DNA from: Verrucomicrobiia bacterium
GTDB lineage: Bacteria > Verrucomicrobiota > Verrucomicrobiia > Limisphaerales > DASXHY01
Assembly: GCA_035629175.1 (NCBI GenBank)
Contig: DASPIL010000091.1
Coordinates: forward strand, 1-64,000
DNA: 64,000 nt
Direction of reading: 5' to 3'
Positions 1 to 64,000 of this stretch are shown one piece after another. Both the position numbers and the translations under genes were made by a program. Each line of letters begins with the position of its first letter. Position 1 is the first letter of the stretch. The notes under the pieces are model-generated. The model had not been told where the DNA came from and made no database searches. It saw nothing but the letters and a program-made list of their open reading frames with translations.

Positions 1-231
1 CAGGAGCAACGCGTCGCCATTGCGCGGGCGCTCGTGACGGATCCCAGCCTGGTCGTTGCGGACGAGCCAACGGGCAATCTGGATTCGCACTCCGCCCAGG
101 AGGTGCTGACCGTCTTGCAATCATTGAGCCGCACGGCATCCAAGACCGTCATCATGGTCACGCACGATCCGAAAGCGGCGGCTTATGGCTCGCGGTCGAT
201 TCACCTGGAAAAGGGGGAATTGACGAACTGA
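1..231 (+). CDS. ABC transporter ATP-binding protein, 3' end only (MacB/LolD type)
   Basis: The window starts inside this gene; the reading frame is open from base 1 and 76 residues remain. Seen: the end of the ABC signature ([11 protein letters not shown]), Walker B with the D-E pair followed by PTGNLD ([12 protein letters not shown]), and the H-loop (VTHDP). The PTGNLD form is typical of MacB/LolD/FtsE ATPases that drive periplasmic extrusion of lipoproteins, peptides or drugs. The next gene, an FtsX-like permease, starts 4 bases after the stop, so this is the energising subunit of the operon that runs to 4593. The substrate cannot be told from the sequence. Confidence 0.93.
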
Positions 232-235
232 AGGC

Positions 236-1534
236 ATGACCGCCGCCACGTTCATCGTCAAGAATGCCTTGCGCAACAAGCGCCGCGCGACGCTTTCAAT
301 ACTGAGCGTCGCTGTCAGCCTGTTTCTACTCGTGTTCCTTTTGGTGACGTTGCGCGAACTGACCTTGCCACCTGAGGATGTTGGGGCAGCGTTGCGCGTT
401 GCCGTGCGCAACAAGATCAGCATCGCCAATCTTCTTCCCGCGAAGCAACTGCCTGTCATCGAGCGCGTCCCTGGGGTTGAAGCTGTTTCGCCGTTCACCT
501 GGTTTGGTGGCAAGTACCAGAACGAAGAAAGCATGACGTTCGCGCAGTTCGCCATGGATGCGAAAAAGCTTCGAACGGTTTTTGGCGAGGCGAAGATGTC
601 GGCTGCGGAATACGACGCCTTTGAGAGCATTCGCGATTCATGCATCATCGGGAAAGTCACTGCTGAGAAATACAAGCTGAAGGTCGGCGACAAGATCACT
701 CTCGAAAGCACGATCTATCCGTGCACGCTCAACTTTCGAATCGTCGGGATTTATGCGGGAACTGCGGATGACCGGAACATGCTGTTCCATCACGAGTACC
801 TCGATGATGCCTGCGATAATGCGGGCTGGGTGGGCATGTGGTGGTTGCGCGTTGCGAGTCCGGATGACATGCCGCGCGTGATCAGCGCGGTGAACAAGGC
901 ATTCGAGAACACGTCGGCGGAAGTGCGCGCCGAAAGCGAACGGGCGTTTCAACTCAGCTTCATATCCATGCTCGGCAACGTCCGCGTTTTGATCGGCTCG
1001 ATTTCCAGCGTGGTGGTGTTCACCCTGATTCTTGTTTCGGCAAGCACGATGAGCATGGCGATTCGGGAGCGCTTTCGCGAGCTGGCCATCCTGAAGGCGA
1101 TCGGTTTTCGACGGCGCGAGCTGTTCGCTTTCATCCTCGCGGAGAGCTTTGGACTCGCTCTCGCTGGATTGGTCGTGGGCGCGGGCGGAGCCTGGCTGCT
1201 GTTCACCCATGGCGAAATCGCAGGAGGCGTGCTGATGGCTGTCTCAGCATTGATCGCGGTGTCGATGTTCAACCATCTGTTTCACCGGCGAATCCTCAGT
1301 GCGGTGTTTGCCCTGTTGATCGCGCTGCTGGTCGGCAGTATCGGTATGTGGGCGTATCAGAATCCCGACATCTCGAAAATGACGAACGGCTTTTTCATCA
1401 CGTTTGAAGTGACTCCAAAGATCCTCGCCATTACTGCAATCGTGGCCGCAGCGCTGGGGATTATTTCCAGCCTGGCACCCGCGCTGTCGGTCGCGCGGAT
1501 GAGCGTTGTCAGCGGACTTAAAACCCTGGATTGA
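236..1534 (+). CDS. ABC transporter permease, FtsX/MacB-like (first of two)
   Basis: 432-residue inner-membrane permease. One N-terminal membrane segment (about residues 17-40) is followed by a large periplasmic MacB-type domain (about 45-245) and a FtsX-like block of membrane helices. The cytoplasmic stretch RERFRELAILKAIGFRRREL is the classic FtsX coupling loop that contacts the ATPase. Between helices (about 325-380) there are two additional hydrophobic stretches, so it is longer than a simple four-helix FtsX protein. Start ATG lies 4 bases after the ATPase stop; the next gene starts directly after its TGA, indicating one transcript. Pairing with a second, different permease at 2365 suggests a heterodimeric exporter. 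Substrate unknown. Confidence 0.88.
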   Translation: MTAATFIVKNALRNKRRATLSILSVAVSLFLLVFLLVTLRELTLPPEDVGAALRVAVRNKISIANLLPAKQLPVIERVPGVEAVSPFTWFGGKYQNEESMTFAQFAMDAKKLRTVFGEAKMSAAEYDAFESIRDSCIIGKVTAEKYKLKVGDKITLESTIYPCTLNFRIVGIYAGTADDRNMLFHHEYLDDACDNAGWVGMWWLRVASPDDMPRVISAVNKAFENTSAEVRAESERAFQLSFISMLGNVRVLIGSISSVVVFTLILVSASTMSMAIRERFRELAILKAIGFRRRELFAFILAESFGLALAGLVVGAGGAWLLFTHGEIAGGVLMAVSALIAVSMFNHLFHRRILSAVFALLIALLVGSIGMWAYQNPDISKMTNGFFITFEVTPKILAITAIVAAALGIISSLAPALSVARMSVVSGLKTLD

Positions 1535-2368
1535 ATGAAGCACGCGCAATTTGTCTTTGAAGAGGCGGGCACAATCCGCAGCGTGGAACACTTTCTCGCG
1601 GAGATAAAACGCGCCGCGGGAGCTGGCGATTTCGGCCTGTATTTTCGCGGGCACGGCCAGCCGACCGAGGGATTGATGCCGTCCATCGGACGCAAACACT
1701 ATTACCTCGGCCGTTCCGTGACATTTTCTTCCGAGCAGGAAAAAAGCCTGCTGTTGCAGTTCCGCCGCCACAGTTACGAACACTTTGGACGCATAGCGAG
1801 TGAATGGGAGAACCTGTTCGTGGCGCGGCATCACGGGCTTCCCACCCGGCTGCTGGATTGGACCTTCAATCCGCTGGTCGCGCTTTACTTCGCCGCCTTT
1901 TACGAGAGCGAGGAATTCCTGCCGCCCTCGAGTGAGGACCATATGAGCACGGAGAAGCTGAACGTGGATGGCACAGTCTGGGCCATCCAGCGAAGGCGGA
2001 AAATCACCGAGCTCGACGTCTTGCATGATGACACGCCGCCGCTGGAGATTGCAGGGATCAAACTCGTTATGCCCTTCAATCCCACACCACGCATGACTGC
2101 GCAGTCGGGCGTGTTCACGATTCACAGCGATCCATGGACGGACATGGTGAAGAGCGCCGGCCAGCCGTACGATCCCACTGACCTGGACGTTTCCAAACTC
2201 ATCAAATGGACCGTGCGAAGCGAGGACAAGACGGGAATCGTTCTCGACCTGGAGCGCTTGGCAATTAACAGCCGCACCTTGTTTCCGGATGTCGAGGGGC
2301 TCGCGCGCGGACTGTGGCAGACGGAGATCATCCGCCAATGCTTTGCGGGTCGGGAGGAAGAGCCGTGA
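1535..2368 (+). CDS. FRG domain-containing protein inside an ABC exporter operon
   Basis: 277 residues, no signal peptide or membrane helix, so cytoplasmic. The name-giving motif is present (LYFRGHGQPTEGLMPS, F37-R38-G39) and so is the second conserved block of the FRG family (ARHHGLPTRLLDWT, residues 97-110, then NPLVALYFAAF). FRG is a widespread bacterial domain of unestablished activity. The ATG follows the upstream permease stop with no gap and the stop overlaps the next permease start (GTGA), so it is translated with the transporter. A link to transport is inferred from this position only; it might instead be an independent gene that entered the operon. Confidence 0.85.
   Translation: MKHAQFVFEEAGTIRSVEHFLAEIKRAAGAGDFGLYFRGHGQPTEGLMPSIGRKHYYLGRSVTFSSEQEKSLLLQFRRHSYEHFGRIASEWENLFVARHHGLPTRLLDWTFNPLVALYFAAFYESEEFLPPSSEDHMSTEKLNVDGTVWAIQRRRKITELDVLHDDTPPLEIAGIKLVMPFNPTPRMTAQSGVFTIHSDPWTDMVKSAGQPYDPTDLDVSKLIKWTVRSEDKTGIVLDLERLAINSRTLFPDVEGLARGLWQTEIIRQCFAGREEEP
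2353..2357 (+). promoter_or_regulatory. Shine-Dalgarno GGAGG before the GTG of the second permease
   Basis: GGAGG lies 7 bases before GTG at 2365. It decides for this GTG start over an in-frame ATG 51 bases upstream, which would overlap the FRG gene extensively and add 17 non-conserved residues. Confidence 0.6.
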
Positions 2369-3546
2369 CGCTGCCGATCCGTTACAACATTCGGAATGTG
2401 TTTGTTCGCTGGCGCGCGACAATGGCAACCATCATCGGAGTGGCGCTGGTCGTCGCGGTTTACATCTTGATTCAATCGCTGGCCGTCGGGCTGGAAAAGT
2501 CTGGGCGGAATACGGGAGACCCGCGCAACCTGATGATCGTCAGGAAAGGTTCTACGGCGGAATCGAGCAGCCAGGTGAATCGCACGCAGCTCAAGACGCT
2601 GCAATATCTGCCGCAGATTGAGCGGGATGCACAAGGACAACCGTTGATCTCCGCAGACCTTGTCGTGTTGATCAGCCTGCCACGGCAGGACGGGAAGGGT
2701 GAGGCCAATGTCACAATGCGTGGGATCTCTCGCGCAGGAGTTGAACTGCGTCCCCAGGTGACGCTGGTCGAAGGCCGCTGGTTTGTGCCGGGCGGGCGCG
2801 AAGTCGTGGTGAGCACGAAGATGGCAAAGCGCTTCGCGCAGTGCGCAATCGGCGACAGATTCCGCACGGGAGGTCATGAACTGCACGTGGTGGGACATTT
2901 CGACGGCGGCGAAACTGCTTTTGATTCAGAAATCTGGATGGACGCTGACGAGGCGCGGTCGGTGTTCGATCGCGAGAATTATTCAAGCGCCCTTGTGCGG
3001 ATGCGCAGTCCCGAGGCCGCGCAGGAGTTCATGAAGCGAATCGAGGCGGACAAGCGGTTGCCGCTGCGAGTGGACCCGGAAATTGCGTATTACAGCGAGC
3101 AGACGCGCACGTCCCAGATTTTCCAGGTGATCGGCACCTTCCTGGCGGTGTCGATGTCGATCGGCGCATTCTTTGCCGCGATGAACACCATGTACGCGAG
3201 CGTTGGTGCGCGCACGCGGGAGATTGGGACGTTGCGCGTGCTGGGGTTCAGGCGGCGAACGATTCTTGCCAGCTTCATTCTTGAGGGGGCGATTCTGGCG
3301 GCGATTGGCGGCGCGATTGGCTGTCTCATCTCGCTGGGCCTCCAGAGCCTTTCGGTATTTCTGGGCTGGCAGTTCGGCACGATGAGCTTCAACACCTTCA
3401 GTGAAGTGGTCTTTCAGTTTCGCATCACCCCCGGTTTGGCGGCGCAAGGGATGGTTTTTGCGGTTGTGGTGGGAGTACTGGGCAGTTTCTTTCCAGCCGT
3501 CAGGGCATCACGGTTGCCTGTGATTGCGGCGTTGAAAGTTGTTTGA
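2365..3546 (+). CDS. ABC transporter permease, FtsX/MacB-like (second of two)
   Basis: 393 residues from the GTG at 2365, which overlaps the FRG stop by the shared GTGA. The protein opens with TLPIRYNIRNVFVRWR, a typical start of MacB-like permeases, then a membrane helix (about 18-38), a periplasmic domain (about 40-250) and three C-terminal membrane helices. The coupling loop RTREIGTLRVLGFRRRTI matches the FtsX family. It differs in sequence from the first permease, so the exporter probably uses two distinct permease chains. About 90 bases later comes the membrane fusion protein, separated by an 8-base tandem repeat. Confidence 0.88.
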   Translation: MTLPIRYNIRNVFVRWRATMATIIGVALVVAVYILIQSLAVGLEKSGRNTGDPRNLMIVRKGSTAESSSQVNRTQLKTLQYLPQIERDAQGQPLISADLVVLISLPRQDGKGEANVTMRGISRAGVELRPQVTLVEGRWFVPGGREVVVSTKMAKRFAQCAIGDRFRTGGHELHVVGHFDGGETAFDSEIWMDADEARSVFDRENYSSALVRMRSPEAAQEFMKRIEADKRLPLRVDPEIAYYSEQTRTSQIFQVIGTFLAVSMSIGAFFAAMNTMYASVGARTREIGTLRVLGFRRRTILASFILEGAILAAIGGAIGCLISLGLQSLSVFLGWQFGTMSFNTFSEVVFQFRITPGLAAQGMVFAVVVGVLGSFFPAVRASRLPVIAALKVV

Positions 3547-3562
3547 GGACTGTTCGTTTCAG

Positions 3563-3601
3563 GTCCCGTAGTCCCGTAGTCCCGTAGTCCCGTAGTCCCG
3601 T
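3563..3601. repeat. 8-base tandem repeat, unit GTCCCGTA, nearly five copies
   Basis: Four perfect copies of GTCCCGTA (3563-3594) plus a partial fifth (GTCCCGT, 3595-3601) fill much of the 93-base gap between the second permease and the adaptor gene. It is not coding. Such perfect short arrays can gain or lose units by slippage, which would change spacing within this transcript. Confidence 0.9.
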
Positions 3602-3639
3602 TTTCTCTTTTCCCGAATTCACTTTGACTTCATCTTGCG

Positions 3640-4593
3640 ATGCGCATGTCCGACAAACTCAAGAACCTGCAGATCGATCCCGAGAAGAAGCGGCGTCCGC
3701 AGGGTTCGCTCTGGGCGATTTTCCTTGGGGTGCTGGGCGTAACCGCGATTGCCATCTTCTATGCCTGGCCGAGGTCGAGTGATAAACAACGGGTGATCAA
3801 CACCCAGCGCGCAGGCGCCACGAATGTCACCGCGTCCGCGTCAAGGTCCTCATCAACCAACGATAACGTCGCGCTGACAGTGAGCGGATACATCATTAAT
3901 CGGGAGCGCATCGAACTCAGCCCGCGGTTTCTGGGTGTCGTGAAATGGATTGGCGTGAAGAAAGGGGATGCCGTGACAAACGGGCAGGTCGTCGTGCTGC
4001 TGGATGATGCGGAATATCGTGCCCGATTGCAGCAGTCTGCGGGAGCCCTCGCATCGGCGCAGGCAAACCTCGACAAGGCTGAGCTGGATTTTCGCCGCAT
4101 TGAGGAGCTGGCGCGAACCGACATTGAATCGAGGCAGCGGCTCGATGACGCACGGATCCAATTGCAGGCTGCGCGGGCCAACGTAAGCGAAGTGCAGGGA
4201 ATGCATCAGCTTGCGCAAACCTATGTCGATTGGTGCACGATCCGCTCCCCCATCAACGGCGTCGTGCTTGAGAAGCTGGTTGATCCTGAGGAACTCGTCG
4301 TCCCGCAGAGCTTCGGCGGACTGCGCGGGCCGAGCACCGCGTTGCTGGCTGTCGCGGATCCAAAGGATCTCCAGGTGGAGATTGATCTAAACGAAGCGGA
4401 CCTTTCAAAAGTTGCGCTCGATCAGAAGTGCCGCGTCACACCCGAAGCATATCCCGACCGGCATTATGATGGCGTGGTCGCCGAGATTGCGCCAGAAGCG
4501 GATCGCGCGAAGGGCACGTTGCAGATCAAGGTGCAGGTGCTGGACCCCGACGAATTCCTGACCCCGCAACTGAGCGCACGCGTGGAGTTTTAG
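3640..4593 (+). CDS. Periplasmic adaptor / membrane fusion protein (HlyD/RND-MFP type)
   Basis: 317 residues. One membrane segment near the N-terminus (about 25-43) anchors it in the inner membrane. Then come a biotinyl-lipoyl-like half (VVKWIGVKKGDAVTNGQVV), an alpha-helical hairpin (about 125-190, rich in A, Q, E, R), the second lipoyl half (IRSPINGVVLEKLVDPEE) and a beta-barrel domain. This order is that of tripartite efflux adaptors such as MacA. It lies downstream of the ATPase and two permeases and completes the inner-membrane part of the exporter. No outer-membrane TolC-like gene is nearby. An alternative ATG lies 6 bases downstream (3646). Confidence 0.85.
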   Translation: MRMSDKLKNLQIDPEKKRRPQGSLWAIFLGVLGVTAIAIFYAWPRSSDKQRVINTQRAGATNVTASASRSSSTNDNVALTVSGYIINRERIELSPRFLGVVKWIGVKKGDAVTNGQVVVLLDDAEYRARLQQSAGALASAQANLDKAELDFRRIEELARTDIESRQRLDDARIQLQAARANVSEVQGMHQLAQTYVDWCTIRSPINGVVLEKLVDPEELVVPQSFGGLRGPSTALLAVADPKDLQVEIDLNEADLSKVALDQKCRVTPEAYPDRHYDGVVAEIAPEADRAKGTLQIKVQVLDPDEFLTPQLSARVEF

Positions 4594-4700
4594 ACGCATA
4601 GCCGTGAGGCGAATCGGCCATTGGACAGGGCCGGTTATCGTGACTTAAACTCCCATTTTGTCGCTGAGCACAACATCCAGAACGTGCAAGGACGAAACTT

Positions 4701-6617
4701 TTAGTGGCCATGCTTCGGGGAAACCAGCCTGAAAAACCTTGGTTCCGCTACGATGATGTTGGTGATTGAAGCGGTGGTCCCATCGCCGGTCAAAGCGGTA
4801 TAAGGAATGTCAGCCCATGAATTACCAAACGGTTCTGCGGCGGCTTGCAATTGATACGCAATCCCGGGAATCGTTGGAAACCGGAGAACCACCTGTCCGG
4901 TTTGTTGACCAAGTGATAGATGAAGTGACGGTTGGTTGAGCATGACAAAACTTTGATCGAACCCGGCCGCGATCTGTGGAACTCCAATCAAGCCGACGGG
5001 AACGGTGATTTGACCGCGATTGTTCCAACCCCATCCAACAATGCGACCGTTGCGCTTCAGCGCCAGGCTGTGCGGATTGCTACCACGGCCGGCGGCAATT
5101 TGAATCACGTCGGCCACATCGTCGGGCACGTTTGTTTGGCCCACTTCATTCGCACCCCAGGCAACGACCGTTCCATCCGACCTAAGCGCCATGGAATAAT
5201 GTGCCCCGCACGAAATCGCAACGACGTTGGACAGTCCCGGCGGGACGTTTGTGACGCCGAACAGGCCGGATCCCCAGGCAATCACGCTGCCGTCGCCGCG
5301 AAGTGCAACGCTATGTGCAGAACCGGCAGAGATCGCCACAACATTTGTCAGGCCTGGAGGTATGTTCGTAAGAGTTTCAAGGCCAAAAGCCGTCACTGTC
5401 GCATCACTGCGGAGAACCAGACTGTGGGAAGCGCCAGCCGCAACCTTAACAGCATCAATCAACCCTGAGGGAACCTTTGTTTTGCCCCAGGACGATGAGC
5501 CCCAGGCAACCACCGTCCCGTTGCCAAGCGCAGCGAGGCAATGGTGCGAGCCGCAGGCGATGTCCGAAACATTGGTTAATCCGGAAGAGACTGTAGCCTT
5601 GACGAAGTCGATCTCACCCCACGTCTGGAGGGTGCCATCAACGTGCCGCACGACATTGAAACCGAAGCCGCCTGCAATTTGTGCAACATCGGACATTTGC
5701 TGTGGGGTGACGCACTCGCCGGATGTGTTCCGGCCCCAGGCTGACACGACGCCGTTGCTGCTCAGCGCAAGCGAATGATAGGAGCCGGCTGCGATCTTCA
5801 CCACATTTGTAAGGTTTGAAGGAATGGTGTTCTGCCCGTGATTGTTTAAGCCGCCCCAGCCTACAATTGACCCGTCTTCCTTGAGTGCCAGCCGATGCGT
5901 TCCGTTCCCTGCAATCTGTCTCACTGCGCTGACAGATGCGGGAACGAATGCCGACCGGCCCCAGACGAGGACTTCCCCGTCTGCACGCAGGGCCATGCTG
6001 TAGTCAAACCCCGCTTCCACAGCCACAATGTTCGTAGCCGCCGGAGGAACGTTCGTTTGCGTGTTATCATTCCGTCCCCACGCGACGACGCTTCCATCAC
6101 CTCGTAAAGCCAGAGTGTGATCACCGCCCGCTGCTACGGCCGCAACGTTATTGAGACCTGGGGGAACCGTGCACTGGCCGAATAAGTTATAGCCCCACGC
6201 GTGCACCGTGCCGTCCGCACTGAGGGCAACGTTATGGCTCCCGCCAGAGGCGATCGCAATCACATCGGCAAGTCCCGCCGGCGTATATGCCAGATCCCCC
6301 CAGCTTAGCACTGTTCCGTTTGCTTGAAGCGCGAGGTTGTGAAAGCGCCCGGCGGCAATGGCTATGGCGTTGGTGACGTTTGGGGGAATCGTTGACTGTT
6401 GCTGTCGATTACTTCCCCACGCGATCATCTTTCCCGAAGCAGTCAATGCCAGGGTGTGATCTTCGCCGCCTGCGATATCGATGATGGCTTCGTCGGCGGG
6501 CAGATACGGGATGACCATCTCACCCCATGCTACAAGCTGCGCCGCGGGAGAGTGTTGTGCTGCGAATCCCGCCATCAACATTAGCAGCAGAGTAAGCAGC
6601 TCAGGGGATGGTCTCAC
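4701..6617 (-). CDS. Secreted RCC1-repeat protein, probable double beta-propeller
   Basis: 638 residues beginning with a signal peptide (about 1-25, LLTLLLMLMAGFAAQ). The body is a run of RCC1-type units, each with an IAAG-x-HxLAL half and a G-xVxAWG half. I count fourteen W-G (once F-G) turns, fitting two seven-bladed propellers. A C-terminal domain of about 80 residues (LSLGQQTGQVVLRF to RFFRLVSP) resembles the beta-sandwich tails on many secreted verrucomicrobial proteins; this is recalled, not tested. The role is unknown; binding to proteins or carbohydrates outside the cell is plausible. Its start faces the neighbouring + strand gene, so the two are divergently transcribed. Confidence 0.85.
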   Translation of the reverse strand: MRPSPELLTLLLMLMAGFAAQHSPAAQLVAWGEMVIPYLPADEAIIDIAGGEDHTLALTASGKMIAWGSNRQQQSTIPPNVTNAIAIAAGRFHNLALQANGTVLSWGDLAYTPAGLADVIAIASGGSHNVALSADGTVHAWGYNLFGQCTVPPGLNNVAAVAAGGDHTLALRGDGSVVAWGRNDNTQTNVPPAATNIVAVEAGFDYSMALRADGEVLVWGRSAFVPASVSAVRQIAGNGTHRLALKEDGSIVGWGGLNNHGQNTIPSNLTNVVKIAAGSYHSLALSSNGVVSAWGRNTSGECVTPQQMSDVAQIAGGFGFNVVRHVDGTLQTWGEIDFVKATVSSGLTNVSDIACGSHHCLAALGNGTVVAWGSSSWGKTKVPSGLIDAVKVAAGASHSLVLRSDATVTAFGLETLTNIPPGLTNVVAISAGSAHSVALRGDGSVIAWGSGLFGVTNVPPGLSNVVAISCGAHYSMALRSDGTVVAWGANEVGQTNVPDDVADVIQIAAGRGSNPHSLALKRNGRIVGWGWNNRGQITVPVGLIGVPQIAAGFDQSFVMLNQPSLHLSLGQQTGQVVLRFPTIPGIAYQLQAAAEPFGNSWADIPYTALTGDGTTASITNIIVAEPRFFRLVSPKHGH

Positions 6618-6729
6618 GAGATCGGAGAGTAGTGTGACGGCTGGATTTTTGGAAGTGGGGATTCAACCGCGCGGCGGACAGGCACGACCCGCCGTAGGAA
6701 ACGGCCGACCTGAGAACTCTATTTCCGGC

Positions 6730-7395
6730 ATGCCAATGCATGGATACATTCGGGTCATGATCAAACTCGCTGCCGCGGCTTTCGTGTTTCTTGGCGGGTT
6801 TGCTGTCATGGTGCTGGAGATTGTTGGCGCCCGCTATCTCGCGAAAGATTTCGGAGGAACGTTCTATGTATGGATCAGCCAGATCGGAATCATCCTGGTT
6901 GCGCTCGCGCTCGGCTATGGCGTGGGCGGTGCGCTTGCGGACAAGTTTCGACGCGCTGGATTTCTTGCAATACCGCTGACCATGGCGGGTTTGTTCATCC
7001 TGTTCATCCCCGAGTTTACCCCGCCACTGGTGGATGCAATCGTGATGCGGCATCCGCTGGATCGCGAGATTCCCGCGTTGTGGCAGAAACTGGATCCTGT
7101 GCTTGGCAGCACACTGGTGTTCTTTCTCCCGTGCTGCGTCCTGGCCGTGTTATCGCCCTACACCATTCGACTTGCGGCGACGCGGCTTGAAACGGTCGGG
7201 GCCATCAGCGGCCTGGTCTACGCAGCCAGCACGGTTGGAAGCATCGCAGGCGTCTTTGGATCAGGTTACATCCTGATCGATTACTTCGACATCTCCGCAA
7301 TCTTCCGCTGCACGGGGGCGCTCGTTCTAGCGCTTGCAGGATTGAGCCTCATGATGGATCGATGGATGATCAAACCCGAACACCGCAACCCATGA
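6730..7395 (+). CDS. Membrane protein, N-terminal half of fused MFS/spermidine synthase family
   Basis: 221 residues from ATG 6730; ATG 6757 (giving MIKLAAAAFVFLGG) is an equally good start. About six membrane helices. The segments FAVMVLEIVGARYLAKDFGG and GLVYAASTVGSIAGVFGSGY are characteristic of the membrane domain that usually precedes a spermidine-synthase-like domain in one polypeptide. Here that second domain is a separate gene whose ATG overlaps this stop (ATGA at 7392-7395), so the two are translationally coupled and probably form one unit. The substrate is not known for this family; polyamine synthesis and export has been proposed for related fusions. Confidence 0.75.
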   Translation: MPMHGYIRVMIKLAAAAFVFLGGFAVMVLEIVGARYLAKDFGGTFYVWISQIGIILVALALGYGVGGALADKFRRAGFLAIPLTMAGLFILFIPEFTPPLVDAIVMRHPLDREIPALWQKLDPVLGSTLVFFLPCCVLAVLSPYTIRLAATRLETVGAISGLVYAASTVGSIAGVFGSGYILIDYFDISAIFRCTGALVLALAGLSLMMDRWMIKPEHRNP

Positions 7396-8312
7396 AACGC
7401 GCTTCCGCTGCTTTCTTAATGGTTTCGTTGGCGTGGATCTCTGCCATTCCCCTGCGGGCGCAGATGGTTTTCCAGAAGTATTCTCCGTATCATCATGTGC
7501 AGGTGATTGACCAGCGTGGCATGCGGATGCTGAGCTTCAATGGAACACAGGAGACACGCATGTCGCTCGCAAACCCGCTGCAGGGACACTTCGAATACAC
7601 CGAGTTCTTCCATATGCCGTGGCTTTGGAACAGGAGCATGAAGCGGGTTCTAATGATCGGTCTCGGCGGCGGCAGCACGCAACGCTCGTTCCTGCACTAC
7701 TACACCAACACGGTGATCGATACGGTGGAGATCGATCCCGTTGTTGTTGATGTGGCAAAGCAGTTCTTTTCCGTTCCAGAATCGCCACGTCACAAGATTC
7801 ACAACGAAGATGGCCGCGTCTTTCTTCGGCGGACCCGAGAACAGTACGACGCCATCATGCTGGACGCTTACACTACGACGCGCTACGGCTCTTCAATCCC
7901 GCCGCACCTGACCACGAAGGAGTTTTTCCAGTTGGCGGACGGCCACATGACCACCAACGGCGTGCTGGCTTACAATGTGATTGGACAGGTGCAGGGCTGG
8001 AAGGCGGACATCATCGGCGGAATGTTCCGAACGATGAAGGAGGTGTTCCCGAATGTTTATTTGTTTCCGGCGGCGTCGAGCAGAAATGTGGTGCTGGTCG
8101 CAACGAAATCGGCAGAACGGGTGAATCTGGATTGGGTGCAGCAAGAGGCGGCTGGATTGGCGAGCTCAAACATCGTGCGCCTACCCGCCTTCGGGATTCG
8201 GGCGCTATCGTTCAGGGATGTGACTCCAAGTTCCGCCGCTTCCGCGCCTGTTTTCACGGATGAGCACGCACCCGTTGAGCGCTTGATGCGCAGCGGCGCT
8301 ACGGGGCGATGA
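7392..8312 (+). CDS. Spermidine synthase-like methyltransferase-fold protein with signal peptide
   Basis: 306 residues from ATG 7392. Residues 1-24 (MKRASAAFLMVSLAWISAIP, ending LRAQ) form a signal peptide, so the product is probably periplasmic. The rest matches SpeE-like enzymes: glycine loop VLMIGLGGGSTQ, acidic strand end TVEIDPVVVDVAKQFF, and EDGRVFL, followed by the active-site region DAIMLDAYTTTRYGSSIP, where true spermidine synthases have a D-x-x-D-P-type motif. Whether it makes a polyamine is therefore unproven. It overlaps the membrane-domain gene by four bases. A signal peptide on this fold is unusual because its usual donor, decarboxylated SAM, is cytoplasmic. Confidence 0.8.
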   Translation: MKRASAAFLMVSLAWISAIPLRAQMVFQKYSPYHHVQVIDQRGMRMLSFNGTQETRMSLANPLQGHFEYTEFFHMPWLWNRSMKRVLMIGLGGGSTQRSFLHYYTNTVIDTVEIDPVVVDVAKQFFSVPESPRHKIHNEDGRVFLRRTREQYDAIMLDAYTTTRYGSSIPPHLTTKEFFQLADGHMTTNGVLAYNVIGQVQGWKADIIGGMFRTMKEVFPNVYLFPAASSRNVVLVATKSAERVNLDWVQQEAAGLASSNIVRLPAFGIRALSFRDVTPSSAASAPVFTDEHAPVERLMRSGATGR

Positions 8313-8385
8313 TGAGCCGCGTAAGTGTTGCAGAAAGTTTTTTTGTCCACCGTGCCCCTGAACTTCGACATAAGTGGTGAGAACG

Positions 8386-8937
8386 ATGGATGTGACGGCT
8401 CGCGAAATCAAAGAGCTCGCCTGCAGCGATCCCGCTGCGGCGACGGCCGTTCTCATTGAACAGCTTTATGAACGCATTTACGCCTTTCTGCGGCGCCTCA
8501 GCGGGAGCGACTCCGAGGCGGAGGACCTTACGCAGCAAACGTTCCTGCGCGTGCAACGCGCCCTGCCGTCGTTCACCGGGCGGTCGTCAGCGTCATCCTG
8601 GACACACGGCATTGCGTATCATGTTTATGTGGACTGGCGCCGCAAGCACCGGCCTGGCGAGCGAGCGTCGGATGAATGGTGGGCTGAATGTGTGTCAAAC
8701 GACGTCGGACCTGATGCGGCTGCTGCGACATCTGATCTCGCGCAACGACTGTATCGGAGCGTCGATCAGCTTCCCGCTGAGTTGCGCGATGCGGTGCATC
8801 TTCACTATTTCCAGGGTCTGACACTCGATGAGACGTCGGAGGCAATGAACATCGCCTCATCCACAGTGAAGTATCGACTGCGCAAGGCGCTGGAACGATT
8901 GCAGCACGCATTGGCGGACGAGCGAATTCATTCCTGA
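8386..8937 (+). CDS. RNA polymerase sigma-70 family factor (ECF-like)
   Basis: 183 residues from ATG 8386, chosen because a GGTGAG stretch precedes it; an in-frame GTG at 8374 is the alternative. Region 2 is seen at about residues 25-90 (DSEAEDLTQQTFLRVQRAL, then WTHGIAYHVYVDWRRK) and region 4 at about 125-175 (LPAELRDAVHLHYFQGLTLDETSEAMNIASSTVKYRLRKA in pieces). It lacks regions 1 and 3, as in ECF sigma factors. A gene for a single-span membrane protein with an anti-sigma-like N-terminus follows 13 bases downstream, suggesting a sigma/anti-sigma pair. Target promoters are unknown. Confidence 0.9.
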   Translation: MDVTAREIKELACSDPAAATAVLIEQLYERIYAFLRRLSGSDSEAEDLTQQTFLRVQRALPSFTGRSSASSWTHGIAYHVYVDWRRKHRPGERASDEWWAECVSNDVGPDAAAATSDLAQRLYRSVDQLPAELRDAVHLHYFQGLTLDETSEAMNIASSTVKYRLRKALERLQHALADERIHS

Positions 8938-8950
8938 AACTATTGCGGTT

Positions 8951-9856
8951 ATGAAACTTGATTCCAACCAACTGGAGCAGCTATTGCGAAGGGCTCCACA
9001 GCCGCGCCCGCGTTCCGGGCTAAAGGAGGATCTTCTGATGAATGCTCGAATTCGAAAGCCCCGCGAATCTGTCGCAACCCCGGCCGTGGTTGCGGGCAGG
9101 AGACGTTGGTGGTGGCCTGTTCTGATTCCAGCGGGACTGATGCTCTGCTGTATGGTGGTCGTTGGAATTCAGCAGCGGCAAATCGCCGCCCTGAACGCCA
9201 GCATCGCCACTCTTCGCGAGGACGCGCAGCAAACTGTGCAAGAACGTTTGCCGTTGGAAACGATGGAGCCGGAAGACTCCCGCACCGTTGCCGGCGACGA
9301 AATCAAGCTCCTCCGCGAAACGGCGCTGCAATTGAAAGCCGAGGTCACAGAGTTGGCGCGATTGAAACAGCAGAACGAGGAGATGCGTGTCCGGCTGGCA
9401 ACAACGCCGGGAAACTCGACGGAGGAAGGGCTGGCGCTTGCAACGGCGAAGGAACGGGCCCAGGCAATTCAATGCGTGAACCATCTGAAACAGGTTGGAC
9501 TCGCTGCGCGGATATGGGCCGGTGATAACGAGGATCGGTATCCGAAAGACATTGTGACGATGAGCAATGAGCTGAGCACGCCTCGAATTTTGATATGTCC
9601 GGCGGATGGGGAACGGAGACCGGCAACTGATTTCGCGTCGTTCACGGCGGCTAACGTTTCGTACGAATGGTCTTCTGATCCACCCGCTTCCGAAATCGAG
9701 CCAGCGCGTGTACTGACCCGTTGTCCCTTTCATGGCACCGTCGGCCTGGCCGATGGCAGCGTTCACCTCGGTGCCGCGAAAGAGCATCCCGAATGGTTTG
9801 TGCAACGTGACGGAAAGCTCTTCATGGAACGCAGTCCTGCTGCGCAAGAGCGATGA
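8951..9856 (+). CDS. Single-span membrane protein with pseudopilin-like head; candidate anti-sigma factor
   Basis: 301 residues. A basic cytoplasmic N-terminus (1-53, with NQLEQLLRRAPQPRPRSGLK) is followed by one membrane helix (about 54-73), a long coiled coil (about 74-150) and a globular domain (about 170-285). The globular part has the signature of DUF1559-type pseudopilin heads: QCVNHLKQVGLAARIWAGD, Cys216 in ILICPADG, and H261-G-x5-D-G ending at 269. The usual prepilin leader (GFTLIELL) is absent. Position directly after a sigma gene suggests the N-terminus restrains sigma while the head senses the periplasm; this is inference. Its stop overlaps the next start (ATGA). Confidence 0.65.
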   Translation: MKLDSNQLEQLLRRAPQPRPRSGLKEDLLMNARIRKPRESVATPAVVAGRRRWWWPVLIPAGLMLCCMVVVGIQQRQIAALNASIATLREDAQQTVQERLPLETMEPEDSRTVAGDEIKLLRETALQLKAEVTELARLKQQNEEMRVRLATTPGNSTEEGLALATAKERAQAIQCVNHLKQVGLAARIWAGDNEDRYPKDIVTMSNELSTPRILICPADGERRPATDFASFTAANVSYEWSSDPPASEIEPARVLTRCPFHGTVGLADGSVHLGAAKEHPEWFVQRDGKLFMERSPAAQER

Positions 9857-10509
9857 TCCTAAGAATTGCTCTCCTGCTGTTGAGTGTCGCAGCCGCAGCA
9901 TTGCTGGTCGCCGCGTTTGTTCAACAGCGAACCCTGGCGGAATTGCGTTCTCAGGAAAAAGCCCTTCAGCTTGATCGGCGCGCGGCGGAGTCGATGACAA
10001 ATACTTCGCCACCAGAGGAGCCATCGGTTGCTATTGATCCGGGAATCAAAACGGATTTGCTGCGGCTGCGCAGTGAAGTCGGCAAGTTGATGGCGCTGCG
10101 CAAAACGCTGGAGTCCGTACGCTCTGAAAATGAAGCTCTGAAGGTGCAACTTGCAGCGAAGGATTCCGCCAGTTCTCTTCCCGCCGGGTATGTCCGCACC
10201 GGCGAGGCGCAGAATGTTGGGATGGGAACGCCAAAGCAAACTTTGGAGACGTGGCTGTGGGCGATGCGAACACGCAACCGTGAGATGGCGCTGCGGGTGT
10301 TTACGCCTGAAGCCGCGGACGGAGTCGCCAAGGCGTTCGATGACGGCGACTTCCGCCTTCCGGATTGGTTTTATTTGATCAAGGAGGAACCATTGGCTGA
10401 AGGTGGGGTTTGTCTCCACTTGGGGACTGTTCCCGGACGTGAATGGGATCCTATGGAAGTCCGATTCAAATTCATCGGCGGCGGCTGGCGGATTGCTGAA
10501 CGTTTCTGA
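9853..10509 (+). CDS. Membrane-anchored coiled-coil protein, third gene of the sigma operon
   Basis: 218 residues, not recognised. One N-terminal membrane helix (about 4-22), a linker, a coiled coil (about 65-102, heptad-like RLRSEVGKLMALRKTLESVR) and a C-terminal domain (about 122-218) opening with TPKQTLETWLWAMRTRN and ending in an R-F-K-F-x4-W-R-I pattern reminiscent of NTF2-like folds. Built like the preceding protein (helix, coiled coil, head), so the two may associate through their coiled coils. The start overlaps the previous stop by four bases, so it is co-translated with the sigma factor partner. Confidence 0.6.
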   Translation: MILRIALLLLSVAAAALLVAAFVQQRTLAELRSQEKALQLDRRAAESMTNTSPPEEPSVAIDPGIKTDLLRLRSEVGKLMALRKTLESVRSENEALKVQLAAKDSASSLPAGYVRTGEAQNVGMGTPKQTLETWLWAMRTRNREMALRVFTPEAADGVAKAFDDGDFRLPDWFYLIKEEPLAEGGVCLHLGTVPGREWDPMEVRFKFIGGGWRIAERF

Positions 10510-10666
10510 ATTGTTCGCACCTCGTCGTTCCAGCTGATAGGCCAATGCGCAGGTTGAGTCTTCGAAGGTGCGACAGATTCCGAACCCGAAGGCGCATGTA
10601 ACGGCTGTGCACGACGGATGCCCACTTGTCACTTGAACGCCCATACGGGCGGTATATTGTCGGCAC

Positions 10667-11236
10667 ATGAAACGGATTTCCTTTCTGCTGTTACTCTTGC
10701 TCTGTTTTGCGAGCGTTCCCGCGAGCGCACAGGATGCCGCCACTGAAGAGCGGTTTAACAAGTTGGCCGCCCAAATCGAGGTGCTGATCGAGGCGAAGGA
10801 CGCACAAAATCGAAGGATCGAGCAATTAGGCAAGGCGATCGACGCATTGCAGCAGCAAATGAACAAGCCCACCGCCGCGTATGCGTCAGCGGAGGACGTG
10901 AAGGCCTTGTCCGAAAACCTTAAAGAGATCGATCGCAAGCGAAAGGCGGACAACGAAAAGATACTTGAGGACATCCGTCGGGAAGTGGGAACGATCATTC
11001 GGTCAGCAACCCCGCCGTCACGCCCGTCGACGTCACCCACAACCCAATCCGGCGGAGGACTTTCGGACAAGGGCTACGAGTATGAAATCCAGTCTGGCGA
11101 CACGCTCTCCTCGGTCATTGCGGCCTACCGTGCTGAAGGAATCAAGGTGAGCCTGGATCAGGTGAAGAAAGCCAACCCGGGGCTGAACGAGAATCGACTT
11201 CGCGTCGGACAGAAAATTTTCATTCCCGCGCCGTAA
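10667..11236 (+). CDS. Secreted coiled-coil protein with C-terminal LysM domain
   Basis: 189 residues. Signal peptide at 1-22 (MKRISFLLLLLLCFASVPAS). Residues about 24-105 form a long charged helix likely to be a coiled coil. A Ser/Thr/Pro linker (about 110-130) leads to a LysM domain (about 138-188: YEIQSGDTLSSVIAAYR, then ANPGL and LRVGQKIFIP). LysM binds peptidoglycan, so the protein probably attaches to the cell wall in the periplasm. About 155 non-coding bases separate it from the preceding operon, suggesting its own promoter. Function beyond wall binding cannot be told. Confidence 0.85.
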   Translation: MKRISFLLLLLLCFASVPASAQDAATEERFNKLAAQIEVLIEAKDAQNRRIEQLGKAIDALQQQMNKPTAAYASAEDVKALSENLKEIDRKRKADNEKILEDIRREVGTIIRSATPPSRPSTSPTTQSGGGLSDKGYEYEIQSGDTLSSVIAAYRAEGIKVSLDQVKKANPGLNENRLRVGQKIFIPAP

Positions 11237-11259
11237 ATCACCGGCTCGCGTTCAGGCAT

Positions 11260-12150
11260 TCAGAACGATCCACTGGCGACGAACTGAACGAACGGGGCGC
11301 CATCGGCATTGAACGCTGTGTCGGCCTGACGGAATTCCATTTTGCGCTGGAATGCGCAGCCCCCCTCAAGTGCCACGCCCAACGCCGGGCTTACCTGCCA
11401 ACGCGTTCCTGCGAGGACTCTTAGTTCACGGTAGCTGAAATCTTCGTCGTTCAGCCGGGGTCGGCCGCGGCGGGAGCCGAAATCCTCGGCGAGCCGGAAT
11501 GCTGAACTTCGCCATTCGCCTCCTGCGTAAATGGAAACCGAATCATTGATCGTGCGCTCCACCGTAGGCTTCGGCAGAAAGAGGTTTAGCGTCCAGTCGT
11601 CTGCGAATTGCCAGCGGACGCCCGGGCCGCCGATGGTTGCAAGGTCGCTGCGCAGGTTCACGTTCAAGCCAAGAGCCAGCAACAATCGCGGGTTCACCTG
11701 GTAGGTAAGGGTCAGCAGCACGGGCGCGTTGAAGTCGTCAAAGCTGATGTCCTCGAAGTCGGAGTAAAGGCCGGGGCGAATTTCCGCACGGAAACTCCAA
11801 TGCTCCTTGAACTGCGCACCATAGCCGAGGCGAAGCGCTGCGGAATAAACATCCTCCGGAACCGGGGCGCTGGAACCGGCGTTGAAGTGGCCGAACTCCC
11901 ACAGGGGCCCGACGCTCCACGATTGCGTCTCGCGCCATGGAATCAGCGCAGTGACCTGTCCGCGATGCAGGGTGGCATTGAAGTCGCCAAACTCAGAGGA
12001 ACCGCGTTCCAAGCTGGAATCGAAGGAGTGGGAAACATCGGCGGAATAGGTCCAGCGAACGGCAGTATTGCCATCCTGACGCGCGGGTTGGCCGCAGGCG
12101 AGGAACGGCATGCTGCAAACGGTTAAGCCGCCAAAAAGGTGCTTAAACAT
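11260..12150 (-). CDS. Probable outer-membrane beta-barrel protein
   Basis: 296 residues with a signal peptide (about 1-22, LFGGLTVCSMPFLACG). The remainder alternates aromatic and polar residues in short beta strands (for example WSFRAEIRPGLYSDFEDISF, ALGLNVNLRSDLATIGGPGV) and ends in phenylalanine, as outer-membrane barrel proteins do. It resembles DUF6268-type barrels, but that is from memory. It converges with the LysM gene with only 23 bases between them. Substrate or partner unknown. Confidence 0.65.
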   Translation of the reverse strand: MFKHLFGGLTVCSMPFLACGQPARQDGNTAVRWTYSADVSHSFDSSLERGSSEFGDFNATLHRGQVTALIPWRETQSWSVGPLWEFGHFNAGSSAPVPEDVYSAALRLGYGAQFKEHWSFRAEIRPGLYSDFEDISFDDFNAPVLLTLTYQVNPRLLLALGLNVNLRSDLATIGGPGVRWQFADDWTLNLFLPKPTVERTINDSVSIYAGGEWRSSAFRLAEDFGSRRGRPRLNDEDFSYRELRVLAGTRWQVSPALGVALEGGCAFQRKMEFRQADTAFNADGAPFVQFVASGSF

Positions 12151-12298
12151 GGGCGGACATTAAGCCGACTTCGCGTCGCCGCAAGGTGGGAAATACGTTT
12201 CGAGTGGGCACGCGACGTCGGCGGCTGTGTGGTACGGGCCGGAAGTTGCGAAGCCTGCGAATCCCCGGTTCTGCGGGCGGGAAAGGTGAATTACGTGA

Positions 12299-12317
12299 CG
12301 CAGGCGGAAAACCTGCG
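12299..12317. repeat. Short hairpin element, divergent copy of the GCAGG palindrome family
   Basis: GCAGG (12300-12304) and CCTGC (12312-12316) flank a 7-base loop. Read on the minus strand it gives TGTCGCAGG-TTTTCCG-CCTGC, close to the better copy at 13826-13866. Confidence 0.45.
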
Positions 12318-12354
12318 ACACCGCTGATTTGCAGCCCCGCCCAGGATGACACGC

Positions 12355-13803
12355 TTAAGCGGTCGCCTTGGCGGCCGCCAGGTCGCTTCGACGTTGGGCC
12401 ATGCTCTTGAAGAACTCGTATCCTTCACGCAGGCGGCGCACGCAAACGTCCTTGTCTTCCAACATCGTCTTGATGATGCGCAGGATCGGCTTCGGACGCA
12501 GATAGTAGCTGCGATAGAATCGCTCCACTTCCTCGAAGATTTGTTCTTTGCTCAGACCTGGGTACTCGAGTGCGCTCTGCTGGAAACCGTCGCCTTCCAC
12601 GAGATCGCTCTTGTCCTTCTTGGCGAACCATCCATTCAACCTGGCCTGTTCGTAAAGTTCCGTGCCCGGATAAGGTGCCGCAAGCGAGACCTGAAGGCTG
12701 AAGACGTCGAGTTCCTGCGCGAAGCGGATCGTTTGCTCAATCGTTTCCTTTGTTTCCACAGGCAGCCCGAGAATGAACGTTCCGTGAATCACCACGCCGG
12801 CCTTGTGGCAGTCCTTCGTGAAGCGGCGCATTTCGTCCGTGGTGACACCTTTCTTGATGCGCTTGAGCGTTTCGTCGTTTCCCGATTCGTAGCCCACGAG
12901 GAACAGTCGGAGGCCATTGTCCTTGAAGCTCTTGATCGTGTCGTAATCGAGATTGGCGCGGCTGTTGCAGCTCCAGTTGACGCCGAGAGGCCCCAGTTTT
13001 TTTGCGATTTCACGGGCGCGGGGCAGATTGGCAGTGAACGTGTCGTCATCGAAGAAGAACTCCCGAACCTGCGGGAAGATCTTCTTCATGTAGGCCATTT
13101 CGTCGGCGACATTCTGGGCGCTGCGAACACGGTATTTGTGCCCGCCAATCGTCTGCGGCCACAGGCAGAAGCTGCACTGCGCCGGGCATCCACGGCCTGT
13201 GTACATCGACACATACGGATGTTGCAGGTAACCGATGAAATATTTCTCGATCTGCAGATCGCGCCGGTAGACATCGGCCACCCACGGAAGATCATCCATG
13301 TTGGCGATCATCTCGCGTTCCGGATTGTGTTTGATCTTTCCATCCTTTTCCCTGTAGGACAGGCCGTTGACCGACGAGAGTTCACGTCCCTCGGCGACCT
13401 CCTTGCACGTGTAATCGAATTCCTTGCGGCCAACCCAGTCAATCGCGGGCGATGCCTTCAAGGTTTCCGTCGGCAGCACCATTGCGTGCGCCCCTACAAA
13501 CCCAATTTTCGTGGAAGGCTTTTGGGCCTTGATGGCTTCAGCAACCTTGCAGTCGTTCTTCAACGAGGGCGTGGAGGTGTTGATGATGACGTGGTCGAAA
13601 TCCTTGGCGATGCGCAAGCATTCCTCGACGCCAATATTGTGCGGCGGGCAATCGAGCAGCTTCGACCCGGGCACGAGCGCCGCGGGTTGCGCGAGCCACG
13701 TCGGATACCAATAGCTGGTGACTTCGCGGCGGGCCTGGTAACGCGCGCCGGCGCCGCCATCGAAACCGTCAAAACTGGGGGGAGAAAGAAACAATGCGCT
13801 CAT
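12355..13803 (-). CDS. hpnJ: B12-binding-domain radical SAM protein HpnJ
   Basis: 482 residues. The N-terminal third (about 1-140) is a cobalamin-binding-like domain, and the radical SAM cluster motif C-x3-C-x2-C lies at 206-213 (GRGCPAQCSFCLW). The stretches FDGFDGGAGARYQARRE and SYWYPTWLAQPAALV strongly recall the HpnJ family (TIGR03471). HpnJ is associated with hopanoid side-chain modification and has been linked to bacteriohopane cyclitol ether formation. It lies downstream of hpnH on the same strand, but a 212-base gap with a palindromic repeat intervenes, so it may have its own promoter. The squalene-hopene cyclase gene is not in this window. Confidence 0.88.
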   Translation of the reverse strand: MSALFLSPPSFDGFDGGAGARYQARREVTSYWYPTWLAQPAALVPGSKLLDCPPHNIGVEECLRIAKDFDHVIINTSTPSLKNDCKVAEAIKAQKPSTKIGFVGAHAMVLPTETLKASPAIDWVGRKEFDYTCKEVAEGRELSSVNGLSYREKDGKIKHNPEREMIANMDDLPWVADVYRRDLQIEKYFIGYLQHPYVSMYTGRGCPAQCSFCLWPQTIGGHKYRVRSAQNVADEMAYMKKIFPQVREFFFDDDTFTANLPRAREIAKKLGPLGVNWSCNSRANLDYDTIKSFKDNGLRLFLVGYESGNDETLKRIKKGVTTDEMRRFTKDCHKAGVVIHGTFILGLPVETKETIEQTIRFAQELDVFSLQVSLAAPYPGTELYEQARLNGWFAKKDKSDLVEGDGFQQSALEYPGLSKEQIFEEVERFYRSYYLRPKPILRIIKTMLEDKDVCVRRLREGYEFFKSMAQRRSDLAAAKATA

Positions 13804-13825
13804 AGATCAATGAAAGGGTGTAGCA

Positions 13826-13866
13826 CAGACTTCGAAGTCTGCTGTATCGCAGGTTTCCAGACCTGC
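13826..13866. repeat. Double palindrome element (type copy of a dispersed hairpin family)
   Basis: A perfect 16-base palindrome, CAGACTTCGAAGTCTG (13826-13841), is followed by CTGTATC and a hairpin GCAGGT-TTCCAG-ACCTGC (13849-13866). It lies in the 212-base gap between hpnJ and hpnH. Related elements are seen at 48257-48319 and 12299-12317. Nothing else was recognised in this gap. Confidence 0.8.
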
Positions 13867-14015
13867 TGGTCGGTCGAGTGCAGACGAATGGGCAGCCGGC
13901 GATGGAGCAGATTCGGGCCTATGCGCCGCGTGAGGACCACGGAGTTCCCCGGCGGACGGAGCGCGAGAGAGCAAGTCAAACACTGGCAGCCTTGAAATCA
14001 TTAAAAGCGAAGCTG

Positions 14016-15446
14016 TTAACTCGCCTTTTTGGCTTCAGCGATCTTCGCAAGCAATTCATCCCGGGCGGAAGTGTCGCCCGTGCCGCAGGAGGAGCCGCTG
14101 GTTCCATTGCCGTTTTCGTGCGAATGCGCCTCTTCCTTGCGAGTGAAAGCGCCCCGTGCGCCTGCAGCCGGATTAATAGCGGCCTTGGCCTCAGCAAGAT
14201 GACCCTTGCCAATGGTTGAACCATTGAACGCTCGCGCCACCAGATCTGGCGAGGCGGGATACGGCTTCGGACGCGGCCAGAAGTTGTACCTGAAATTCTT
14301 CCAATTGTCGCCGGCCTGGTAGTTGGTTCCCAAGGCGCCGCTCGGATCGTATCCGCAATGGACCATGCAGTTTTCGCAGCGCGGATCACGCGCGACCCCG
14401 TCGACCACGCCGTACTTGTTCCAATCCACCTTCTGCAGCATTTCCTGATATCCCGAATAGTGGCCATCGGTCATCAGATAACATGGAGCTTTCCAGCCTC
14501 GAACGTTGTAGGTGGGGATTGCCCACGCGGTGCAGGTTAATTCACGCTTGCCCGCAAGAAATTCCTGATAAACGGGGGTGCCAAAAATCGTGAACAGGCG
14601 GCCCCAGTCAAGAATCTTCGCGAACTTCTGCCGTGTCATATCGCGGGTCAGGAAGAACTCTTTCGGATCGCGGCCCAGCCGCTTGACCATGTCCTTCTTC
14701 GCGGCGTCGTAATCGTATCCCGGCGAAATCGTGTGACCATCCACGTTCAGGGAGCTGAGGAACTTGAACATGTCCTCGATTTCCTGAACATCCGTTTCGC
14801 GGTAAACCGTTGTATTGGTTGCAACCTGATAGCCCAGGATCTTGGCCATCTTGATGGCTTCGACGCATTCCTTGAACACGCCTTCGCGTTCGACGATGAG
14901 GTCGTGCGTGTATTCCAATCCGTCGACGTGAACGTTCCAATACATCCACGTTGTGGGACGGATCACAACCTTCTTGCGCGCGGCATCATCCGCGTTCCGG
15001 ATCGTTTCAGCTTCCTTTTCCGTGATCAATTTTGCCGCGAGCAGCTCCTTGACCTTCGGCTCAACCTCCGGGGAGTAGATGGCGGCGACGTAATCGCGCA
15101 TCTTTTTCCGCATAAACATGCCGTTCGTGCAGATATAAATAACGCGTCCCTGATCCAGCAACCCGGCTATCAATTCCTCGATCTTGGGATAAATGAGAGG
15201 TTCGCCACCGCAGACTGACACCATGGGAGCATCGCATTCGCGGGCGGCCTCGAGGCACTTCTCAAGCGGCACCATGTCCTTGAGGGATGTGGAGTATTCG
15301 CGAATACGCCCGCACCCGGTGCACGTCAAATTACATGTGTGCAGCGGTTCGAGCTGCAGCACCATTGCAAATTTGGGTGTGCGCCGGACCTTGTGTTTAA
15401 TAATGTGGCCGGCGATTTTCGCCGACAGCGCGAAAGGAAATCGCAT
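14016..15446 (-). CDS. hpnH: Adenosyl-hopene transferase, radical SAM protein HpnH
   Basis: 476 residues. HpnH adds a 5'-deoxyadenosyl group from SAM to diploptene, the first step in making extended hopanoids at the inner membrane. Seen: the family start MRFPFALSAKIAGHIIKHK, the cluster motif C38-x3-C42-x2-C45 (LHTCNLTCTGCGR) and SVCGGEPLIYP. Two oddities: a charged insertion at about 128-160 (SPEVEPKVKELLAAKLITEK) within the radical SAM core, and a low-complexity His/Gly/Ser tail of about 60 residues at the C-terminus. A lipoprotein gene ends 6 bases upstream, so they share a transcript. Confidence 0.9.
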   Translation of the reverse strand: MRFPFALSAKIAGHIIKHKVRRTPKFAMVLQLEPLHTCNLTCTGCGRIREYSTSLKDMVPLEKCLEAARECDAPMVSVCGGEPLIYPKIEELIAGLLDQGRVIYICTNGMFMRKKMRDYVAAIYSPEVEPKVKELLAAKLITEKEAETIRNADDAARKKVVIRPTTWMYWNVHVDGLEYTHDLIVEREGVFKECVEAIKMAKILGYQVATNTTVYRETDVQEIEDMFKFLSSLNVDGHTISPGYDYDAAKKDMVKRLGRDPKEFFLTRDMTRQKFAKILDWGRLFTIFGTPVYQEFLAGKRELTCTAWAIPTYNVRGWKAPCYLMTDGHYSGYQEMLQKVDWNKYGVVDGVARDPRCENCMVHCGYDPSGALGTNYQAGDNWKNFRYNFWPRPKPYPASPDLVARAFNGSTIGKGHLAEAKAAINPAAGARGAFTRKEEAHSHENGNGTSGSSCGTGDTSARDELLAKIAEAKKAS

Positions 15447-15452
15447 AGGGAA

Positions 15453-15656
15453 TCAGATTTGAGCAACTTGTTGGACGGGCTCAGCTCCCGGAACAATGCG
15501 TTCGGGATGAGGTGGTGGGTCCGCTTGCAGCAACCCGGGCAGGAAGAAGTCCAACGGCGAAACGGAACGTGACGCGTGAATACCGCCGCAGCCGGTAATA
15601 AAAACCAGCAGCGTGGAATAAAAAGCACACAGGAGCCATTTGCCTTTTGATCTCAC
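15453..15656 (-). CDS. Small lipoprotein encoded just upstream of hpnH
   Basis: 67 residues. Lipoprotein signal with lipobox FITGC (Cys23), so lipid-anchored and likely in the outer or inner membrane. The mature part is only about 45 residues, proline-rich, with SVSPLDFFLPGLLQADPPPH. The gene ends 6 bases before hpnH, and the tight spacing plus a clean lipobox argue it is real. I recall similar tiny lipoproteins with an SVSPLDF motif in other Verrucomicrobiota but cannot verify this. A role in hopanoid transport or placement would be speculation. Confidence 0.65.
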   Translation of the reverse strand: MRSKGKWLLCAFYSTLLVFITGCGGIHASRSVSPLDFFLPGLLQADPPPHPERIVPGAEPVQQVAQI

Positions 15657-15736
15657 TCAGGCCGCAGTATAAGACTGGAAGTGTCGTTAGCAATACCTAT
15701 TTGGGGGGCTATTAACCCATTGCTATTCCGTTCTGG

Positions 15737-16558
15737 ATGAACGTATTAAGCCTACTTGTGTGTTTCCGCTTTGCTCTGCGTTCAGCCTGGCTTTGCTGCT
15801 GTCTGGCCACCCTGGATTGTGCAACTTTATGCGTCCGCGGACAGGGCACGAACACTCCCGCCAAGCTGTCGCCGGCCGCCCGAGCGCGACACGATTTTGT
15901 GGAGGCGCGGTCCCGCTTCCAGACGAATCCAACCAATTCAGAAATCGCCTGGCATTTCGCCCGCGCATGCTTTGATTTGGCGGAGTTCGCGCGGAACAAT
16001 TCCGACCGGGCGGAAATTGCCGAGACGGGAATTTCGGTGGCGCGCGACCTGGTTTCGCGGGTTCCGAATCTGGCTCCGGGACGCTATTACCTTGGGATGA
16101 ACCTCGGACAACTGGCGCGAACCAAGAGTCTCGGAGCTCTTCGCCTGGTTGACCAAATGGAAAAGGAGTTCCTGGCGAGCCAGCGTTTGGATCCGAAATT
16201 CGATTACGCCGGTTCGGATCGCAACCTTGGCCTTCTCTACCTGGAGGCGCCTGTGATTGGAAGCATTGGCAGCCGGTCCAAGGCCCGTTCGCATTTGCGC
16301 AGGGCCGTTGAGCTGGCACCCGATTATCCCGAAAATCGATTGATCCTGATCGAAGCGTATACCCGATGGGGGGATTCCATGACTGCAGCGCGTGAGTTCA
16401 GGGTTCTGCAAGAGAACTGGAGCGGATACCGCAAAACATTCAGCGGAGACAAATGGGAAGTCAGTTGGTCAGACTGGAACACCCGCTTTGAAAAGCTGAA
16501 GGAGCAGCTGTCGGATCACGTCGGCAGGCTCGAGATGCCGAGGAAAACCAGACCCTGA
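15737..16558 (+). CDS. Secreted TPR-like protein
   Basis: 273 residues with an N-terminal hydrophobic export signal (about 1-35). The remainder is alpha-helical with TPR-like units: ARACFDLAEFARNNSDRAE, GRYYLGMNLGQLARTKS, and the clearest unit KARSHLRRAVELAPDYPENR followed by LILIEAYTRWGDSMTAAREF. TPR arrays mediate protein contacts; no catalytic motif is seen. It is transcribed away from the hpnH operon and its stop is 1 base from the convergent ispE stop. Confidence 0.6.
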   Translation: MNVLSLLVCFRFALRSAWLCCCLATLDCATLCVRGQGTNTPAKLSPAARARHDFVEARSRFQTNPTNSEIAWHFARACFDLAEFARNNSDRAEIAETGISVARDLVSRVPNLAPGRYYLGMNLGQLARTKSLGALRLVDQMEKEFLASQRLDPKFDYAGSDRNLGLLYLEAPVIGSIGSRSKARSHLRRAVELAPDYPENRLILIEAYTRWGDSMTAAREFRVLQENWSGYRKTFSGDKWEVSWSDWNTRFEKLKEQLSDHVGRLEMPRKTRP

Positions 16559-16559
16559 C

Positions 16560-17435
16560 TTAGGCAGGAACGATCGCCGTCCAGTGAGTAGTGCCGAACT
16601 TGCCAAAGAATCCCTCACGCAGCGATTCCGCCTTTGAGACGCTTTCCGCGATGGCAAATGTGGTCGAACCGCTCCCCGACATCAGGGTCGCCCACGCTCC
16701 CTGTTCTCGCAGGAACTCCTGAAACAGCACCAGCAGCGGGTACTTATGCAACGCTGGCGCCTCGAGGGAATTGTAGAACTCCGCGCCAGCCGCCCGCGCA
16801 TCCCGCTCCCGTAGCAGGCTGACGAGCTTTTCTGCCCGGCCGGGGGTCCCGTTCAACGCGAGAGGGTATTGCGCGAGGGTTTTGTAAGCCCAGGCCGTGG
16901 ATATTCCAAACCCGGGATGAATCAGCAGGAACGCGGTGCCGTGCAACGCAGCGAAGCCTTCAAGCGGCCTGACGTGCTCACCTCGTCCTGTCGCGAGGGC
17001 GGGTCCCGATTGCAGAAAAAACGGAACGTCTGACCCCAAAGTTCCGGCAAGTTGATGAAGCTGATCGAATTCCAGGGGTGATCCGAAGAGTTCATTCAGG
17101 GCCTGCAGGGTGATAGCCGCGTTGGCACTCCCTCCGCCGAGGCCCGCAGCGAGGGGAAGATATTTCTCGAGATGAATACGGACGCCGTCCGAAATGCCGG
17201 TTCGCTTGCGAAACAACTCTGCCGCTCGGACGACGAGATTGCCTGAGTCGAGCGGCAGGCTGGGATTATTACAAGTCAGCTCAACGGCCACCGCGATTCG
17301 TTGAAATGTTAACCGATCGCAAACGGCCACGGGATGCATGATCGTTTCGAGTTCGTGAAATCCATCCGCGCGTTTTCCGAGAATATTCAGGATGAGGTTG
17401 ACCTTGCAGGGCGACAGTTTGTCCAGGGTCATCAT
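16560..17435 (-). CDS. ispE: 4-diphosphocytidyl-2-C-methyl-D-erythritol kinase
   Basis: 291 residues, normal length. GHMP-family kinase of the non-mevalonate (MEP) isoprenoid pathway, phosphorylating CDP-ME in the cytoplasm. Seen: N-terminal SPCKVNLILNILGKRADGFHE with the catalytic Lys, the ATP loop PLAAGLGGGSANAA (about 92-105), the catalytic Asp in LGSDVPFFL, and the C-terminal MSGSGSTTF. It supplies precursors used by, among others, hopanoids. The start ATG-ATG lies immediately after a Rho-independent terminator (17437-17467) of the upstream gene and has no Shine-Dalgarno sequence, so expression either depends on read-through or on a poorly visible promoter. Confidence 0.95.
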   Translation of the reverse strand: MMTLDKLSPCKVNLILNILGKRADGFHELETIMHPVAVCDRLTFQRIAVAVELTCNNPSLPLDSGNLVVRAAELFRKRTGISDGVRIHLEKYLPLAAGLGGGSANAAITLQALNELFGSPLEFDQLHQLAGTLGSDVPFFLQSGPALATGRGEHVRPLEGFAALHGTAFLLIHPGFGISTAWAYKTLAQYPLALNGTPGRAEKLVSLLRERDARAAGAEFYNSLEAPALHKYPLLVLFQEFLREQGAWATLMSGSGSTTFAIAESVSKAESLREGFFGKFGTTHWTAIVPA

Positions 17436-17436
17436 A

Positions 17437-17467
17437 CAAAAAACGCGCCAACGGAAAGTTGGCGCGT
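17437..17467 (-). terminator. Rho-independent terminator after the TIGR04073 lipoprotein gene
   Basis: Stem CGCGCCAAC (17444-17452) / GTTGGCGCG (17458-17466) with a 5-base loop, followed on the minus strand by a T-run (17443-17438). It lies between the lipoprotein stop and the ispE start, with the T-run about 2 bases from the ispE ATG. Confidence 0.85.
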
Positions 17468-17487
17468 GCTGTGGAAGCGAAAGTTCT

Positions 17488-17928
17488 TCAATGGGTATCG
17501 AACACGCGGAAACGGCTGCCGGGCACGAACGGCATCACGTCGCCGCCGCTGTAACCGAAGTAGGTGTCGGTATCGAACATTGAATCAGCCAGGAGGCCGG
17601 GCTGGTAGTTGTCGGGATAAACCGGCCCAGGGGCGAGATAGTTTGTGAAGATGGGATCGTAAGGCGGAATGGGCGCCGTCACGATTTCGTAGACACCCAA
17701 TCCCGTGCGGGCGAGCGTGCGATTGACGCCGCGAATGAAACCAGTGGAGTAGGCTTCATCGGGTGAATCAAATAATGCGGTCTGCTCCATGGTGCGGCGA
17801 AATTCTCCGCCGCGGACGATTTCAAAAGTGTTTGCAAAACCGCGACCCATCTTGCGCTCGACATTTGCGCAGCCGGTACCAAGGGCGATCACTCCAATTA
17901 GAGCCAATAGGGAAAGGGTTTTTCGCAT
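17488..17928 (-). CDS. Exosortase system-associated lipoprotein, TIGR04073 family
   Basis: 146 residues. Signal peptide with lipobox ALGTGC (Cys20), then the family's core RKMGRGFANTFEIVRGGEFR and a second block TGFIRGVNRTLARTGLGVYEIVTAP that ends in the PIPPYDPIF turn. TIGR04073 proteins occur in genomes that carry exosortase/PEP-CTERM-type sorting, where their role is not known. No exosortase gene is in this window. It has its own terminator and a 109-base gap upstream, so it is probably monocistronic. Confidence 0.75.
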   Translation of the reverse strand: MRKTLSLLALIGVIALGTGCANVERKMGRGFANTFEIVRGGEFRRTMEQTALFDSPDEAYSTGFIRGVNRTLARTGLGVYEIVTAPIPPYDPIFTNYLAPGPVYPDNYQPGLLADSMFDTDTYFGYSGGDVMPFVPGSRFRVFDTH

Positions 17929-18037
17929 AGAGTTCGATTCGTTGTCCGGAGATTATCGCGACCCCTCTTTTTGTAAAGAGTGTTTTGGAAATCCGGGAGG
18001 TAGGCGTTTCCCGAGGGAGCCGGCTTGATCCGCGCGA

Positions 18038-19123
18038 TTATTTTCCAGCCGCCGGCACGCGCCAGACGTAGACAAGCCATGCGCCGACGCCGCATATGAT
18101 CAACGCAAGAACCAGCAGGATGAGTTGCCGCCGAACCTTTGCAGGGTTCGGGTGCTCCCAGTAACGCGCGACCTGGACGCTGATTTCATATAACAGCTGC
18201 AGCGGGATGAACATGGCGACCTGGGTGATCACTTCGGGCGTCGTGAGAACGGCGCCGAGGATGAGATTGACCACGACCATGTATCGCCGGGCTTTCGAAA
18301 GGATGCCATAGTTGAGCACCCCGATCTTCACCAGCGTCAGGATGATGACTGGCAACTCGAAGCCGAGTCCCATGCCGAGCATGAACTTGCAGACGAAGCT
18401 GATGTAATCCTCCGCCTTCCATTGAAACGCGCCGAAGCCGAGCCAGTTCGAGTAAAGCTGTGATGCCGATAACGCCAGCGGCATCAGGATGAAATAGCAG
18501 AAGAGCACCCCAAGAAAGAACAACCCCCCGCCAAAGAACAGTCCGCGATAGACATATTTCCTCTCCGTCAGCTTCAGTGCGGGAAAGACGAATGCCGCCA
18601 CGAAATACAGAATAAACGGTCCGGCGAGAACCATCCCGCCGTAAAGCGCCACTTGAAACGCGACGATGAATCCCCCGGCAGGACTGAGATTGATGAGGTC
18701 AATCTGCATCTTCTGAGCCTGGGCCGCGACAGTCGGATCTTCGGCAACCCGCCACGAAAGCACCTGGTTTGTGCCGATAACACTGGGCTCAATCTGAATG
18801 GCAACGAAACGATTGCTTCCCAGGTTCAGGACGGTCTGTTGCTCGGCCGAGAGGGGATACGTCCCGAGTCGATTGGTGCCGTAAAGGATGGTGGCAACCT
18901 GGTTGGTGCCGGGATACTTGATGTTTGCCTGGGTGAGGGGCCACTTGAGAATGTTGACAACGTAGTTGCCGGCAATCAGGCAGAGGAGCATGGCCACGAA
19001 AAGCGTGACCGCGCTCTTGATGAGCACCCAGCGAAGATCCTCCAGGTGCTCCAGGAAAGATTTTACTGGTCCGCCTTCGTCCTCTGGTTCGTCAAAGCGT
19101 TCCGCTTCCGGTTCGTCGGCCAT
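18038..19123 (-). CDS. tatC: Sec-independent protein translocase TatC with enlarged first periplasmic loop
   Basis: 361 residues, longer than the roughly 250-260 of standard TatC. TatC is the inner-membrane receptor for twin-arginine signal peptides. Seen: the cytoplasmic N-terminal motif FLEHLEDLRW (about 23-32), first helix (about 34-58), then a loop of about 87 residues (62-148) rich in Asn, Thr and Gln before SPAGGFIVAFQVALYGG, where E. coli TatC has about 25-30. Five more helices follow and the end is basic. An acidic N-terminal extension (about 1-18) is also present. tatA lies 20 bases upstream, so the two are one operon. Confidence 0.92.
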   Translation of the reverse strand: MADEPEAERFDEPEDEGGPVKSFLEHLEDLRWVLIKSAVTLFVAMLLCLIAGNYVVNILKWPLTQANIKYPGTNQVATILYGTNRLGTYPLSAEQQTVLNLGSNRFVAIQIEPSVIGTNQVLSWRVAEDPTVAAQAQKMQIDLINLSPAGGFIVAFQVALYGGMVLAGPFILYFVAAFVFPALKLTERKYVYRGLFFGGGLFFLGVLFCYFILMPLALSASQLYSNWLGFGAFQWKAEDYISFVCKFMLGMGLGFELPVIILTLVKIGVLNYGILSKARRYMVVVNLILGAVLTTPEVITQVAMFIPLQLLYEISVQVARYWEHPNPAKVRRQLILLVLALIICGVGAWLVYVWRVPAAGK

Positions 19124-19143
19124 GGCAGAATGCGTTCAGGCAA

Positions 19144-19422
19144 TCAGCTTTTCGGGCCGGACGAAGACTGCGGGATGGTAGGTTCGGATTCGGCAGCTGT
19201 ATTTTGCGGAGGCAGGCGCCGCGACGGCGGTGGAGGGGTGTCGTCCGTGGCGTTCTGAATCTCATCAGTCACTTCGCGGGTGGCCTTCTTAAATTCCTTG
19301 ATGCCTGTTCCCAAGCCCTTCGCCAGTTCTGGCAGTTTCTTGGCCCCGAACAAAATGAGAACCACAGCCAGAATCAGAACGATTTCCCAGCCGCCCAGCA
19401 TTGCTGCAAAAGTGATATTCAT
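19144..19422 (-). CDS. tatA: Sec-independent protein translocase TatA/E
   Basis: 92 residues. One N-terminal membrane helix (about 8-26, [20 protein letters not shown]) followed by the conserved F-G-x-x-K-L-P hinge, an amphipathic helix ([16 protein letters not shown]) and a proline-rich polar tail. This is the TatA layout: the subunit that forms the translocation pore with TatC, encoded 20 bases downstream. No separate TatB was seen, so TatA may do both jobs. A 78-base gap separates it from pal upstream. Confidence 0.93.
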
Positions 19423-19500
19423 AAAACTAGCGAAAGCACGGTACGTCGCTTCAACTGCCTAGTAAAGTGTCAAAACCGATTTCAATGCGGTGAAACCGCC

Positions 19501-20094
19501 TTAACGGGGGTGAAGCAGAATGAATTCAGCACGACGATTTCGAGCCCACGCCGACTCGCCCTGGCCGGGATCCGCAGGTCGATCCTCACCGTAGGTGCGT
19601 GTGGCGACACGGGCCGGCTCAACACCCATGCCAGCGAGGACTTCGCGCGCAGTCAGGGCGCGGCGATCACCCAGGGACCGATTGTATTCTTCTGTGCCGC
19701 GTTCGTCACAGTGACCTTCAACCAGCAGACGGGCCGAAGCATCGCTGCGCAAGGCTGCGGCAACCGACTCCATCTTTGATTGCTCACCGGGTGCAATCGA
19801 GTGGCTGTCGTAACCGAAATAAACTGTGTATGCGGCCAGGGCATCGCGATCCTGGTTCATTTGGTCGGGATCGAATTCCGCAGCTTCGCCGCCGCCCGGG
19901 GCGCTGCTGAGCGTGCTGTCAAAGCCATCGCCCTGGCCCAGGCGATTGCCTTCCCCGAGGTTTCCACCGGTCAGCCCGATGCCTCCGTTGCGCGGCAGCG
20001 GGGTGGCACCGCTCTTCTTGGTTTTGCAACCGGACGCAGTCCCGGCAACCAGCAGCCCGATAATCAACACCGCCGAAAGATTGATGAGTTTCAT
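19501..20094 (-). CDS. pal: Peptidoglycan-associated lipoprotein Pal, copy 1
   Basis: 197 residues. Lipobox near Cys23 (ASGC), a Gly-rich linker, then an OmpA-like peptidoglycan-binding domain (about 90-197): YFGYDSHSIAPGEQSK, LVEGHCDERGTEEYN and RALTAREVL. Pal anchors the outer membrane to peptidoglycan and works with TolB and the TolQRA motor in envelope constriction. It is the last gene of the tol cluster and directly follows a second Pal-like gene. Confidence 0.9.
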   Translation of the reverse strand: MKLINLSAVLIIGLLVAGTASGCKTKKSGATPLPRNGGIGLTGGNLGEGNRLGQGDGFDSTLSSAPGGGEAAEFDPDQMNQDRDALAAYTVYFGYDSHSIAPGEQSKMESVAAALRSDASARLLVEGHCDERGTEEYNRSLGDRRALTAREVLAGMGVEPARVATRTYGEDRPADPGQGESAWARNRRAEFILLHPR

Positions 20095-20118
20095 TTGTCT
20101 TTTAGGATTACCGCAAGA

Positions 20119-20709
20119 TCAGGAGGGGGGCGTCAGGAGAATGAACTCACCGCGCCGATTCTGCCGCCAGGCACTGTCGTTGTGGGCGGGATCGACTGGC
20201 CGATCCTCGCCAAAGCTGATGGTGTCCACGCGGCCGGTTTCAATTCCGAGGCGCAGCAATTCATCACGGACTGCCAGCGCACGCCGTTCGCCCAGCGTGC
20301 GGTTGTATTCTTCGGTTCCACGTTCGTCACAATGACCCTCGACGCGCACTGCATCGCGGGGATGCGATTTCAGGTAATCGGCTACGGCCGCCACCTTGGA
20401 TTTTTCTTCGTTGCCAAGCGCGGCGCTGTCGAAGCCGAAGCGAACCGTGTGAATCTTGAAAATGTCCGTGTTGTTCGCCCAGCCTTCATGGGAATCTGCT
20501 TCAGGCAGCGGCTGCATCGGAGCTTCCGTGGCCGAATCAGAATCGGAGTCCCGTCCTTCGATCGGCGGCATCGTCGGCAAATCCGGGACATGGGCGATCG
20601 GTTGATTGGGAATTGTTTCGACCGCCACGGGTTTTTTGCGACAACCGGAAGTTGTCACGCCAAGCATCAGACCCACCGCCAAAAACGTCGCGAAACGCAT
20701 GGTTTTCAT
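20119..20709 (-). CDS. Pal-like OmpA-family lipoprotein, copy 2
   Basis: 196 residues from ATG 20709; the frame is open further upstream but only this start gives a signal peptide with a lipobox (TTSGC, Cys23). The OmpA-like domain (about 80-196) has FGFDSAALGNEEKSK, VEGHCDERGTEEYN and LGERRALAVRDELL, closely parallel to copy 1, so this is a tandem duplication that has diverged strongly in the linker. It starts 19 bases after tolB and ends 24 bases before copy 1. Confidence 0.88.
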   Translation of the reverse strand: MKTMRFATFLAVGLMLGVTTSGCRKKPVAVETIPNQPIAHVPDLPTMPPIEGRDSDSDSATEAPMQPLPEADSHEGWANNTDIFKIHTVRFGFDSAALGNEEKSKVAAVADYLKSHPRDAVRVEGHCDERGTEEYNRTLGERRALAVRDELLRLGIETGRVDTISFGEDRPVDPAHNDSAWRQNRRGEFILLTPPS

Positions 20710-20728
20710 TCTGTTCTTCACGAACAAC

Positions 20729-21889
20729 TTACTTCTCCCAGCTCGGTTGCGAGCTGTTGCCCGAAATTCGGACGACATCCTTGACTTGTTTGGTAGGCGC
20801 GTCAAGTAGAGACAGTCCGCGGCGCCCCCCACTGTGTCTGCGAGTGAATGCGATAGTCCGGGAATTCGGTGCCCACGACGGATCCTCGCCTTCAACGAGC
20901 TCTGTCACCGTGCCTCCTTCAGCCGCAACGATGCAAATCCGGAAGGAGCGCATCTGCGATGTGAACGCCAGCCACTTGCCGTCCGGAGACCAGTCGGGCT
21001 CGGTTGGATTTAGAAAACCAGGCGTCGGAATCGTCTTCACGACGCCGCCCGCGGCTGGGACTTTCGCGAGCGTCCGGCGTCCCTTGATCTCGGTGGCAAA
21101 CCCGATCCATTGGCTGTCCGCCGACCAGCACGGCGATGATTCCGCTTCGCGCGTTGTTGTCAGCCGCTTCAGATCGGTGCCATCGAGGTTTGCAACGTAG
21201 ACGTCGGGACTGCCGCCCTTGCTGAGGATCATCGCGACCCGGCTTCCGTCGGGAGACACTGACGGGCTGATGCTGGAGCCGCCGTAGTAGGCGACCTTAG
21301 TCCGCGCGCCTGAGGCGAGGTTCTGATGAAAAATCGCGGGGTTGCCGAGTTTGTAGGAAACAAAGCACAGGCCGAATTTTCCTGGAACCCAGGATGGCGC
21401 AGCAACGATTGTCTTGTCCGCAGTGACGGGCTGTTGATTGAACCCGTCGAAGTCCGCGACGAAAATTTCGCTGTTCTTTCCTGCGGCCGCTTTGTAGGCG
21501 AGACGCGTTCGTGCGATGCCCTTTCTTCCGAGGGCCTCGACAAAATCATCAGCAAAGGCATGCGACTGACGCCGCAGCGAGGCGCCGGAATAGTTCTTGG
21601 AAACAAGCGCCTGTCTGGTCACGGAATCAATGACCCTTGCCTGCAGGTTGCCAGCGCTTGTGCCGCTGATCTGATATTGCGCACCCGCGGAATTGGTGAA
21701 CGCGAAACCCTGCACGTAGAGATCGAACTGGAGAACCTCGGCGGCCTCACCGGAAATCCCGCTCAGCGAGACCCATATCGGCGGTGTGTTGCCGAGGCCG
21801 CGAACTGTTTGTTCAATGCTGATGTCCGCAGCGGTTGAAGATAGGAGCGTTGCGGCCGTGACAACTGCGTAAATCGATAGCTTTTTCAT
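20729..21889 (-). CDS. tolB: Tol-Pal system protein TolB
   Basis: 386 residues with a signal peptide (about 1-21). An N-terminal alpha/beta domain (about 22-150) precedes a beta-propeller made of PD40/WD40-like units (SPDGSRVAMILSKGGSPDVY, SADSQWIGFATE, SPDGKWLAFTS, PSWAPNSRTIAFTR). TolB is the periplasmic component that binds Pal and TolA. The stop lies 19 bases before pal copy 2, and the start overlaps the end of the TolA-like gene by 4 bases (21886-21889). Shorter than E. coli TolB (about 430) by roughly one unit. Confidence 0.88.
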   Translation of the reverse strand: MKKLSIYAVVTAATLLSSTAADISIEQTVRGLGNTPPIWVSLSGISGEAAEVLQFDLYVQGFAFTNSAGAQYQISGTSAGNLQARVIDSVTRQALVSKNYSGASLRRQSHAFADDFVEALGRKGIARTRLAYKAAAGKNSEIFVADFDGFNQQPVTADKTIVAAPSWVPGKFGLCFVSYKLGNPAIFHQNLASGARTKVAYYGGSSISPSVSPDGSRVAMILSKGGSPDVYVANLDGTDLKRLTTTREAESSPCWSADSQWIGFATEIKGRRTLAKVPAAGGVVKTIPTPGFLNPTEPDWSPDGKWLAFTSQMRSFRICIVAAEGGTVTELVEGEDPSWAPNSRTIAFTRRHSGGRRGLSLLDAPTKQVKDVVRISGNSSQPSWEK

Positions 21890-22755
21890 CCCATGTACAT
21901 TTTCGCCGCCCGAACGTTGAAGTTGATGGTCACCTCCCGCTGAGGGGCGGTTTCGGTCGCAGGAAGAGGTGCTGCAAATTTGACGTTGTCCAGTGTCGTG
22001 CGCACGGAGCGATCGACGGCTGTGTTGCCAGAAGATTTAACGATGCGCGCGCTGATGACGGTCCCGTCTTTTGCGATGACGATCGAAGCAACCGCCGTGG
22101 CGGAGTCGTCCGTCGCGTCATCGGGAACCCGCCAGGCACGGGCATAAACCGATTTGACGGCGTCGTAGAAGTTCGCATAGGGAACGCCTCCTCCGCCCGG
22201 GCCCTTGAGCCGGATTTCCGTGCTCCCGGACAAACCGCCGCGGATGCCTGACACGGCGCGATCGAGTCGCTCCGCGAGGCGGCGCTGAGATGCAGCAGCT
22301 TCGCGGGCTTGCTGTGCGGCGCGGACCTTTGCCGCTTCCTTTGCATCCGTATTCCGCTTCACCAGGTTCAGGTTCACCTTCGGCTTTGGCCGTTTCGACG
22401 AAACCTCGAGCGATTCGCTGTCTTCCTTCTTTTCAGGCTCGGCGGCTTTGGGCTGCGGCCGCGGTTTGGACACGGGCGGTGCCACGATCTCAGGTTCTTT
22501 TTGGGCCGGCTTGGGCGGTTCAGGATCGGCTTGCGGTGTTTCAACCTTTGCAGCGGCGGGAAGCTTCGTCACCGTTGGATCGCCGCCCCCCGAGGCCTTC
22601 AGATCTGTCGTAACGAGCGGAATGAATTCAATGATCTGCGAGTGGTCTATCGGCGGCTTGCCGGCAAAGAATGCGGGACCGACCAGTAAAATGACGAGCA
22701 GCAACAGGTGAATGCCTGTTGAAGCGACCATGCATTTTTTCTGGGTGCGATTCAT
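21886..22755 (-). CDS. TolA/TonB-like energy transducer of the Tol system
   Basis: 289 residues from ATG 22755, which overlaps the TolR stop (ATGA); the open frame further upstream is not needed. One N-terminal membrane helix (about 10-32), a Pro/Lys/Glu-rich periplasmic linker (about 50-125), a helical Ala/Arg-rich stretch, and a C-terminal TonB/TolA domain (about 195-289: [34 protein letters not shown]). It links the TolQR motor to TolB and Pal. Domain order fits TolA; the C-terminal domain looks more TonB-like, so tolA is by context. Confidence 0.85.
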   Translation of the reverse strand: MNRTQKKCMVASTGIHLLLLVILLVGPAFFAGKPPIDHSQIIEFIPLVTTDLKASGGGDPTVTKLPAAAKVETPQADPEPPKPAQKEPEIVAPPVSKPRPQPKAAEPEKKEDSESLEVSSKRPKPKVNLNLVKRNTDAKEAAKVRAAQQAREAAASQRRLAERLDRAVSGIRGGLSGSTEIRLKGPGGGGVPYANFYDAVKSVYARAWRVPDDATDDSATAVASIVIAKDGTVISARIVKSSGNTAVDRSVRTTLDNVKFAAPLPATETAPQREVTINFNVRAAKMYMG

Positions 22756-23168
22756 CGGCGCTGCGGTTCCGTTCGGATGGAATAACGCGTGATCCCATTG
22801 CGCTGGCAACGGTCGATCACCGCGGTGAAATCCTTTGTGCGGCTATTTTCATCAGCTCGAATATAAACCACGAGGTTCGGGTTTGCCTTCCAATCCCGCA
22901 CCAGCAAAGCCTCCAATTGATCCAGTGTCACCCGCCTTTTGTTCAGCAAATAAACGCCCTGCGGACTGACCTCAACCGTGCGGATGTCGGTTTGCGTCAC
23001 GGGACTGTCGGGCTTGCCGCCCGTGGGGAGCTTGAGCGAGATGCCCTGTTCCAGGAGCGGCGTGGTGATGATGAAGATGATCAACAGGACAAATGCAAGA
23101 TCCAGCAGTGGCGTGATGTTGATCTCGCTCAGCGTTACCAGGTGACTGCGTTGGGAGAAACGTCTCAT
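22752..23168 (-). CDS. tolR: TolR/ExbD-type biopolymer transport protein
   Basis: 138 residues. One membrane helix (about 18-38) with the conserved motor Asp in ITPLLDLAFVLLIIFIITTP, followed by a periplasmic domain (EVSPQGVYLLNKRRVTLDQL, VYIRADENSRTKDFTAVID). Converts proton flow into motion with TolQ. Overlaps tolQ upstream and tolA downstream by four bases each, showing tight translational coupling. Named TolR rather than ExbD because of the tolB-pal neighbourhood. Confidence 0.9.
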   Translation of the reverse strand: MRRFSQRSHLVTLSEINITPLLDLAFVLLIIFIITTPLLEQGISLKLPTGGKPDSPVTQTDIRTVEVSPQGVYLLNKRRVTLDQLEALLVRDWKANPNLVVYIRADENSRTKDFTAVIDRCQRNGITRYSIRTEPQRR

Positions 23169-23890
23169 TCCTCCTTCAAGTATTCTGTTTCCATCTTCGA
23201 CACCAATTCCTGCGCGAAATTGTCCAATTCAACGGTCATGACGCGCAAATTGTGTACCAGCCAATTATAACCAAACATGGACGGAATGGCCACGAGCAAG
23301 CCGGCCACAGTAGTGATGAGAGCGGCCGCAACGCCGGGTGCCATGGCTGTGAGGCTGGCGCTGCCCTGCATGGCGACGTGGCCGAACGTACTCATGACGC
23401 CCCAAACCGTGCCGAGCAGCCCTAAGAACGGTCCGCCGCTGACGGCAATTGCCAGGAGGATCAGGCCGGATTCGAGCTTGAGTGATTCCTGGGCAACGCT
23501 GTTTTCCAATGTTCGCTTCACGTGTTCCATGCCTTTCAGTGAAACATATTGCTTCCGCATGCCCTCGCGACTCTTTAAGCGCCGATCCAGCTCAATGCTG
23601 CCTGCCCGGTAGACCATGAACAGCGGGCATCCTTCCGCCTCAACACGGCGATCGTAGACGTCGAGGACACCCTTTTGAGATCGAAATTCAGCAGTGAAGA
23701 AATGGTTCAGTTTCTTGGCGCGCCGCATTTGGGCGGCCTTGGAAAACATGACGAACCACGCGACGATGGAAAAGACGGCAAGACAGAGGATGATGACTTT
23801 GGCTTCAATCGTGGCTTGGCGCCAGATGTAGACCAGTTCGTACTCGCCGGCTTTTGCGGCGGCGGCCGCGAAAAATATAGGCACGTTCAT
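23165..23890 (-). CDS. tolQ: TolQ/ExbB-type proton channel protein
   Basis: 241 residues. Three membrane helices: about 30-50 (KVIILCLAVFSIVAWFVMFS), about 140-165 and about 180-205, with the family block GGPFLGLLGTVWGVMSTFGH and APGVAAALITTVAGLLVAIP. Inner-membrane stator of the Tol motor. It is the first gene of the operon tolQ-tolR-tolA-tolB-pal-pal; its promoter should lie in the 357-base divergent gap at 23891-24247. Confidence 0.92.
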   Translation of the reverse strand: MNVPIFFAAAAAKAGEYELVYIWRQATIEAKVIILCLAVFSIVAWFVMFSKAAQMRRAKKLNHFFTAEFRSQKGVLDVYDRRVEAEGCPLFMVYRAGSIELDRRLKSREGMRKQYVSLKGMEHVKRTLENSVAQESLKLESGLILLAIAVSGGPFLGLLGTVWGVMSTFGHVAMQGSASLTAMAPGVAAALITTVAGLLVAIPSMFGYNWLVHNLRVMTVELDNFAQELVSKMETEYLKEE

Positions 23891-24247
23891 TCCAACACGA
23901 TATTCGTCCGCAAACTTGGTCGTGAGGAACCGACGCGCCCACGCGGAATTCGTTCAACAGGATTTAAAATTGTGCCGGCTTTGCGGGCCGACAGGCTTTC
24001 TTCTAGCAGTGCAGCGACAATTTGCAAAAGTTTTTTTGCAAAATCGGATCAGGTGTTCAGCCCAGCCGCCTCAACCGCGAACGCTGCAAGTGACGTCGAC
24101 AAAATGTAATCCTCGAAACGATTGTGTCCAAAACGGGGCCGCTACTGGTTCATTCGTGCGATTGAATTACAAACACCGTTCGTCCGTGGAACGCCAAAGT
24201 GCGTTCCTCCTCTTTACAGCGAATAATCTTCAGCCAATCTACAAGGC
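23891..24247. other. Divergent intergenic region upstream of tolQ
   Basis: 357 bases without a convincing gene. It must hold promoters for tolQ (minus strand) and for the membrane protein gene at 24248 (plus strand). The only pattern noticed is a pair of perfect TTTGCAAA octamers (24021-24028 and 24035-24042) 14 bases apart around a T-run. No riboswitch or RNA gene recognised. Confidence 0.5.
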
Positions 24248-25438
24248 ATGAAATCAAGGATGCTCGCCCTGACAGCAATTCTGCTTGCTGCCACCTTGCT
24301 CACTGCCCATGCGGCGCCGTGGTTTGGCACCAAATCGAAAGCCGAAAAGAAACAAAAGGTTCCAGGCGTGGAAATGGCGCAAACCATTTCCATGATCACG
24401 GGCGTCGCCATTTCGCCTCTCCTGGGAGTGGGCGCGGTGGGCGCGTGGCAATACTTCGAAGCCAAGACACCCGAGCAAAAGGCAAAGCTGCACTGGTACG
24501 CGAATCCCGCTTTCTGGGTTCCCGCGCTGGTGCTGGTCGCATTGTGTTTCATCAAGGACACATTCGGGACCGCTCTTCCCACGGCGCTCAAAAAGCCCCT
24601 CGATGTCGCTGACACGATCGAGAACAAGATCAGCGGCCTCGTTGCAACAGGCGCGTTTGTCCCATTGGCCGTGACGTTGTTCCAGCAGGGCAACCCAGGG
24701 GATGGCGCATCTCTTGCCTCGCTGGGATTTGCCGCGATCGACTTCGGCTGGCTTTATACGGCACTCGTCATTCCGCTGGCCATGCTGGCCTTCTTCATCG
24801 TCTTTCTCGCTTCCAATGCGATCAACATCCTGATCCTGCTCAGTCCGTTCACAATCATTGACACTGCGTTGAAGGGATTTCGCCTCGCGCTCCTTGCAAG
24901 TGTTGCGGGAACCGCATGGATCGACCCGTGGCTTGGGGCCGCCTGGGCATTGATCATCATTGCGTTCGCGTATTGCATCGCAGGCTGGTCGTTCCGGTTG
25001 TCGCACTTCGGGCTCGTTTTCATCTGGGATTTCGTCACCGGCCGGTGCAAGCGGTTTGTACCGCATGCGACTGAGAACAAATTGTTCCTGGCACGGAAAA
25101 TCGAGAAGGCGCCCGCCCGCACGTATGGCCGCCTCACACGCGATGCCAGCGGAGCACTCGTGCTCAGATACCGGCCGTGGCTGGTGCTTCCCGAAAAGAC
25201 GCAGACGCTGCCTGCGGGGCGTTATCTGGCAGGATGCGGGTTCCTCTACTCGGAGGTAGTGCGTGTTGAAGGCGGCGAGGCGAAGACCATGCTGCTGCTG
25301 CCACCGCGATACGTGGGGCACGAGGAGCAATTTGCGCAGGTTTACGGATTGGCGGGAACACGCGAGGTGGGATTACGCGCAGCCTGGACCTGGCTCAAAG
25401 GCACATTCCGCGGACGGCCCGCAGCGGTTCCCGCGTGA
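24248..25438 (+). CDS. Polytopic membrane protein of unknown function
   Basis: 396 residues, not recognised. A signal-like N-terminus (about 1-22) is followed by a charged stretch (KSKAEKKQKVP), then about six membrane helices: near 45-65, 85-105, 130-150, 165-190 (DFGWLYTALVIPLAMLAFF), 195-215 and 225-245. The C-terminal 120 residues are soluble and begin FVTGRCKRFVPHATENKLFLARKIEKAPART in pieces. There is no obvious catalytic motif. It is transcribed alone, between tolQ and a convergent threonine aldolase gene 4 bases away. Confidence 0.75.
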   Translation: MKSRMLALTAILLAATLLTAHAAPWFGTKSKAEKKQKVPGVEMAQTISMITGVAISPLLGVGAVGAWQYFEAKTPEQKAKLHWYANPAFWVPALVLVALCFIKDTFGTALPTALKKPLDVADTIENKISGLVATGAFVPLAVTLFQQGNPGDGASLASLGFAAIDFGWLYTALVIPLAMLAFFIVFLASNAINILILLSPFTIIDTALKGFRLALLASVAGTAWIDPWLGAAWALIIIAFAYCIAGWSFRLSHFGLVFIWDFVTGRCKRFVPHATENKLFLARKIEKAPARTYGRLTRDASGALVLRYRPWLVLPEKTQTLPAGRYLAGCGFLYSEVVRVEGGEAKTMLLLPPRYVGHEEQFAQVYGLAGTREVGLRAAWTWLKGTFRGRPAAVPA

Positions 25439-25442
25439 ACGA

Positions 25443-26489
25443 TTATTGCTCGGTTGCGAAGCGTCGGAGGTCTGCAGCGAACGCATCGACATCTTCGGGC
25501 GTTGTGTCCCAGCTGCACATCAAACGCGCATAATCGAATCCCACATTCGTGTAGAACTTCCATCCGCGCTCGTGCATGCGTTGCACGATGGCGTCTGGAA
25601 TGGTCGCGAACAGCGCGTTCGTTTCGACAGGGTAAGCAATGTGGATAATTGGAATCGAAGCCAATTCCCGTTCCAGGCGCCGCGCCATGGCATTCGCGTG
25701 GGCGGCATGCTTTAACCACGCATTGTCACGCAACGTGCCGAGCCACGGTGCGGAGAGGAATCGCATTTTTGACGCCAGCTGGCCGCCTTGTTTGCAGCGA
25801 TAATCAAACTCCCGCGCGAGATCGTGATTGAAGAACACCACGGCTTCTCCGAGGCCGATGCCGTTCTTCGTGCCTCCAAAGCTGAGGACGTCAACCCCGC
25901 ACTGCCACGTCAGTTCCTTTGGGCTCAGGTTCAAAGCGGCCACGGCATTGGCGAAGCGGGCGCCATCCATGTGCATCCGCAAATCGAACCGCCGCGCAAT
26001 CGACGCGAGATGCTTCAACTCGGCAGGTGAATACAGCGTGCCGGCTTCTGTTGCCTGAGTGAGGCTGATCGCGCGCGGCTTCGGGTAATGAATGTCCGTG
26101 CGCTTCTGAACGGCTTGCTCGATGGCGGACGGATCGATCTTTCCGTTTGCGCCCGGGAGCAGCAGCACCTTCATCCCGTTTGCAAAAAATTCGGGCGCGC
26201 CGCACTCCGAAACCTCAACGTGCGCGAGCTCGTGGCACAGGATGCTGTGATACGATTGGCATAATGCCGCGAGGGAAAGGGAATTGGCGGCAGTTCCGTT
26301 GAAGACAAAGAATACTTCGCAGTCGGTTTCAAACACCTCGCGAATCAGGTCGGAGGCCCGCTTCGTCCATGAGTCATTTCCGTAGCTGACTTCATGTCCC
26401 TCATTGGCCTCAAGCATTGCAGCGAGCGCCTCGGGACAGATTCCTGAATAATTATCGCTGGCAAACTGGCGCCGGTTGTTCGTGTTCAT
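25443..26489 (-). CDS. Low-specificity threonine aldolase / beta-eliminating lyase family
   Basis: 348 residues from ATG 26489, chosen because the family start (RQFASDNYSGICPEALAAM) follows it directly. PLP-dependent fold type I enzyme that cleaves threonine to glycine and acetaldehyde. Seen: GTAANSLSL phosphate-binding region, HMDGARFANA with the PLP-ring Asp175, and the likely Schiff-base Lys208 in LSFGGTKNG. It lies 13 bases after the small transporter subunit gene on the same strand, so an operon with the NSS transporter is likely, which would link amino-acid uptake to breakdown. Confidence 0.88.
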   Translation of the reverse strand: MNTNNRRQFASDNYSGICPEALAAMLEANEGHEVSYGNDSWTKRASDLIREVFETDCEVFFVFNGTAANSLSLAALCQSYHSILCHELAHVEVSECGAPEFFANGMKVLLLPGANGKIDPSAIEQAVQKRTDIHYPKPRAISLTQATEAGTLYSPAELKHLASIARRFDLRMHMDGARFANAVAALNLSPKELTWQCGVDVLSFGGTKNGIGLGEAVVFFNHDLAREFDYRCKQGGQLASKMRFLSAPWLGTLRDNAWLKHAAHANAMARRLERELASIPIIHIAYPVETNALFATIPDAIVQRMHERGWKFYTNVGFDYARLMCSWDTTPEDVDAFAADLRRFATEQ

Positions 26490-26502
26490 CAAATCGCGAA
26501 AA

Positions 26503-26649
26503 TCAATCCTCTCCCTTCTGGATATCCTCAATGCCGTGAATGTGCTCATCGGGTTTGGCTTCTGTCAGGATGCGGTAGATGCACCAGCCGAAAAGGGCCA
26601 CCACGAAGGACACGGACACAATCATGTTGATCCAGCCGCCGGTTGTCAT
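26503..26649 (-). CDS. MetS-type small subunit of an NSS transporter
   Basis: 48 residues: a single membrane helix (about 8-27, MIVSVSFVVALFGWCIYRIL) followed by a charged tail (TEAKPDEHIHGIEDIQ). The ATG overlaps the stop of the NSS transporter gene (ATGA). In Corynebacterium a comparable tiny protein, MetS, is required for MetP, an NSS-family methionine/alanine transporter; the size, topology and position match that arrangement. The gene is easily missed because of its length. Confidence 0.75.
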   Translation of the reverse strand: MTTGGWINMIVSVSFVVALFGWCIYRILTEAKPDEHIHGIEDIQKGED

Positions 26650-28265
26650 GGTTGTTTCTCCCTGGATGTTGAATTGCCCGCCTTGTCCCAGCGTCTGCCA
26701 GCCGCGGCGGTGGTAATGATGAAAAATGTGATAATCAGGACGATCAGCGCGACACTCATGCGCGCGACCGGGCTGGCTGTTGGGCCGTAAAGATCCGTGA
26801 CATAACTTGTCGGCTCAAACGTTCGCGTGGCTGGGTTCCATCCGAATACCTTGAACCACACCCAGAATCCAAAAATTGTCAGGAGATAAAGCGGGCAGAC
26901 GTATTTGATGATGAGCTTGAAGAACGAAGGAATCCGGAGCGACGCGCCCTTATGCGCCTCCTTCCAGCCCTCTTCAATTCCGAGGACCCACCCAAACACG
27001 ATGATTAGAACGGTCGCGAGCAGGAATATCAGGAAAGTGCCCACCCAGAAATCAATCGTATCGAGCGCCTTCAGGTCCTTGCTGAAGTAAACCACGAACA
27101 GGCATCCCATGGCGGTCATCAGGCCCAGCAGGCTGATGGACTGTTTGCGATTGAGGCCGAGGCCTTCCTCGAGAAACGCGATGCCCGGCTGCAGCATGGA
27201 CAGCGAGCTGGTAATCGCCGCAAGGAACAGCAGGAAGAACCAGGCGGCGCCAAAAAACTGCGGAGCCGGCATTTTGGAGAACACGAGAGGAAGGACTTTG
27301 AATCCGAGCCCAAACGTTCCCTGGCCGATGATTCCCGCCGCGCCGAGAAACACGAATGCTGCTGGAACCGTGATCATTCCACCCAGGCCCACTTCGCAAA
27401 ATTCATTCGCGCTCGTGGCGGTCAGGCCGCTTAAAACGATATCGTCCTTTTCGCGGAGATAACTGGAATAGGTGATGATCACCCCGAAACCGACAGACAA
27501 CGAAAAGAACACCTGCCCAGCGGCTTCAAGCCACAGTTGGGGATTCCGAAGTTGCTGGGAGATGTCGCCCGGATTCCACATATAGCCGAGCCCATTGATT
27601 AAAGATTGTTCGGGCAGGGCCGGGTCGGGTGTCCCCAGCGTGAGAACGCGCACGAGGACAATGATGGCGAGGAGTATGAGCGTGGGCATGCCCCAGCGGC
27701 AGAACGCTTCAATCCCTTTGGAGATCCCCCGGTAAATGATTGCGAAGTTAATCGCGAAGACAATCACCAGGAACACGACCACCTGGTTGTGGCCCTGTGA
27801 TACGGTCAAGCCGTTCTCAGTGGCGCCAACAAACCGCGCCCAAAAATCGCCGTAGGAACTGACATCGGTCCCGAGATTCAGGGCCCCGCTGGCTGAATAC
27901 CATGCGTAACCGAGGCACCACGCCTCGATATACACGTAATACATGTAAATCGTGACAGGGATGATGGCACCCAGCACGCCGATGTACTTCCCCGCAGGGT
28001 GTCGAATAAGAGCGTAGAAAATCCCGGGGCTGGAACGAAATCCCTTCTGTCCTGCGTATCGTCCGAGAGTCCATTCCGCCCAGCAGATGGGAATTCCCAG
28101 GATGAGCAGCGAAATGAAATAGGCGATCATGAACCCGCCGCTGCCGTACTTGGCGGCGAGTCCCGGAAAGCGCAGGAAATTGCCCAGCCCGACGGCGCTT
28201 CCGGCGACGGCCATGATCACTCCGAGCCGCGAACTCCACGATTCCCGAATTAGGCCGGTGGTCAT
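26646..28265 (-). CDS. Sodium-dependent NSS-family transporter (MetP-like)
   Basis: 539 residues with about twelve membrane helices. The N-terminus SRLGVIMAVAGSAVGLGNF-LRFPG is the sodium and substrate-binding first helix of the neurotransmitter:sodium symporter family. Imports an amino acid with sodium; substrate not defined by sequence, though the downstream MetS-like subunit and threonine aldolase make a neutral amino acid such as alanine, methionine or threonine plausible. It is followed by an ATGA overlap with the small subunit gene. Confidence 0.9.
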   Translation of the reverse strand: MTTGLIRESWSSRLGVIMAVAGSAVGLGNFLRFPGLAAKYGSGGFMIAYFISLLILGIPICWAEWTLGRYAGQKGFRSSPGIFYALIRHPAGKYIGVLGAIIPVTIYMYYVYIEAWCLGYAWYSASGALNLGTDVSSYGDFWARFVGATENGLTVSQGHNQVVVFLVIVFAINFAIIYRGISKGIEAFCRWGMPTLILLAIIVLVRVLTLGTPDPALPEQSLINGLGYMWNPGDISQQLRNPQLWLEAAGQVFFSLSVGFGVIITYSSYLREKDDIVLSGLTATSANEFCEVGLGGMITVPAAFVFLGAAGIIGQGTFGLGFKVLPLVFSKMPAPQFFGAAWFFLLFLAAITSSLSMLQPGIAFLEEGLGLNRKQSISLLGLMTAMGCLFVVYFSKDLKALDTIDFWVGTFLIFLLATVLIIVFGWVLGIEEGWKEAHKGASLRIPSFFKLIIKYVCPLYLLTIFGFWVWFKVFGWNPATRTFEPTSYVTDLYGPTASPVARMSVALIVLIITFFIITTAAAGRRWDKAGNSTSREKQP

Positions 28266-28337
28266 GGAGTCAGGTTTCTACCGGGGTTCCTGCCCGACCG
28301 CCAGCCGGAACTCGAAAGGTGCGGCAAATTCTATGAA

Positions 28338-29513
28338 CTATTTTGCGGCGGCAACGGCGTCGCGAATCATCTGCTTGAACGTTTCGATTCCTTCATCGAA
28401 CGCAGCGGCGATCGGCAGAACTGGCGTTTTTCGAACGCGCCGTTTGAACTTCTTCAAATTTTCGGCGGCGGGTTCCTCATCCATTTTGTTCGCAACAACA
28501 AGGCGCGGCCGCTCGATCAAGGCCGGCGCATAAAGCTCGAGTTCCTTCAGCAGTTTGCGGTAGTCGTCCCAGGGTTCCCGTCCGTCACTGCCCGCCATGT
28601 CGACCAGCACCACCAGGACTTTGCAGCGTTGAATGTGGCGCAGGAATGCGTGGCCAAGGCCGACATTTTGATGGGCGCCTTCAATCAAACCGGGAACGTC
28701 ACAAACAGTGAGGCGGTGAAAGTCTGAGTATTCTACGATGCCGATTTGCGGGTGCAAAGTGGTGAACGGATACGGCGCCACTTTTGGACGGGCGCGTGAA
28801 ATGGCTGTCAGGAGAGTGGACTTTCCGGCATTCGGATATCCCACCAACCCGACCTCTGCCACAATTCGCAATTCCAGCAGGAATTCACCTTCGTCGCCTG
28901 CCTCGCCAGGTTGCGCAAATCGCGGTGTCTGGCGAACCGACGTGGCGAAGTTTCGATTTCCCAAGCCGCCGCGGCCGCCTTTGCACAGCAAAAACTGCTG
29001 GCCGTGTTGCGTCAGGTCGGCCACCAATTCGCCCTTCGAGGCATCGTGCTTCTCGCCCGGGGTTTCGGTTTCGGCAGAAAGGTCGACTTCCATGGCAGCT
29101 GCACCGGCTGCGTGACGGATCACCGCCCGCTGGCTGCCGCTGAATCTCAACAAGGGCTTGGGCGGTTCAACTTCGTCCGCTTCATCGTCATCAGCCTCTT
29201 CGGGTTTCGGCTGGGACGGCAATCGCCAGACCAGCGTTCCACACGGGACCTTGATGATCAGGTCCTTCCCGGCGAGGCCATCCATGCCCTTGCCCATGCC
29301 GCCTTTGCCGTCTTGGGCGATCAGTCTGGGTTGATAATATTGGCCGATCAGGTTGTTCAAGTCATGATCCGCCTGCAAGATGACACTTCCGCCGCGTCCT
29401 CCGTTGCCGCCGCTCGGGCCGCCCTTGGGAATGTAGGCTTCACGATGAAACGCGATAGCGCCTTTTCCGCCATGGCCGGCGCGGGCATACACTTTGATTT
29501 CATCGATAAACAT
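28338..29513 (-). CDS. obgE: GTPase Obg with an acidic insertion
   Basis: 391 residues. Obg is an essential GTPase for 50S ribosome assembly. The Gly-rich Obg fold (FIDEIKVYARAGHGGKGAIA, PSGGNGGRGGSV) fills 1-190 and the G domain 215-390: G1 GYPNAGKST, G3 DVPGLIEGA, G4 ANKMD. Between CGTLVWR (about 91-97) and ELVADLTQHGQ (about 162-172) there is an extra acidic segment of about 60 residues (KPEEADDDEADEVEPP) that E. coli Obg lacks. The C-terminal TGS domain is absent, as in many Obg proteins. It lies downstream of rplU-rpmA but beyond their terminator. Confidence 0.95.
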   Translation of the reverse strand: MFIDEIKVYARAGHGGKGAIAFHREAYIPKGGPSGGNGGRGGSVILQADHDLNNLIGQYYQPRLIAQDGKGGMGKGMDGLAGKDLIIKVPCGTLVWRLPSQPKPEEADDDEADEVEPPKPLLRFSGSQRAVIRHAAGAAAMEVDLSAETETPGEKHDASKGELVADLTQHGQQFLLCKGGRGGLGNRNFATSVRQTPRFAQPGEAGDEGEFLLELRIVAEVGLVGYPNAGKSTLLTAISRARPKVAPYPFTTLHPQIGIVEYSDFHRLTVCDVPGLIEGAHQNVGLGHAFLRHIQRCKVLVVLVDMAGSDGREPWDDYRKLLKELELYAPALIERPRLVVANKMDEEPAAENLKKFKRRVRKTPVLPIAAAFDEGIETFKQMIRDAVAAAK

Positions 29514-29617
29514 GCGTTGATTCTCTCCTGCTCGGCCTGACCTTGTGAATCAGGCGTTAAATCACTTATCTCCTGCGGGCGGGCCGGACGCAAGTGCGGC
29601 CGGGGGCTGTTGCGGAA

Positions 29618-29648
29618 ACAAAAAAGGCGAGGCCGAAACCTCGCCTTG
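29618..29648 (-). terminator. Rho-independent terminator of the rplU-rpmA transcript
   Basis: Perfect stem GGCGAGG (29626-29632) / CCTCGCC (29639-29645), extended by A-T pairs, 6-base loop, followed on the minus strand by a T-run (29625-29620). It lies 19 bases past the rpmA stop. Confidence 0.9.
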
Positions 29649-29666
29649 AAATGGAACGAACAAAAC

Positions 29667-29933
29667 CTAGTTTTGCGCGGTGGCTTGAGCTTCTGCGACG
29701 ATGTTCACGCGGCGGCTGTCCTTGTCGAACATCACCTTGCCGTCTGCGAGGGCGAACAAAGTCCAATCGCGGCCGGTGCCTACATTCTGGCCCGCGAGGA
29801 ACTTGGTGCCGCGCTGCCGAACGAGAATGCTGCCCGCGGTGACGAACTGTCCTCCGAAACGCTTGACGCCAAGCCGTTTGCTGACGCTGTCGCGCCCGTT
29901 GCGAACGCTGCCTTGACCTTTCTTATGTGCCAT
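29667..29933 (-). CDS. rpmA: 50S ribosomal protein L27
   Basis: 88 residues. Canonical N-terminus [16 protein letters not shown], whose tail reaches the peptidyl-transferase centre, then [20 protein letters not shown] and [16 protein letters not shown]. No Firmicutes-type cleavable N-terminal extension. It starts 6 bases after rplU and ends before a strong terminator, so rplU-rpmA is a compact two-gene transcript. Confidence 0.98.
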
Positions 29934-29939
29934 AAACTC

Positions 29940-30251
29940 TTAAGCTTTAATTTCCTTGATCTTGACGACCGTCAGTTCCTGACGATGTCCGATGCTTTTG
30001 TGATAGCCCTTGCGGCGTTTCATCTTGAACGTGAGTTTCTTTTCGCCGCGGATGTGCTCGACTACGTCGGCGACAACAGAAGCGCTGGCGACCGTAGGGG
30101 CGCCGACCGTGACTTTGCCGTCATTGCTGACGAGCAGGACGCGGTCAAAAGTGAAGGGCTGGCCGGCGTCCACAGCGAGACGTTCGACCTGGAGCGTATC
30201 GCCCGCGCTAACGCGATACTGTTTGCTTCCGGTTTCTAATACAGCGTACAT
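29940..30251 (-). CDS. rplU: 50S ribosomal protein L21
   Basis: 103 residues from ATG 30251, chosen because it gives the universal start MYAVLETGSKQYRV; the six-residue extension possible upstream is not conserved. Ends KSIGHRQELTVVKIKEI, the normal L21 C-terminus. Binds 23S rRNA in the large ribosomal subunit. First gene of the rplU-rpmA transcript. Confidence 0.98.
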   Translation of the reverse strand: MYAVLETGSKQYRVSAGDTLQVERLAVDAGQPFTFDRVLLVSNDGKVTVGAPTVASASVVADVVEHIRGEKKLTFKMKRRKGYHKSIGHRQELTVVKIKEIKA

Positions 30252-30280
30252 AAAATGATTTCCCCGCAAAAGGGACGGTG

Positions 30281-30309
30281 ATGAGACCAGAATTCAAAAT
30301 GGGTGTCAA
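30281..30309 (-). promoter_or_regulatory. Putative sigma-70 promoter for rplU-rpmA
   Basis: On the minus strand TTGACA (30309-30304) is followed after 17 bases by TCTCAT (30286-30281), four of six bases matching the -10 consensus. It lies 30 bases before the rplU ATG. Confidence 0.45.
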
Positions 30310-30406
30310 CGCCTCATTTTTCCACGCATCGACAGGCTGTCAACGTGCCGAAACGGAAAAGAATTTGTTTTTTCACCGCTGGATCTGTTAAATCACCGCT
30401 TCTCGT

Positions 30407-30952
30407 ATGAACCCGATTGGCAACCCCCTGCGCACGCCTGAATGGCGGATCGCCGCGCTTGCCTTGTCGATCGTCGCACTGGATCAGCTTTCCAAAGCAA
30501 TTGTCCTCCGTTTTCTCGGGTACGAGGAGGAGCGGGTCATCATCGAAGGCTTCTTCAAGCTGGTGCATTGGGGAAACACGGGCGCAGCCTGGAGTTTGTT
30601 CAAGGGCAATAATCTCCTGCTGGCCGTGATCGCTGTGGCCGCATTGATTGTTCTCTACCTCACCCGCCGTCACTTCGATACCCGCTCCCGGCTTGGCCAG
30701 GTGGCGTTCGGCCTCATCGTCGGTGGCATCATCGGGAACTTGATCGACCGATTGCTCCCCACCCGCCGGCATGTCATCGATTTCCTGTATTTTTACGTTG
30801 AACGCCAGGGACAGGTGCATGGATTTCCGGCTTTCAACGTTGCGGATACCGCAATCTGCACCGGGGTGGGGCTGGTCTTTCTGCTGACATGGCGCGCTGA
30901 ACGCACCGCCCGCACCGTGCAATCGCCTGCCGCGGAAACTGAGCTACGTTGA
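30407..30952 (+). CDS. lspA: Signal peptidase II (prolipoprotein signal peptidase)
   Basis: 181 residues with four membrane helices. Inner-membrane aspartyl protease that cleaves lipoprotein signal peptides before the lipid-modified Cys. Seen: LDQLSKAIV near the N-terminus, [12 protein letters not shown], and the two catalytic-Asp motifs [14 protein letters not shown] and [14 protein letters not shown]. It would process the several lipoproteins encoded in this window. The C-terminus has a longer-than-usual polar tail. The next gene starts 6 bases later. Confidence 0.96.
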
Positions 30953-30958
30953 CGGCCA

Positions 30959-31897
30959 ATGAACGGTCGAACCGAAGTGGTCATCGTTTGCAGGACGCTT
31001 CCCTCTCAACGGCTGGATATCTTTCTCCGGGACGAATTTCCTGCCGTGTCACGCGGCGCCTTTCAACGACTAATTGACGAGGGGCATGTTCGCGTGGATG
31101 GGCGCACCGTCAAGACGACTCATGTCCCTCGCGCCGGCGAACGCATTGAGATCTTCTGGCCGGAAGCCAGGCCTGCGACTGCGCAGCCGCAGGAGATGCC
31201 GATGGATGTTCTGTACGAAGACGAATCCCTCCTCGTCATCAACAAGCCCCCAGGACTGGTGGTTCATCCGGCAGCGGGCCACGATGATAATACCCTCGTG
31301 AATGGCTTGCTCCATCACTGTCAGGGAGGCCTCAGCGGAATTGGCGGTGTTGCCCGGCCGGGAATTGTGCATCGGCTCGACAAGGAAACGAGCGGATGCC
31401 TGGTCGTGGCGAAGGACGATGCCGCCCACTTGGCCCTCTCCGCCCAATTTGCCGGTCGAACAGTAGAGAAGATTTATCACGCCATTGTCTGTGGGGAACT
31501 CGCAAAGGAAAACGGTGAGATTCGTGCTGCCATTGCACGGCATCCGTCTCATCGCAAAAGAATGGCTGTCAGCGATGGCAGCGGCCGCGAAGCACATACC
31601 AGTTATCGCGTGCTTGAGAAGTTGCGCTCAACGACCCTTGTCGAAGCCATCCTGCACACCGGGCGAACCCACCAGATTCGCGTCCATTTTCGACATTTGG
31701 GATTTCCGCTTGCGGGCGACGACACTTATGGCCAGCGGCAAAATCGCCGTTTGGAGGAACTGCTTGGGTTTGGCGCTCCTCGCGTGATGCTGCATGCTGT
31801 CACTCTCGCGTTTACCCATCCCGTGACTGGCCGCAGAACAAAGTTTGAGGCGCCGCGACCTGCGGATTTCGACGAGTTTTTGAAGTTAGTCCGCTGA
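30959..31897 (+). CDS. rluD: RluD-type 23S rRNA pseudouridine synthase
   Basis: 312 residues. An N-terminal S4 RNA-binding domain (about 12-70: QRLDIFLRDEFPAVSRGAFQ, HVRVDGRTVK) is followed by the RluA-family catalytic domain with the nucleophilic Asp in GIVHRLDKETSGCLVVAK and HTGRTHQIRVHFRHLGFPL near the end. Isomerises uridines in 23S rRNA helix 69 if it is RluD; the S4 domain and gene order after lspA (as in many bacteria) support that. It follows lspA with a 6-base gap. Confidence 0.93.
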   Translation: MNGRTEVVIVCRTLPSQRLDIFLRDEFPAVSRGAFQRLIDEGHVRVDGRTVKTTHVPRAGERIEIFWPEARPATAQPQEMPMDVLYEDESLLVINKPPGLVVHPAAGHDDNTLVNGLLHHCQGGLSGIGGVARPGIVHRLDKETSGCLVVAKDDAAHLALSAQFAGRTVEKIYHAIVCGELAKENGEIRAAIARHPSHRKRMAVSDGSGREAHTSYRVLEKLRSTTLVEAILHTGRTHQIRVHFRHLGFPLAGDDTYGQRQNRRLEELLGFGAPRVMLHAVTLAFTHPVTGRRTKFEAPRPADFDEFLKLVR

Positions 31898-32066
31898 CTT
31901 GATTACATTGTTGGCCGCAGCGGGACCGTTCCCCTTCCTAAAGCAGGTTTCCTCCCCATTTGGCCCGTGTGGCACTGCATACGACTGTTCGCATACGTTT
32001 CGTTTCCGCGCCCCACGGTGTCGGACTTTCACGAGAAACAACAACCAAGAGGACAAAAACTTAATT

Positions 32067-33044
32067 ATGAAAAAATCATTGATCACATGTCTGGCCTGCG
32101 CAGCTTCCGCGGCCGTTGCAGTCGCTGCCTCCAGCTCCACCGGCTCATCCGGTTCCTCAGGCTCGGGCACGTCGAGCAGTTCGTCGATCGGAAGTGACTC
32201 GTCAACGGGTTCGAGCAGCTCTGGAATGTCGGGCTCGTCGGGTTCACAAAGCTCGCAGAGTGGACAATCCGGCAGCTCTGGTTCATCCCTGGATCACAGC
32301 TCCAGCAGCAGCAGCGGCCTCAGCGCTACGGGTCGCAGCAGTTCTCAGGCAGTACGGGGAAGCAACCTCATGGGCTCACAAATCAAGGATCGATCGGGCA
32401 GCACCATCGGTCGCATCGAAGATGTAATCCTCAACCCCACGTCAGGCCGCATTGATTTCGCCGTGATTTCGTTGTCAGGCCAGGGATCGTCTGCGTCGGG
32501 CTTAAGCAGTTCAACCAGTACTTCCGACGGCACTTCCGGGGCGCACACCCAGAACAGCGGCACGGGCCAGGGAATGAATGCCGGCACCACCCAAAGCGGC
32601 GGTTCACAAGGCGGAGCTGGCACGACGTCTTCGACGACCTACGGTTCAGCCGGATCGAGTTCAAGCTCCTCAAGCGGGAAACTCATCCCGGTTCCGTGGT
32701 CGCTCCTGCAGACTGAATCGTCAAGCTCGGCCAGTTCCAGCTCGTCCTCGTTGGGCATGAGCAGCAGCAGCCAGCAAAGCTTCACGCTGAACGTGGACAG
32801 CACCAAGCTGCAGTCGGCCCCCTCACTTAGCCGCGGTAACTGGTCGGAGATCAGCCAATCCGGATTCAGCCAGCGCGTGAACTCACATTTTGGCGTCTCT
32901 GGGATGTCGGGTTCGACCGGCGGATCCGAATCACCTTACGGCTCCAGCACCGGTTCCAGTGACTCGAGCTCATCTGGATCAAGCATTCGATCGAGCGGCA
33001 GTTCCGGCTCGAGCGGTTCAAGCTCCGGAAGTTCCGATCAATAA
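32067..33044 (+). CDS. Secreted Ser/Gly-rich protein with an interrupted PRC-barrel domain
   Basis: 325 residues from ATG 32067, which gives a signal peptide (about 1-21, KKSLITCLACAASAAVAVA); the frame is open upstream but that part has no start signals. About half of the protein is Ser and Gly in runs such as GSSGSSGSGTSSSSS. A PRC-barrel half (MGSQIKDRSGSTIGRIEDV, about 102-136) and its closing strand (GKLIPVPWSLLQ, about 204-215) are separated by about 65 low-complexity residues. PRC barrels bind proteins or ions; exported Ser-rich forms are unstudied to my knowledge. Terminator downstream at 33061. Confidence 0.8.
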   Translation: MKKSLITCLACAASAAVAVAASSSTGSSGSSGSGTSSSSSIGSDSSTGSSSSGMSGSSGSQSSQSGQSGSSGSSLDHSSSSSSGLSATGRSSSQAVRGSNLMGSQIKDRSGSTIGRIEDVILNPTSGRIDFAVISLSGQGSSASGLSSSTSTSDGTSGAHTQNSGTGQGMNAGTTQSGGSQGGAGTTSSTTYGSAGSSSSSSSGKLIPVPWSLLQTESSSSASSSSSSLGMSSSSQQSFTLNVDSTKLQSAPSLSRGNWSEISQSGFSQRVNSHFGVSGMSGSTGGSESPYGSSTGSSDSSSSGSSIRSSGSSGSSGSSSGSSDQ

Positions 33045-33060
33045 CAAATGTTCAACTCAC

Positions 33061-33089
33061 GGCGCGGACCGTCGCGGTTCGCGCCTTTT
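33061..33089 (+). terminator. Rho-independent terminator after the Ser/Gly-rich gene
   Basis: Stem GGCGCGGACC (33061-33070) / GGTTCGCGCC (33076-33085) with one G-U pair and a 5-base loop, followed by TTTT. Confidence 0.8.
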
Positions 33090-33274
33090 GCTGTACTGAT
33101 CAGTGGGGATTCACCTGATTCCAGCCAAGTCCTCCTAGCACATACGCTTTAATGGATTTTCGATACCCGAATGCCCCGACACTGCGAATGGTCGATTCGC
33201 CAGACTTCCGCCGGACAATGCACGGAAGGTTTGGATGACAACTCTTCCCTGCCTGGGCGGGGTAAGGCGTTTCT

Positions 33275-35848
33275 ATGAAAGCCGTTGCTCGGCAAGTTTG
33301 GTTTCCGCTGGGAGTGCTGCTGGCTGGGCTGACTCTGACCATCTTCGCGACCTATTTTGCAAGCAGGACTGTCCATCTGCGGAATCGCGCCGAATTCGAC
33401 AGCGCGGCTCAGCGCGCGCAGGCGGAGATCGGCCGTTCGCTTGAAACGTACATCGCGCTGATGCGCGGCGTGGCGGGGCTGTTCGCGTCGGAATCCAACA
33501 TCACACACCCCGCTTACTCTGCATACGTGAACCGGCTGCAACTCGCGTCCAATTATCCCGGCGTCCAGGGAATTGGCTTCTCCCTCCGCGTTCCCGTCGA
33601 TGATCGTGCCTCGATGGCAGCGTGGCTGAGCAGTCGGGCGTTCACGAACGTTACTCCGTGGCCTGACACACCGCGCGACGAATACCATGCAGTCGTGTTA
33701 CTGGAACCTCAGGGCCCAAGAAACCGCGCGGCACTGGGCTATGACATGTTCTCCGATCCCGTTCGGCGCCAGGCTATGGAAATGGCGCGGGACACGGCGC
33801 GCCCTGTGGCGTCGCGAAGGGTGCGGCTGGTTCAGGAAATTGAGGAAGAGGAACAGCCCGGCTTTCTCATCTACACGCCTGTTTACGAAGATGGGAATAT
33901 CCCGGAAACGATCGAGGAGCGACGGGCGCGTTTAAAAGGTTTTGCGTATTGTCCATTTCGTATTTGGGATTTTATCCGGAACGCACTCGATGCGACGCTC
34001 CTGGAGACGATCACCCTGGAAGTGCATGATGGCGAAACCCCGACTGAAGCGAACCTTGTGTATCGCTCGGGACCTGCGCCTGAAAAGTCAGGCAGTTTGT
34101 TCGTTCCAGATCAGCGCGTTCAGCTGTCGATCGCGTTTGCGGAACGCCGCTGGACGCTGGTCTGCTCGAGTTCCGCCACAGCCATGTTTGGATGGTGGGC
34201 ACCTTACAGTATCGCGGGGATCGGAACCGCGCTAAGTTTGCTCCTGTTCTACCTGACGTCTGCCGAGGCCCGCGCCCGCGCCCGTGCAGAAACGAGCACG
34301 CGACAACTGCAGAAATCCGAGGCGGCGTTGCGCGACAGCGAAACACGCCTTCGCCTGATCGTGGAAAGCGCCCGCGATTATGCGATTTTCGCATTGGACA
34401 TCGAAGGCCGCGTGGTGAGTTGGAATAGTGGCGCCGAACGGCTTTTTGGATACACGGAAACCGAGATCGTCGGCCGCAACGCCGGCTTGATCTTTACTCC
34501 CGAGGATCGGATTGCCGGTGCTCCGGAAGAGGAGTTGATGGAAGCTTCAAAAACAGGCGTCGCGCGCAGTGATCGCTGGCATGAACGCAACGACGGTTCA
34601 CGGCTGTTTGTCAGCGGGATTATTCGCGTCATGGACGATTCCAAAGGCCACCGCGTCGGTTACATCAAAGTCGCGAGGGACGTGACTGAAAAGCTCGAAG
34701 CCGAAGCCAGCGTCCGGCGGGAACGAGACCTGTCGGAGATGGTCATCAACAGCCTTCCTGGTGTGTTCTACCTTTTTGACCAGAACGGAAACTGGGTGCG
34801 CTGGAACAAGAACCTGGAAAACATAACAGGGTATTCCACTGATGAAGTGGCGGCGAGGCGCCCGATCGAATTCTGTCCGCCAGACGACGTGGACCGCGTC
34901 AACGAAGCCATTCGCAGGGTTTTCGAAATTGGGCACGCCACCGTGGAATCGAACCTCATCACCCGCGACGGTTCTGCCATCCCGTTTCTCTGGCACGGGC
35001 GGCGGATCGTCTTCGACGGCATTCCGTGTTGCATCGGAATGGGAGTTGATATCACGGAACGCAAACGTGCCGAAAGCGAATTGCGCACGGCCCAGGAACA
35101 GCTGCGGGGTTACGCCGCGCAACTCGAGCATCGCGTCGCCGAGCGCACGGCCCATTTGCGCCAGAGCCTGCAGTCGCTCGAAAGCCTGCTGTACCACGTT
35201 GCGCACGACCTTCGTGCGCCGCTGCGTTCGATGTCCAGCTTCACCACGATTCTCCTGGATGAATACGCGCCGAATCTGGACGACAAGGCGCAGGATTATG
35301 CGCAGCGGATTGGGCAGTCGGCCCAGTTCATGGATGAACTTGTGCAGGACCTGCTCACGTACGGGCACCTTGCCCACTCAAAGATCAGCGTTTCAAATGT
35401 GAATCTGGAGACGCAGGTCGATACCGTACTGAAACAACTTTCCGCCCGCATTGCCGCTCGGAATGCAGTCGTTGAGGTGGAGCGTCCGCTTCCCAATGTG
35501 AAAGCCAGCAGTGCGGTTGTCAGCCAGATCGTCATGAACCTGGTGGACAACGCGTTGAAGTTTGTTCCAGCCGAGCGCACACCGCACGTGCGTATTCACG
35601 CCGACTCGAATTCAGGAGTGCGCCTGTGGGTCGAAGACAATGGCATCGGGATTCGCCCCGAATATCATGAACGCATTTTCCGGGTGTTCGAACGGTTGCA
35701 CGCCGGGAATCGTTTTCCAGGCACGGGGATTGGGCTCGCTATCGTTTCCAAAGGCGCAGAGCGTATCGGCGCGCGGGCCGGCGTGGAATCAAACCCCGGC
35801 GAGGGCAGCCGGTTCTGGGTGGAGTTTCCAGCCATCGACGGGAATTAA
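33275..35848 (+). CDS. CHASE-PAS-PAS sensor histidine kinase
   Basis: 857 residues. Membrane helix 1 at about 8-28, a periplasmic CHASE sensor domain (about 60-250: YVNRLQLASNYPGVQGIGFS, LIYTPVYEDG), helix 2 at about 300-325, two PAS domains (about 355-475 and 485-605), then a HisKA box with the phosphorylated His in LLYHVAHDLRAPLRSMSSF and a HATPase domain (N box MNLVDNALKFVP, G boxes VEDNGIGI and GTGIGLAIV). No receiver domain, and no response regulator gene lies beside it, so it is an orphan kinase. CHASE domains respond to small extracellular ligands; which one is unknown. Confidence 0.92.
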   Translation: MKAVARQVWFPLGVLLAGLTLTIFATYFASRTVHLRNRAEFDSAAQRAQAEIGRSLETYIALMRGVAGLFASESNITHPAYSAYVNRLQLASNYPGVQGIGFSLRVPVDDRASMAAWLSSRAFTNVTPWPDTPRDEYHAVVLLEPQGPRNRAALGYDMFSDPVRRQAMEMARDTARPVASRRVRLVQEIEEEEQPGFLIYTPVYEDGNIPETIEERRARLKGFAYCPFRIWDFIRNALDATLLETITLEVHDGETPTEANLVYRSGPAPEKSGSLFVPDQRVQLSIAFAERRWTLVCSSSATAMFGWWAPYSIAGIGTALSLLLFYLTSAEARARARAETSTRQLQKSEAALRDSETRLRLIVESARDYAIFALDIEGRVVSWNSGAERLFGYTETEIVGRNAGLIFTPEDRIAGAPEEELMEASKTGVARSDRWHERNDGSRLFVSGIIRVMDDSKGHRVGYIKVARDVTEKLEAEASVRRERDLSEMVINSLPGVFYLFDQNGNWVRWNKNLENITGYSTDEVAARRPIEFCPPDDVDRVNEAIRRVFEIGHATVESNLITRDGSAIPFLWHGRRIVFDGIPCCIGMGVDITERKRAESELRTAQEQLRGYAAQLEHRVAERTAHLRQSLQSLESLLYHVAHDLRAPLRSMSSFTTILLDEYAPNLDDKAQDYAQRIGQSAQFMDELVQDLLTYGHLAHSKISVSNVNLETQVDTVLKQLSARIAARNAVVEVERPLPNVKASSAVVSQIVMNLVDNALKFVPAERTPHVRIHADSNSGVRLWVEDNGIGIRPEYHERIFRVFERLHAGNRFPGTGIGLAIVSKGAERIGARAGVESNPGEGSRFWVEFPAIDGN

Positions 35849-35947
35849 TGCGTTTTCGGGGGATTGGAGTTCCGGGGTGCATTTGTAATTGCCCGGCCTT
35901 CCGCTTTGTCCTAGCTGTAACGCAGTCAAAGAAAGGCAAACAAAATT

Positions 35948-36550
35948 ATGACCTCCATCGGATTGATCATCCTGGCCGGGTTGGTGGTGTTGGCGCTGTT
36001 GCTCGTCATGTTTGGCGTCGGCGTCTACAACCGGCTCATAGGCCTGCGCAACCGTTTCAAGAACGCCTATTCACAAATCGATGTGCAATTGAAGCGCCGC
36101 TATGACCTGATTCCCAATCTCGTCGAAACGGCCAAAGGCTATCTCAAGCACGAACGCGAGACGCTGGAGAATGTCATCAAGGCCCGCAACGTCGCATATG
36201 CGGCATCTCAAACCGCGGCATCAACTCCCGGCGACGCCAGCGCAGTGAAGAATCTAGCGTCCGCGGAAGCAGGACTTGCTGGGGTACTCAGCCGTTTCAT
36301 GGCGATTTCCGAAGCGTATCCCGACCTCAAGGCAAACCAGAACATGATGCAGTTGACCGAGGAACTGACATCCACGGAGAACAAGATTTCGTTTGCCCGG
36401 CAGGCGTACAACGACTCTGTCATGACCTACAACACCCAGCGCGAAGTGTTCCCTTCGAACATTGTTGCGGGGATGTTCAACTTCGGGCCCGCTGAACTGT
36501 TCGTGATCGAGCGGCAGGAGGAAAAAGCCGCACCCAAGGTTCAGTTCTAA
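35948..36550 (+). CDS. LemA family membrane protein
   Basis: 200 residues. One N-terminal membrane helix (about 4-27) with a short N-out terminus, then the LemA helical domain: VYNRLIGLRNRFKNAYSQID, LKRRYDLIPNLVETAKGYLK and HERETLENVIKARN. Function of LemA is not established; it is commonly encoded next to membrane-bound M48 metalloproteases, as here, where the protease gene starts 6 bases after the stop. The two products probably act together at the inner membrane. Confidence 0.92.
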   Translation: MTSIGLIILAGLVVLALLLVMFGVGVYNRLIGLRNRFKNAYSQIDVQLKRRYDLIPNLVETAKGYLKHERETLENVIKARNVAYAASQTAASTPGDASAVKNLASAEAGLAGVLSRFMAISEAYPDLKANQNMMQLTEELTSTENKISFARQAYNDSVMTYNTQREVFPSNIVAGMFNFGPAELFVIERQEEKAAPKVQF

Positions 36551-36556
36551 CGCGAA

Positions 36557-38524
36557 ATGGATTTCTTCGATCGGCAGGACAAGGCGCGCCGCCAGACCAA
36601 GGTGCTGGTGGTGTACTTCCTCCTTGGCGTCGCGCTGCTGATCGCCGCCATTTATGTGGCCCTCGTGCTGGTCCTCCAGTGGCCTGAAACGTCACGGCGC
36701 TACATCGAGGCGCAGGGTTTTTCCTTGTGGAACCCCAGACTATTTCTCGGCACTGCCATCGGAACAGGCGCAGTGATCCTGATGGGAAGCCTATTCAAGA
36801 CGCTGCAACTTTCCCGCGGCGGCAGCGCCGTGGCAAGCATGCTGGGTGGACGCGCGGTCAATCCCAACACTGCCGATCCCGACGAGCGCAAACTGCTGAA
36901 CATTGTCGAGGAAATGGCGCTCGCCTCAGGCATCGCCGTCCCGCAGGTCTACGTGATGGATGAGGAGCTCGCGATCAACGCGTTCGCGGCGGGACACACC
37001 GAGAGCGATGCCGTGGTCGGAGTCACGCGCGGCTGCATGAAGCTCCTCTCCCGCGATGAACTGCAAGGCGTCATCGCACACGAATTCAGTCACATTCTCA
37101 ATGGTGACATGCGGTTGAATTTGCGATTGATGGGCTGGATCTTTGGGATTTTTTGCATCTCGGTGATTGGACGCGTGCTCCTGCACACTCGCGGAGGCAG
37201 CCGTCGCGACAAGAATCCGCTGCCGCTCGTCGGCCTGGTCTTCCTGGCGTTGGGCGGGATCGGCGTGTTCTTCGGCCGATTGATCCAGGCTGCCGTGAGC
37301 CGGCAGCGCGAGTTCCTCGCGGATGCCGCCGCCGTCCAATTCACCCGCAACCCGCCCGGGCTTGCGGGTGCCCTGAAAAAAATTGGCGGCCTGGTCTACG
37401 GCTCCAAGCTGGAATCCCCGCACGCGACCGAGGCATCCCACCTGTTCTTTGGAAGGGGAACTGGTTCTGCATTCTCAGGCCTCATGTCGACGCACCCACC
37501 GCTGGAGGATCGCATTCGTGCCCTTGATCCTTCGTTCGACGGGACGTTCCCGCGGGTCGACGCAACTCGCGAAACTGACGTTGAACTGGAGGACCCGCGT
37601 GCACGGCGTCGCGGCGGATCTCCGTTTCCCTTTCCGTTCGAAGTTCCAGGATTGGCCCCTGCAAGCGAAGGACGGGAAATGGCTGTGCCCCCGGTGATCC
37701 CGGTCTCGGCTGTTGTGCCTGCGTCCGGCGCGCCTTCGCCCGGGCATCTGCGTTACGCGGTGCAATTGCGCAGATCCTTTTCGCCCGCCCTGCAAACGGC
37801 CACTCATGATTCCATGAGCGCAATGGCTGTCATCTACGCCCAGTTGCTCAGTTCTGACCCCCTTTTGCGAGACAGACAGTTGGAAAACATCGGCCGGCTC
37901 TCTTCAACAGGCGTTCGCCGCGAGGTCGAACGCGTTCTCCCCGACGTCACAGCGTTGGCCGTGCGTGCGCGGCTGCCGCTGGTGGATATGACATTGCCCG
38001 CTCTGCGCCAGATGTCGTTCGCCCAGTTCGAGGAATTTTCCCGCGCAATTCGCGAGCTGATCGAAAGCGATCACGAAATCGATCTGTTCGAATATGTCCT
38101 GCAAAAAATTGCGATTCGCCATATTGAGTCGCAATTCAAGCCGCCACGGACCGTTATCGTGCAGTTCTATACGATGCGCCCGCTCGCGGGTGACGCTGCA
38201 ATCCTGATTTCGGCCATGGCTCATGCCGGATCAGGTGATCCCGGAATCGCGGCTGAGGCATTCAAGCGCGGTGCGATGCTGTTGACGCGCGGTTCCCAGA
38301 TTGCACTCGATTTTGTCCCAGGTGAACGGTGCGGACTCGCGGAGATTGATGCGGCATTGGAGCGGCTGAACACGGCGGCCCCACAGCTCAAGAAGAACGT
38401 TTTGTTTGCGTGCGCCGCCACGGTCGCGGCCGACGGATGGATTCAAGAGAGCGAAGCGGAACTGCTGCGCGGCATCGCCGACACATTGGATTGCCCCTTG
38501 CCGCCGTTCATCCCCAAGGAATAA
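36557..38524 (+). CDS. M48 (HtpX-like) metalloprotease with long C-terminal extension
   Basis: 655 residues, about twice the length of HtpX. Two N-terminal membrane helices (about 16-40 and 62-82) and two more near 190 and 225 surround an M48 catalytic domain with the zinc motif H175-E-F-S-H179 and a downstream SRQREFLADAAAVQFT supplying the third ligand. From about 400 onward there is a separate helical region, ending in KKNVLFACAATVAADGWIQE and ADTLDCPLPP, which recalls TerB-like modules. HtpX-type proteases degrade damaged membrane proteins. Follows lemA by 6 bases. Confidence 0.88.
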   Translation: MDFFDRQDKARRQTKVLVVYFLLGVALLIAAIYVALVLVLQWPETSRRYIEAQGFSLWNPRLFLGTAIGTGAVILMGSLFKTLQLSRGGSAVASMLGGRAVNPNTADPDERKLLNIVEEMALASGIAVPQVYVMDEELAINAFAAGHTESDAVVGVTRGCMKLLSRDELQGVIAHEFSHILNGDMRLNLRLMGWIFGIFCISVIGRVLLHTRGGSRRDKNPLPLVGLVFLALGGIGVFFGRLIQAAVSRQREFLADAAAVQFTRNPPGLAGALKKIGGLVYGSKLESPHATEASHLFFGRGTGSAFSGLMSTHPPLEDRIRALDPSFDGTFPRVDATRETDVELEDPRARRRGGSPFPFPFEVPGLAPASEGREMAVPPVIPVSAVVPASGAPSPGHLRYAVQLRRSFSPALQTATHDSMSAMAVIYAQLLSSDPLLRDRQLENIGRLSSTGVRREVERVLPDVTALAVRARLPLVDMTLPALRQMSFAQFEEFSRAIRELIESDHEIDLFEYVLQKIAIRHIESQFKPPRTVIVQFYTMRPLAGDAAILISAMAHAGSGDPGIAAEAFKRGAMLLTRGSQIALDFVPGERCGLAEIDAALERLNTAAPQLKKNVLFACAATVAADGWIQESEAELLRGIADTLDCPLPPFIPKE

Positions 38525-38539
38525 TCGGGCGTCTGGGGG

Positions 38540-39040
38540 CTAGTAATCGTAAAGCCCGCTGTCCTTGCTGTATCCGCCTCCGCCCATCCCTCCGCCTTCT
38601 TCTCCCCCGAAATCACCCAGGAGGTCGCCCATGTCTGCTTCGATCTTTTCCGGATCCTCTCCTGCCTCAAGACGCTTGATCGCGATATCCAGTTCCTTTG
38701 GCGCAGTTCCGGGCGGCATGATGTCCTTCATCTTCCGCATCATGTGAGCCATGTGACGCGGGTTGTTTTCGTCCATGTGCTCCATGTCTCGCTCCATTTC
38801 TGCCATGGCGCGTGCCACGCGGGGGTCATCCAGATTCGGCATGGATTCATCTCCAGGCTCGCCGCCGCTTTCCGCGGGCGTTTCGGCGAGACCCTTGGTC
38901 ATCGCGAATCGGCTCATCTGCTTTTCCATTTTTTTGTTGCCGCACTTTGGGCAAACGGGGAGGCGATCCGGATTAATCCGCTTCGAAAGGAAGCTGTAGA
39001 TCTTCCGGCACTTCGGACAGGCAAATTCGTAAATGGGCAT
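38540..39040 (-). CDS. FmdB-type zinc ribbon protein with acidic/Met-rich tail
   Basis: 166 residues from ATG 39040, which gives the family start MPIYEFACPKCRKIYSFLSK; longer starts upstream add unconserved residues. A four-Cys zinc ribbon (Cys8, Cys11, Cys30, Cys33) matches the FmdB regulatory-protein family. Then comes an acidic, Met-rich helical part (AEMERDMEHMDENNPRHMAH) and a Gly-rich tail (GGEEGGGMGGGGYSKD). The tail is much longer than in minimal FmdB proteins (about 70-110 residues). Function unknown; convergent with the M48 gene. Confidence 0.8.
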   Translation of the reverse strand: MPIYEFACPKCRKIYSFLSKRINPDRLPVCPKCGNKKMEKQMSRFAMTKGLAETPAESGGEPGDESMPNLDDPRVARAMAEMERDMEHMDENNPRHMAHMMRKMKDIMPPGTAPKELDIAIKRLEAGEDPEKIEADMGDLLGDFGGEEGGGMGGGGYSKDSGLYDY

Positions 39041-39297
39041 GACAGCTAAAATTCGCGACTTTCGGTTTTCTTCGCCACAAGAAAATGGAGCATGGCGCGA
39101 GGAGTATGCGTAAACCCGTTTTTTCCCTTCCCGTTTTGGTTGCGGTTCTGCCGCGCTGTGTGGTTCGTGGTTGGTCGTTTTTCCCGTCCTCGCCGCGCTG
39201 TCTCGCAAGTTTTCAAACCCGCCTCCGTATTCACGCCTGCCGACGGGCGACTCCGGTTCGGCTTGCTTTAGCGCAACCCGATGTTCATCTCTTTGCC

Positions 39298-41217
39298 ATG
39301 ACGCGCACGTTCCTGCACACGCTCATTGTTCTCACTGCGCTCGCGTTGCAATTGTACGCAGCCGGGGATGCTCTCACATGGTCGAATCCAATCCTCCTCC
39401 AACGTGCTGACCCGCACGTGGTGTTGCATTCCGACGGATGGTATTACTTCACTGCCACGGTGCCGGAATACGATCGCATTGAGCTTCGCCGCGCGCGGAC
39501 ACTGGGAGCATTAGCGAGCGCCGACTCCAAAGTGGTCTGGAGCAAACATGAGAGCGGCCCCATGAGCCATCACATCTGGGCGCCAGAAATTCACTTCATC
39601 GATGGCAAGTGGTACATCTATTTCGCCGCAGGCCGCGCGGAAGCAATTTGGGAGATCCGCCAATACGTTCTTGAGAATGCTTCGGCCAATCCGCTCGAGG
39701 GTGAGTGGACGGAAAAAGGACAGATCAAGATGAATTGGGAATCGTTCACGCTCGATGCCACGACATTCCAACATCGTGGAACACGTTACCTGGCATGGGC
39801 GCAAAGCTTTCCGGATGTCCGCGGCACGAGTCTGTTTCTCGCGAAAATGGATACGCCGTGGTCCATCAGCAGCACGCAGGTGTGCATCAGCAAACCCGAA
39901 CTGCCATGGGAACGCATCGGACACAACGTCAATGAAGCGCCTGCTGTTATTCATCGAAACGGGCGCCTCTTCATGACGTATTCCGCCAGCGCGACGGATG
40001 CAAATTATTGTCTCGGCCTTCTTGCCGCCGATGAAAATGCAGACCCGCTGGATCCGAAATCATGGCGAAAATCTCCCGAACCCGTTTTCAAGAGCCATCG
40101 TGAGACGAGCCAGTACGGACCGGGTCATAATTGCTTCACGACAACTCCTGACGGCAAAACCGATATTCTCGTTTATCATGCGCGGCGTTACGAGCACATC
40201 CCGGGAGATCCGCTCGGCAATCCGGATCGCGCCACGCGCGCGCAGGTGATGGGCTGGAATTCGGATGGAACGCCGAACTTCAGTTACCCGGTTGCAGACG
40301 ATTGGCGTCCGACGCATCGAACAGGTGGCAACCCGATCATCACAAACTTCTTCACGGCGGATCCGGCTGCGATGGTGCACAAAGGACGCGTTTATCTTTA
40401 CACAGGCCATGATGTGCCGCCCAACAACAATTCGAACTATCGCATGCACGACTGGCTCTGCTTCTCCTCCACGAACATGGTGGAATGGGAGGAACACGGG
40501 TCCCCTTTGAATACGAAGGATTTCGCATGGGCGCGTGATGACGCGTGGGCAAGCCAGGTCATCGAACGCGACGGCAAGTTTTATTGGTACGTTTCGATCA
40601 CTCACGCGACCATCGGCGGAAAGGCTATTGGGGTGGCGGTGGCAGACAGCCCGACGGGACCGTTCAAGGACGCACGCGGCTCGGCACTCATCAGCAACGA
40701 CATGACCAAGGCGACGCGGATCAGTTGGGATGACATCGACCCGACCGTGTGGGTTGACGGCGATGGCCAGGGGTATCTCATGTGGGGCAACCAGAAATGT
40801 TATTGGGCGAAATTGAAACCGAACATGACTGAGCTCGACGGAGAAATTCACGTGATTCCCGACGAACAGGTGAAGGGCTTCACGGAAGCGCCATGGATTC
40901 ACAAGCGCGGCGACATTTACTACCTCACGTATGCCACTGGTTTTCCAGAGAAGGTCGCGTATTCGACGAGTTCGAAGATGACAGGGCCATGGACACCGCG
41001 CGGTTTGCTGTCTGAGCTCGCGGGGAACAGCAACACGATCCATCAATCCATCATCGAGTTCATGGGCCGCTGGTATTTCATTTACCACAACGGAGGCGTG
41101 CAGACGACAGGTGGAAGCTATCGACGATCCGTATGCATCGAACACCTTGAGTACAATTCCGATGGGACGATGAACCGCATCGTGCAAACCACCGAAGGCG
41201 TTGCGCTCGGACGCTAG
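39298..41217 (+). CDS. Secreted tandem glycoside hydrolase family 43 protein
   Basis: 639 residues from ATG 39298, which gives a signal peptide (about 1-22). Two GH43-like five-bladed propellers in one chain. First: base Asp38 in QRADPHVVLHSDGWYY, modulating Asp in FTLDATTFQHRG, acid Glu in VNEAPAVIHRNGRLF. Second: FFTADPAAMVHKGRVYLY (about 350), DIDPTVWVDGDGQG and FTEAPWIHKRGDIYY. GH43 enzymes remove arabinose or xylose from plant hemicellulose. Both halves keep all three catalytic acids, so both may be active. No other polysaccharide genes are close. Confidence 0.88.
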   Translation: MTRTFLHTLIVLTALALQLYAAGDALTWSNPILLQRADPHVVLHSDGWYYFTATVPEYDRIELRRARTLGALASADSKVVWSKHESGPMSHHIWAPEIHFIDGKWYIYFAAGRAEAIWEIRQYVLENASANPLEGEWTEKGQIKMNWESFTLDATTFQHRGTRYLAWAQSFPDVRGTSLFLAKMDTPWSISSTQVCISKPELPWERIGHNVNEAPAVIHRNGRLFMTYSASATDANYCLGLLAADENADPLDPKSWRKSPEPVFKSHRETSQYGPGHNCFTTTPDGKTDILVYHARRYEHIPGDPLGNPDRATRAQVMGWNSDGTPNFSYPVADDWRPTHRTGGNPIITNFFTADPAAMVHKGRVYLYTGHDVPPNNNSNYRMHDWLCFSSTNMVEWEEHGSPLNTKDFAWARDDAWASQVIERDGKFYWYVSITHATIGGKAIGVAVADSPTGPFKDARGSALISNDMTKATRISWDDIDPTVWVDGDGQGYLMWGNQKCYWAKLKPNMTELDGEIHVIPDEQVKGFTEAPWIHKRGDIYYLTYATGFPEKVAYSTSSKMTGPWTPRGLLSELAGNSNTIHQSIIEFMGRWYFIYHNGGVQTTGGSYRRSVCIEHLEYNSDGTMNRIVQTTEGVALGR

Positions 41218-41410
41218 GCGTTTGGCTGCAGGACGCAATACAGTCACGGCTTAAAGTAACAAAATGAACACTCCCGCTTCTAGCGTGCGAATGAGGGAGA
41301 GGAATATCTCATGACGATTTTTCGCCTCGGCCAAACAAGTAATTAAGCGCCACGAGTTTAGGAAGTTTGGGAGCCTGTTTTGAAGCTACGCATCAATTCC
41401 AGCGACGTGC

Positions 41411-44400
41411 ATGAATGCGATTCTCCTTCCCCTCATTGTGTTGTGTGGTGTCACAACGGGCATGGCCGCAACGATTACCTGGGATGGAGGCGGCGGGAAT
41501 TCATCATGGCAAACAGAGGCGAACTGGAGCAATGATGCCCTGCCAGGCATCAACGACGATGTAATTCTCAACGCCGGCGGTGGGCTGGTGGTAACATCGT
41601 CGGCCAGTGTCACGATTCGCAGTGTTCAAGCCAGCAATAGCATCGCACTCACCGCCGGGGTCTTTCGTGTCACTTCCGGAGACTCCATCCTGCAAGGGCA
41701 GGTTCATGTTTCTGGCAATCCCACGCTTTCGGCGAGCGGTCCCGCAACGCGGCTGGTTCTTCCCAACGCCCTTAATCTTGACCGCGCAGGGCTTGAAGCG
41801 CTGGGTGGCGCGCAATTTTTCGCGCCGATGGTGCCCCGCTTCAACAAGGGGTCTGGATGTGCAACGGTGTCCTGGCGAGCGTCTGGCGCGAACTCTGCGC
41901 TGCACCTTCCAGGATTGACCAACCTTGCTGGGGCTGACTGCGGGAACCTTTTAGTCCAGGCGCTCGATGACGGCTGGATTGTCCTTTCGAGTGTCGTGTC
42001 CCTCGCCGAAGGCATGGCCGCCTTCCTGGCTGAGGGAACGAATAGCCGGGTAGACTTATCATCCCTCCAGAACGCCGCCGGGGTTCTGGACAACGTGGCT
42101 TTCGAGGCACGCAACGGGGGGACCATGTCGATTCCGCAAATGCACGGCGGGAAAACAGTGACTGTTGCAATCCGCTCGGGAGGAATGTTGCCAGTCGGCC
42201 AGCTGGCGGAGTTGGAGGGATTTACAGTCGTGGGCACAAACCTCAATTTCACATCGCTGACCAACCTGGGGCACGGGAGCATCAGCGTGACCAGCAATGC
42301 AGTGGTCACAGCGACGAACCTCGTCAGACACAACGGCGCGCTCGATTGCTACACAGGATTGTGGCACGTCAGTGGTCCAGGCAGCGTCCTCGACTTCTCG
42401 AGCTTGACCAACCTCGTTGGCGCGGATTGCGGCAGCCGCGAACTTCGCGCCAGCAGCGGCGCAACATTCCGGCTGACAGGGTTGCGGGCGATTTCCGAAG
42501 GGACACTGAAGTTCAGTGCACACGGTTCGGGCAGCCTGATCGATCTTGCCAACCTGAATCGTTCCGATGCGACCCAACGGATCGTGGCCCTGGAAGCCTT
42601 GGATTCCGGAACCATTCAGATGCCTCTTTACACTGGCACCCCACGCACGTTCTTGATTCTGGAGAACAACGGGAACATTCCGACCGAAAACATGCGCGAG
42701 CTCAGCGGATTTCAGGTCAGCGGGATGAATGTACATTTTGCTGCGCTGACGAACGTATTGCACGGGCATATCACCGTCGCCAATGGCGCGATCGTCACCC
42801 TTCCTCTGCTTGTGAGGCACGATCACAGCGGCACATGCGTTTCCACAGTGTGGGAGGTCCGGGACGCGGGATCATCTCTGGATCTGTCGAGCCTCACATA
42901 CCTCTCCGGCCCTTCATGCGGGTCGCTGATAGTGAACGCGGAGAACGGCGGGCGCGCTGTGTTGAACTCGGTGCAGACGGTGGCAAACGGGACGCTGACC
43001 TTCTCGGCAGCGGGAAACGGCAGCGCGATCGAGTTGCCTCTTCTCGCGAATGTGCACGGCGGCAGGGTGGTCTCGCTGATCGCAGCTGACTCCGGGGAAA
43101 TCATTGTTCCGCTGCTGGAGGGAAACACCAATGTGTTTGTTTCAGTCAATGACGACGGAATCCTTCCCATAGCGCAGTTTGCGCGGCTGCATGGATTCAG
43201 TGTCAATGGAATGAACGTCGTGTTTGGCGCCCTGACCAATCTTGCGTCGGGGAGCGTCATCGTCAGTGGCGGAGGTGTGGCCACAGCCCCGCATCTGGTT
43301 TCGCATGTAGACCCCGCGTTCTGCGGACTCTCCTCATGGCAGGCGACCGGCCCCGGCAGCGTCCTCGACTTCTCAAGCCTGACAAATCTGGTTGGACCGC
43401 AATGCGGCGCTTTGTCGATCCAGGCGAAAGCTGGCGGAAACGTGCGCATGGGCGGGTTGTCGCGCCTGGGCGAAGGAGGCGCTGCTTTCCTCTCGGACGG
43501 GCTTGGGAGCGCGCTCGATCTTTCAGGGTTGCGAAACTCCGACGCCGTGAGTCACAACATTTCGTTCGAAGCCCGGAACAATGGGTCGGTCGAGCTGCCG
43601 GAATTCGAGGGAGGCGAGACAGTGACCTTGGTCATTCGTTCGGGCGGTTCGTTCGACACGACCCACTTGAAGTTGCTGAGAAGCCTCACGGTCAGCGGAA
43701 CATCCCTCAGCCTTGCCGGACTCACGAACCTTTTCGCAGGTAATTTGATCGTTGAGCAAGGCGCGGTGTTGTCGCTGCCGGGTGTTTTCAATCACGACCA
43801 GTCGACGGGATGCCCACTGAACGCATGGTCAGTCACGGGCTCGGGCAGTGTCCTGGAGCTGCTGTCGCTCACGAATCTCGTGGGCAGCGGATGCGGAAGC
43901 CTGGTAATTTCAGCCACGGCGGGAGGGTTGGTGAACATCAGCAATCTTGTCACAGTTGCCGACGGGACGGTGGCGTTCGTGGTCGACGGAATCAACAGCA
44001 CAATTAACCTGTCGTCGCTGCGAGAGTCACGCGCTGATGAGAATGTCGTTTCGTTTGAAGCGCGGAACGCCGGCGAAATTGCAATGCCGAGCATGCTTGG
44101 CGGTTCGAGCGTGTGGATCACGATCAAGACCAACGGAGTAATTCCGACGAGCCGGTTATCGACGTTGCGCAGCGTGACTGCGATCGGAGCCAATATTTTC
44201 CTCGATGGATTGACCAACATCGATCGTGGAACGTTCACGGTTTTGGACGGTGGCACCGTGACTGCACCATCGTTGCGCGAGTATGTCAAAGGGGATTGGT
44301 GTGACAGCACGACCTGGCTGGCACGCGGTCCCGGGAGCCTTCTTAGTCTTCCACAGCTGCAACGCATGGATGGCGGTAACTGCGTTCCGCTGGAGATTGT

Positions 44401-45049
44401 GGCAACCAACGGCGGGCAGGTGCTGTTAAACGCTCTTACAAATGGGACTGCGTGGCTCACCATGGCATCATCGGGCGCGGGCAGCATCATCGCGCTGCCG
44501 TCGCTTTTGAATCTGATTCACACAGCTAGCGCATCGAGGCTGACGGCAACCAATGGCGGCGGGCTGGCGTTGCCCGCAGGACCGGCCTTCTTCTCGGGTG
44601 TGAGCCTGGAAATTGCCGGAGGGACTCCAGGTTTGCCATTGACCCGCATCGCGGCAACGAATCTGGTGATGCGGGGAGTGCCGTGGCGCAGTTATTGGAT
44701 CGAATATCGAAATCCCGAAGCGCCCCAAATTCCGTGGGCGTTTTACGGCCGCGTGCCGCTGACCAATGACTTTCAAGTGATCGCACCTCCTGCCACCGGC
44801 AGCGTGGAATATCGCGCCTGGGAGTTTGTGGCCGAACCGGCGTTGCTGGACTTGCACATCCGACAAGCGACCAATGTGCAGTTGACGCTTTACGCGCCGA
44901 GTGGGTCCATACGCCATTTGCTGGCGAACACGAATCTGTTGTCGGCACCGTGGCAGGCGTTCGACACAGTTGTCATGACGAACACATTTCGCATCCTGCA
45001 GCCGAGGCCCTCAAACGGCAAAAGCGAGTTCTTTCGAGCGGAGCCTTAG
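41411..45049 (+). CDS. Giant secreted protein with six Cys-paired ~163-residue repeats
   Basis: 1212 residues with a signal peptide (about 1-19). The start of the mature chain (TITWDGGGGNSSWQTEANWS) resembles the N-terminus of autotransporter-like G8/PATR proteins. Then six repeats follow, each carrying the strict pattern C-x4-W-x21-C, with the first Cys at 150, 313, 476, 638, 801 and 964. Within repeats the recurring text is GSVLDFSSLTNLVG-x-x-CG and FEARN-x-G, suggesting a beta-solenoid. The last repeat runs into a C-terminal domain (about 1060-1212). Possibly a surface or matrix protein; no family was recognised. Confidence 0.85.
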   Translation: MNAILLPLIVLCGVTTGMAATITWDGGGGNSSWQTEANWSNDALPGINDDVILNAGGGLVVTSSASVTIRSVQASNSIALTAGVFRVTSGDSILQGQVHVSGNPTLSASGPATRLVLPNALNLDRAGLEALGGAQFFAPMVPRFNKGSGCATVSWRASGANSALHLPGLTNLAGADCGNLLVQALDDGWIVLSSVVSLAEGMAAFLAEGTNSRVDLSSLQNAAGVLDNVAFEARNGGTMSIPQMHGGKTVTVAIRSGGMLPVGQLAELEGFTVVGTNLNFTSLTNLGHGSISVTSNAVVTATNLVRHNGALDCYTGLWHVSGPGSVLDFSSLTNLVGADCGSRELRASSGATFRLTGLRAISEGTLKFSAHGSGSLIDLANLNRSDATQRIVALEALDSGTIQMPLYTGTPRTFLILENNGNIPTENMRELSGFQVSGMNVHFAALTNVLHGHITVANGAIVTLPLLVRHDHSGTCVSTVWEVRDAGSSLDLSSLTYLSGPSCGSLIVNAENGGRAVLNSVQTVANGTLTFSAAGNGSAIELPLLANVHGGRVVSLIAADSGEIIVPLLEGNTNVFVSVNDDGILPIAQFARLHGFSVNGMNVVFGALTNLASGSVIVSGGGVATAPHLVSHVDPAFCGLSSWQATGPGSVLDFSSLTNLVGPQCGALSIQAKAGGNVRMGGLSRLGEGGAAFLSDGLGSALDLSGLRNSDAVSHNISFEARNNGSVELPEFEGGETVTLVIRSGGSFDTTHLKLLRSLTVSGTSLSLAGLTNLFAGNLIVEQGAVLSLPGVFNHDQSTGCPLNAWSVTGSGSVLELLSLTNLVGSGCGSLVISATAGGLVNISNLVTVADGTVAFVVDGINSTINLSSLRESRADENVVSFEARNAGEIAMPSMLGGSSVWITIKTNGVIPTSRLSTLRSVTAIGANIFLDGLTNIDRGTFTVLDGGTVTAPSLREYVKGDWCDSTTWLARGPGSLLSLPQLQRMDGGNCVPLEIVATNGGQVLLNALTNGTAWLTMASSGAGSIIALPSLLNLIHTASASRLTATNGGGLALPAGPAFFSGVSLEIAGGTPGLPLTRIAATNLVMRGVPWRSYWIEYRNPEAPQIPWAFYGRVPLTNDFQVIAPPATGSVEYRAWEFVAEPALLDLHIRQATNVQLTLYAPSGSIRHLLANTNLLSAPWQAFDTVVMTNTFRILQPRPSNGKSEFFRAEP
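41858..44640 (+). repeat. Six tandem ~489-base repeats inside the giant secreted protein gene
   Basis: First Cys codons fall at 41858, 42347, 42836, 43322, 43811 and 44300, so units are 489, 489, 486, 489 and 489 bases. DNA identity between units is low while the protein motif is kept; the last unit is incomplete at its 3' side. Confidence 0.85.
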
Positions 45050-45150
45050 CGCATCCGATTTTGAATTTCCTAGCGATCATCACTTCCGTAGCCCTCCTGC
45101 TTTTCAGTTCCCGTTCCGGAAGGGAAGATTGCCGCCGTCGCCATCCGTGA

Positions 45151-45397
45151 TCAACGTGGCTGTGCGTTCAACCCCAAGCTCATCCATCCGCGCGGCAGGG
45201 TTGCCCCGTGAAAGTTCATCGCGAAGCCGTACTTTCCGCTGTCCTGAAGAATATCGTGATAATACTCCCATTCCATCTCCGCCGCGTAATCGATGAACCG
45301 TTTTGGACGGAGGATTGGCTGAATGTTTTGAAGTGCAACCTGCGAACGTCACGAGCGCGATGAGCGTGACACACGGAAGCAGTTGCCTGGCGTGATT
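45151..45397 (-). pseudogene. Possible frameshifted small lipoprotein gene
   Basis: In the 482-base stretch between the giant gene and the 785-residue gene, one minus-strand frame encodes a lipoprotein-like signal (LLPCVTLIALVTFAGC, Cys codon 45337-45335). Just past the Cys a different frame becomes protein-like to a TGA at 45151: PILRPKRFIDYAAEMEWEYY, then ILQDSGKYGFAMNFHG. One base shift would join them into a protein of about 85 residues. There is no ATG close to the signal. It may be a decayed gene, an assembly or sequencing error, or chance. Nothing else is recognised in this gap. Confidence 0.3.
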
Positions 45398-45531
45398 GAT
45401 GAAATGGTGTGCCTGGCTGTTCTTGGCTGCGGGCGAGCGGCAGACTTCAGGTGCAGAGCTCTGAACAATCAAAAACGTGAAGCGGTTGAGATCCCACGGA
45501 GGTGCGGTTCGCTGCAGGGAACGTCGCGTCA

Positions 45532-47889
45532 TCAGGTTGCAGATTGTTGGTCAGCGGGGCGGTAGAAGTCTGCGGGGAAACCGTCCTGTTTGCATGCAAT
45601 CAGCGTGAGCGGGCGGCCGTGCTTCAGGTTTACCTGTGAAAAGACCTCCCGGGGGTTGCCATCGTCGAACTCGCCCGTCCTGACTTCTGAGGAGCCGCCT
45701 CCCATCATCCAGAGCACATACAGTAGCGCACCATCCATTTCGTCATGAACGATCACCAATGATTCCATCAGGCCTTCAGCAAGCTCGGGGTAACGATCCT
45801 TGAACCAGGCGTAGAGCCAGGTTTCCCGAACGGCCAAACACATTTCGCTCAGTCTTTCCTCCTCGGCGACTGCATCGGCAATGCGGAGCTGGGTCTGGAC
45901 TTCGTCCCTGTTCCAACCTCCGCGTTCCATGCGCCAAAGCTGGACTTTGCGAAAGTCTGCAGCGAGCGTCGCGGCGGCTTCTGCCCCCGTTATCTTCGAA
46001 TGTCCCGGCGGCCTGGATGAATCGAAGATGGCGACGAGTTCAGCGACGCTTCGGCCCGGCTCATATCGGTAAGTAATCCACGGGGCAGGGGTGAGTCCTG
46101 GGACGGCAGCGGTATCGCGGACGTTAAAACCGCGGCCGTCGGGATAACGCGCCCCAATCTCGGTCGTAAGATCCTTGCCGCTGCTGATGGAGGCGGTCGT
46201 GCCATTTTCTGAATGCCCGAAAAGGAAGAGCTGGAACCCGGGTATGTTCTCAAAGGCATAGATGCCCTCCAGACGGTAACCCGCAGCTTCAAGCGCGTTC
46301 CGTTGACGTTCCACATCCGGGTGCTGCACAGCCTCCATTGGGACGCGCCGCGTTGAAGTCTGCACGGCAGGCGCCAATTTGCGCTTGGCAACAAGGTGAG
46401 TGCGAAACTCTTCGACTTCCTTCTTTAAACGAGCGGTCTGCTCTTCCATCAGCTGCTTCATTGCAGAACGTAACGCTCTTTTCTCCGAGTTTCCTTTTGC
46501 GAGGTTATCCTTCGTATGTGCAAGAATCTGCGAGAGCGCATCGCTGGCGGGATCATCTGAATACGATTCTTCAAGTTGCGATTCCCCGGCCGTGTCATCC
46601 GTCTCGGCGATATCCGGGGCCGCTGCAATCGCGTTCAGTTCGTTGTCCGGCAATTCATTGTACCCACCTAGGATCGTCAAACCGGCCTGCACCGTACGCT
46701 TCTTGGGCGCCAGCGGGTCTCCGTTCGTCTCAAGCTCCCAGCAGCAGTGAAGCGCATAGGCTTGCAACGGGGTGAGATCTGCTGTCGTTTCGCCAAAGAG
46801 CGCGAATGTGACCGAACCAACCATCCCAAGGCCTATGTCGTCTGCCTCGCGCTCGTCCGTCCTGGGATACTCATAGCGCAACAGCCAAAGCTGGCGGCGA
46901 TCCTGCGTGGGCGGCCAGTAAAGCTCGCGCGTGTCGACTATGCTGATCCGCGCGGGCGGTTCGCCGAACTCACTGGGATGCGACAGCCATGCAACCATCG
47001 TTGCCATCGCCTGGAAATTGGGATCGGCAGCCTCGGCCGGAATTGCGTCCTCGCGGCCGAGCTCCTCGAGCAGCTGGACGGCAGCCGACGAAGTGTTCAC
47101 ATGGACGGCAAAGCGGGCGAGGTTTCGAATGCCGCGTTCCATGCCCATCTTCGCGGCCGCCCACGCAGCTTCAACTGACACGCCTGGATCCGGATGGTCC
47201 ATCGCCAGTTCAAGCAATTCGTTTCGTGCCGGATGGGTCATGAACGGCAACGCAGCGGTTGCACTGTGCGCGTAACTGAAGTGTTCGGGGTTCAAATCCC
47301 GCAGCCATCCGCGGAGCATCTCAATTCCCGAAGGAGAGTCGTAAGGATGCTCGATGTCGCCACCGTCCAACGCGCATTGGTTGGCTGCATCCAACAAGGT
47401 GACAGCCGCGAACCCTGAAGGCAGCGAGAGTTTGAATGCCGAGAAGAACCGCCTGCAATGCGGGTGCTCGTTGTTAAAGCCGCCGATGATTGACGACCAC
47501 ATGTATGCCTCGGAAGCAAAACCAGATTGGGCGACTGCAATGATGCGGTCAGTGCCGTCTTCTGTCGCAAACTGCGTCAGGAGCTTTAGAAGAAACAGTC
47601 GATCGCTGATGGCGGTGGGCGCGTCGTCCATGAGGCAGGGTTCCAATTCCAACAGCAGCGGAACTCCGTCGTCGCGAAAGACTTGAAAGACTTCTTGGGC
47701 AGGTTCTTCGGGCTGGAAGGCGCGAAGGAGGCGGGCCGCGCGGCTGGGGCTGGCCAGAGTCTCTTTGAAAACGCGGCAGAATTCCTCGGCTTCTTCGCGT
47801 GTGGTGATCTCAACTTCCGGTTGATCGAACCGGGAGAACTTGCCCTGCGCAAAGAATTTCTCCACGGCCTCGCGTATTTCGCTCTTCAT
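45532..47889 (-). CDS. Large cytoplasmic protein of unknown function, HEAT-like N-terminus
   Basis: 785 residues, no signal peptide or membrane helix, not recognised. Residues about 190-300 contain helical pairs like HEAT units (FMTHPARNELLELAMDHPDPGVSVEAAWAAAKMG in part). A charged coiled coil lies at about 470-510 (LMEEQTARLKKEVEEF). The C-terminal third has mixed alpha/beta character with FQLFLFGHSENGTTAS and a motif-like MDGALLYVLWMMGGGSSE. The start ATG is the first in the frame with an acceptable context. No neighbour suggests a role. The 458-base gap upstream holds only a hairpin element. Confidence 0.7.
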   Translation of the reverse strand: MKSEIREAVEKFFAQGKFSRFDQPEVEITTREEAEEFCRVFKETLASPSRAARLLRAFQPEEPAQEVFQVFRDDGVPLLLELEPCLMDDAPTAISDRLFLLKLLTQFATEDGTDRIIAVAQSGFASEAYMWSSIIGGFNNEHPHCRRFFSAFKLSLPSGFAAVTLLDAANQCALDGGDIEHPYDSPSGIEMLRGWLRDLNPEHFSYAHSATAALPFMTHPARNELLELAMDHPDPGVSVEAAWAAAKMGMERGIRNLARFAVHVNTSSAAVQLLEELGREDAIPAEAADPNFQAMATMVAWLSHPSEFGEPPARISIVDTRELYWPPTQDRRQLWLLRYEYPRTDEREADDIGLGMVGSVTFALFGETTADLTPLQAYALHCCWELETNGDPLAPKKRTVQAGLTILGGYNELPDNELNAIAAAPDIAETDDTAGESQLEESYSDDPASDALSQILAHTKDNLAKGNSEKRALRSAMKQLMEEQTARLKKEVEEFRTHLVAKRKLAPAVQTSTRRVPMEAVQHPDVERQRNALEAAGYRLEGIYAFENIPGFQLFLFGHSENGTTASISSGKDLTTEIGARYPDGRGFNVRDTAAVPGLTPAPWITYRYEPGRSVAELVAIFDSSRPPGHSKITGAEAAATLAADFRKVQLWRMERGGWNRDEVQTQLRIADAVAEEERLSEMCLAVRETWLYAWFKDRYPELAEGLMESLVIVHDEMDGALLYVLWMMGGGSSEVRTGEFDDGNPREVFSQVNLKHGRPLTLIACKQDGFPADFYRPADQQSAT

Positions 47890-48256
47890 GGAATCTCACT
47901 TTCAGCTTGGATGAATAAGTGCCTTGACGTCGGTTGGCCTCCAGCTTTTCTGCAGGCTTCGAACGTTTCAAGTGCTTTTTCTCCGCAAGACGAGGTGGGT
48001 GCGTTCGGACCGGGATCTTCAGGTCGCTTCAATGAGAGCACGGAATCGTGTGAAATGATTGACCTGCGCGTTCGCGCACGCTGAAGCGGCCGTAAACGCC
48101 GAGGTCCTCCCGCGTAAGCCCCGGCTAACGGTGCCGATCAATAGTCGCGTAAGGCTCGACCGATCGGCGGATGACCGCGGGCACAGAACACCTGCGTGGG
48201 GCGAGGCATTCTGCTGTCCTGCAGATGGGTCAACGTGCTGGCGTTGTCTACATCCT

Positions 48257-48319
48257 GCCGGCGCGAAGCCGGCGATACAGCCTGTCCTCCGTAGCAGCCA
48301 CTGCGGAGGGCCGGACAGG
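48257..48319. repeat. Double hairpin element, second copy of the dispersed palindrome family
   Basis: GCCGGC-GCGAA-GCCGGC (48257-48273) is followed by GATACAG, the reverse of the CTGTATC in the 13826 copy, and then a nested stem: CCTGTCC (48281-48287) with GGACAGG (48313-48319), and CCTCCG (48286-48291) with CGGAGG (48304-48309). It sits in the 458-base gap 47890-48347, where no gene was recognised. Confidence 0.75.
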
Positions 48320-48347
48320 TTGGAAACGTGTAGAGCTAAGAGTTGAA

Positions 48348-49280
48348 TTACTTCAGACGATCAAACGTTTTCTGCAGGATCTGCCAATCTTTCATGCCCT
48401 TGACCTTCTCCATTGCAGACTTGCCGATCTCCGCTTCCTTCGCGTTCTTGGTCGGCTTGGATGCCTTGTAGAAAATGCCGAAGTATCCGGGGAACGGTTC
48501 GTTGGCGAGCTTGTACGCCGCGAGCTCATCCGTCACGTCGTGGTCCTTGGGAACTTCGTTGAACACGCCGCCCTTGCGCGGATTCGAGGCGTCAAAGGCG
48601 CCTTCGTAAAACTCCACGCATTCGCTGAGACATTCGATGAAGCTGAAACCGTCGTGATCCATCGCGGCCTCCATCATCTGCAGCACATGGTTTGGGTTCG
48701 TGTGCGTCGTGCGTGCGACGAAACTGGCCCCTGCTGAAATCGCCTGCTTCATGGGATTGATGGGATAATCAATTGCGCCCCATTGATCGGTCTTGCTTTT
48801 GAATCCGAGCGGCGACGTCGGGGAAGTCTGCTTCTTCGTCAGGCCGTAGACCCAATTGTCCATGACCACGTAGGTGAGCTTCACGTTCTTGCGCGCGGTG
48901 TGGTTGAAATGGTTGCCGCCAATGGAAAACGCGTCGCCATCACCGCCGAACACAAACACGTGCAGGTCGGGACGGGAGAGCGAAACTCCGGTTGCGAATG
49001 GCAGGGCGCGGCCGTGAATGTAATGAACGCCGTGCGCCTGGACGAAGTAGGGAAAGCGGCTGGAGCAGCCGATGCCGGCAACCGTCGTGATCTTCTCGTG
49101 CCAGAGCTTCCGCTTTTCGATCAGCTTGAAATACAGCGCCAGCACGGAGAAATCTCCGCAACCGGGGCACCACGTGGGATGATCCGCTGCAATTTCCTTC
49201 TTGGTCAGGCCTTTGCGTTCTGCGTCGGGAGGAACTGTAATGACGGTGGTAAGAGCGGGGGAATCGGTCAGGGAACTCAT
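48348..49280 (-). CDS. korB: 2-oxoacid:ferredoxin oxidoreductase, beta subunit
   Basis: 310 residues from ATG 49280; an in-frame TTG at 49316 overlapping the korA stop is possible. Binds thiamine diphosphate: HPTWCPGCGDFSVLALY, then GIGCSSRFPYFVQAHGVH, and the cofactor motif GGDGDAFSIGGNHFNHTARKN in pieces, ending VMDNWVYGLTKKQTSPTS. With KorA it decarboxylates a 2-oxoacid (2-oxoglutarate most likely) to acyl-CoA and reduces ferredoxin in the cytoplasm. No separate ferredoxin-binding subunit is present. Confidence 0.93.
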   Translation of the reverse strand: MSSLTDSPALTTVITVPPDAERKGLTKKEIAADHPTWCPGCGDFSVLALYFKLIEKRKLWHEKITTVAGIGCSSRFPYFVQAHGVHYIHGRALPFATGVSLSRPDLHVFVFGGDGDAFSIGGNHFNHTARKNVKLTYVVMDNWVYGLTKKQTSPTSPLGFKSKTDQWGAIDYPINPMKQAISAGASFVARTTHTNPNHVLQMMEAAMDHDGFSFIECLSECVEFYEGAFDASNPRKGGVFNEVPKDHDVTDELAAYKLANEPFPGYFGIFYKASKPTKNAKEAEIGKSAMEKVKGMKDWQILQKTFDRLK

Positions 49281-49312
49281 GTTGGTAATGCGTTGAGAAT
49301 CGTTCGAAAGTT

Positions 49313-51145
49313 TCAAGCCGTCACGGGCTGGCCGTTTGAGGCGAGTCTTGCCTGCACGGCTGCAAGGATTTCCTTAACCTTCCATGTCAGGCCGTCTGTC
49401 TTGTTGATGCCGCGAATGGCAGGATTGCAAAAGCGCGCGCGGAGGACCGACGCGAGCTGCCCGCCCTGATTGTAAATGCCTTCGTCGTTCATCTCGACGA
49501 CAAAAACGTGATTGAATCCTGAGAAAATATTCTCCAATCCGTGCGGCAAAGGGCTGATGGCCCGCAGGTGAATCGAGGAAATGCTGTCGCCAGCGGCGCG
49601 GGCGCGATCCACAGCTTCCTTGATGGGACCTTGCGTTGAACCCCATCCGACGAGCAGAACATTGCCTTCGCTCGGCCCGTAAATGCGCGGCGCGGGAAGC
49701 GTTTCCGCGAGGGCCTGGAGTTTCTTGCGCCGCTTGATCGTCATCTGCTGGTGCAGTTTCGGCGATCCGGTCGGGTGTCCCATTTCGTCATGTTCAAGTC
49801 CTGTCGCAACAGGATACTTGCCGCTGAGAATGCGGGTCCCGGGAACCACGCGTTGAACGACGCCCGTGGGGGTCGACAGATCGTAAGGTTTGTAGTCTTG
49901 AACCGGCGTCAGGTCGGGACTGATGTCCTGGCAAACCTTCTCAAGGTCAGGTTCATCAAACGCTTCGATTCGGGTCGCGATCGCCTGGTCGCTAAGGATG
50001 TAAACCGGAACATTGTAGGTGCGCGCGATGTTTACCGCTTCAATCGCCGTATAAAAACAATCTTCAACATTCGCAGGCGCTATCACAACACGGGGAGAAT
50101 CTCCGTGGGCGCCATAGAGTGCGATGTTAAGATCCGATTGTTCAACATTCGTGGGCATGCCCGTCGACGGGCCTCCGCGTTGAATGTCGATCACGATGAC
50201 CGGAACTTCCGCCATCCCAGCCCAACCCGCAGCTTCGGCCTTCAGCGCGATGCCGGGGCCGCTGGATCCTGTGACTGCGACGCGCCCGGCATAGCCAGCT
50301 CCAATCGCCATCGAAATCGACGCAATTTCATCTTCGCATTGAATGAAGGCCCCGCCGTATTTGGGAAGCTCTCGCCGCAGCAATTCCATGATATCCGACC
50401 AGGGTGTAATGGGATACCCCGCGCCGAAACGCACTCCCGCCGCGATCAATCCATAGGCCATCGCTTCGTTGCCGTTCATGACCACCTGATGACGCTCCTT
50501 TTTGGTGCTGTCAACAAACCGGAATGTATCAATGACGTTGCCGATGGAATAACTGTAGCCAGCTTGAAACGCTGACAGCGCGTTCTTCACGATGCTGTCG
50601 TCCTTTCCGCCGAAGCGTTCGTGAATCAGCTTTTCCAGCTTCGCCACGTTGAGATCAAACATGCGTGCGATCAAGCCAAGCGCGTAAATGTTCTTGCCCT
50701 TGTCCTTCGCGGTGCCGCCGATAGACTCAATTGTCAGCGTGGAAATCGGAATGCCGACGTGATGATAATCATCCTTCCATTCCGGCTTGGGCTCCACGTG
50801 GTCGGCATCATAGAGCACGATGCCCTTCTTCTTGAGCGAGTTGATATGACCTTCATAGGAGTGCTGATAAAAGGCCAGCAGGACATCGGCATCATCGCCA
50901 GCGCTGAGGACCTCGCCCGATCCAATGCGCACCTGGAATATGGATGGACCACCCGAAATGGTGGACGGAATGGTCATGAACGTCATGACTTCCTGTTCGC
51001 TGCGGCCGGCAAGGCGCGCGAGAAAACCGCCGATTGCTTGAATTCCATCCTGGGAATTCCCGGCTATACGGATGACTGCTTCGGAGATGTTCGAAATTTT
51101 GGGAGCGCTGCCTGCGGACGAGGCAGCGGTGGACGTATCGCTCAT
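49313..51145 (-). CDS. korA: 2-oxoacid:ferredoxin oxidoreductase, fused gamma-alpha subunit
   Basis: 610 residues from ATG 51145; further upstream the frame lacks conserved sequence. The N-terminal about 200 residues are the gamma-type domain (GGFLARLAGRSEQEVMTFMT, GDDADVLLAFYQ) fused to the alpha domain (NEAMAYGLIAAGVRFGAGYP, then PITPWSDIMELL, and ITGSSGPG-like VAVTGSSGPGIALKAEA). The fused layout is common for KorA. Forms the complex with KorB encoded just downstream (33 bases to its ATG). Confidence 0.93.
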   Translation of the reverse strand: MSDTSTAASSAGSAPKISNISEAVIRIAGNSQDGIQAIGGFLARLAGRSEQEVMTFMTIPSTISGGPSIFQVRIGSGEVLSAGDDADVLLAFYQHSYEGHINSLKKKGIVLYDADHVEPKPEWKDDYHHVGIPISTLTIESIGGTAKDKGKNIYALGLIARMFDLNVAKLEKLIHERFGGKDDSIVKNALSAFQAGYSYSIGNVIDTFRFVDSTKKERHQVVMNGNEAMAYGLIAAGVRFGAGYPITPWSDIMELLRRELPKYGGAFIQCEDEIASISMAIGAGYAGRVAVTGSSGPGIALKAEAAGWAGMAEVPVIVIDIQRGGPSTGMPTNVEQSDLNIALYGAHGDSPRVVIAPANVEDCFYTAIEAVNIARTYNVPVYILSDQAIATRIEAFDEPDLEKVCQDISPDLTPVQDYKPYDLSTPTGVVQRVVPGTRILSGKYPVATGLEHDEMGHPTGSPKLHQQMTIKRRKKLQALAETLPAPRIYGPSEGNVLLVGWGSTQGPIKEAVDRARAAGDSISSIHLRAISPLPHGLENIFSGFNHVFVVEMNDEGIYNQGGQLASVLRARFCNPAIRGINKTDGLTWKVKEILAAVQARLASNGQPVTA

Positions 51146-51222
51146 GAAAATAGTTAGTTCTATTCGACGTTGTGCCCTCGGCGCACCTGAAGAATTGCAA
51201 CGGGCGGCACCGACGCCCTGAA

Positions 51223-51250
51223 ACACTAACACCCCACCCTGACGTGTCAA
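51223..51250 (-). promoter_or_regulatory. Putative sigma-70 promoter for korA-korB
   Basis: On the minus strand TTGACA (51250-51245), 16 bases, then TAGTGT (51228-51223). An AT-rich stretch (51251-51270) lies just upstream like an UP element. The leader to the korA ATG would be about 70 bases. Confidence 0.35.
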
Positions 51251-51335
51251 ATTCTAATAATATTCGAATGTGCCTGCATATCAGAGACTTACGTATGATG
51301 GCCCAGATCGGAACCAAGGTCGCGAAACATTCGCA

Positions 51336-52160
51336 TTAGTTCATCTGCTTTGCGGTCACGGGTGAATCATCGGGGGTTTTCGCCCCAGCCCGCTGCAGAC
51401 ACTCTCTAAGGACCTCCGTGGTGCCGCAGGCATGAGGAAGGTCGCTGATCAGTCCGCCGTGCTGCTGCAGTTGGTGTTTTACGCTGGGGATCGCGTTCCT
51501 TGGTCCGCCGAGCCATCGGGCGAAACGGGGATTGAGCATTGGCAGATCGTTCAAGTGATCCCCCGCGGCAAACACCGACTCGGCGCCAATCCCAAGCCGG
51601 CGGCTGAGCTCGGCCAGAGCGGTTCCCTTGTTGAACGCAGCGTGGCTGAAGCGGACGTAAACGTCGTTGCGAACAGGAACGAGATTGGGAATTGAACGGC
51701 AGTAGGTTTCGAGAAATGCGTTAATGACGTCCGCGTCCTTGTTGTTCCCGGCTATCAGGCAAAACGGCGAATAAGGATCCGAGTAAACGGTTGCCTGAAA
51801 TCGGGCGTTGATCCAATCGGCTATGCGCGGAACGTCTTCTCGAACGCGCACGAACAATTCCTCGTGAGCGCGGGTGCACGCTGAATTCCACTCCTCCAGC
51901 CCCGCGTATCGAACCCCGTCATGCACCTGGATTTCGCGTTCAACGAGGACGAGATAATCGGGCTGGATGGTTACCTTCGCCCGCGCCAGCGTTTCCATAA
52001 GGCTCGACATGTCCCGACCCGTATTGATTACCCACTTGGCGCCATCGGCTTGCAACTCGGCGATCAGTTCCTGGAACTCGCGCGCGATCGGCGGGTTCTC
52101 AAATTCGGCAAAGATGGTTCCGTCGAAGTCGGTTGAGATGAGCTGGATGGGCGGAGGCAT
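51336..52160 (-). CDS. HAD-superfamily phosphatase (Cof-type)
   Basis: 274 residues. Motif I STDFDGTIF with the nucleophile Asp and the acid Asp two residues on, motif II-type INTGRDMSSL, and motif III/IV GDHLNDLPML. A cap domain lies between (about 85-190). Cof-type HAD proteins dephosphorylate sugar phosphates or nucleotides in the cytoplasm; the substrate cannot be told. It is separately transcribed from korAB, whose promoter is just upstream on the same strand. Confidence 0.88.
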   Translation of the reverse strand: MPPPIQLISTDFDGTIFAEFENPPIAREFQELIAELQADGAKWVINTGRDMSSLMETLARAKVTIQPDYLVLVEREIQVHDGVRYAGLEEWNSACTRAHEELFVRVREDVPRIADWINARFQATVYSDPYSPFCLIAGNNKDADVINAFLETYCRSIPNLVPVRNDVYVRFSHAAFNKGTALAELSRRLGIGAESVFAAGDHLNDLPMLNPRFARWLGGPRNAIPSVKHQLQQHGGLISDLPHACGTTEVLRECLQRAGAKTPDDSPVTAKQMN

Positions 52161-52318
52161 TGTTATTGTAAATCGTATTCGATATCATTTCGCGCGGTCT
52201 TCCCCGGCGTCGCGTTATCCTAAACCCGTTTGGGTCTGGGGCGCAAATGTCGGGGCGCGAGATTCGGGTATGCCTCGGCCCTTGCTCCAGTGCCTGCGCG
52301 TGCGCTATTGTGGCCGCG

Positions 52319-52750
52319 ATGTCCCTGCAGGAACGTTTCGACGACGCGATGTACGACTTCAGCACGGGCGATTACGACCGGGCCATTGAAAAGTTGCGGA
52401 GCGTGCTCGCCGATGAGCCGCTTCACTTCGACGCGCAACTCGGGCTCGGAATGGCTTACTATCGCAAGGGCGATTATCAAACGGCCATCGCTGAAGGCCT
52501 GAAAGCGCTGAACCTGCGACCGCAGGAGCAACTCGTCCACACCAACCTTTCGCTGTTCTACATGAAGGCTGGAGACAAGGCCACTGCCGAGCATCACGGT
52601 CTTCAAGCCCGCATCGCCTCGTGGAAATCAGACAAGTCGAAGCCCGGTGAAAAGGCGGGTGGGGATCCTGACTTGGAGCTCGCAAAGCCTCCTGCCCCAG
52701 CCGTTCCGCCGCCCACGCAATTTCCTGACATGCCGTGGAAGAAGAAGTAG
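52319..52750 (+). CDS. Small TPR protein
   Basis: 143 residues from ATG 52319, chosen because TPR-like helices begin there (LQERFDDAMYDFSTGDYDRA); the upstream extension is Cys-rich and unconvincing. Three TPR units (about 3-36, 37-70, 71-104: GLGMAYYRKGDYQTAIAEGL, HTNLSLFYMKAGDKATAEHH) and a Pro-rich tail ending FPDMPWKKK. A protein-interaction adaptor; partner unknown. The next small gene follows 18 bases later. Confidence 0.75.
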   Translation: MSLQERFDDAMYDFSTGDYDRAIEKLRSVLADEPLHFDAQLGLGMAYYRKGDYQTAIAEGLKALNLRPQEQLVHTNLSLFYMKAGDKATAEHHGLQARIASWKSDKSKPGEKAGGDPDLELAKPPAPAVPPPTQFPDMPWKKK

Positions 52751-52768
52751 GTTCGTTTAAACACTGAT

Positions 52769-53047
52769 ATGAAATCGAGCTACGAACTGGCGATGGAACG
52801 CCTGAGCAAGACGGCGCCGACTGTTAAATTGACGGCAGAGAAAAAAGCCCAACTCGCTGACCTGGATTCACGTTATGCAGCGAAGATCGCTGAACGCGAG
52901 ATCGCCGCAAAAGGCGAGATGGATCGCGCGGCAGGCGCCGGAGACTTTGCGAAGTATGATGAACTGCAGCAGCAGCTGGGGCGCGAACGCAAGGCGCTGC
53001 AAACCGAGCTCGAGGAAAAGAAGGAGCAAGTTCGCTCAGGAAAGTGA
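52769..53047 (+). CDS. Small charged coiled-coil protein
   Basis: 92 residues, almost entirely helical and charged: SSYELAMERLSKTAPTVKLT, then AEKKAQLADLDSRYAAKIAE and DELQQQLGRERKALQTELEE. No signal peptide. I recall similar short proteins in other Verrucomicrobiota. It follows the TPR gene and may be co-transcribed with it; the function is unknown. Confidence 0.7.
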   Translation: MKSSYELAMERLSKTAPTVKLTAEKKAQLADLDSRYAAKIAEREIAAKGEMDRAAGAGDFAKYDELQQQLGRERKALQTELEEKKEQVRSGK

Positions 53048-53074
53048 CGGAGTTCTGCTGAAGGCGTCCGCCGG

Positions 53075-53644
53075 TCAGACTTTTTTCAGCCCGCGTTGAT
53101 AAAGGTCGAAAAAGTACAGTCCGACCACCACAAGCGGGTGCGCAATCTTGCCCGTCGCAACCAGCGCGGGAAGGTCCTGCACGGGGACCAGGCGCGTCAC
53201 GAGGTCCTCGCCGTGGTCAAACTCCACGGGATGCACACAGCGGCAGTTCTCGATGAGGATCGTGTAACACGTGTTGCTCATGATTGCCGGATTGGCGTAA
53301 GTCTGGCCGAGAATCCGCGGCGTGCCGCCTTCAAATCCCGTTTCCTCCCGCAATTCGCGCGCGCCCGTCACCTCAGGCCGCAAGTCCTTGGCGTCCATTA
53401 ATCCTCCCGGGATTTCCAACTCTACCGTGTTCGAGCCATGGCGATATTGCTCGACCATGACGAGTTGCTGGTCGGGAGTGACGGCCACAATGTTGACCCA
53501 GTGAACGGAATCGATGATGTAGAAGTCGTGTTCTTTGCCCGTTCGCGGCGAGACCTTGGTTTCCGAGCGAATCGTGAAGATCCGGAAGTCGCCCACATCC
53601 CGTGAGCGCACTTTTTCCCAGGGTTTGATCTGTGGATGATTCAC
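53075..53644 (-). CDS. Nudix hydrolase, ADP-ribose pyrophosphatase-like
   Basis: 189 residues. The Nudix helix is GARELREETGFEG preceded by IPGGLMDAKDLRPE, with the catalytic Glu pair in REETG. The N-terminal part (VVAVTPDQQLVMVEQYRHGS-like VNIVAVTPDQQLVMVEQYRH) and ELEIPGG are typical of ADP-sugar pyrophosphatases that hydrolyse ADP-ribose. It begins 8 bases after the stop of the small gene at 53653 and may be co-transcribed with the cyclophilins upstream. Confidence 0.88.
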   Translation of the reverse strand: MNHPQIKPWEKVRSRDVGDFRIFTIRSETKVSPRTGKEHDFYIIDSVHWVNIVAVTPDQQLVMVEQYRHGSNTVELEIPGGLMDAKDLRPEVTGARELREETGFEGGTPRILGQTYANPAIMSNTCYTILIENCRCVHPVEFDHGEDLVTRLVPVQDLPALVATGKIAHPLVVVGLYFFDLYQRGLKKV

Positions 53645-53652
53645 GCTTCAGC

Positions 53653-53859
53653 TCAGATTCCGCGTTCCTTGGCGGCCCAACCCTGGCGCATCAAGGTCAG
53701 CAGATGGGTCAATGCTTCCTCATACGTGCGGCCTTTTTCTGCGGCCAGCTGACGAGCCCGCTTGTCGAGTTGGGATGCCATCTCGGGCGCCTTATCCTGC
53801 GGACAGCCGAGCGCAACCAGGACAGAACCGAGATCCTCGGCGTTCACAACAGCATCCAT
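53653..53859 (-). CDS. Small conserved-looking protein of unknown function
   Basis: 68 residues from ATG 53859; an in-frame TTG at 53880 next to the cyclophilin stop is possible. Helical, no signal peptide: NAEDLGSVLVALGCPQDKAP, then MASQLDKRARQLAAEKGRTY and EEALTHLLTLMRQGW. Compact placement between cyclophilin and Nudix genes on the same strand argues it is real. Confidence 0.6.
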   Translation of the reverse strand: MDAVVNAEDLGSVLVALGCPQDKAPEMASQLDKRARQLAAEKGRTYEEALTHLLTLMRQGWAAKERGI

Positions 53860-53880
53860 GTTCGCGGCGGAGCCACCCAA

Positions 53881-54396
53881 TTATTTGGCCTGATCTGCGG
53901 GGACAATTTTCACTGATTCAATGCCCATCCGCTTTGTTGGCCGGTCGCCCGGAGCTGTTTGCGTCGTGGCAATTTTCTCGAGCACATCGTCGCCCTTGAC
54001 CAATTTTCCGAACGCCGTGTATTGGCGATCCAGAAAACGAGCATCAGCGTGGCAGATAAAGAATTGCGATCCGGCTGAATCAGGATCGCTGGAGCGCGCC
54101 ATGGAAAGCACGCCGCGCACATGCGGCTTGGTGTTGAACTCCGCCTTGATCTGATACCCGGGTCCGCCAGTGCCCCAGCGGGACCGCGCGGATTCATCCT
54201 TGGTCAGCGGATCGCCGCCCTGGATCATGAAACCCTTGATCACGCGATGAAAACAGGTGCCGTCGTAAAAACCCTGGTTTGCAAGCTTCTTGAAATTTTC
54301 CACATGGCCAGGCGCCACATCGGACCAGAACTCTACAACCATTTCGCCTTCGGACGTTTTGATGATCGCTACTTCGCTGTTATTCGGGTTGTTCAT
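53881..54396 (-). CDS. Cytoplasmic cyclophilin-type peptidyl-prolyl isomerase
   Basis: 171 residues from ATG 54396. Cyclophilin core: FYDGTCFHRVIKGFMIQGGD with the catalytic Arg, then GSQFFICHADARFLDRQYTA and FGKLVKGDDVLEKI. No signal peptide, so it acts in the cytoplasm on prolines of folding proteins. It lies 13 bases after a second, exported cyclophilin gene, an apparent duplication with different destinations. Confidence 0.93.
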   Translation of the reverse strand: MNNPNNSEVAIIKTSEGEMVVEFWSDVAPGHVENFKKLANQGFYDGTCFHRVIKGFMIQGGDPLTKDESARSRWGTGGPGYQIKAEFNTKPHVRGVLSMARSSDPDSAGSQFFICHADARFLDRQYTAFGKLVKGDDVLEKIATTQTAPGDRPTKRMGIESVKIVPADQAK

Positions 54397-54409
54397 ATTT
54401 GAAGTCAAT

Positions 54410-55111
54410 TCAGGGCACGATGGTGGCGGACTTGATGTAATCCAGGTTTGGAAAATCCTTTTTCAGGTAGGCGTTGCCTTCCGCCTGAATTCGTCCCTGC
54501 GACGGGCCGCGGCCCTGAGGGGCGCCTTCCCCGTATTCGCCGTTGATTTTATCCACCACGTCCATTCCTTCGATCACGGTTCCAAACGGCGAAAAGCCCA
54601 TGTCATCGAGGCGCGTGTTGTCGACGTAATTGATAAAGAGTTGCGTCGTTCGCGTATTGGGTCCTGCCATGGCAAAACTCACTGTGCCGCGCTTGTTGGA
54701 GCCCTTGACGGGATCATCCTGGATCCGCGCTGAACGCCACGCGGCCGAAACCTTGGGGTCGCCATGCATTCCGAACTGGCACATGAAACCCTTGATGACG
54801 CGGAAGAATTGGACGTCGGTGAAGTAGCCTGAGCGCACAAGATTGTAAAAGCGGTCGGCGCCATTTGGGGAGAGCGCCCGCGTGACTTCGACGACAAACA
54901 CTCCCTCGCTGGTGTCGAATTTCGCCTTGAAGCTTTCGGGCGCCTTTTCCTTTAGCCGTTCAGGGCTGGCAAATGAGGAGTCGGAACCTGCCGACTGTTG
55001 CGTCGATTGGGCAGGAATATTGGCGGCAGCCGTATTGGTGTCCTCAGCGGCGGACAGCCCGGCGATGCCGGACAACAGCGCTGCGGCGCACAGCAAAGCA
55101 TAGGATTTCAT
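54410..55111 (-). CDS. Exported cyclophilin-type peptidyl-prolyl isomerase
   Basis: 233 residues. Signal peptide (about 1-22, LLCAAALLSGIAGLSA), a Ser/Gln/Ala-rich linker (about 23-55), then a cyclophilin domain (about 60-233): GYFTDVQFFRVIKGFMCQFG, GTVSFAMAGPNTRTTQLFIN and FGTVIEGMDVVDKI. Active in the periplasm or attached outside. Proteins of this type help fold outer-membrane proteins. It precedes the cytoplasmic copy by 13 bases, so both are probably on one mRNA. Confidence 0.92.
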   Translation of the reverse strand: MKSYALLCAAALLSGIAGLSAAEDTNTAAANIPAQSTQQSAGSDSSFASPERLKEKAPESFKAKFDTSEGVFVVEVTRALSPNGADRFYNLVRSGYFTDVQFFRVIKGFMCQFGMHGDPKVSAAWRSARIQDDPVKGSNKRGTVSFAMAGPNTRTTQLFINYVDNTRLDDMGFSPFGTVIEGMDVVDKINGEYGEGAPQGRGPSQGRIQAEGNAYLKKDFPNLDYIKSATIVP

Positions 55112-55200
55112 AGGCGGCGCAATCTTCCATGCCGGGACTTCAAAGTCACGCGGGAAAGTTTTTCGTTTCTAGACACTGCTTTCTGCGGCATTGTTACTGC

Positions 55201-55701
55201 ATGGGTAAGCGACGTGAGGCGCGCGAACGCGCCGTTCAGTTTCTGTTTCAGCACGACCTCAATCCGCCGGACGATCTCGAGGCCGCGCTGACGCAGTTCT
55301 GGGATTCGCAGCGTGCGGCGGCGATCGCGGAGGACAAGGGGAGTGCACGATGGGGTGAACACCAGGAATTGCCTCCGCCCACCGCGGATGAGGCGGCGAT
55401 GCGCCTTTTTGCCGAGCCCTTGATTCGCGGCGCGATCCAGAACCGCGAAGCCGTGGACGCGCAGATCAAGAAGTATGCGAAGAACTGGGATCTGCACCGC
55501 ATCGCAGCGGTCGATCGCAATATCCTTCGGCTGGCCATTTACGAGATGCTGTATCGCGAAGACATTCCCCCCATTGTGAGCATCAATGAGGCGGTGGATA
55601 TTGCGAAGAAGTTCTCCACCCAGGACAGCGGGAAATTCGTGAACGGGATCCTGGACAAGATAAAGGGCGAATTGATGCGGCCGGCGCGAATCGTCGAATA
55701 A
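55201..55701 (+). CDS. nusB: Transcription antitermination factor NusB
   Basis: 166 residues from ATG 55201; MGKRREARERAVQFLFQHDL is the normal NusB start, and a longer frame upstream adds poor sequence. The C-terminal block is intact: RIAAVDRNILRLAIYEMLYR, then SINEAVDIAKKFSTQDSGKF and VNGILDKI. NusB binds boxA RNA with NusE to allow rRNA operon antitermination. It contains a slightly longer central loop (about 35-75) than E. coli NusB. Followed after 29 bases by the PHP gene. Confidence 0.95.
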   Translation: MGKRREARERAVQFLFQHDLNPPDDLEAALTQFWDSQRAAAIAEDKGSARWGEHQELPPPTADEAAMRLFAEPLIRGAIQNREAVDAQIKKYAKNWDLHRIAAVDRNILRLAIYEMLYREDIPPIVSINEAVDIAKKFSTQDSGKFVNGILDKIKGELMRPARIVE

Positions 55702-55730
55702 TGCTGCCATGAAGCCGATGCGTTTTTGCA

Positions 55731-56576
55731 ATGTTTGCTGACCTTCATCTTCATACAAATTTTTCGGACGGCACCTACACGCCCGAGGAGCTGATCGCGC
55801 AGGCGGCGCGGCATGGGTTTGCCGCGATAGCATTGACGGATCACGACACGACAGAAGGTTGCGCGCGGGCTCAGGCTGCGTGTCGTGCTGCGGGCATTGA
55901 GTTCATCATCGGGTCGGAACTGACGGCCGAGCAGGACGGAAATGAGGTGCATATCCTGGGTTATTTCCTGGATGCCACAAACCCCGTCCTGATTGCAGAG
56001 TTGACGCGTTTTCAATCCGTTCGCCAGGAACGCATTCGCGAAATGGCTGCTCGTCTGAATCGCTTGAATGTTCCGCTGGAGGCTGAAGCTGTGTTCCGGC
56101 TCGCGAACTGCCGTTCACCCGGACGCCCGCACGTCGCGCGCGCGTTGGTGGAGGGCGGATTCTGCGATTCCCTCGATGAGGCGTTCGAACGGTTTTTGAA
56201 GAAGGGACGTCCGGGATGGGTTCCCAAAGCCAAGATGGATGCGCTCACTGCCATTGCGTTGATTCATCAGGCGGGTGGATTGGCAGTCATGGCGCATCCC
56301 GGTCTGAATCGCACGGATCAGGTCATCCCTGAGTTGGTGGAATCGGGCCTTGATGGACTGGAGTGCTATCACACAAAGCATCCAGCCCCGACGGCGGAGC
56401 ATTACCTGCGGATGGCAATGCGATTCAATCTGCTGGTGACGGGCGGTTCCGACTGCCACGGCTTGAGCAAGGGCAAGCCGCTGATTGGAACCGTGAAGCT
56501 CCCGATGGAACGGGTTGAAAGGCTGCAGGCTGCGGCTGCTGCGCGACGGTCCGGGGGGCCGGCCGTTTCCCTTTAG
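55731..56576 (+). CDS. PHP-domain phosphoesterase (RNase AM/TrpH-like)
   Basis: 281 residues. PHP metal-binding motifs in order: DLHLHTNFSDGTYTPEEL (1-20 region), ALTDHDTTEG, ELTAEQDGNEVHILGY, MAHPGLN and GGSDCHG. These match the PHP family that cleaves 3',5'-nucleoside bisphosphates and trims RNA 5' ends (RNase AM, YciV). The three-metal site appears complete. Lies between nusB and ftsY, transcribed together by spacing (18 bases to ftsY). Confidence 0.9.
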   Translation: MFADLHLHTNFSDGTYTPEELIAQAARHGFAAIALTDHDTTEGCARAQAACRAAGIEFIIGSELTAEQDGNEVHILGYFLDATNPVLIAELTRFQSVRQERIREMAARLNRLNVPLEAEAVFRLANCRSPGRPHVARALVEGGFCDSLDEAFERFLKKGRPGWVPKAKMDALTAIALIHQAGGLAVMAHPGLNRTDQVIPELVESGLDGLECYHTKHPAPTAEHYLRMAMRFNLLVTGGSDCHGLSKGKPLIGTVKLPMERVERLQAAAAARRSGGPAVSL

Positions 56577-56594
56577 TTTCCGCTCTGATCTTTC

Positions 56595-57512
56595 ATGGGA
56601 CTCTTCGACAAACTTAAAGCGGGCCTGCAGAAGACGCAGAACAAGCTCGTTCACGAAATCAAACGCATCGTCACGCGCTCGCCGCGGATGACGGGCGAAT
56701 CATTGGAAGAATTGGAAGCAGCCCTGATCGCGGGGGATCTCGGAATGGCCGTCACCACCCAGATCGTTCAGGCGGTTCGCCGCGCCTACGAAACTCAGGG
56801 GGGCTCGGGACTCGACGTTTTTGCGATCGCGCAGCAGGAGATTGAACGAAACCTTTCGGGGCAGAATCCCGCGCTCAAGGAAAATCCAAACGAACTGACG
56901 GTTGTTTCCGTGGTGGGAGTCAACGGCACAGGCAAGACAACCACCTCCGCGAAGCTTGCCCACTACGTTCAGTCGCAAAACAAGCCTGCCGTTCTCGCCG
57001 CATGCGACACGTTCCGTGCAGCAGCCATTGAACAACTGAAACTTTGGGGACAACGCTTGAACGTGGAAGTCGTCGCGGGCGCTTACGGAGCGGATCCTGC
57101 GGCGATTGCGCATGACGGAGTAACGGCCGCTCACGCGCGAAATGCGCGATATCTGTTCGTCGATACGGCAGGCCGATTGCACACCAAGCACAATCTCATG
57201 CAGGAGCTGCAGAAGCTTCACCGCGTCATGGGCAAGCAACTCGCCGGTGCTCCGCACGAGGTGCTGCTGGTGCTGGATGCAACGACTGGGATGAATGCCC
57301 TTAACCAGGCGCGGGAGTTCAATAAGGCGGTTCCGCTCACAGGGCTTGTGGTGACGAAGCTCGACGGCACCAGCAAGGGGGGCATGGTGGTCGCCATCCA
57401 GAAGGAATTGAATCTTCCAATCAAGTTTATTGGCGTCGGGGAACAGGCCGACGACCTCCAGCCATTCGATGCGCGGCGGTTTGCCGAGGCGCTTTTCACG
57501 CAGCCCGTCTGA
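56595..57512 (+). CDS. ftsY: Signal recognition particle receptor FtsY
   Basis: 305 residues, the short form without the acidic A domain found in E. coli. Starts with a basic amphipathic helix (GLFDKLKAGLQKTQNKLVHE) for membrane contact, followed by the N domain and the G domain: G1 GVNGTGKTTT, DTFRAAAIEQL, G3 DTAGR, G4 TKLDGTSKGG. Delivers ribosome-SRP complexes to the Sec translocon. ribD starts 4 bases after its stop. Confidence 0.97.
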   Translation: MGLFDKLKAGLQKTQNKLVHEIKRIVTRSPRMTGESLEELEAALIAGDLGMAVTTQIVQAVRRAYETQGGSGLDVFAIAQQEIERNLSGQNPALKENPNELTVVSVVGVNGTGKTTTSAKLAHYVQSQNKPAVLAACDTFRAAAIEQLKLWGQRLNVEVVAGAYGADPAAIAHDGVTAAHARNARYLFVDTAGRLHTKHNLMQELQKLHRVMGKQLAGAPHEVLLVLDATTGMNALNQAREFNKAVPLTGLVVTKLDGTSKGGMVVAIQKELNLPIKFIGVGEQADDLQPFDARRFAEALFTQPV

Positions 57513-57516
57513 AGCC

Positions 57517-58662
57517 ATGAACGCGATTCCGTGGATGCAACTTGCATTACGGCTGGCGAAACGCGGTTTTGGAAAGACATCGCCCAATCCAATGGTGGGC
57601 GCTGTTTTGGTGAAAGCGGGCAAATCCATTGGGCAGGGATATCATCATCGGGCGGGCAAACCCCACGCGGAAATCGAGGCATTGCGCGATGCCGCCCGCC
57701 GCGGACATTCGCCTCACGGCGCCACACTTTTTGTCACCTTGGAACCGTGTTGCACCCAGGGCCGGACCCCGCCATGCACGGAGGCCCTAATCGATGCAGG
57801 GATCCGGTCGGTGGTCGTTGGTGCCACGGATCCAAATCCAAAACATCGAGGTGAAGGTTTTTCCATTCTCCGGCAGGCCGGCATCCGCGTGGAATCAGGT
57901 GTCTTGGCGGAACAATGTTCGCAGCTGAACGAGGCATTCAATCATTGGATCATCGCACGAACACCTTTCGTCACGGTCAAGGCCGCCATGACGCTCGACG
58001 GCAAGATTGCGACCGCCGCGGGCGAGTCAAAATGGATCACAGGCGACAAGGCGCGGCGGAAAGCAATGCGGTTGCGATTGGGCAGCGATGCAGTTCTCGT
58101 TGGCGTAAACACAATCCTGGCGGACGACCCGGCGTTGACATTGAGATCCGTCAGTGGCTTCGGAAACAAACGATTGCGGCGAATCATTCTCGATTCGGGC
58201 GGGAGGATTCCGCCTCTTGCACGTGTCCTCGGCGATGAACACGCTGAACTGACAACGGTGGTCGTCACTACCGCGACGGCTTCGAAAAGAGTAAAGGCGC
58301 TTTCGGAGCGCGTGCAGGTTTGGGTTTCCCCGGAAGCCGCCAGCAAGGACGGACAACGGCCGGATCTGCGGTGGCTTTTGCAGAAGCTTGGATCCGAGGG
58401 CGTGACGAGCGTTCTGGTTGAGGGTGGCGGTGAGGTGAATGCCAGCTTTCTATTGGGTGGATTTGCGCATCGCGTCGCATTTTTTTACGCTCCGAAAATC
58501 ATCGGAGGTCGTAAGGCCCGACGTGGGGTTGCGGGGATGGGAGCCTCGGACTGGGGGGAGATTCCGCGAATTACCGGAATCGGATGGAAGACGCTGGGTC
58601 CGGATCTGTTGATGACAGGGGCGCTGGACTATTCGCAGGCGCCGCGGCGGAAGAACCCGTGA
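57517..58662 (+). CDS. ribD: Bifunctional riboflavin biosynthesis deaminase/reductase RibD
   Basis: 381 residues from ATG 57517, 4 bases after the ftsY stop. N-terminal deaminase (about 1-145) with zinc motif HAEIEAL and EPCCTQGRTPPC; C-terminal reductase (about 150-375: TVKAAMTLDGKIATAAGESK, then DAVLVGVNTILADDPALT and EGGGEVNASFL). Converts the GTP-derived pyrimidine through two steps of riboflavin synthesis. Both domains look intact. ribE follows after 72 bases. No FMN riboswitch was seen upstream. Confidence 0.96.
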   Translation: MNAIPWMQLALRLAKRGFGKTSPNPMVGAVLVKAGKSIGQGYHHRAGKPHAEIEALRDAARRGHSPHGATLFVTLEPCCTQGRTPPCTEALIDAGIRSVVVGATDPNPKHRGEGFSILRQAGIRVESGVLAEQCSQLNEAFNHWIIARTPFVTVKAAMTLDGKIATAAGESKWITGDKARRKAMRLRLGSDAVLVGVNTILADDPALTLRSVSGFGNKRLRRIILDSGGRIPPLARVLGDEHAELTTVVVTTATASKRVKALSERVQVWVSPEAASKDGQRPDLRWLLQKLGSEGVTSVLVEGGGEVNASFLLGGFAHRVAFFYAPKIIGGRKARRGVAGMGASDWGEIPRITGIGWKTLGPDLLMTGALDYSQAPRRKNP

Positions 58663-58734
58663 CACGTCAAAGGACGTTTCGACATTGGCAAATCCCGTCT
58701 CGACGATCCCTCAAGCCACTTCTACGTTTCGCTC

Positions 58735-59358
58735 ATGTTCACTGGAATCGTCGCTGAAGCAGGCAAAGTTGAACGGATCACTCCCCTGGCAAACTCGATT
58801 CGTCTCGTCGTTGCCGCAGCGCTCACCGCGCGAGGCCTCAAGGTGGGCGACAGCCTTGCGGTAAATGGATGCTGTCTCACCACGGTGAAAATCGCCGGGG
58901 GCCGCGGCAGATCGAAGCACGTCCACTTCGACCTGCTCGAGGAAACTTGGAAGCGCACGAACCTTCAATTGATGGCGACGGGCTCGCTCGTGAACCTCGA
59001 GCGTCCGCTCGCCGCTGGCAATGAGTTTGGCGGGCACTTCGTGACGGGCCACATCGACGGAGTCGGAAAAATCACAAGGTGGGAACGCTCGGGGAAGGAT
59101 CACGTGCTGGACATTGCGGCGGCGCCCGATGTCATGCGGTACGTTGTCTTCAAAGGTTCGATAGCCGTCGACGGCATCAGCCTCACCGTTGCCGAAGCGA
59201 AACGAAACAGTTTTCGGATCTGGATCATTCCGCATACCTACGAAGTGACGGCGTTAAGCGACCGAAAGGTTGGCGACGCTGTGAACCTGGAAGCGGATCT
59301 TCTTGGAAAATACGTCGAGAAGTTTATCTCTGCGCGCAAGAATCCTCGCGATTCCTAG
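58735..59358 (+). CDS. ribE: Riboflavin synthase, alpha chain
   Basis: 207 residues in two similar halves, the normal layout. First half begins MFTGIVAEAGKVERI and contains GDSLAVNGCCLT; second half VTGHIDGVGKI and GSIAVDGISLTVAEAK. Dismutates two lumazine molecules into riboflavin. Ends with EADLLGKYVEKF. It follows ribD after 72 bases and is probably co-transcribed. Confidence 0.96.
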   Translation: MFTGIVAEAGKVERITPLANSIRLVVAAALTARGLKVGDSLAVNGCCLTTVKIAGGRGRSKHVHFDLLEETWKRTNLQLMATGSLVNLERPLAAGNEFGGHFVTGHIDGVGKITRWERSGKDHVLDIAAAPDVMRYVVFKGSIAVDGISLTVAEAKRNSFRIWIIPHTYEVTALSDRKVGDAVNLEADLLGKYVEKFISARKNPRDS

Positions 59359-59382
59359 CACCCACGGGGGACGGCGGATGAT

Positions 59383-59622
59383 TCACCGTCCCATTCCGTC
59401 GCGAGGTGTTGTGACCATGGATGAGGGCGCCACCTCGCGAATTCTTCCGGCGGGAACTGTCGCGCGGCGGCCCTGCAGATCCTTGTAGACATAGACCCCG
59501 TTGCTCAGCTGCGGCCTGCCTTTCGACACGATCTGGCCTCCTCCGTTTGTGGTCATGGTGTAACGACGCGCACAGCCGGTGGCCATGAGCGACACGAGCA
59601 TTAAGAAAATGATTGTTTTCAT
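59383..59622 (-). CDS. Small YgdI/YgdR-like lipoprotein
   Basis: 79 residues from ATG 59622, which gives a lipoprotein signal (IIFLMLVSLMATGC, Cys17). The mature part TMTTNGGGQIVSKGRPQLSN and YVYKDLQGRRATVP resembles the YgdI/YgdR (DUF903) fold of about 50 residues, an SH3-like small barrel of unknown role. An upstream in-frame extension to 59685 is not convincing. It overlaps no neighbour and faces the convergent ribE gene. Confidence 0.75.
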   Translation of the reverse strand: MKTIIFLMLVSLMATGCARRYTMTTNGGGQIVSKGRPQLSNGVYVYKDLQGRRATVPAGRIREVAPSSMVTTPRDGMGR

Positions 59623-59663
59623 TGGAGACTCCATGCCTGTCGGATGTCCGCATGGGGACAGCC

Positions 59664-60146
59664 ATGGCTTACCCTGATGGCCCAAGCGTTACAAGCCTTG
59701 TTCTCGGCGCGGCTATTGACGGGTTCATAAAACCAACGACCTTTGCCTGGATGACAGCAACGATTCGCCAGAAGCTCGAAGGTGTTCGAACGCCGCTCCT
59801 GGAGCTGCACAAGGCGTTAGTGGATTCAGAGCGGGTGAGTTACGAGGAGATCGTCGGCCAGATCCGTTCGCCCAATCACTTTCTACAGCTCCTGACCACC
59901 GATCCCTGGTTTGCATGGCTGCATCCGCTTTCCCAGTTGATCGTTTCCATCGATGAAGCGCTCGATCGCAAGGAGCCGCTCACGCCCGCGGAGGTCGATG
60001 CCGTGTTCACGCAGGTTCAACGGCTGCTCGTCGCATCAGAAATTGGCGAGGGATTTTCCCGTCATTATTTCGACGCGCTGCAGCGCGATCCCGGCGTGGT
60101 TCTCGCGCATGCGGCAGTCACACGGCAGTGGCGTCCCCGCACCTGA
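59664..60146 (+). CDS. Small cytoplasmic protein of unknown function
   Basis: 160 residues from ATG 59664, chosen because GGGGA precedes it at a good distance; ATG 59652 is an alternative and a longer frame begins at 59613. Not recognised by me. Helical: GAAIDGFIKPTTFAWMTATI, LLELHKALVDSERVSYEEIV, then DPWFAWLHPLSQLIVSIDEA. No signal peptide, metal or nucleotide motif. Divergent from the small lipoprotein gene and followed by the sugar operon. Confidence 0.6.
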   Translation: MAYPDGPSVTSLVLGAAIDGFIKPTTFAWMTATIRQKLEGVRTPLLELHKALVDSERVSYEEIVGQIRSPNHFLQLLTTDPWFAWLHPLSQLIVSIDEALDRKEPLTPAEVDAVFTQVQRLLVASEIGEGFSRHYFDALQRDPGVVLAHAAVTRQWRPRT

Positions 60147-60186
60147 TTCGACCCCTTGAAGCCGCTTTACAGAAAACCCTTGTAAA

Positions 60187-60200
60187 TGTATAGACAAATG
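60187..60200 (+). promoter_or_regulatory. Putative GntR operator upstream of the MFS sugar gene
   Basis: TGTATAGACAAATG contains GTATAGAC, an exact match to the GTMTAGAC core described for HutC-subfamily GntR operators. 12 of 14 bases match the site at 61664-61677 before the GntR gene. It lies about 16 bases before the MFS ATG. Confidence 0.55.
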
Positions 60201-60215
60201 TGATTTGCTCGCGCC

Positions 60216-61625
60216 ATGAAGTCCACGAGCATGGCGGCTGGCCAAGTTGAACCGGTTTCGTTCCTGCGCAGTCCGCTGCTCTTGATGGTAGCATTGGTCG
60301 CCGCAGTGGGAGGGTTCCTGTTCGGCTATGACACAGCCGTGGTGAACGGTGCGAACCAGTACATCAAACTGCATTTTGGGTTGAATCCGGCCCAGGAGGG
60401 TTTCGCGGCTGCCAGCGCAATCCTTGGATGCATTCCTGGGGCGATGTTCGCCGGTTACCTGAGCGATCGGTTTGGGCGCCGGAAGGTGCTGTTTCTCTGC
60501 GCCATTCTGTACGCGGCCTCAGGCCTTCTGTCAGCGCTTCCGCGAACCTTCACGGAATTTCTCGTCGCGAGATTTATCAGCGGACTGGGAATTGGGGCGT
60601 CGTCCATGATATGCCCGGTTTACATTGCGGAACTCGCTCCAGCAAAATGGCGCGGCCGCCTGGGTTCGCTGTTCCAGTTTGGAATCGTCAGCGGCATTTT
60701 CCTCACCCTTTTCATCAATGGGCGCATTCAGGGCGCCGGTGACGAAGCATGGAACACGCACACGGGGTGGCGGTGGATGCTTGGGGCGGAAGTTGCACCC
60801 GCGATCCTGTTGCTTGGACTGCTGGCGTTCGTCAAGGAAAGTCCCCGGTGGCTCGTGCAAATGGGACGCGAAAAGGAGGCGCGCGACATTCTGGAACCGA
60901 TTCACGGTGGCGTAGAGGCCGATGCGGAAATCGCTGCAACCAAGGAGGTTTTGCGGCAAAACGAAGGCAACTTCATCGAACTGCTCGCGAATTCCAGGTT
61001 TCGTCGATTGCTGCTGATCGCTGTGCTTCTCATGGCGTTTTCACAGTTCAGCGGAATCAACGCCATCATGTATTACTCGACGAAGATCTTCACCACCGCC
61101 GGTGTGGGTGTGAAGGATTCGTTCACGGCATCGGCGGTCGTCGGTTTGGTCAATTTGCTGTTCACACTGATCGCGGTTGCGTTTGTGGACAAGGCCGGGC
61201 GCCGTGCGCTGCTCCTGATCGGGCTGACCGCCCAGGTCATCGCCCTCGCAGCAGTCGGCTGGATGTTCCATGCAAACGTGCAGGGAGTGGCGTTGTTGGT
61301 TCCGATCCTCGCGTTCATCGCGGCGTTTGCGATGGCGCTTGGCCCGATCCCGTGGATCCTTTGTTCGGAAATTTTCCCGGCCCGCGTGCGCGGTCGGGCG
61401 ATGTCCGTTGCTACGTTCACGATCTGGACTTCGTGTTACATCGTTGCCCAGACCTTTCCCATGCTCAACGACAGCCCGGCTGTCGGCCCGGCGCGCACGT
61501 TCTGGATCTACGCAGCATTCAGCCTTGCAGCCCTCGTCTTCGTGTTCGGAATGGTTCCGGAAACCAAGGGCAAAAGCCTTGAAGAGATCGAGGCCCGTTT
61601 CGCTGAAAAATCCCAGCCGAAATGA
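60216..61625 (+). CDS. Sugar porter family MFS transporter
   Basis: 469 residues with twelve membrane helices. Sugar porter signatures: FLFGYDTAVVNGANQY, LSDRFGRRKVLF, PVYIAELAPAKWRGRLG, the QFSGINAIMYYS substrate-binding motif, VDKAGRRALLL, and the C-terminal PETKGKSLEEIE. Proton-coupled uptake of a monosaccharide. With the following GntR regulator, ROK kinase and phosphomannose-isomerase-like gene it forms a sugar-uptake-and-activation operon; mannose or a related sugar is the likely substrate. Confidence 0.93.
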   Translation: MKSTSMAAGQVEPVSFLRSPLLLMVALVAAVGGFLFGYDTAVVNGANQYIKLHFGLNPAQEGFAAASAILGCIPGAMFAGYLSDRFGRRKVLFLCAILYAASGLLSALPRTFTEFLVARFISGLGIGASSMICPVYIAELAPAKWRGRLGSLFQFGIVSGIFLTLFINGRIQGAGDEAWNTHTGWRWMLGAEVAPAILLLGLLAFVKESPRWLVQMGREKEARDILEPIHGGVEADAEIAATKEVLRQNEGNFIELLANSRFRRLLLIAVLLMAFSQFSGINAIMYYSTKIFTTAGVGVKDSFTASAVVGLVNLLFTLIAVAFVDKAGRRALLLIGLTAQVIALAAVGWMFHANVQGVALLVPILAFIAAFAMALGPIPWILCSEIFPARVRGRAMSVATFTIWTSCYIVAQTFPMLNDSPAVGPARTFWIYAAFSLAALVFVFGMVPETKGKSLEEIEARFAEKSQPK

Positions 61626-61660
61626 ATTCTGCAAGGGGGCTTCACCTTGACACTTCGTCT

Positions 61661-61677
61661 ATTTGTTTATACAAATG
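61661..61677 (+). promoter_or_regulatory. Putative GntR operator and palindrome at the gntR start
   Basis: ATTTGT-TTAT-ACAAAT (61661-61676) is a perfect inverted repeat with 6-base arms. It contains TGTTTATACAAATG (61664-61677), 12 of 14 bases like the site before the MFS gene, and it overlaps the first possible start codon, suggesting autoregulation. Confidence 0.55.
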
Positions 61678-62418
61678 TGGGACATGTTGAATCTTGATCA
61701 TGGCAGCCCGGTTCCGCTCCGTGCGCAGGTGGAGAAGTTGCTGCGGGACCTCGCGTTGCAGCCCCAGTACCAGAAAGGGGGATTGCTTCCGGACGAAGTG
61801 GCGCTTGCCGCGCAGCTCGGCGTCAGCAGGGGAACCGTCCGCTCGGGGATCAGCAAGCTCGTGTTCGAAGGGGTCTTGGAACGGAAGGCAGGCGTCGGCA
61901 CCCGCGTGTCAAACCGTCATCTGGAATCGGGAATTAGCGCGTGGCGCAGCTTCACGCGTGAGATGGCTTCCAAGGGTATTTCGGTGGAGAATTTTCGACT
62001 CGATTTCCGCCTCGTTAAGGCCGGAGTCGATGCCGTGCGCACATTGAACCTGGACGAAGGTGCATCGCTGTGGCGCCTGGATCGCGTTCGCGGATGGGAC
62101 GGAAAACCCGTCTTGCACAGCACCTCATGGTTTCATCCGCGCATCGGGCTGAAGGGCAATGAAGACACCTCGAAGCCGGTTTACGAGATGATTGAGGGTG
62201 CCACTGGCGTTCGGCCGAGTTATGCGCGCGAGGAGTTTCTGGCTGTAGGCGCGGATTCCCGCCTGGCGCGCCTGCTGGACGTCAGGCGCGGCACCCCGCT
62301 CCTGCTGCGGCGTCACATCGTATTTGACCAGGGAAACCGGCCGTTCGAATACGCCGAGGTGCATTACGTGAGTTCCCGATTCACGCTCACGCTTGAGATG
62401 CGGCGGGGTGAAGCATGA
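61675..62418 (+). CDS. GntR-family regulator with UTRA ligand domain (HutC type)
   Basis: 247 residues from ATG 61675; ATG 61684 (giving MLNLDHGSPVPLRAQ) is equally possible, and neither has a clear Shine-Dalgarno. A winged-helix DNA-binding domain (about 10-75: GGLLPDEVALAAQLGVSRGT-VRSG) precedes a UTRA ligand-binding domain (about 95-240: LWRLDRVRGWDGKPVLHSTS, FAEVHYVSSRF-like EYAEVHYVSSRFTLTL). Such regulators release DNA on binding a sugar phosphate. Stop overlaps the ROK gene start. Confidence 0.9.
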   Translation: MWDMLNLDHGSPVPLRAQVEKLLRDLALQPQYQKGGLLPDEVALAAQLGVSRGTVRSGISKLVFEGVLERKAGVGTRVSNRHLESGISAWRSFTREMASKGISVENFRLDFRLVKAGVDAVRTLNLDEGASLWRLDRVRGWDGKPVLHSTSWFHPRIGLKGNEDTSKPVYEMIEGATGVRPSYAREEFLAVGADSRLARLLDVRRGTPLLLRRHIVFDQGNRPFEYAEVHYVSSRFTLTLEMRRGEA

Positions 62419-63368
62419 CCTGTCTCGCCGTTGATTTCGGAGGAACCAGAATTAAGCTCGGCATTGTGCGCGACGGATCCGTCCTGGCGCATCGGGTGAT
62501 TGCGGCGCAATCCGATCAACCTCTCGCATCGCGGCTGGAAGCCGTGGCCGCGGCGCTTGAAGCTCTTTGTCAGGAACAGGGAATCGCGACCGGGACCTGC
62601 GATGGAATTGGTTTTTCATACCCAAGCATCATTGATCGCAGGAACGCGCGGATCCTGGATCACTTCGGAAAGTTCGGCGATGCCTCCACAATCGATCTGC
62701 GGGGCTGGTCGCGTGAACGCCTGCGTCTGCCGCTTGCGATAGACAACGATGCGCGAATGGCCCTGATTGGAGAATGGCGGCACGGCGCGGGCCGGGGCTG
62801 TGACAATTGCGTGATCGTGACCCTCGGCACAGGGATTGGGGTCTCAGCAGTCATCGAAAGTCACGTGCTTCGGGGAGTGCACGGACAGGCTGGAATCCTG
62901 GGCGGCCACATCACGCTTCAGCCCGCGGGTCCGCAGTGCGTTTGCGGCAACAAGGGTTGCGCCGAAGTCGCGGCTTCCACCTCTGTCATCGGGAAGCTTG
63001 CGCGCGAACATCCTGCGTTCGGGTCCAGCGCCCTGGCTCGGGAGGACGTGGTGGACTACGCGGCAATATTCCGGCTCGCAGCAAAGGGTGATGCCTGTTC
63101 CGTCGCGCTGCGTGAACAAAGTTTACAAGTCTGGTCAGCGCTCGTGGTAAATCTGATTCACGTGTTTGATCCAGAGCGCGTCATTCTCGGTGGCGGAATC
63201 ATGGGCAGCGGTTCCGTGATTGTTCCTGCCATTCAGGCATACGTGGAGCGACACGCTCACACCCCGTGGGGAAAAGTCACGGTCGTGCAATCCAGCCTCG
63301 GCGACCACGCCGCGCTGGTTGCCTGTGAATGGCTCGTGCAGGAGGAAATGGAGAAGGTTCTGAAATGA
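62415..63368 (+). CDS. ROK-family sugar kinase
   Basis: 317 residues. ATP-binding motif AVDFGGTRIKLGIV at the N-terminus, catalytic-region DNDARMALIGEWRHGAGRGC with the base Asp, and zinc site CVCGNKGCAEVAAS preceded by GILGGHITLQ. These fit active ROK hexokinases (glucose, fructose or mannose kinase) rather than ROK repressors, since no N-terminal helix-turn-helix is present. ATGA overlap with both gntR and the next gene. Mannokinase is the likely role by context. Confidence 0.9.
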   Translation: MTCLAVDFGGTRIKLGIVRDGSVLAHRVIAAQSDQPLASRLEAVAAALEALCQEQGIATGTCDGIGFSYPSIIDRRNARILDHFGKFGDASTIDLRGWSRERLRLPLAIDNDARMALIGEWRHGAGRGCDNCVIVTLGTGIGVSAVIESHVLRGVHGQAGILGGHITLQPAGPQCVCGNKGCAEVAASTSVIGKLAREHPAFGSSALAREDVVDYAAIFRLAAKGDACSVALREQSLQVWSALVVNLIHVFDPERVILGGGIMGSGSVIVPAIQAYVERHAHTPWGKVTVVQSSLGDHAALVACEWLVQEEMEKVLK

Positions 63369-64000
63369 AGCGAAGCAACTACGACAAGTTTCCCAAGATT
63401 AATGTTCCGAACGGTGCCGGCGCGTGCGTGGAGGGCTGGGGCCAGTGTGCCAGGCGTTTGCAGCAGGCCGTTGCGAAGCGGGACAGTTCGCGAACCGTCA
63501 TCGTTGTCGAGTGCTACCCCGGGGTCAACGAATCGGAAATTCTTAATGAGCTCAAGCCGCACATGCCCCATGCCGCCTGGGTGCGCAGCTCCGAGGCCAT
63601 GCTCGAACCCGACAGAATCGATGCACTGATCGCTCCCTTTCTCGGCGGCGATGATCCCGTGTTTGGTTTTCTTGGCGGCCTCACGCTGCCGCAGTTTTTC
63701 GAACCCGCGAAACTGGAGCACTTGAGGTCTCAGGTCGCGGCAGCCCGGCAAGGCGTCGTCGTGGTGCTCGGATGTGGTGCGGCGCTTGTAACGGCTGGAG
63801 ATATCCTGGTATACGCGGATCTCCCCCGTTGGGAGGCACAGGCACGGTTTCGCCGCAACGAAGCCAGCAATCTGGGTGCAAGCAATCAGACGCTGCGGAC
63901 CAGCCTGCAATACAAGCGCGCATTCTTTATCGACTGGCGCGTCGCGGACCGATGGAAGCGGCCGCTGATCCGAAGGTGGGATTTTCTGCTCGATACAACC
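63365..64000 (+). CDS. Class I mannose-6-phosphate isomerase-like protein, 5' part
   Basis: 212 residues are visible; the gene runs off the window end with no stop. Starts MKRSNYDKFPKINVPNGAGA with an ATG overlapping the ROK stop. It contains an N-terminal nucleotide-kinase-like region (VIVVECYPGVNESEILNELK, FLGGLTLPQFFEP) and RWEAQARFRRNEASNLGASN, a block I remember from long (about 590-residue) class I phosphomannose isomerases of this phylum. The zinc-binding isomerase domain would lie downstream. Would convert mannose-6-phosphate to fructose-6-phosphate. Confidence 0.75.
   Translation, partial: MKRSNYDKFPKINVPNGAGACVEGWGQCARRLQQAVAKRDSSRTVIVVECYPGVNESEILNELKPHMPHAAWVRSSEAMLEPDRIDALIAPFLGGDDPVFGFLGGLTLPQFFEPAKLEHLRSQVAAARQGVVVVLGCGAALVTAGDILVYADLPRWEAQARFRRNEASNLGASNQTLRTSLQYKRAFFIDWRVADRWKRPLIRRWDFLLDTT

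Follow-up and report, generated by a model that had tools for sequence, protein, structure and literature searches.

ECF sigma factors contain sigma regions 2 and 4 only, within about 180 to 200 amino acids, and they are commonly, but not universally, cotranscribed with a cognate anti-sigma factor from an autoregulated promoter. The class I anti-sigma domain (ASDI) is longer than 50 amino acids and is built of four helices. CnrY, a class II anti-sigma factor, operates with the sensor CnrX and the sigma factor CnrH in the CnrYXH system of Cupriavidus metallidurans, and it uses two helices to wrap around regions 2 and 4 of sigma (PMC4598750, PMC7406223). In Rhodopirellula, salt stress, cold shock, and heat shock elicit a response of DUF1559 genes, with no link to an anti-sigma factor (PMC2754498). 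We found no published pilin-headed or DUF1559 anti-sigma factor in the open-access literature, in line with the initial annotation of the DNA considered here, which knew of no described sigma/anti-sigma system with such a head.

The window, meaning the whole stretch of 64,000 nucleotides that was analyzed, belongs to contig C91 in the 5.4-Mb genome of a bacterium of Verrucomicrobiota, and the host order comprises soil and water bacteria. Three genes follow each other on its plus strand, an ECF sigma gene (8386 to 8937), a gene for a 301-residue protein designated P2 (8951 to 9856), and a gene for a 218-residue protein designated P3 (9853 to 10509). The sigma reading frame runs from an ATG at 8386 to a stop codon at 8935 to 8937; translation could also start from an in-frame GTG at 8374, and the ATG is favored because of the position of the predicted promoter. 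Thirteen nucleotides separate the sigma stop codon from the P2 ATG at 8951, and the P3 start at 9853 lies inside an ATGA shared with the P2 stop codon. These frames lie at the positions where a sigma gene, a single-span protein 13 bases further on, and an overlapping third gene had initially been annotated. The 183-residue sigma protein matches Pfam region 2 (E value of 1.1e-15) and region 4 (3.8e-13), and the profile of its family matches the solved ECF sigma factors SigW (1.8e-25) and CnrH (1.4e-12). Judged from sequence, it has the size and the two regions of an ECF sigma factor, and the overlapping gene order and conserved promoter are likewise those common for the group.

The locus resembles CnrYXH in being a three-part ECF unit, in the very short two-helix cytoplasmic segment predicted on a single-span protein, and in the presence of a separate predicted periplasmic partner. 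It differs in the pilin-type head and long coiled coil that P2 itself carries, in that P3 is NTF2-like and not a CnrX, and in gene order, and no sequence match to CnrY was found. We read the locus as a known kind of switch, an ECF sigma/anti-sigma pair, with an unreported type of outer domain. Our best explanation draws on observations of gene order, co-occurrence, homology, predicted folds, and promoter conservation. It is that the three genes form a positively autoregulated ECF unit in which the N terminus of P2 is the anti-sigma factor, the periplasmic sensor part is formed by the pilin-type head, and P3 is its partner; we consider this probable, and the tests described below support the interpretation first given for this DNA.

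Just upstream of the operon, at 6481 to 8312, two overlapping reading frames (6481 to 7395 and 7362 to 8312) divide between them the sequence of a fused MFS/spermidine-synthase-like protein (NF037959), and on the minus strand at 4701 to 6617 lies a gene for a protein consisting mostly of RCC1 repeats (PF13540, 13 stretches). Directly downstream, at 10667 to 11236, is a gene for a secreted protein that has a coiled coil and, at its C terminus, a LysM domain; this gene is not kept beside the operon elsewhere.

Recurrence and partial loss of the operon

When 293 genomes from the order were searched, near-full-length P2 proteins turned up in many families, and 30 such loci were examined. An intact sigma gene is directly upstream of P2 in 26 of them, mostly with a 4-nucleotide overlap and at most 38 nucleotides apart, and P3 lies downstream of P2 in 29. 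The four exceptions for sigma comprise a frameshifted gene (L059), a locus starting at a contig end (L039) whose genome has its sigma gene on another contig, and two loci from which the gene is absent (L060 and L062). Scanning named genomes identified another set of 13 full P2 loci, 11 with all three genes, and all 13 derive from Pedosphaera/Verrucomicrobia subdivision 3 or from other Verrucomicrobia MAGs, one of them labeled only as "bacterium." Clustering of the neighboring genes found no fourth conserved neighbor. No member of the sigma clade was found outside the order among 384 genomes of the class and, as far as searched, the unit is restricted to this one order. The initial annotation had called for a survey of the gene order across Verrucomicrobiota and held that its reading would fail if P2 homologs mostly lacked an adjacent sigma gene. 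The reverse was found, with the order recurring in many families and the sigma gene in place at most loci.

The window genome does have many pseudopilin-like genes, such that an ordinary pseudopilin gene beside an unrelated sigma gene, brought together by chance or by annotation, might be suspected. A chance neighbor is excluded because the gene order recurs across many families, and the co-occurrence, the homology of the N terminus, the conserved promoter, and the lack of a prepilin leader described below also refute this explanation, to which we assign a negligible probability.

Co-occurrence was assessed by counting the sigma clade at E values of 1e-50 or lower and a strong P2 N terminus at 1e-7 or lower with the first profile residues included. 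Within the 293 genomes, the sigma clade is present in 43 and the strong N terminus in 39, all of which are inside the 43 (Fisher P value of 2e-44, with kinship ignored). The four genomes with sigma only are explained by contig ends (G072 and G213), by a deletion that joins sigma to the coil of P3 (G113, locus L255), and by a variant with a weaker N terminus (G248). Conversely, three genomes are missing both the sigma gene and the N terminus of P2 while keeping the span, coil, and head of P2 together with P3 (G069, loci L060/L106; G231, loci L062/L109; and G133, locus L265). These are draft genomes in which an assembly error is possible in each single case, and three different families (f15, f16, and f53) concur. 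Co-occurrence and correlated loss together indicate that the N terminus is tied to sigma and that the body of P2 is tied to P3.

Because the body of P2 and P3 persist without sigma in those three genomes, they may also have a role of their own. It could then be argued that P2 and P3 act chiefly as envelope effectors forming a coiled-coil complex on demand, with the sigma factor mostly serving to express them and the anti-sigma action providing feedback. The two genes do remain open reading frames in the three sigma-less genomes, and the strict promoter described below occurs outside the operon only at the background rate. However, weaker promoters would escape the strict pattern, and decay may be under way at all three loci without sigma, L106 having retained the promoter and only the first 22 sigma codons. 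We regard the effector explanation as unlikely.

Partial deletions of the operon have occurred repeatedly. In L106 (about 5880 to 6010) the start of sigma is fused towards P2, in L255 (2085 to 2834) sigma region 2 is fused to the P3 coil, and in L109 and L265 sigma and the P2 N terminus are gone.

The N terminus of P2

About 50 residues precede the membrane span of P2, ending in a basic stretch. The anti-sigma-like part is residues 1 to 36 (8951 to 9058, plus strand), with predicted helices at residues 5 to 14 and 24 to 33 (mean pLDDT of 80 to 90 in the AF2 model) and the motif LR-x-AP-x-P-x-P-x-x-L, which across the family reads (I)E-x-x-LR-x-AP-x-P-x-P-P-x-GL. The span itself, at residues about 54 to 74 (9110 to 9172, plus strand), was assigned from the sequence, with basic residues on its N-terminal side, and lies in a model helix covering residues 54 to 98. 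P2 from the window matches the NCBIfam anti-sigma model NF052375 with an E value of 8.8e-5 and 22.6 bits, which is far under the curated cutoff of 100 bits. The same model matches 15 of 26 P2 family members, all below the cutoff, the best at 2.5e-5. An RskA protein of the same order matches PF10099 at 2.7e-25 and NF052375 at 9.7e-38 and therefore shows what the latter model stands for.

After P2 itself, the proteins that the N-terminal profile matches best are anti-sigma factors, the RskA protein among them, and most are encoded right behind ECF sigma genes (L081, L085, L257, and L260 to L264); for L258 and L259, no sigma gene was detected within the stretch fetched around them. With hhalign, P2 residues 5 to 79 align with residues 43 to 118 of verrucomicrobial anti-sigma factors (96.3%, E value of 1.6e-9), an alignment that is not independent, as its partners were retrieved with the same N-terminal profile. 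Since the alignment covers the later part of the anti-sigma domain, P2 looks like an anti-sigma factor minus the first helices of that domain. RskA/NF052375-type proteins, including those in the same verrucomicrobial genomes, have a homologous segment, LRxLPxxPxPxxxxxxV, with a membrane span after it, and P2 is unlike them in lacking the first helices of the domain, in carrying a pilin-type head, and in scoring under the family cutoff.

By these sequence comparisons, the N terminus of P2 is homologous to recognized anti-sigma factors. This homology, and the finding that all 39 genomes with a strong N terminus also have the sigma clade, bear out the early description of the short basic N terminus as anti-sigma-like. 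The cytoplasmic part, of about 36 to 50 residues with two predicted helices, is smaller than an ASDI; two short predicted helices in under about 50 residues correspond in size to the class II, CnrY-like, type. Searches of PDB sequences with the N-terminal profile gave no useful match to a solved anti-sigma factor and none to CnrY, a class too short and diverse for such an absence to exclude kinship.

Exchanged outer domains on the same N terminus were observed in five genomes. At four loci (L101, L251, L252, and L254, each in a different genome), a sigma gene of the same clade accompanies the same N terminus and span, which here lead into a different outer domain, about 330 residues long, for which Pfam gave no significant match in L101, L251, and L254. 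A fifth genome (L253) has the same sigma clade and N terminus with a third type of outer domain. The promoters of these loci score 8 to 9 of 10. In the sigma tree, whose bootstrap is not fully settled, the five sigma factors group at 82/99 support inside a clade that is split from other ECF sigma factors at 98/94. With three kinds of outer domain on one and the same N terminus, these loci show how the sensors of anti-sigma factors are exchanged. The swapped domain resembles LolA/MucB by eye, but that name was rejected because Pfam gave no match. One swapped-domain anti-sigma gene has, downstream of it, a gene for a true prepilin whose pseudopilin head is of the same type (L083, 1 to 275, G013:C2); this gene may be there by chance.

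The outer parts of P2 and P3

Beyond the span, the AF2 model of P2 (mean pLDDT of 85, pTM of 0.54) has helices at residues 54 to 98, 110 to 151, and 157 to 192, the last running into the head. The first two would form a periplasmic coiled coil at residues 75 to 151, broken near residues 100 to 108 (9173 to 9403, plus strand), and the pilin-type helix and head extend over residues 157 to 292 (9419 to 9826, plus strand). With VIA-align, the model matches Thermus PilA4 with a Z score of 7.2 (residues 137 to 292, 115 aligned, root mean square deviation [rmsd] of 9.2) and Neisseria PilE with a Z score of 4.0; Foldseek with the full model gave no match at an E value below 0.001. The head is similar to pseudopilins of its own genome (66% over 44 residues, E value of 6e-12), and Pfam DUF1559 (PF07596) gave no match to P2 of the window at an E value of 1 or lower, while L116, a leaderless relative, does match PF07596. 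The fold match and the sequence relation to pseudopilins together make a pilin-type head well supported.

P2 has in common with DUF1559 and type IV pseudopilins the CVNNLKQxGLAxRIWA pilin alpha-helix, the CPAD and C-terminal H..DG motifs, and the predicted fold. It is unlike them in lacking a prepilin leader, in having the membrane helix of the pilin replaced by another span and a coiled coil, in its extra invariant Cys258, and in the tie of its head to a sigma operon. No leader was found beside the span in P2 or its orthologs, where GFxxxE-like strings in some proteins are not adjacent to the span, and the reading of P2 as an ordinary secreted pseudopilin was rejected. The outer domain is thus, on predicted structure and sequence, well supported as a type IV pilin fold without a prepilin leader. 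The initial annotation, which spoke of a leaderless DUF1559-type head, was right in the pilin-type head and the missing leader, and is corrected here in that P2 of the window has no Pfam DUF1559 match of its own.

Cys175, Cys216, Cys258, His261, Asp268, and Gly269 are invariant in 28 of 28 P2 heads. Of 94 pilin-type stretches, only 4 have the Cys258-x-x-His261 pair in the alignment, and for most of the 94 the alignment does not extend that far. A metal or redox site at the Cys and His residues of the head is possible.

P2 is not alone in the order in joining a pilin head to a non-pilin anchor, a theme seen more widely there (L115, 5314 to 6450; L116, 5794 to 6396; and L117, 5215 to 6450). Like P2, these three have leaderless heads with the same CPxH motif, and unlike P2, they have no anti-sigma segment and no sigma gene of the P2-linked clade in the stretch fetched. 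L115 and L117 have a DUF4234-like multispan membrane domain, assigned by inspection in L117. Several P2 proteins (L041, L044, L045, L046, L048, L053, L054, and L056) end in a proline-rich tail with at least one copy of M(S/D)xxxxxRYGLxP, a tail that P2 of the window does not have.

P3 has an N-terminal span and a coiled coil, both similar to those of P2, followed by a predicted NTF2-like domain at residues 125 to 218 (10225 to 10506, plus strand; pLDDT of 88.7 for the P3 model). The assignment of the domain is based on Foldseek (probability of 0.99), on VIA-align (Z score of 8.7, 91 residues, rmsd of 2.8), and on weak Pfam DUF4878/SnoaL_2 matches in members of the family. With a typical ligand-binding fold, a span and coiled coil similar to those of P2, and a place behind P2 in 29 of 30 loci, P3 could itself be the sensor through its NTF2-like pocket, as CnrX is for CnrY, leaving P2 as a true anti-sigma factor whose head serves only for oligomerization or anchoring. 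Yet only Arg73, Pro127, and Trp212 are invariant in P3, and the stronger conservation of six residues in the P2 head suggests that the head has an active function or a structural one. Sensing by P3 is a possible explanation, if a less probable one than our best explanation as a whole.

Promoter and proposed switch

The predicted ECF-type promoter of the operon (8341 to 8374, plus strand) reads TTTTGTCCA-N16-CGAC(ATAAG), with CGAC ending 16 nucleotides before the sigma ATG. In 27 of 28 loci, TTTTGTCCA-N16-CGACTAA was found 12 to 23 nucleotides before the sigma start with at least 9 of 10 core bases, compared with 0.25% of shuffled upstream regions. Genome-wide searches used exact pattern matches only, a pattern with one mismatch having given mostly background. 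TTTTGTCCA-N16-CGAC is present once in the genome of the window, at 8341 to 8369; it occurs 16 times at the operon and 4 times elsewhere in the 43 sigma-positive genomes, and the 33 other genomes have 7 scattered sites. The exact form TTGTCCA-N16-CGACTMA is at the operon in 10 of 17 sigma-positive genomes searched, once elsewhere, and in none of 9 sigma-negative genomes. The strict pattern search found no sigma target beyond the operon, and since the consensus is at background outside it, these data point to autoregulation with no other strong target.

The switch that we infer, including the binding of sigma, the signal, and the mode of release, would work as follows. The cytoplasmic N terminus of P2, which is related to the verrucomicrobial anti-sigma domain but shorter, would keep sigma inactive at the membrane. 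Outside, the coiled coil and the pilin-type head, devoid of the pilin's own leader and membrane helix, would receive the signal, and P3, anchored by its span and coiled coil, would contact P2 as its periplasmic partner. A signal at the P2/P3 complex would cause the N terminus to release sigma, by conformational change or by regulated proteolysis, in analogy to RseA, RskA, and CnrYXH; RseP is encoded in the genome of the window. Freed sigma would then transcribe its own operon from TTTTGTCCA-N16-CGACTAA, yielding more sigma, P2, and P3. The head might even sense its own kind, such as free pseudopilins or the state of a pilus or type II secretion machine in the periplasm. A pilin domain of structural origin would then have been taken over as sensor for an ECF sigma factor that mainly targets its own operon, although we consider this quite improbable.

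If the proposed switch is correct, the pilin head joins the known sensor domains of anti-sigma factors. The very abundant and functionally unclear pilin-like heads of Verrucomicrobiota would thereby gain a role other than secretion that is open to testing. With only three genes and one defined promoter, the unit is small enough to be examined in a reporter host.

The single TTGTCCA-N16-CGACTMA site found away from the operon (G191:C658) is a second copy of the promoter, near position 2842 of L212, in front of a different, non-sigma gene region, and may represent a further target or a duplicated promoter.
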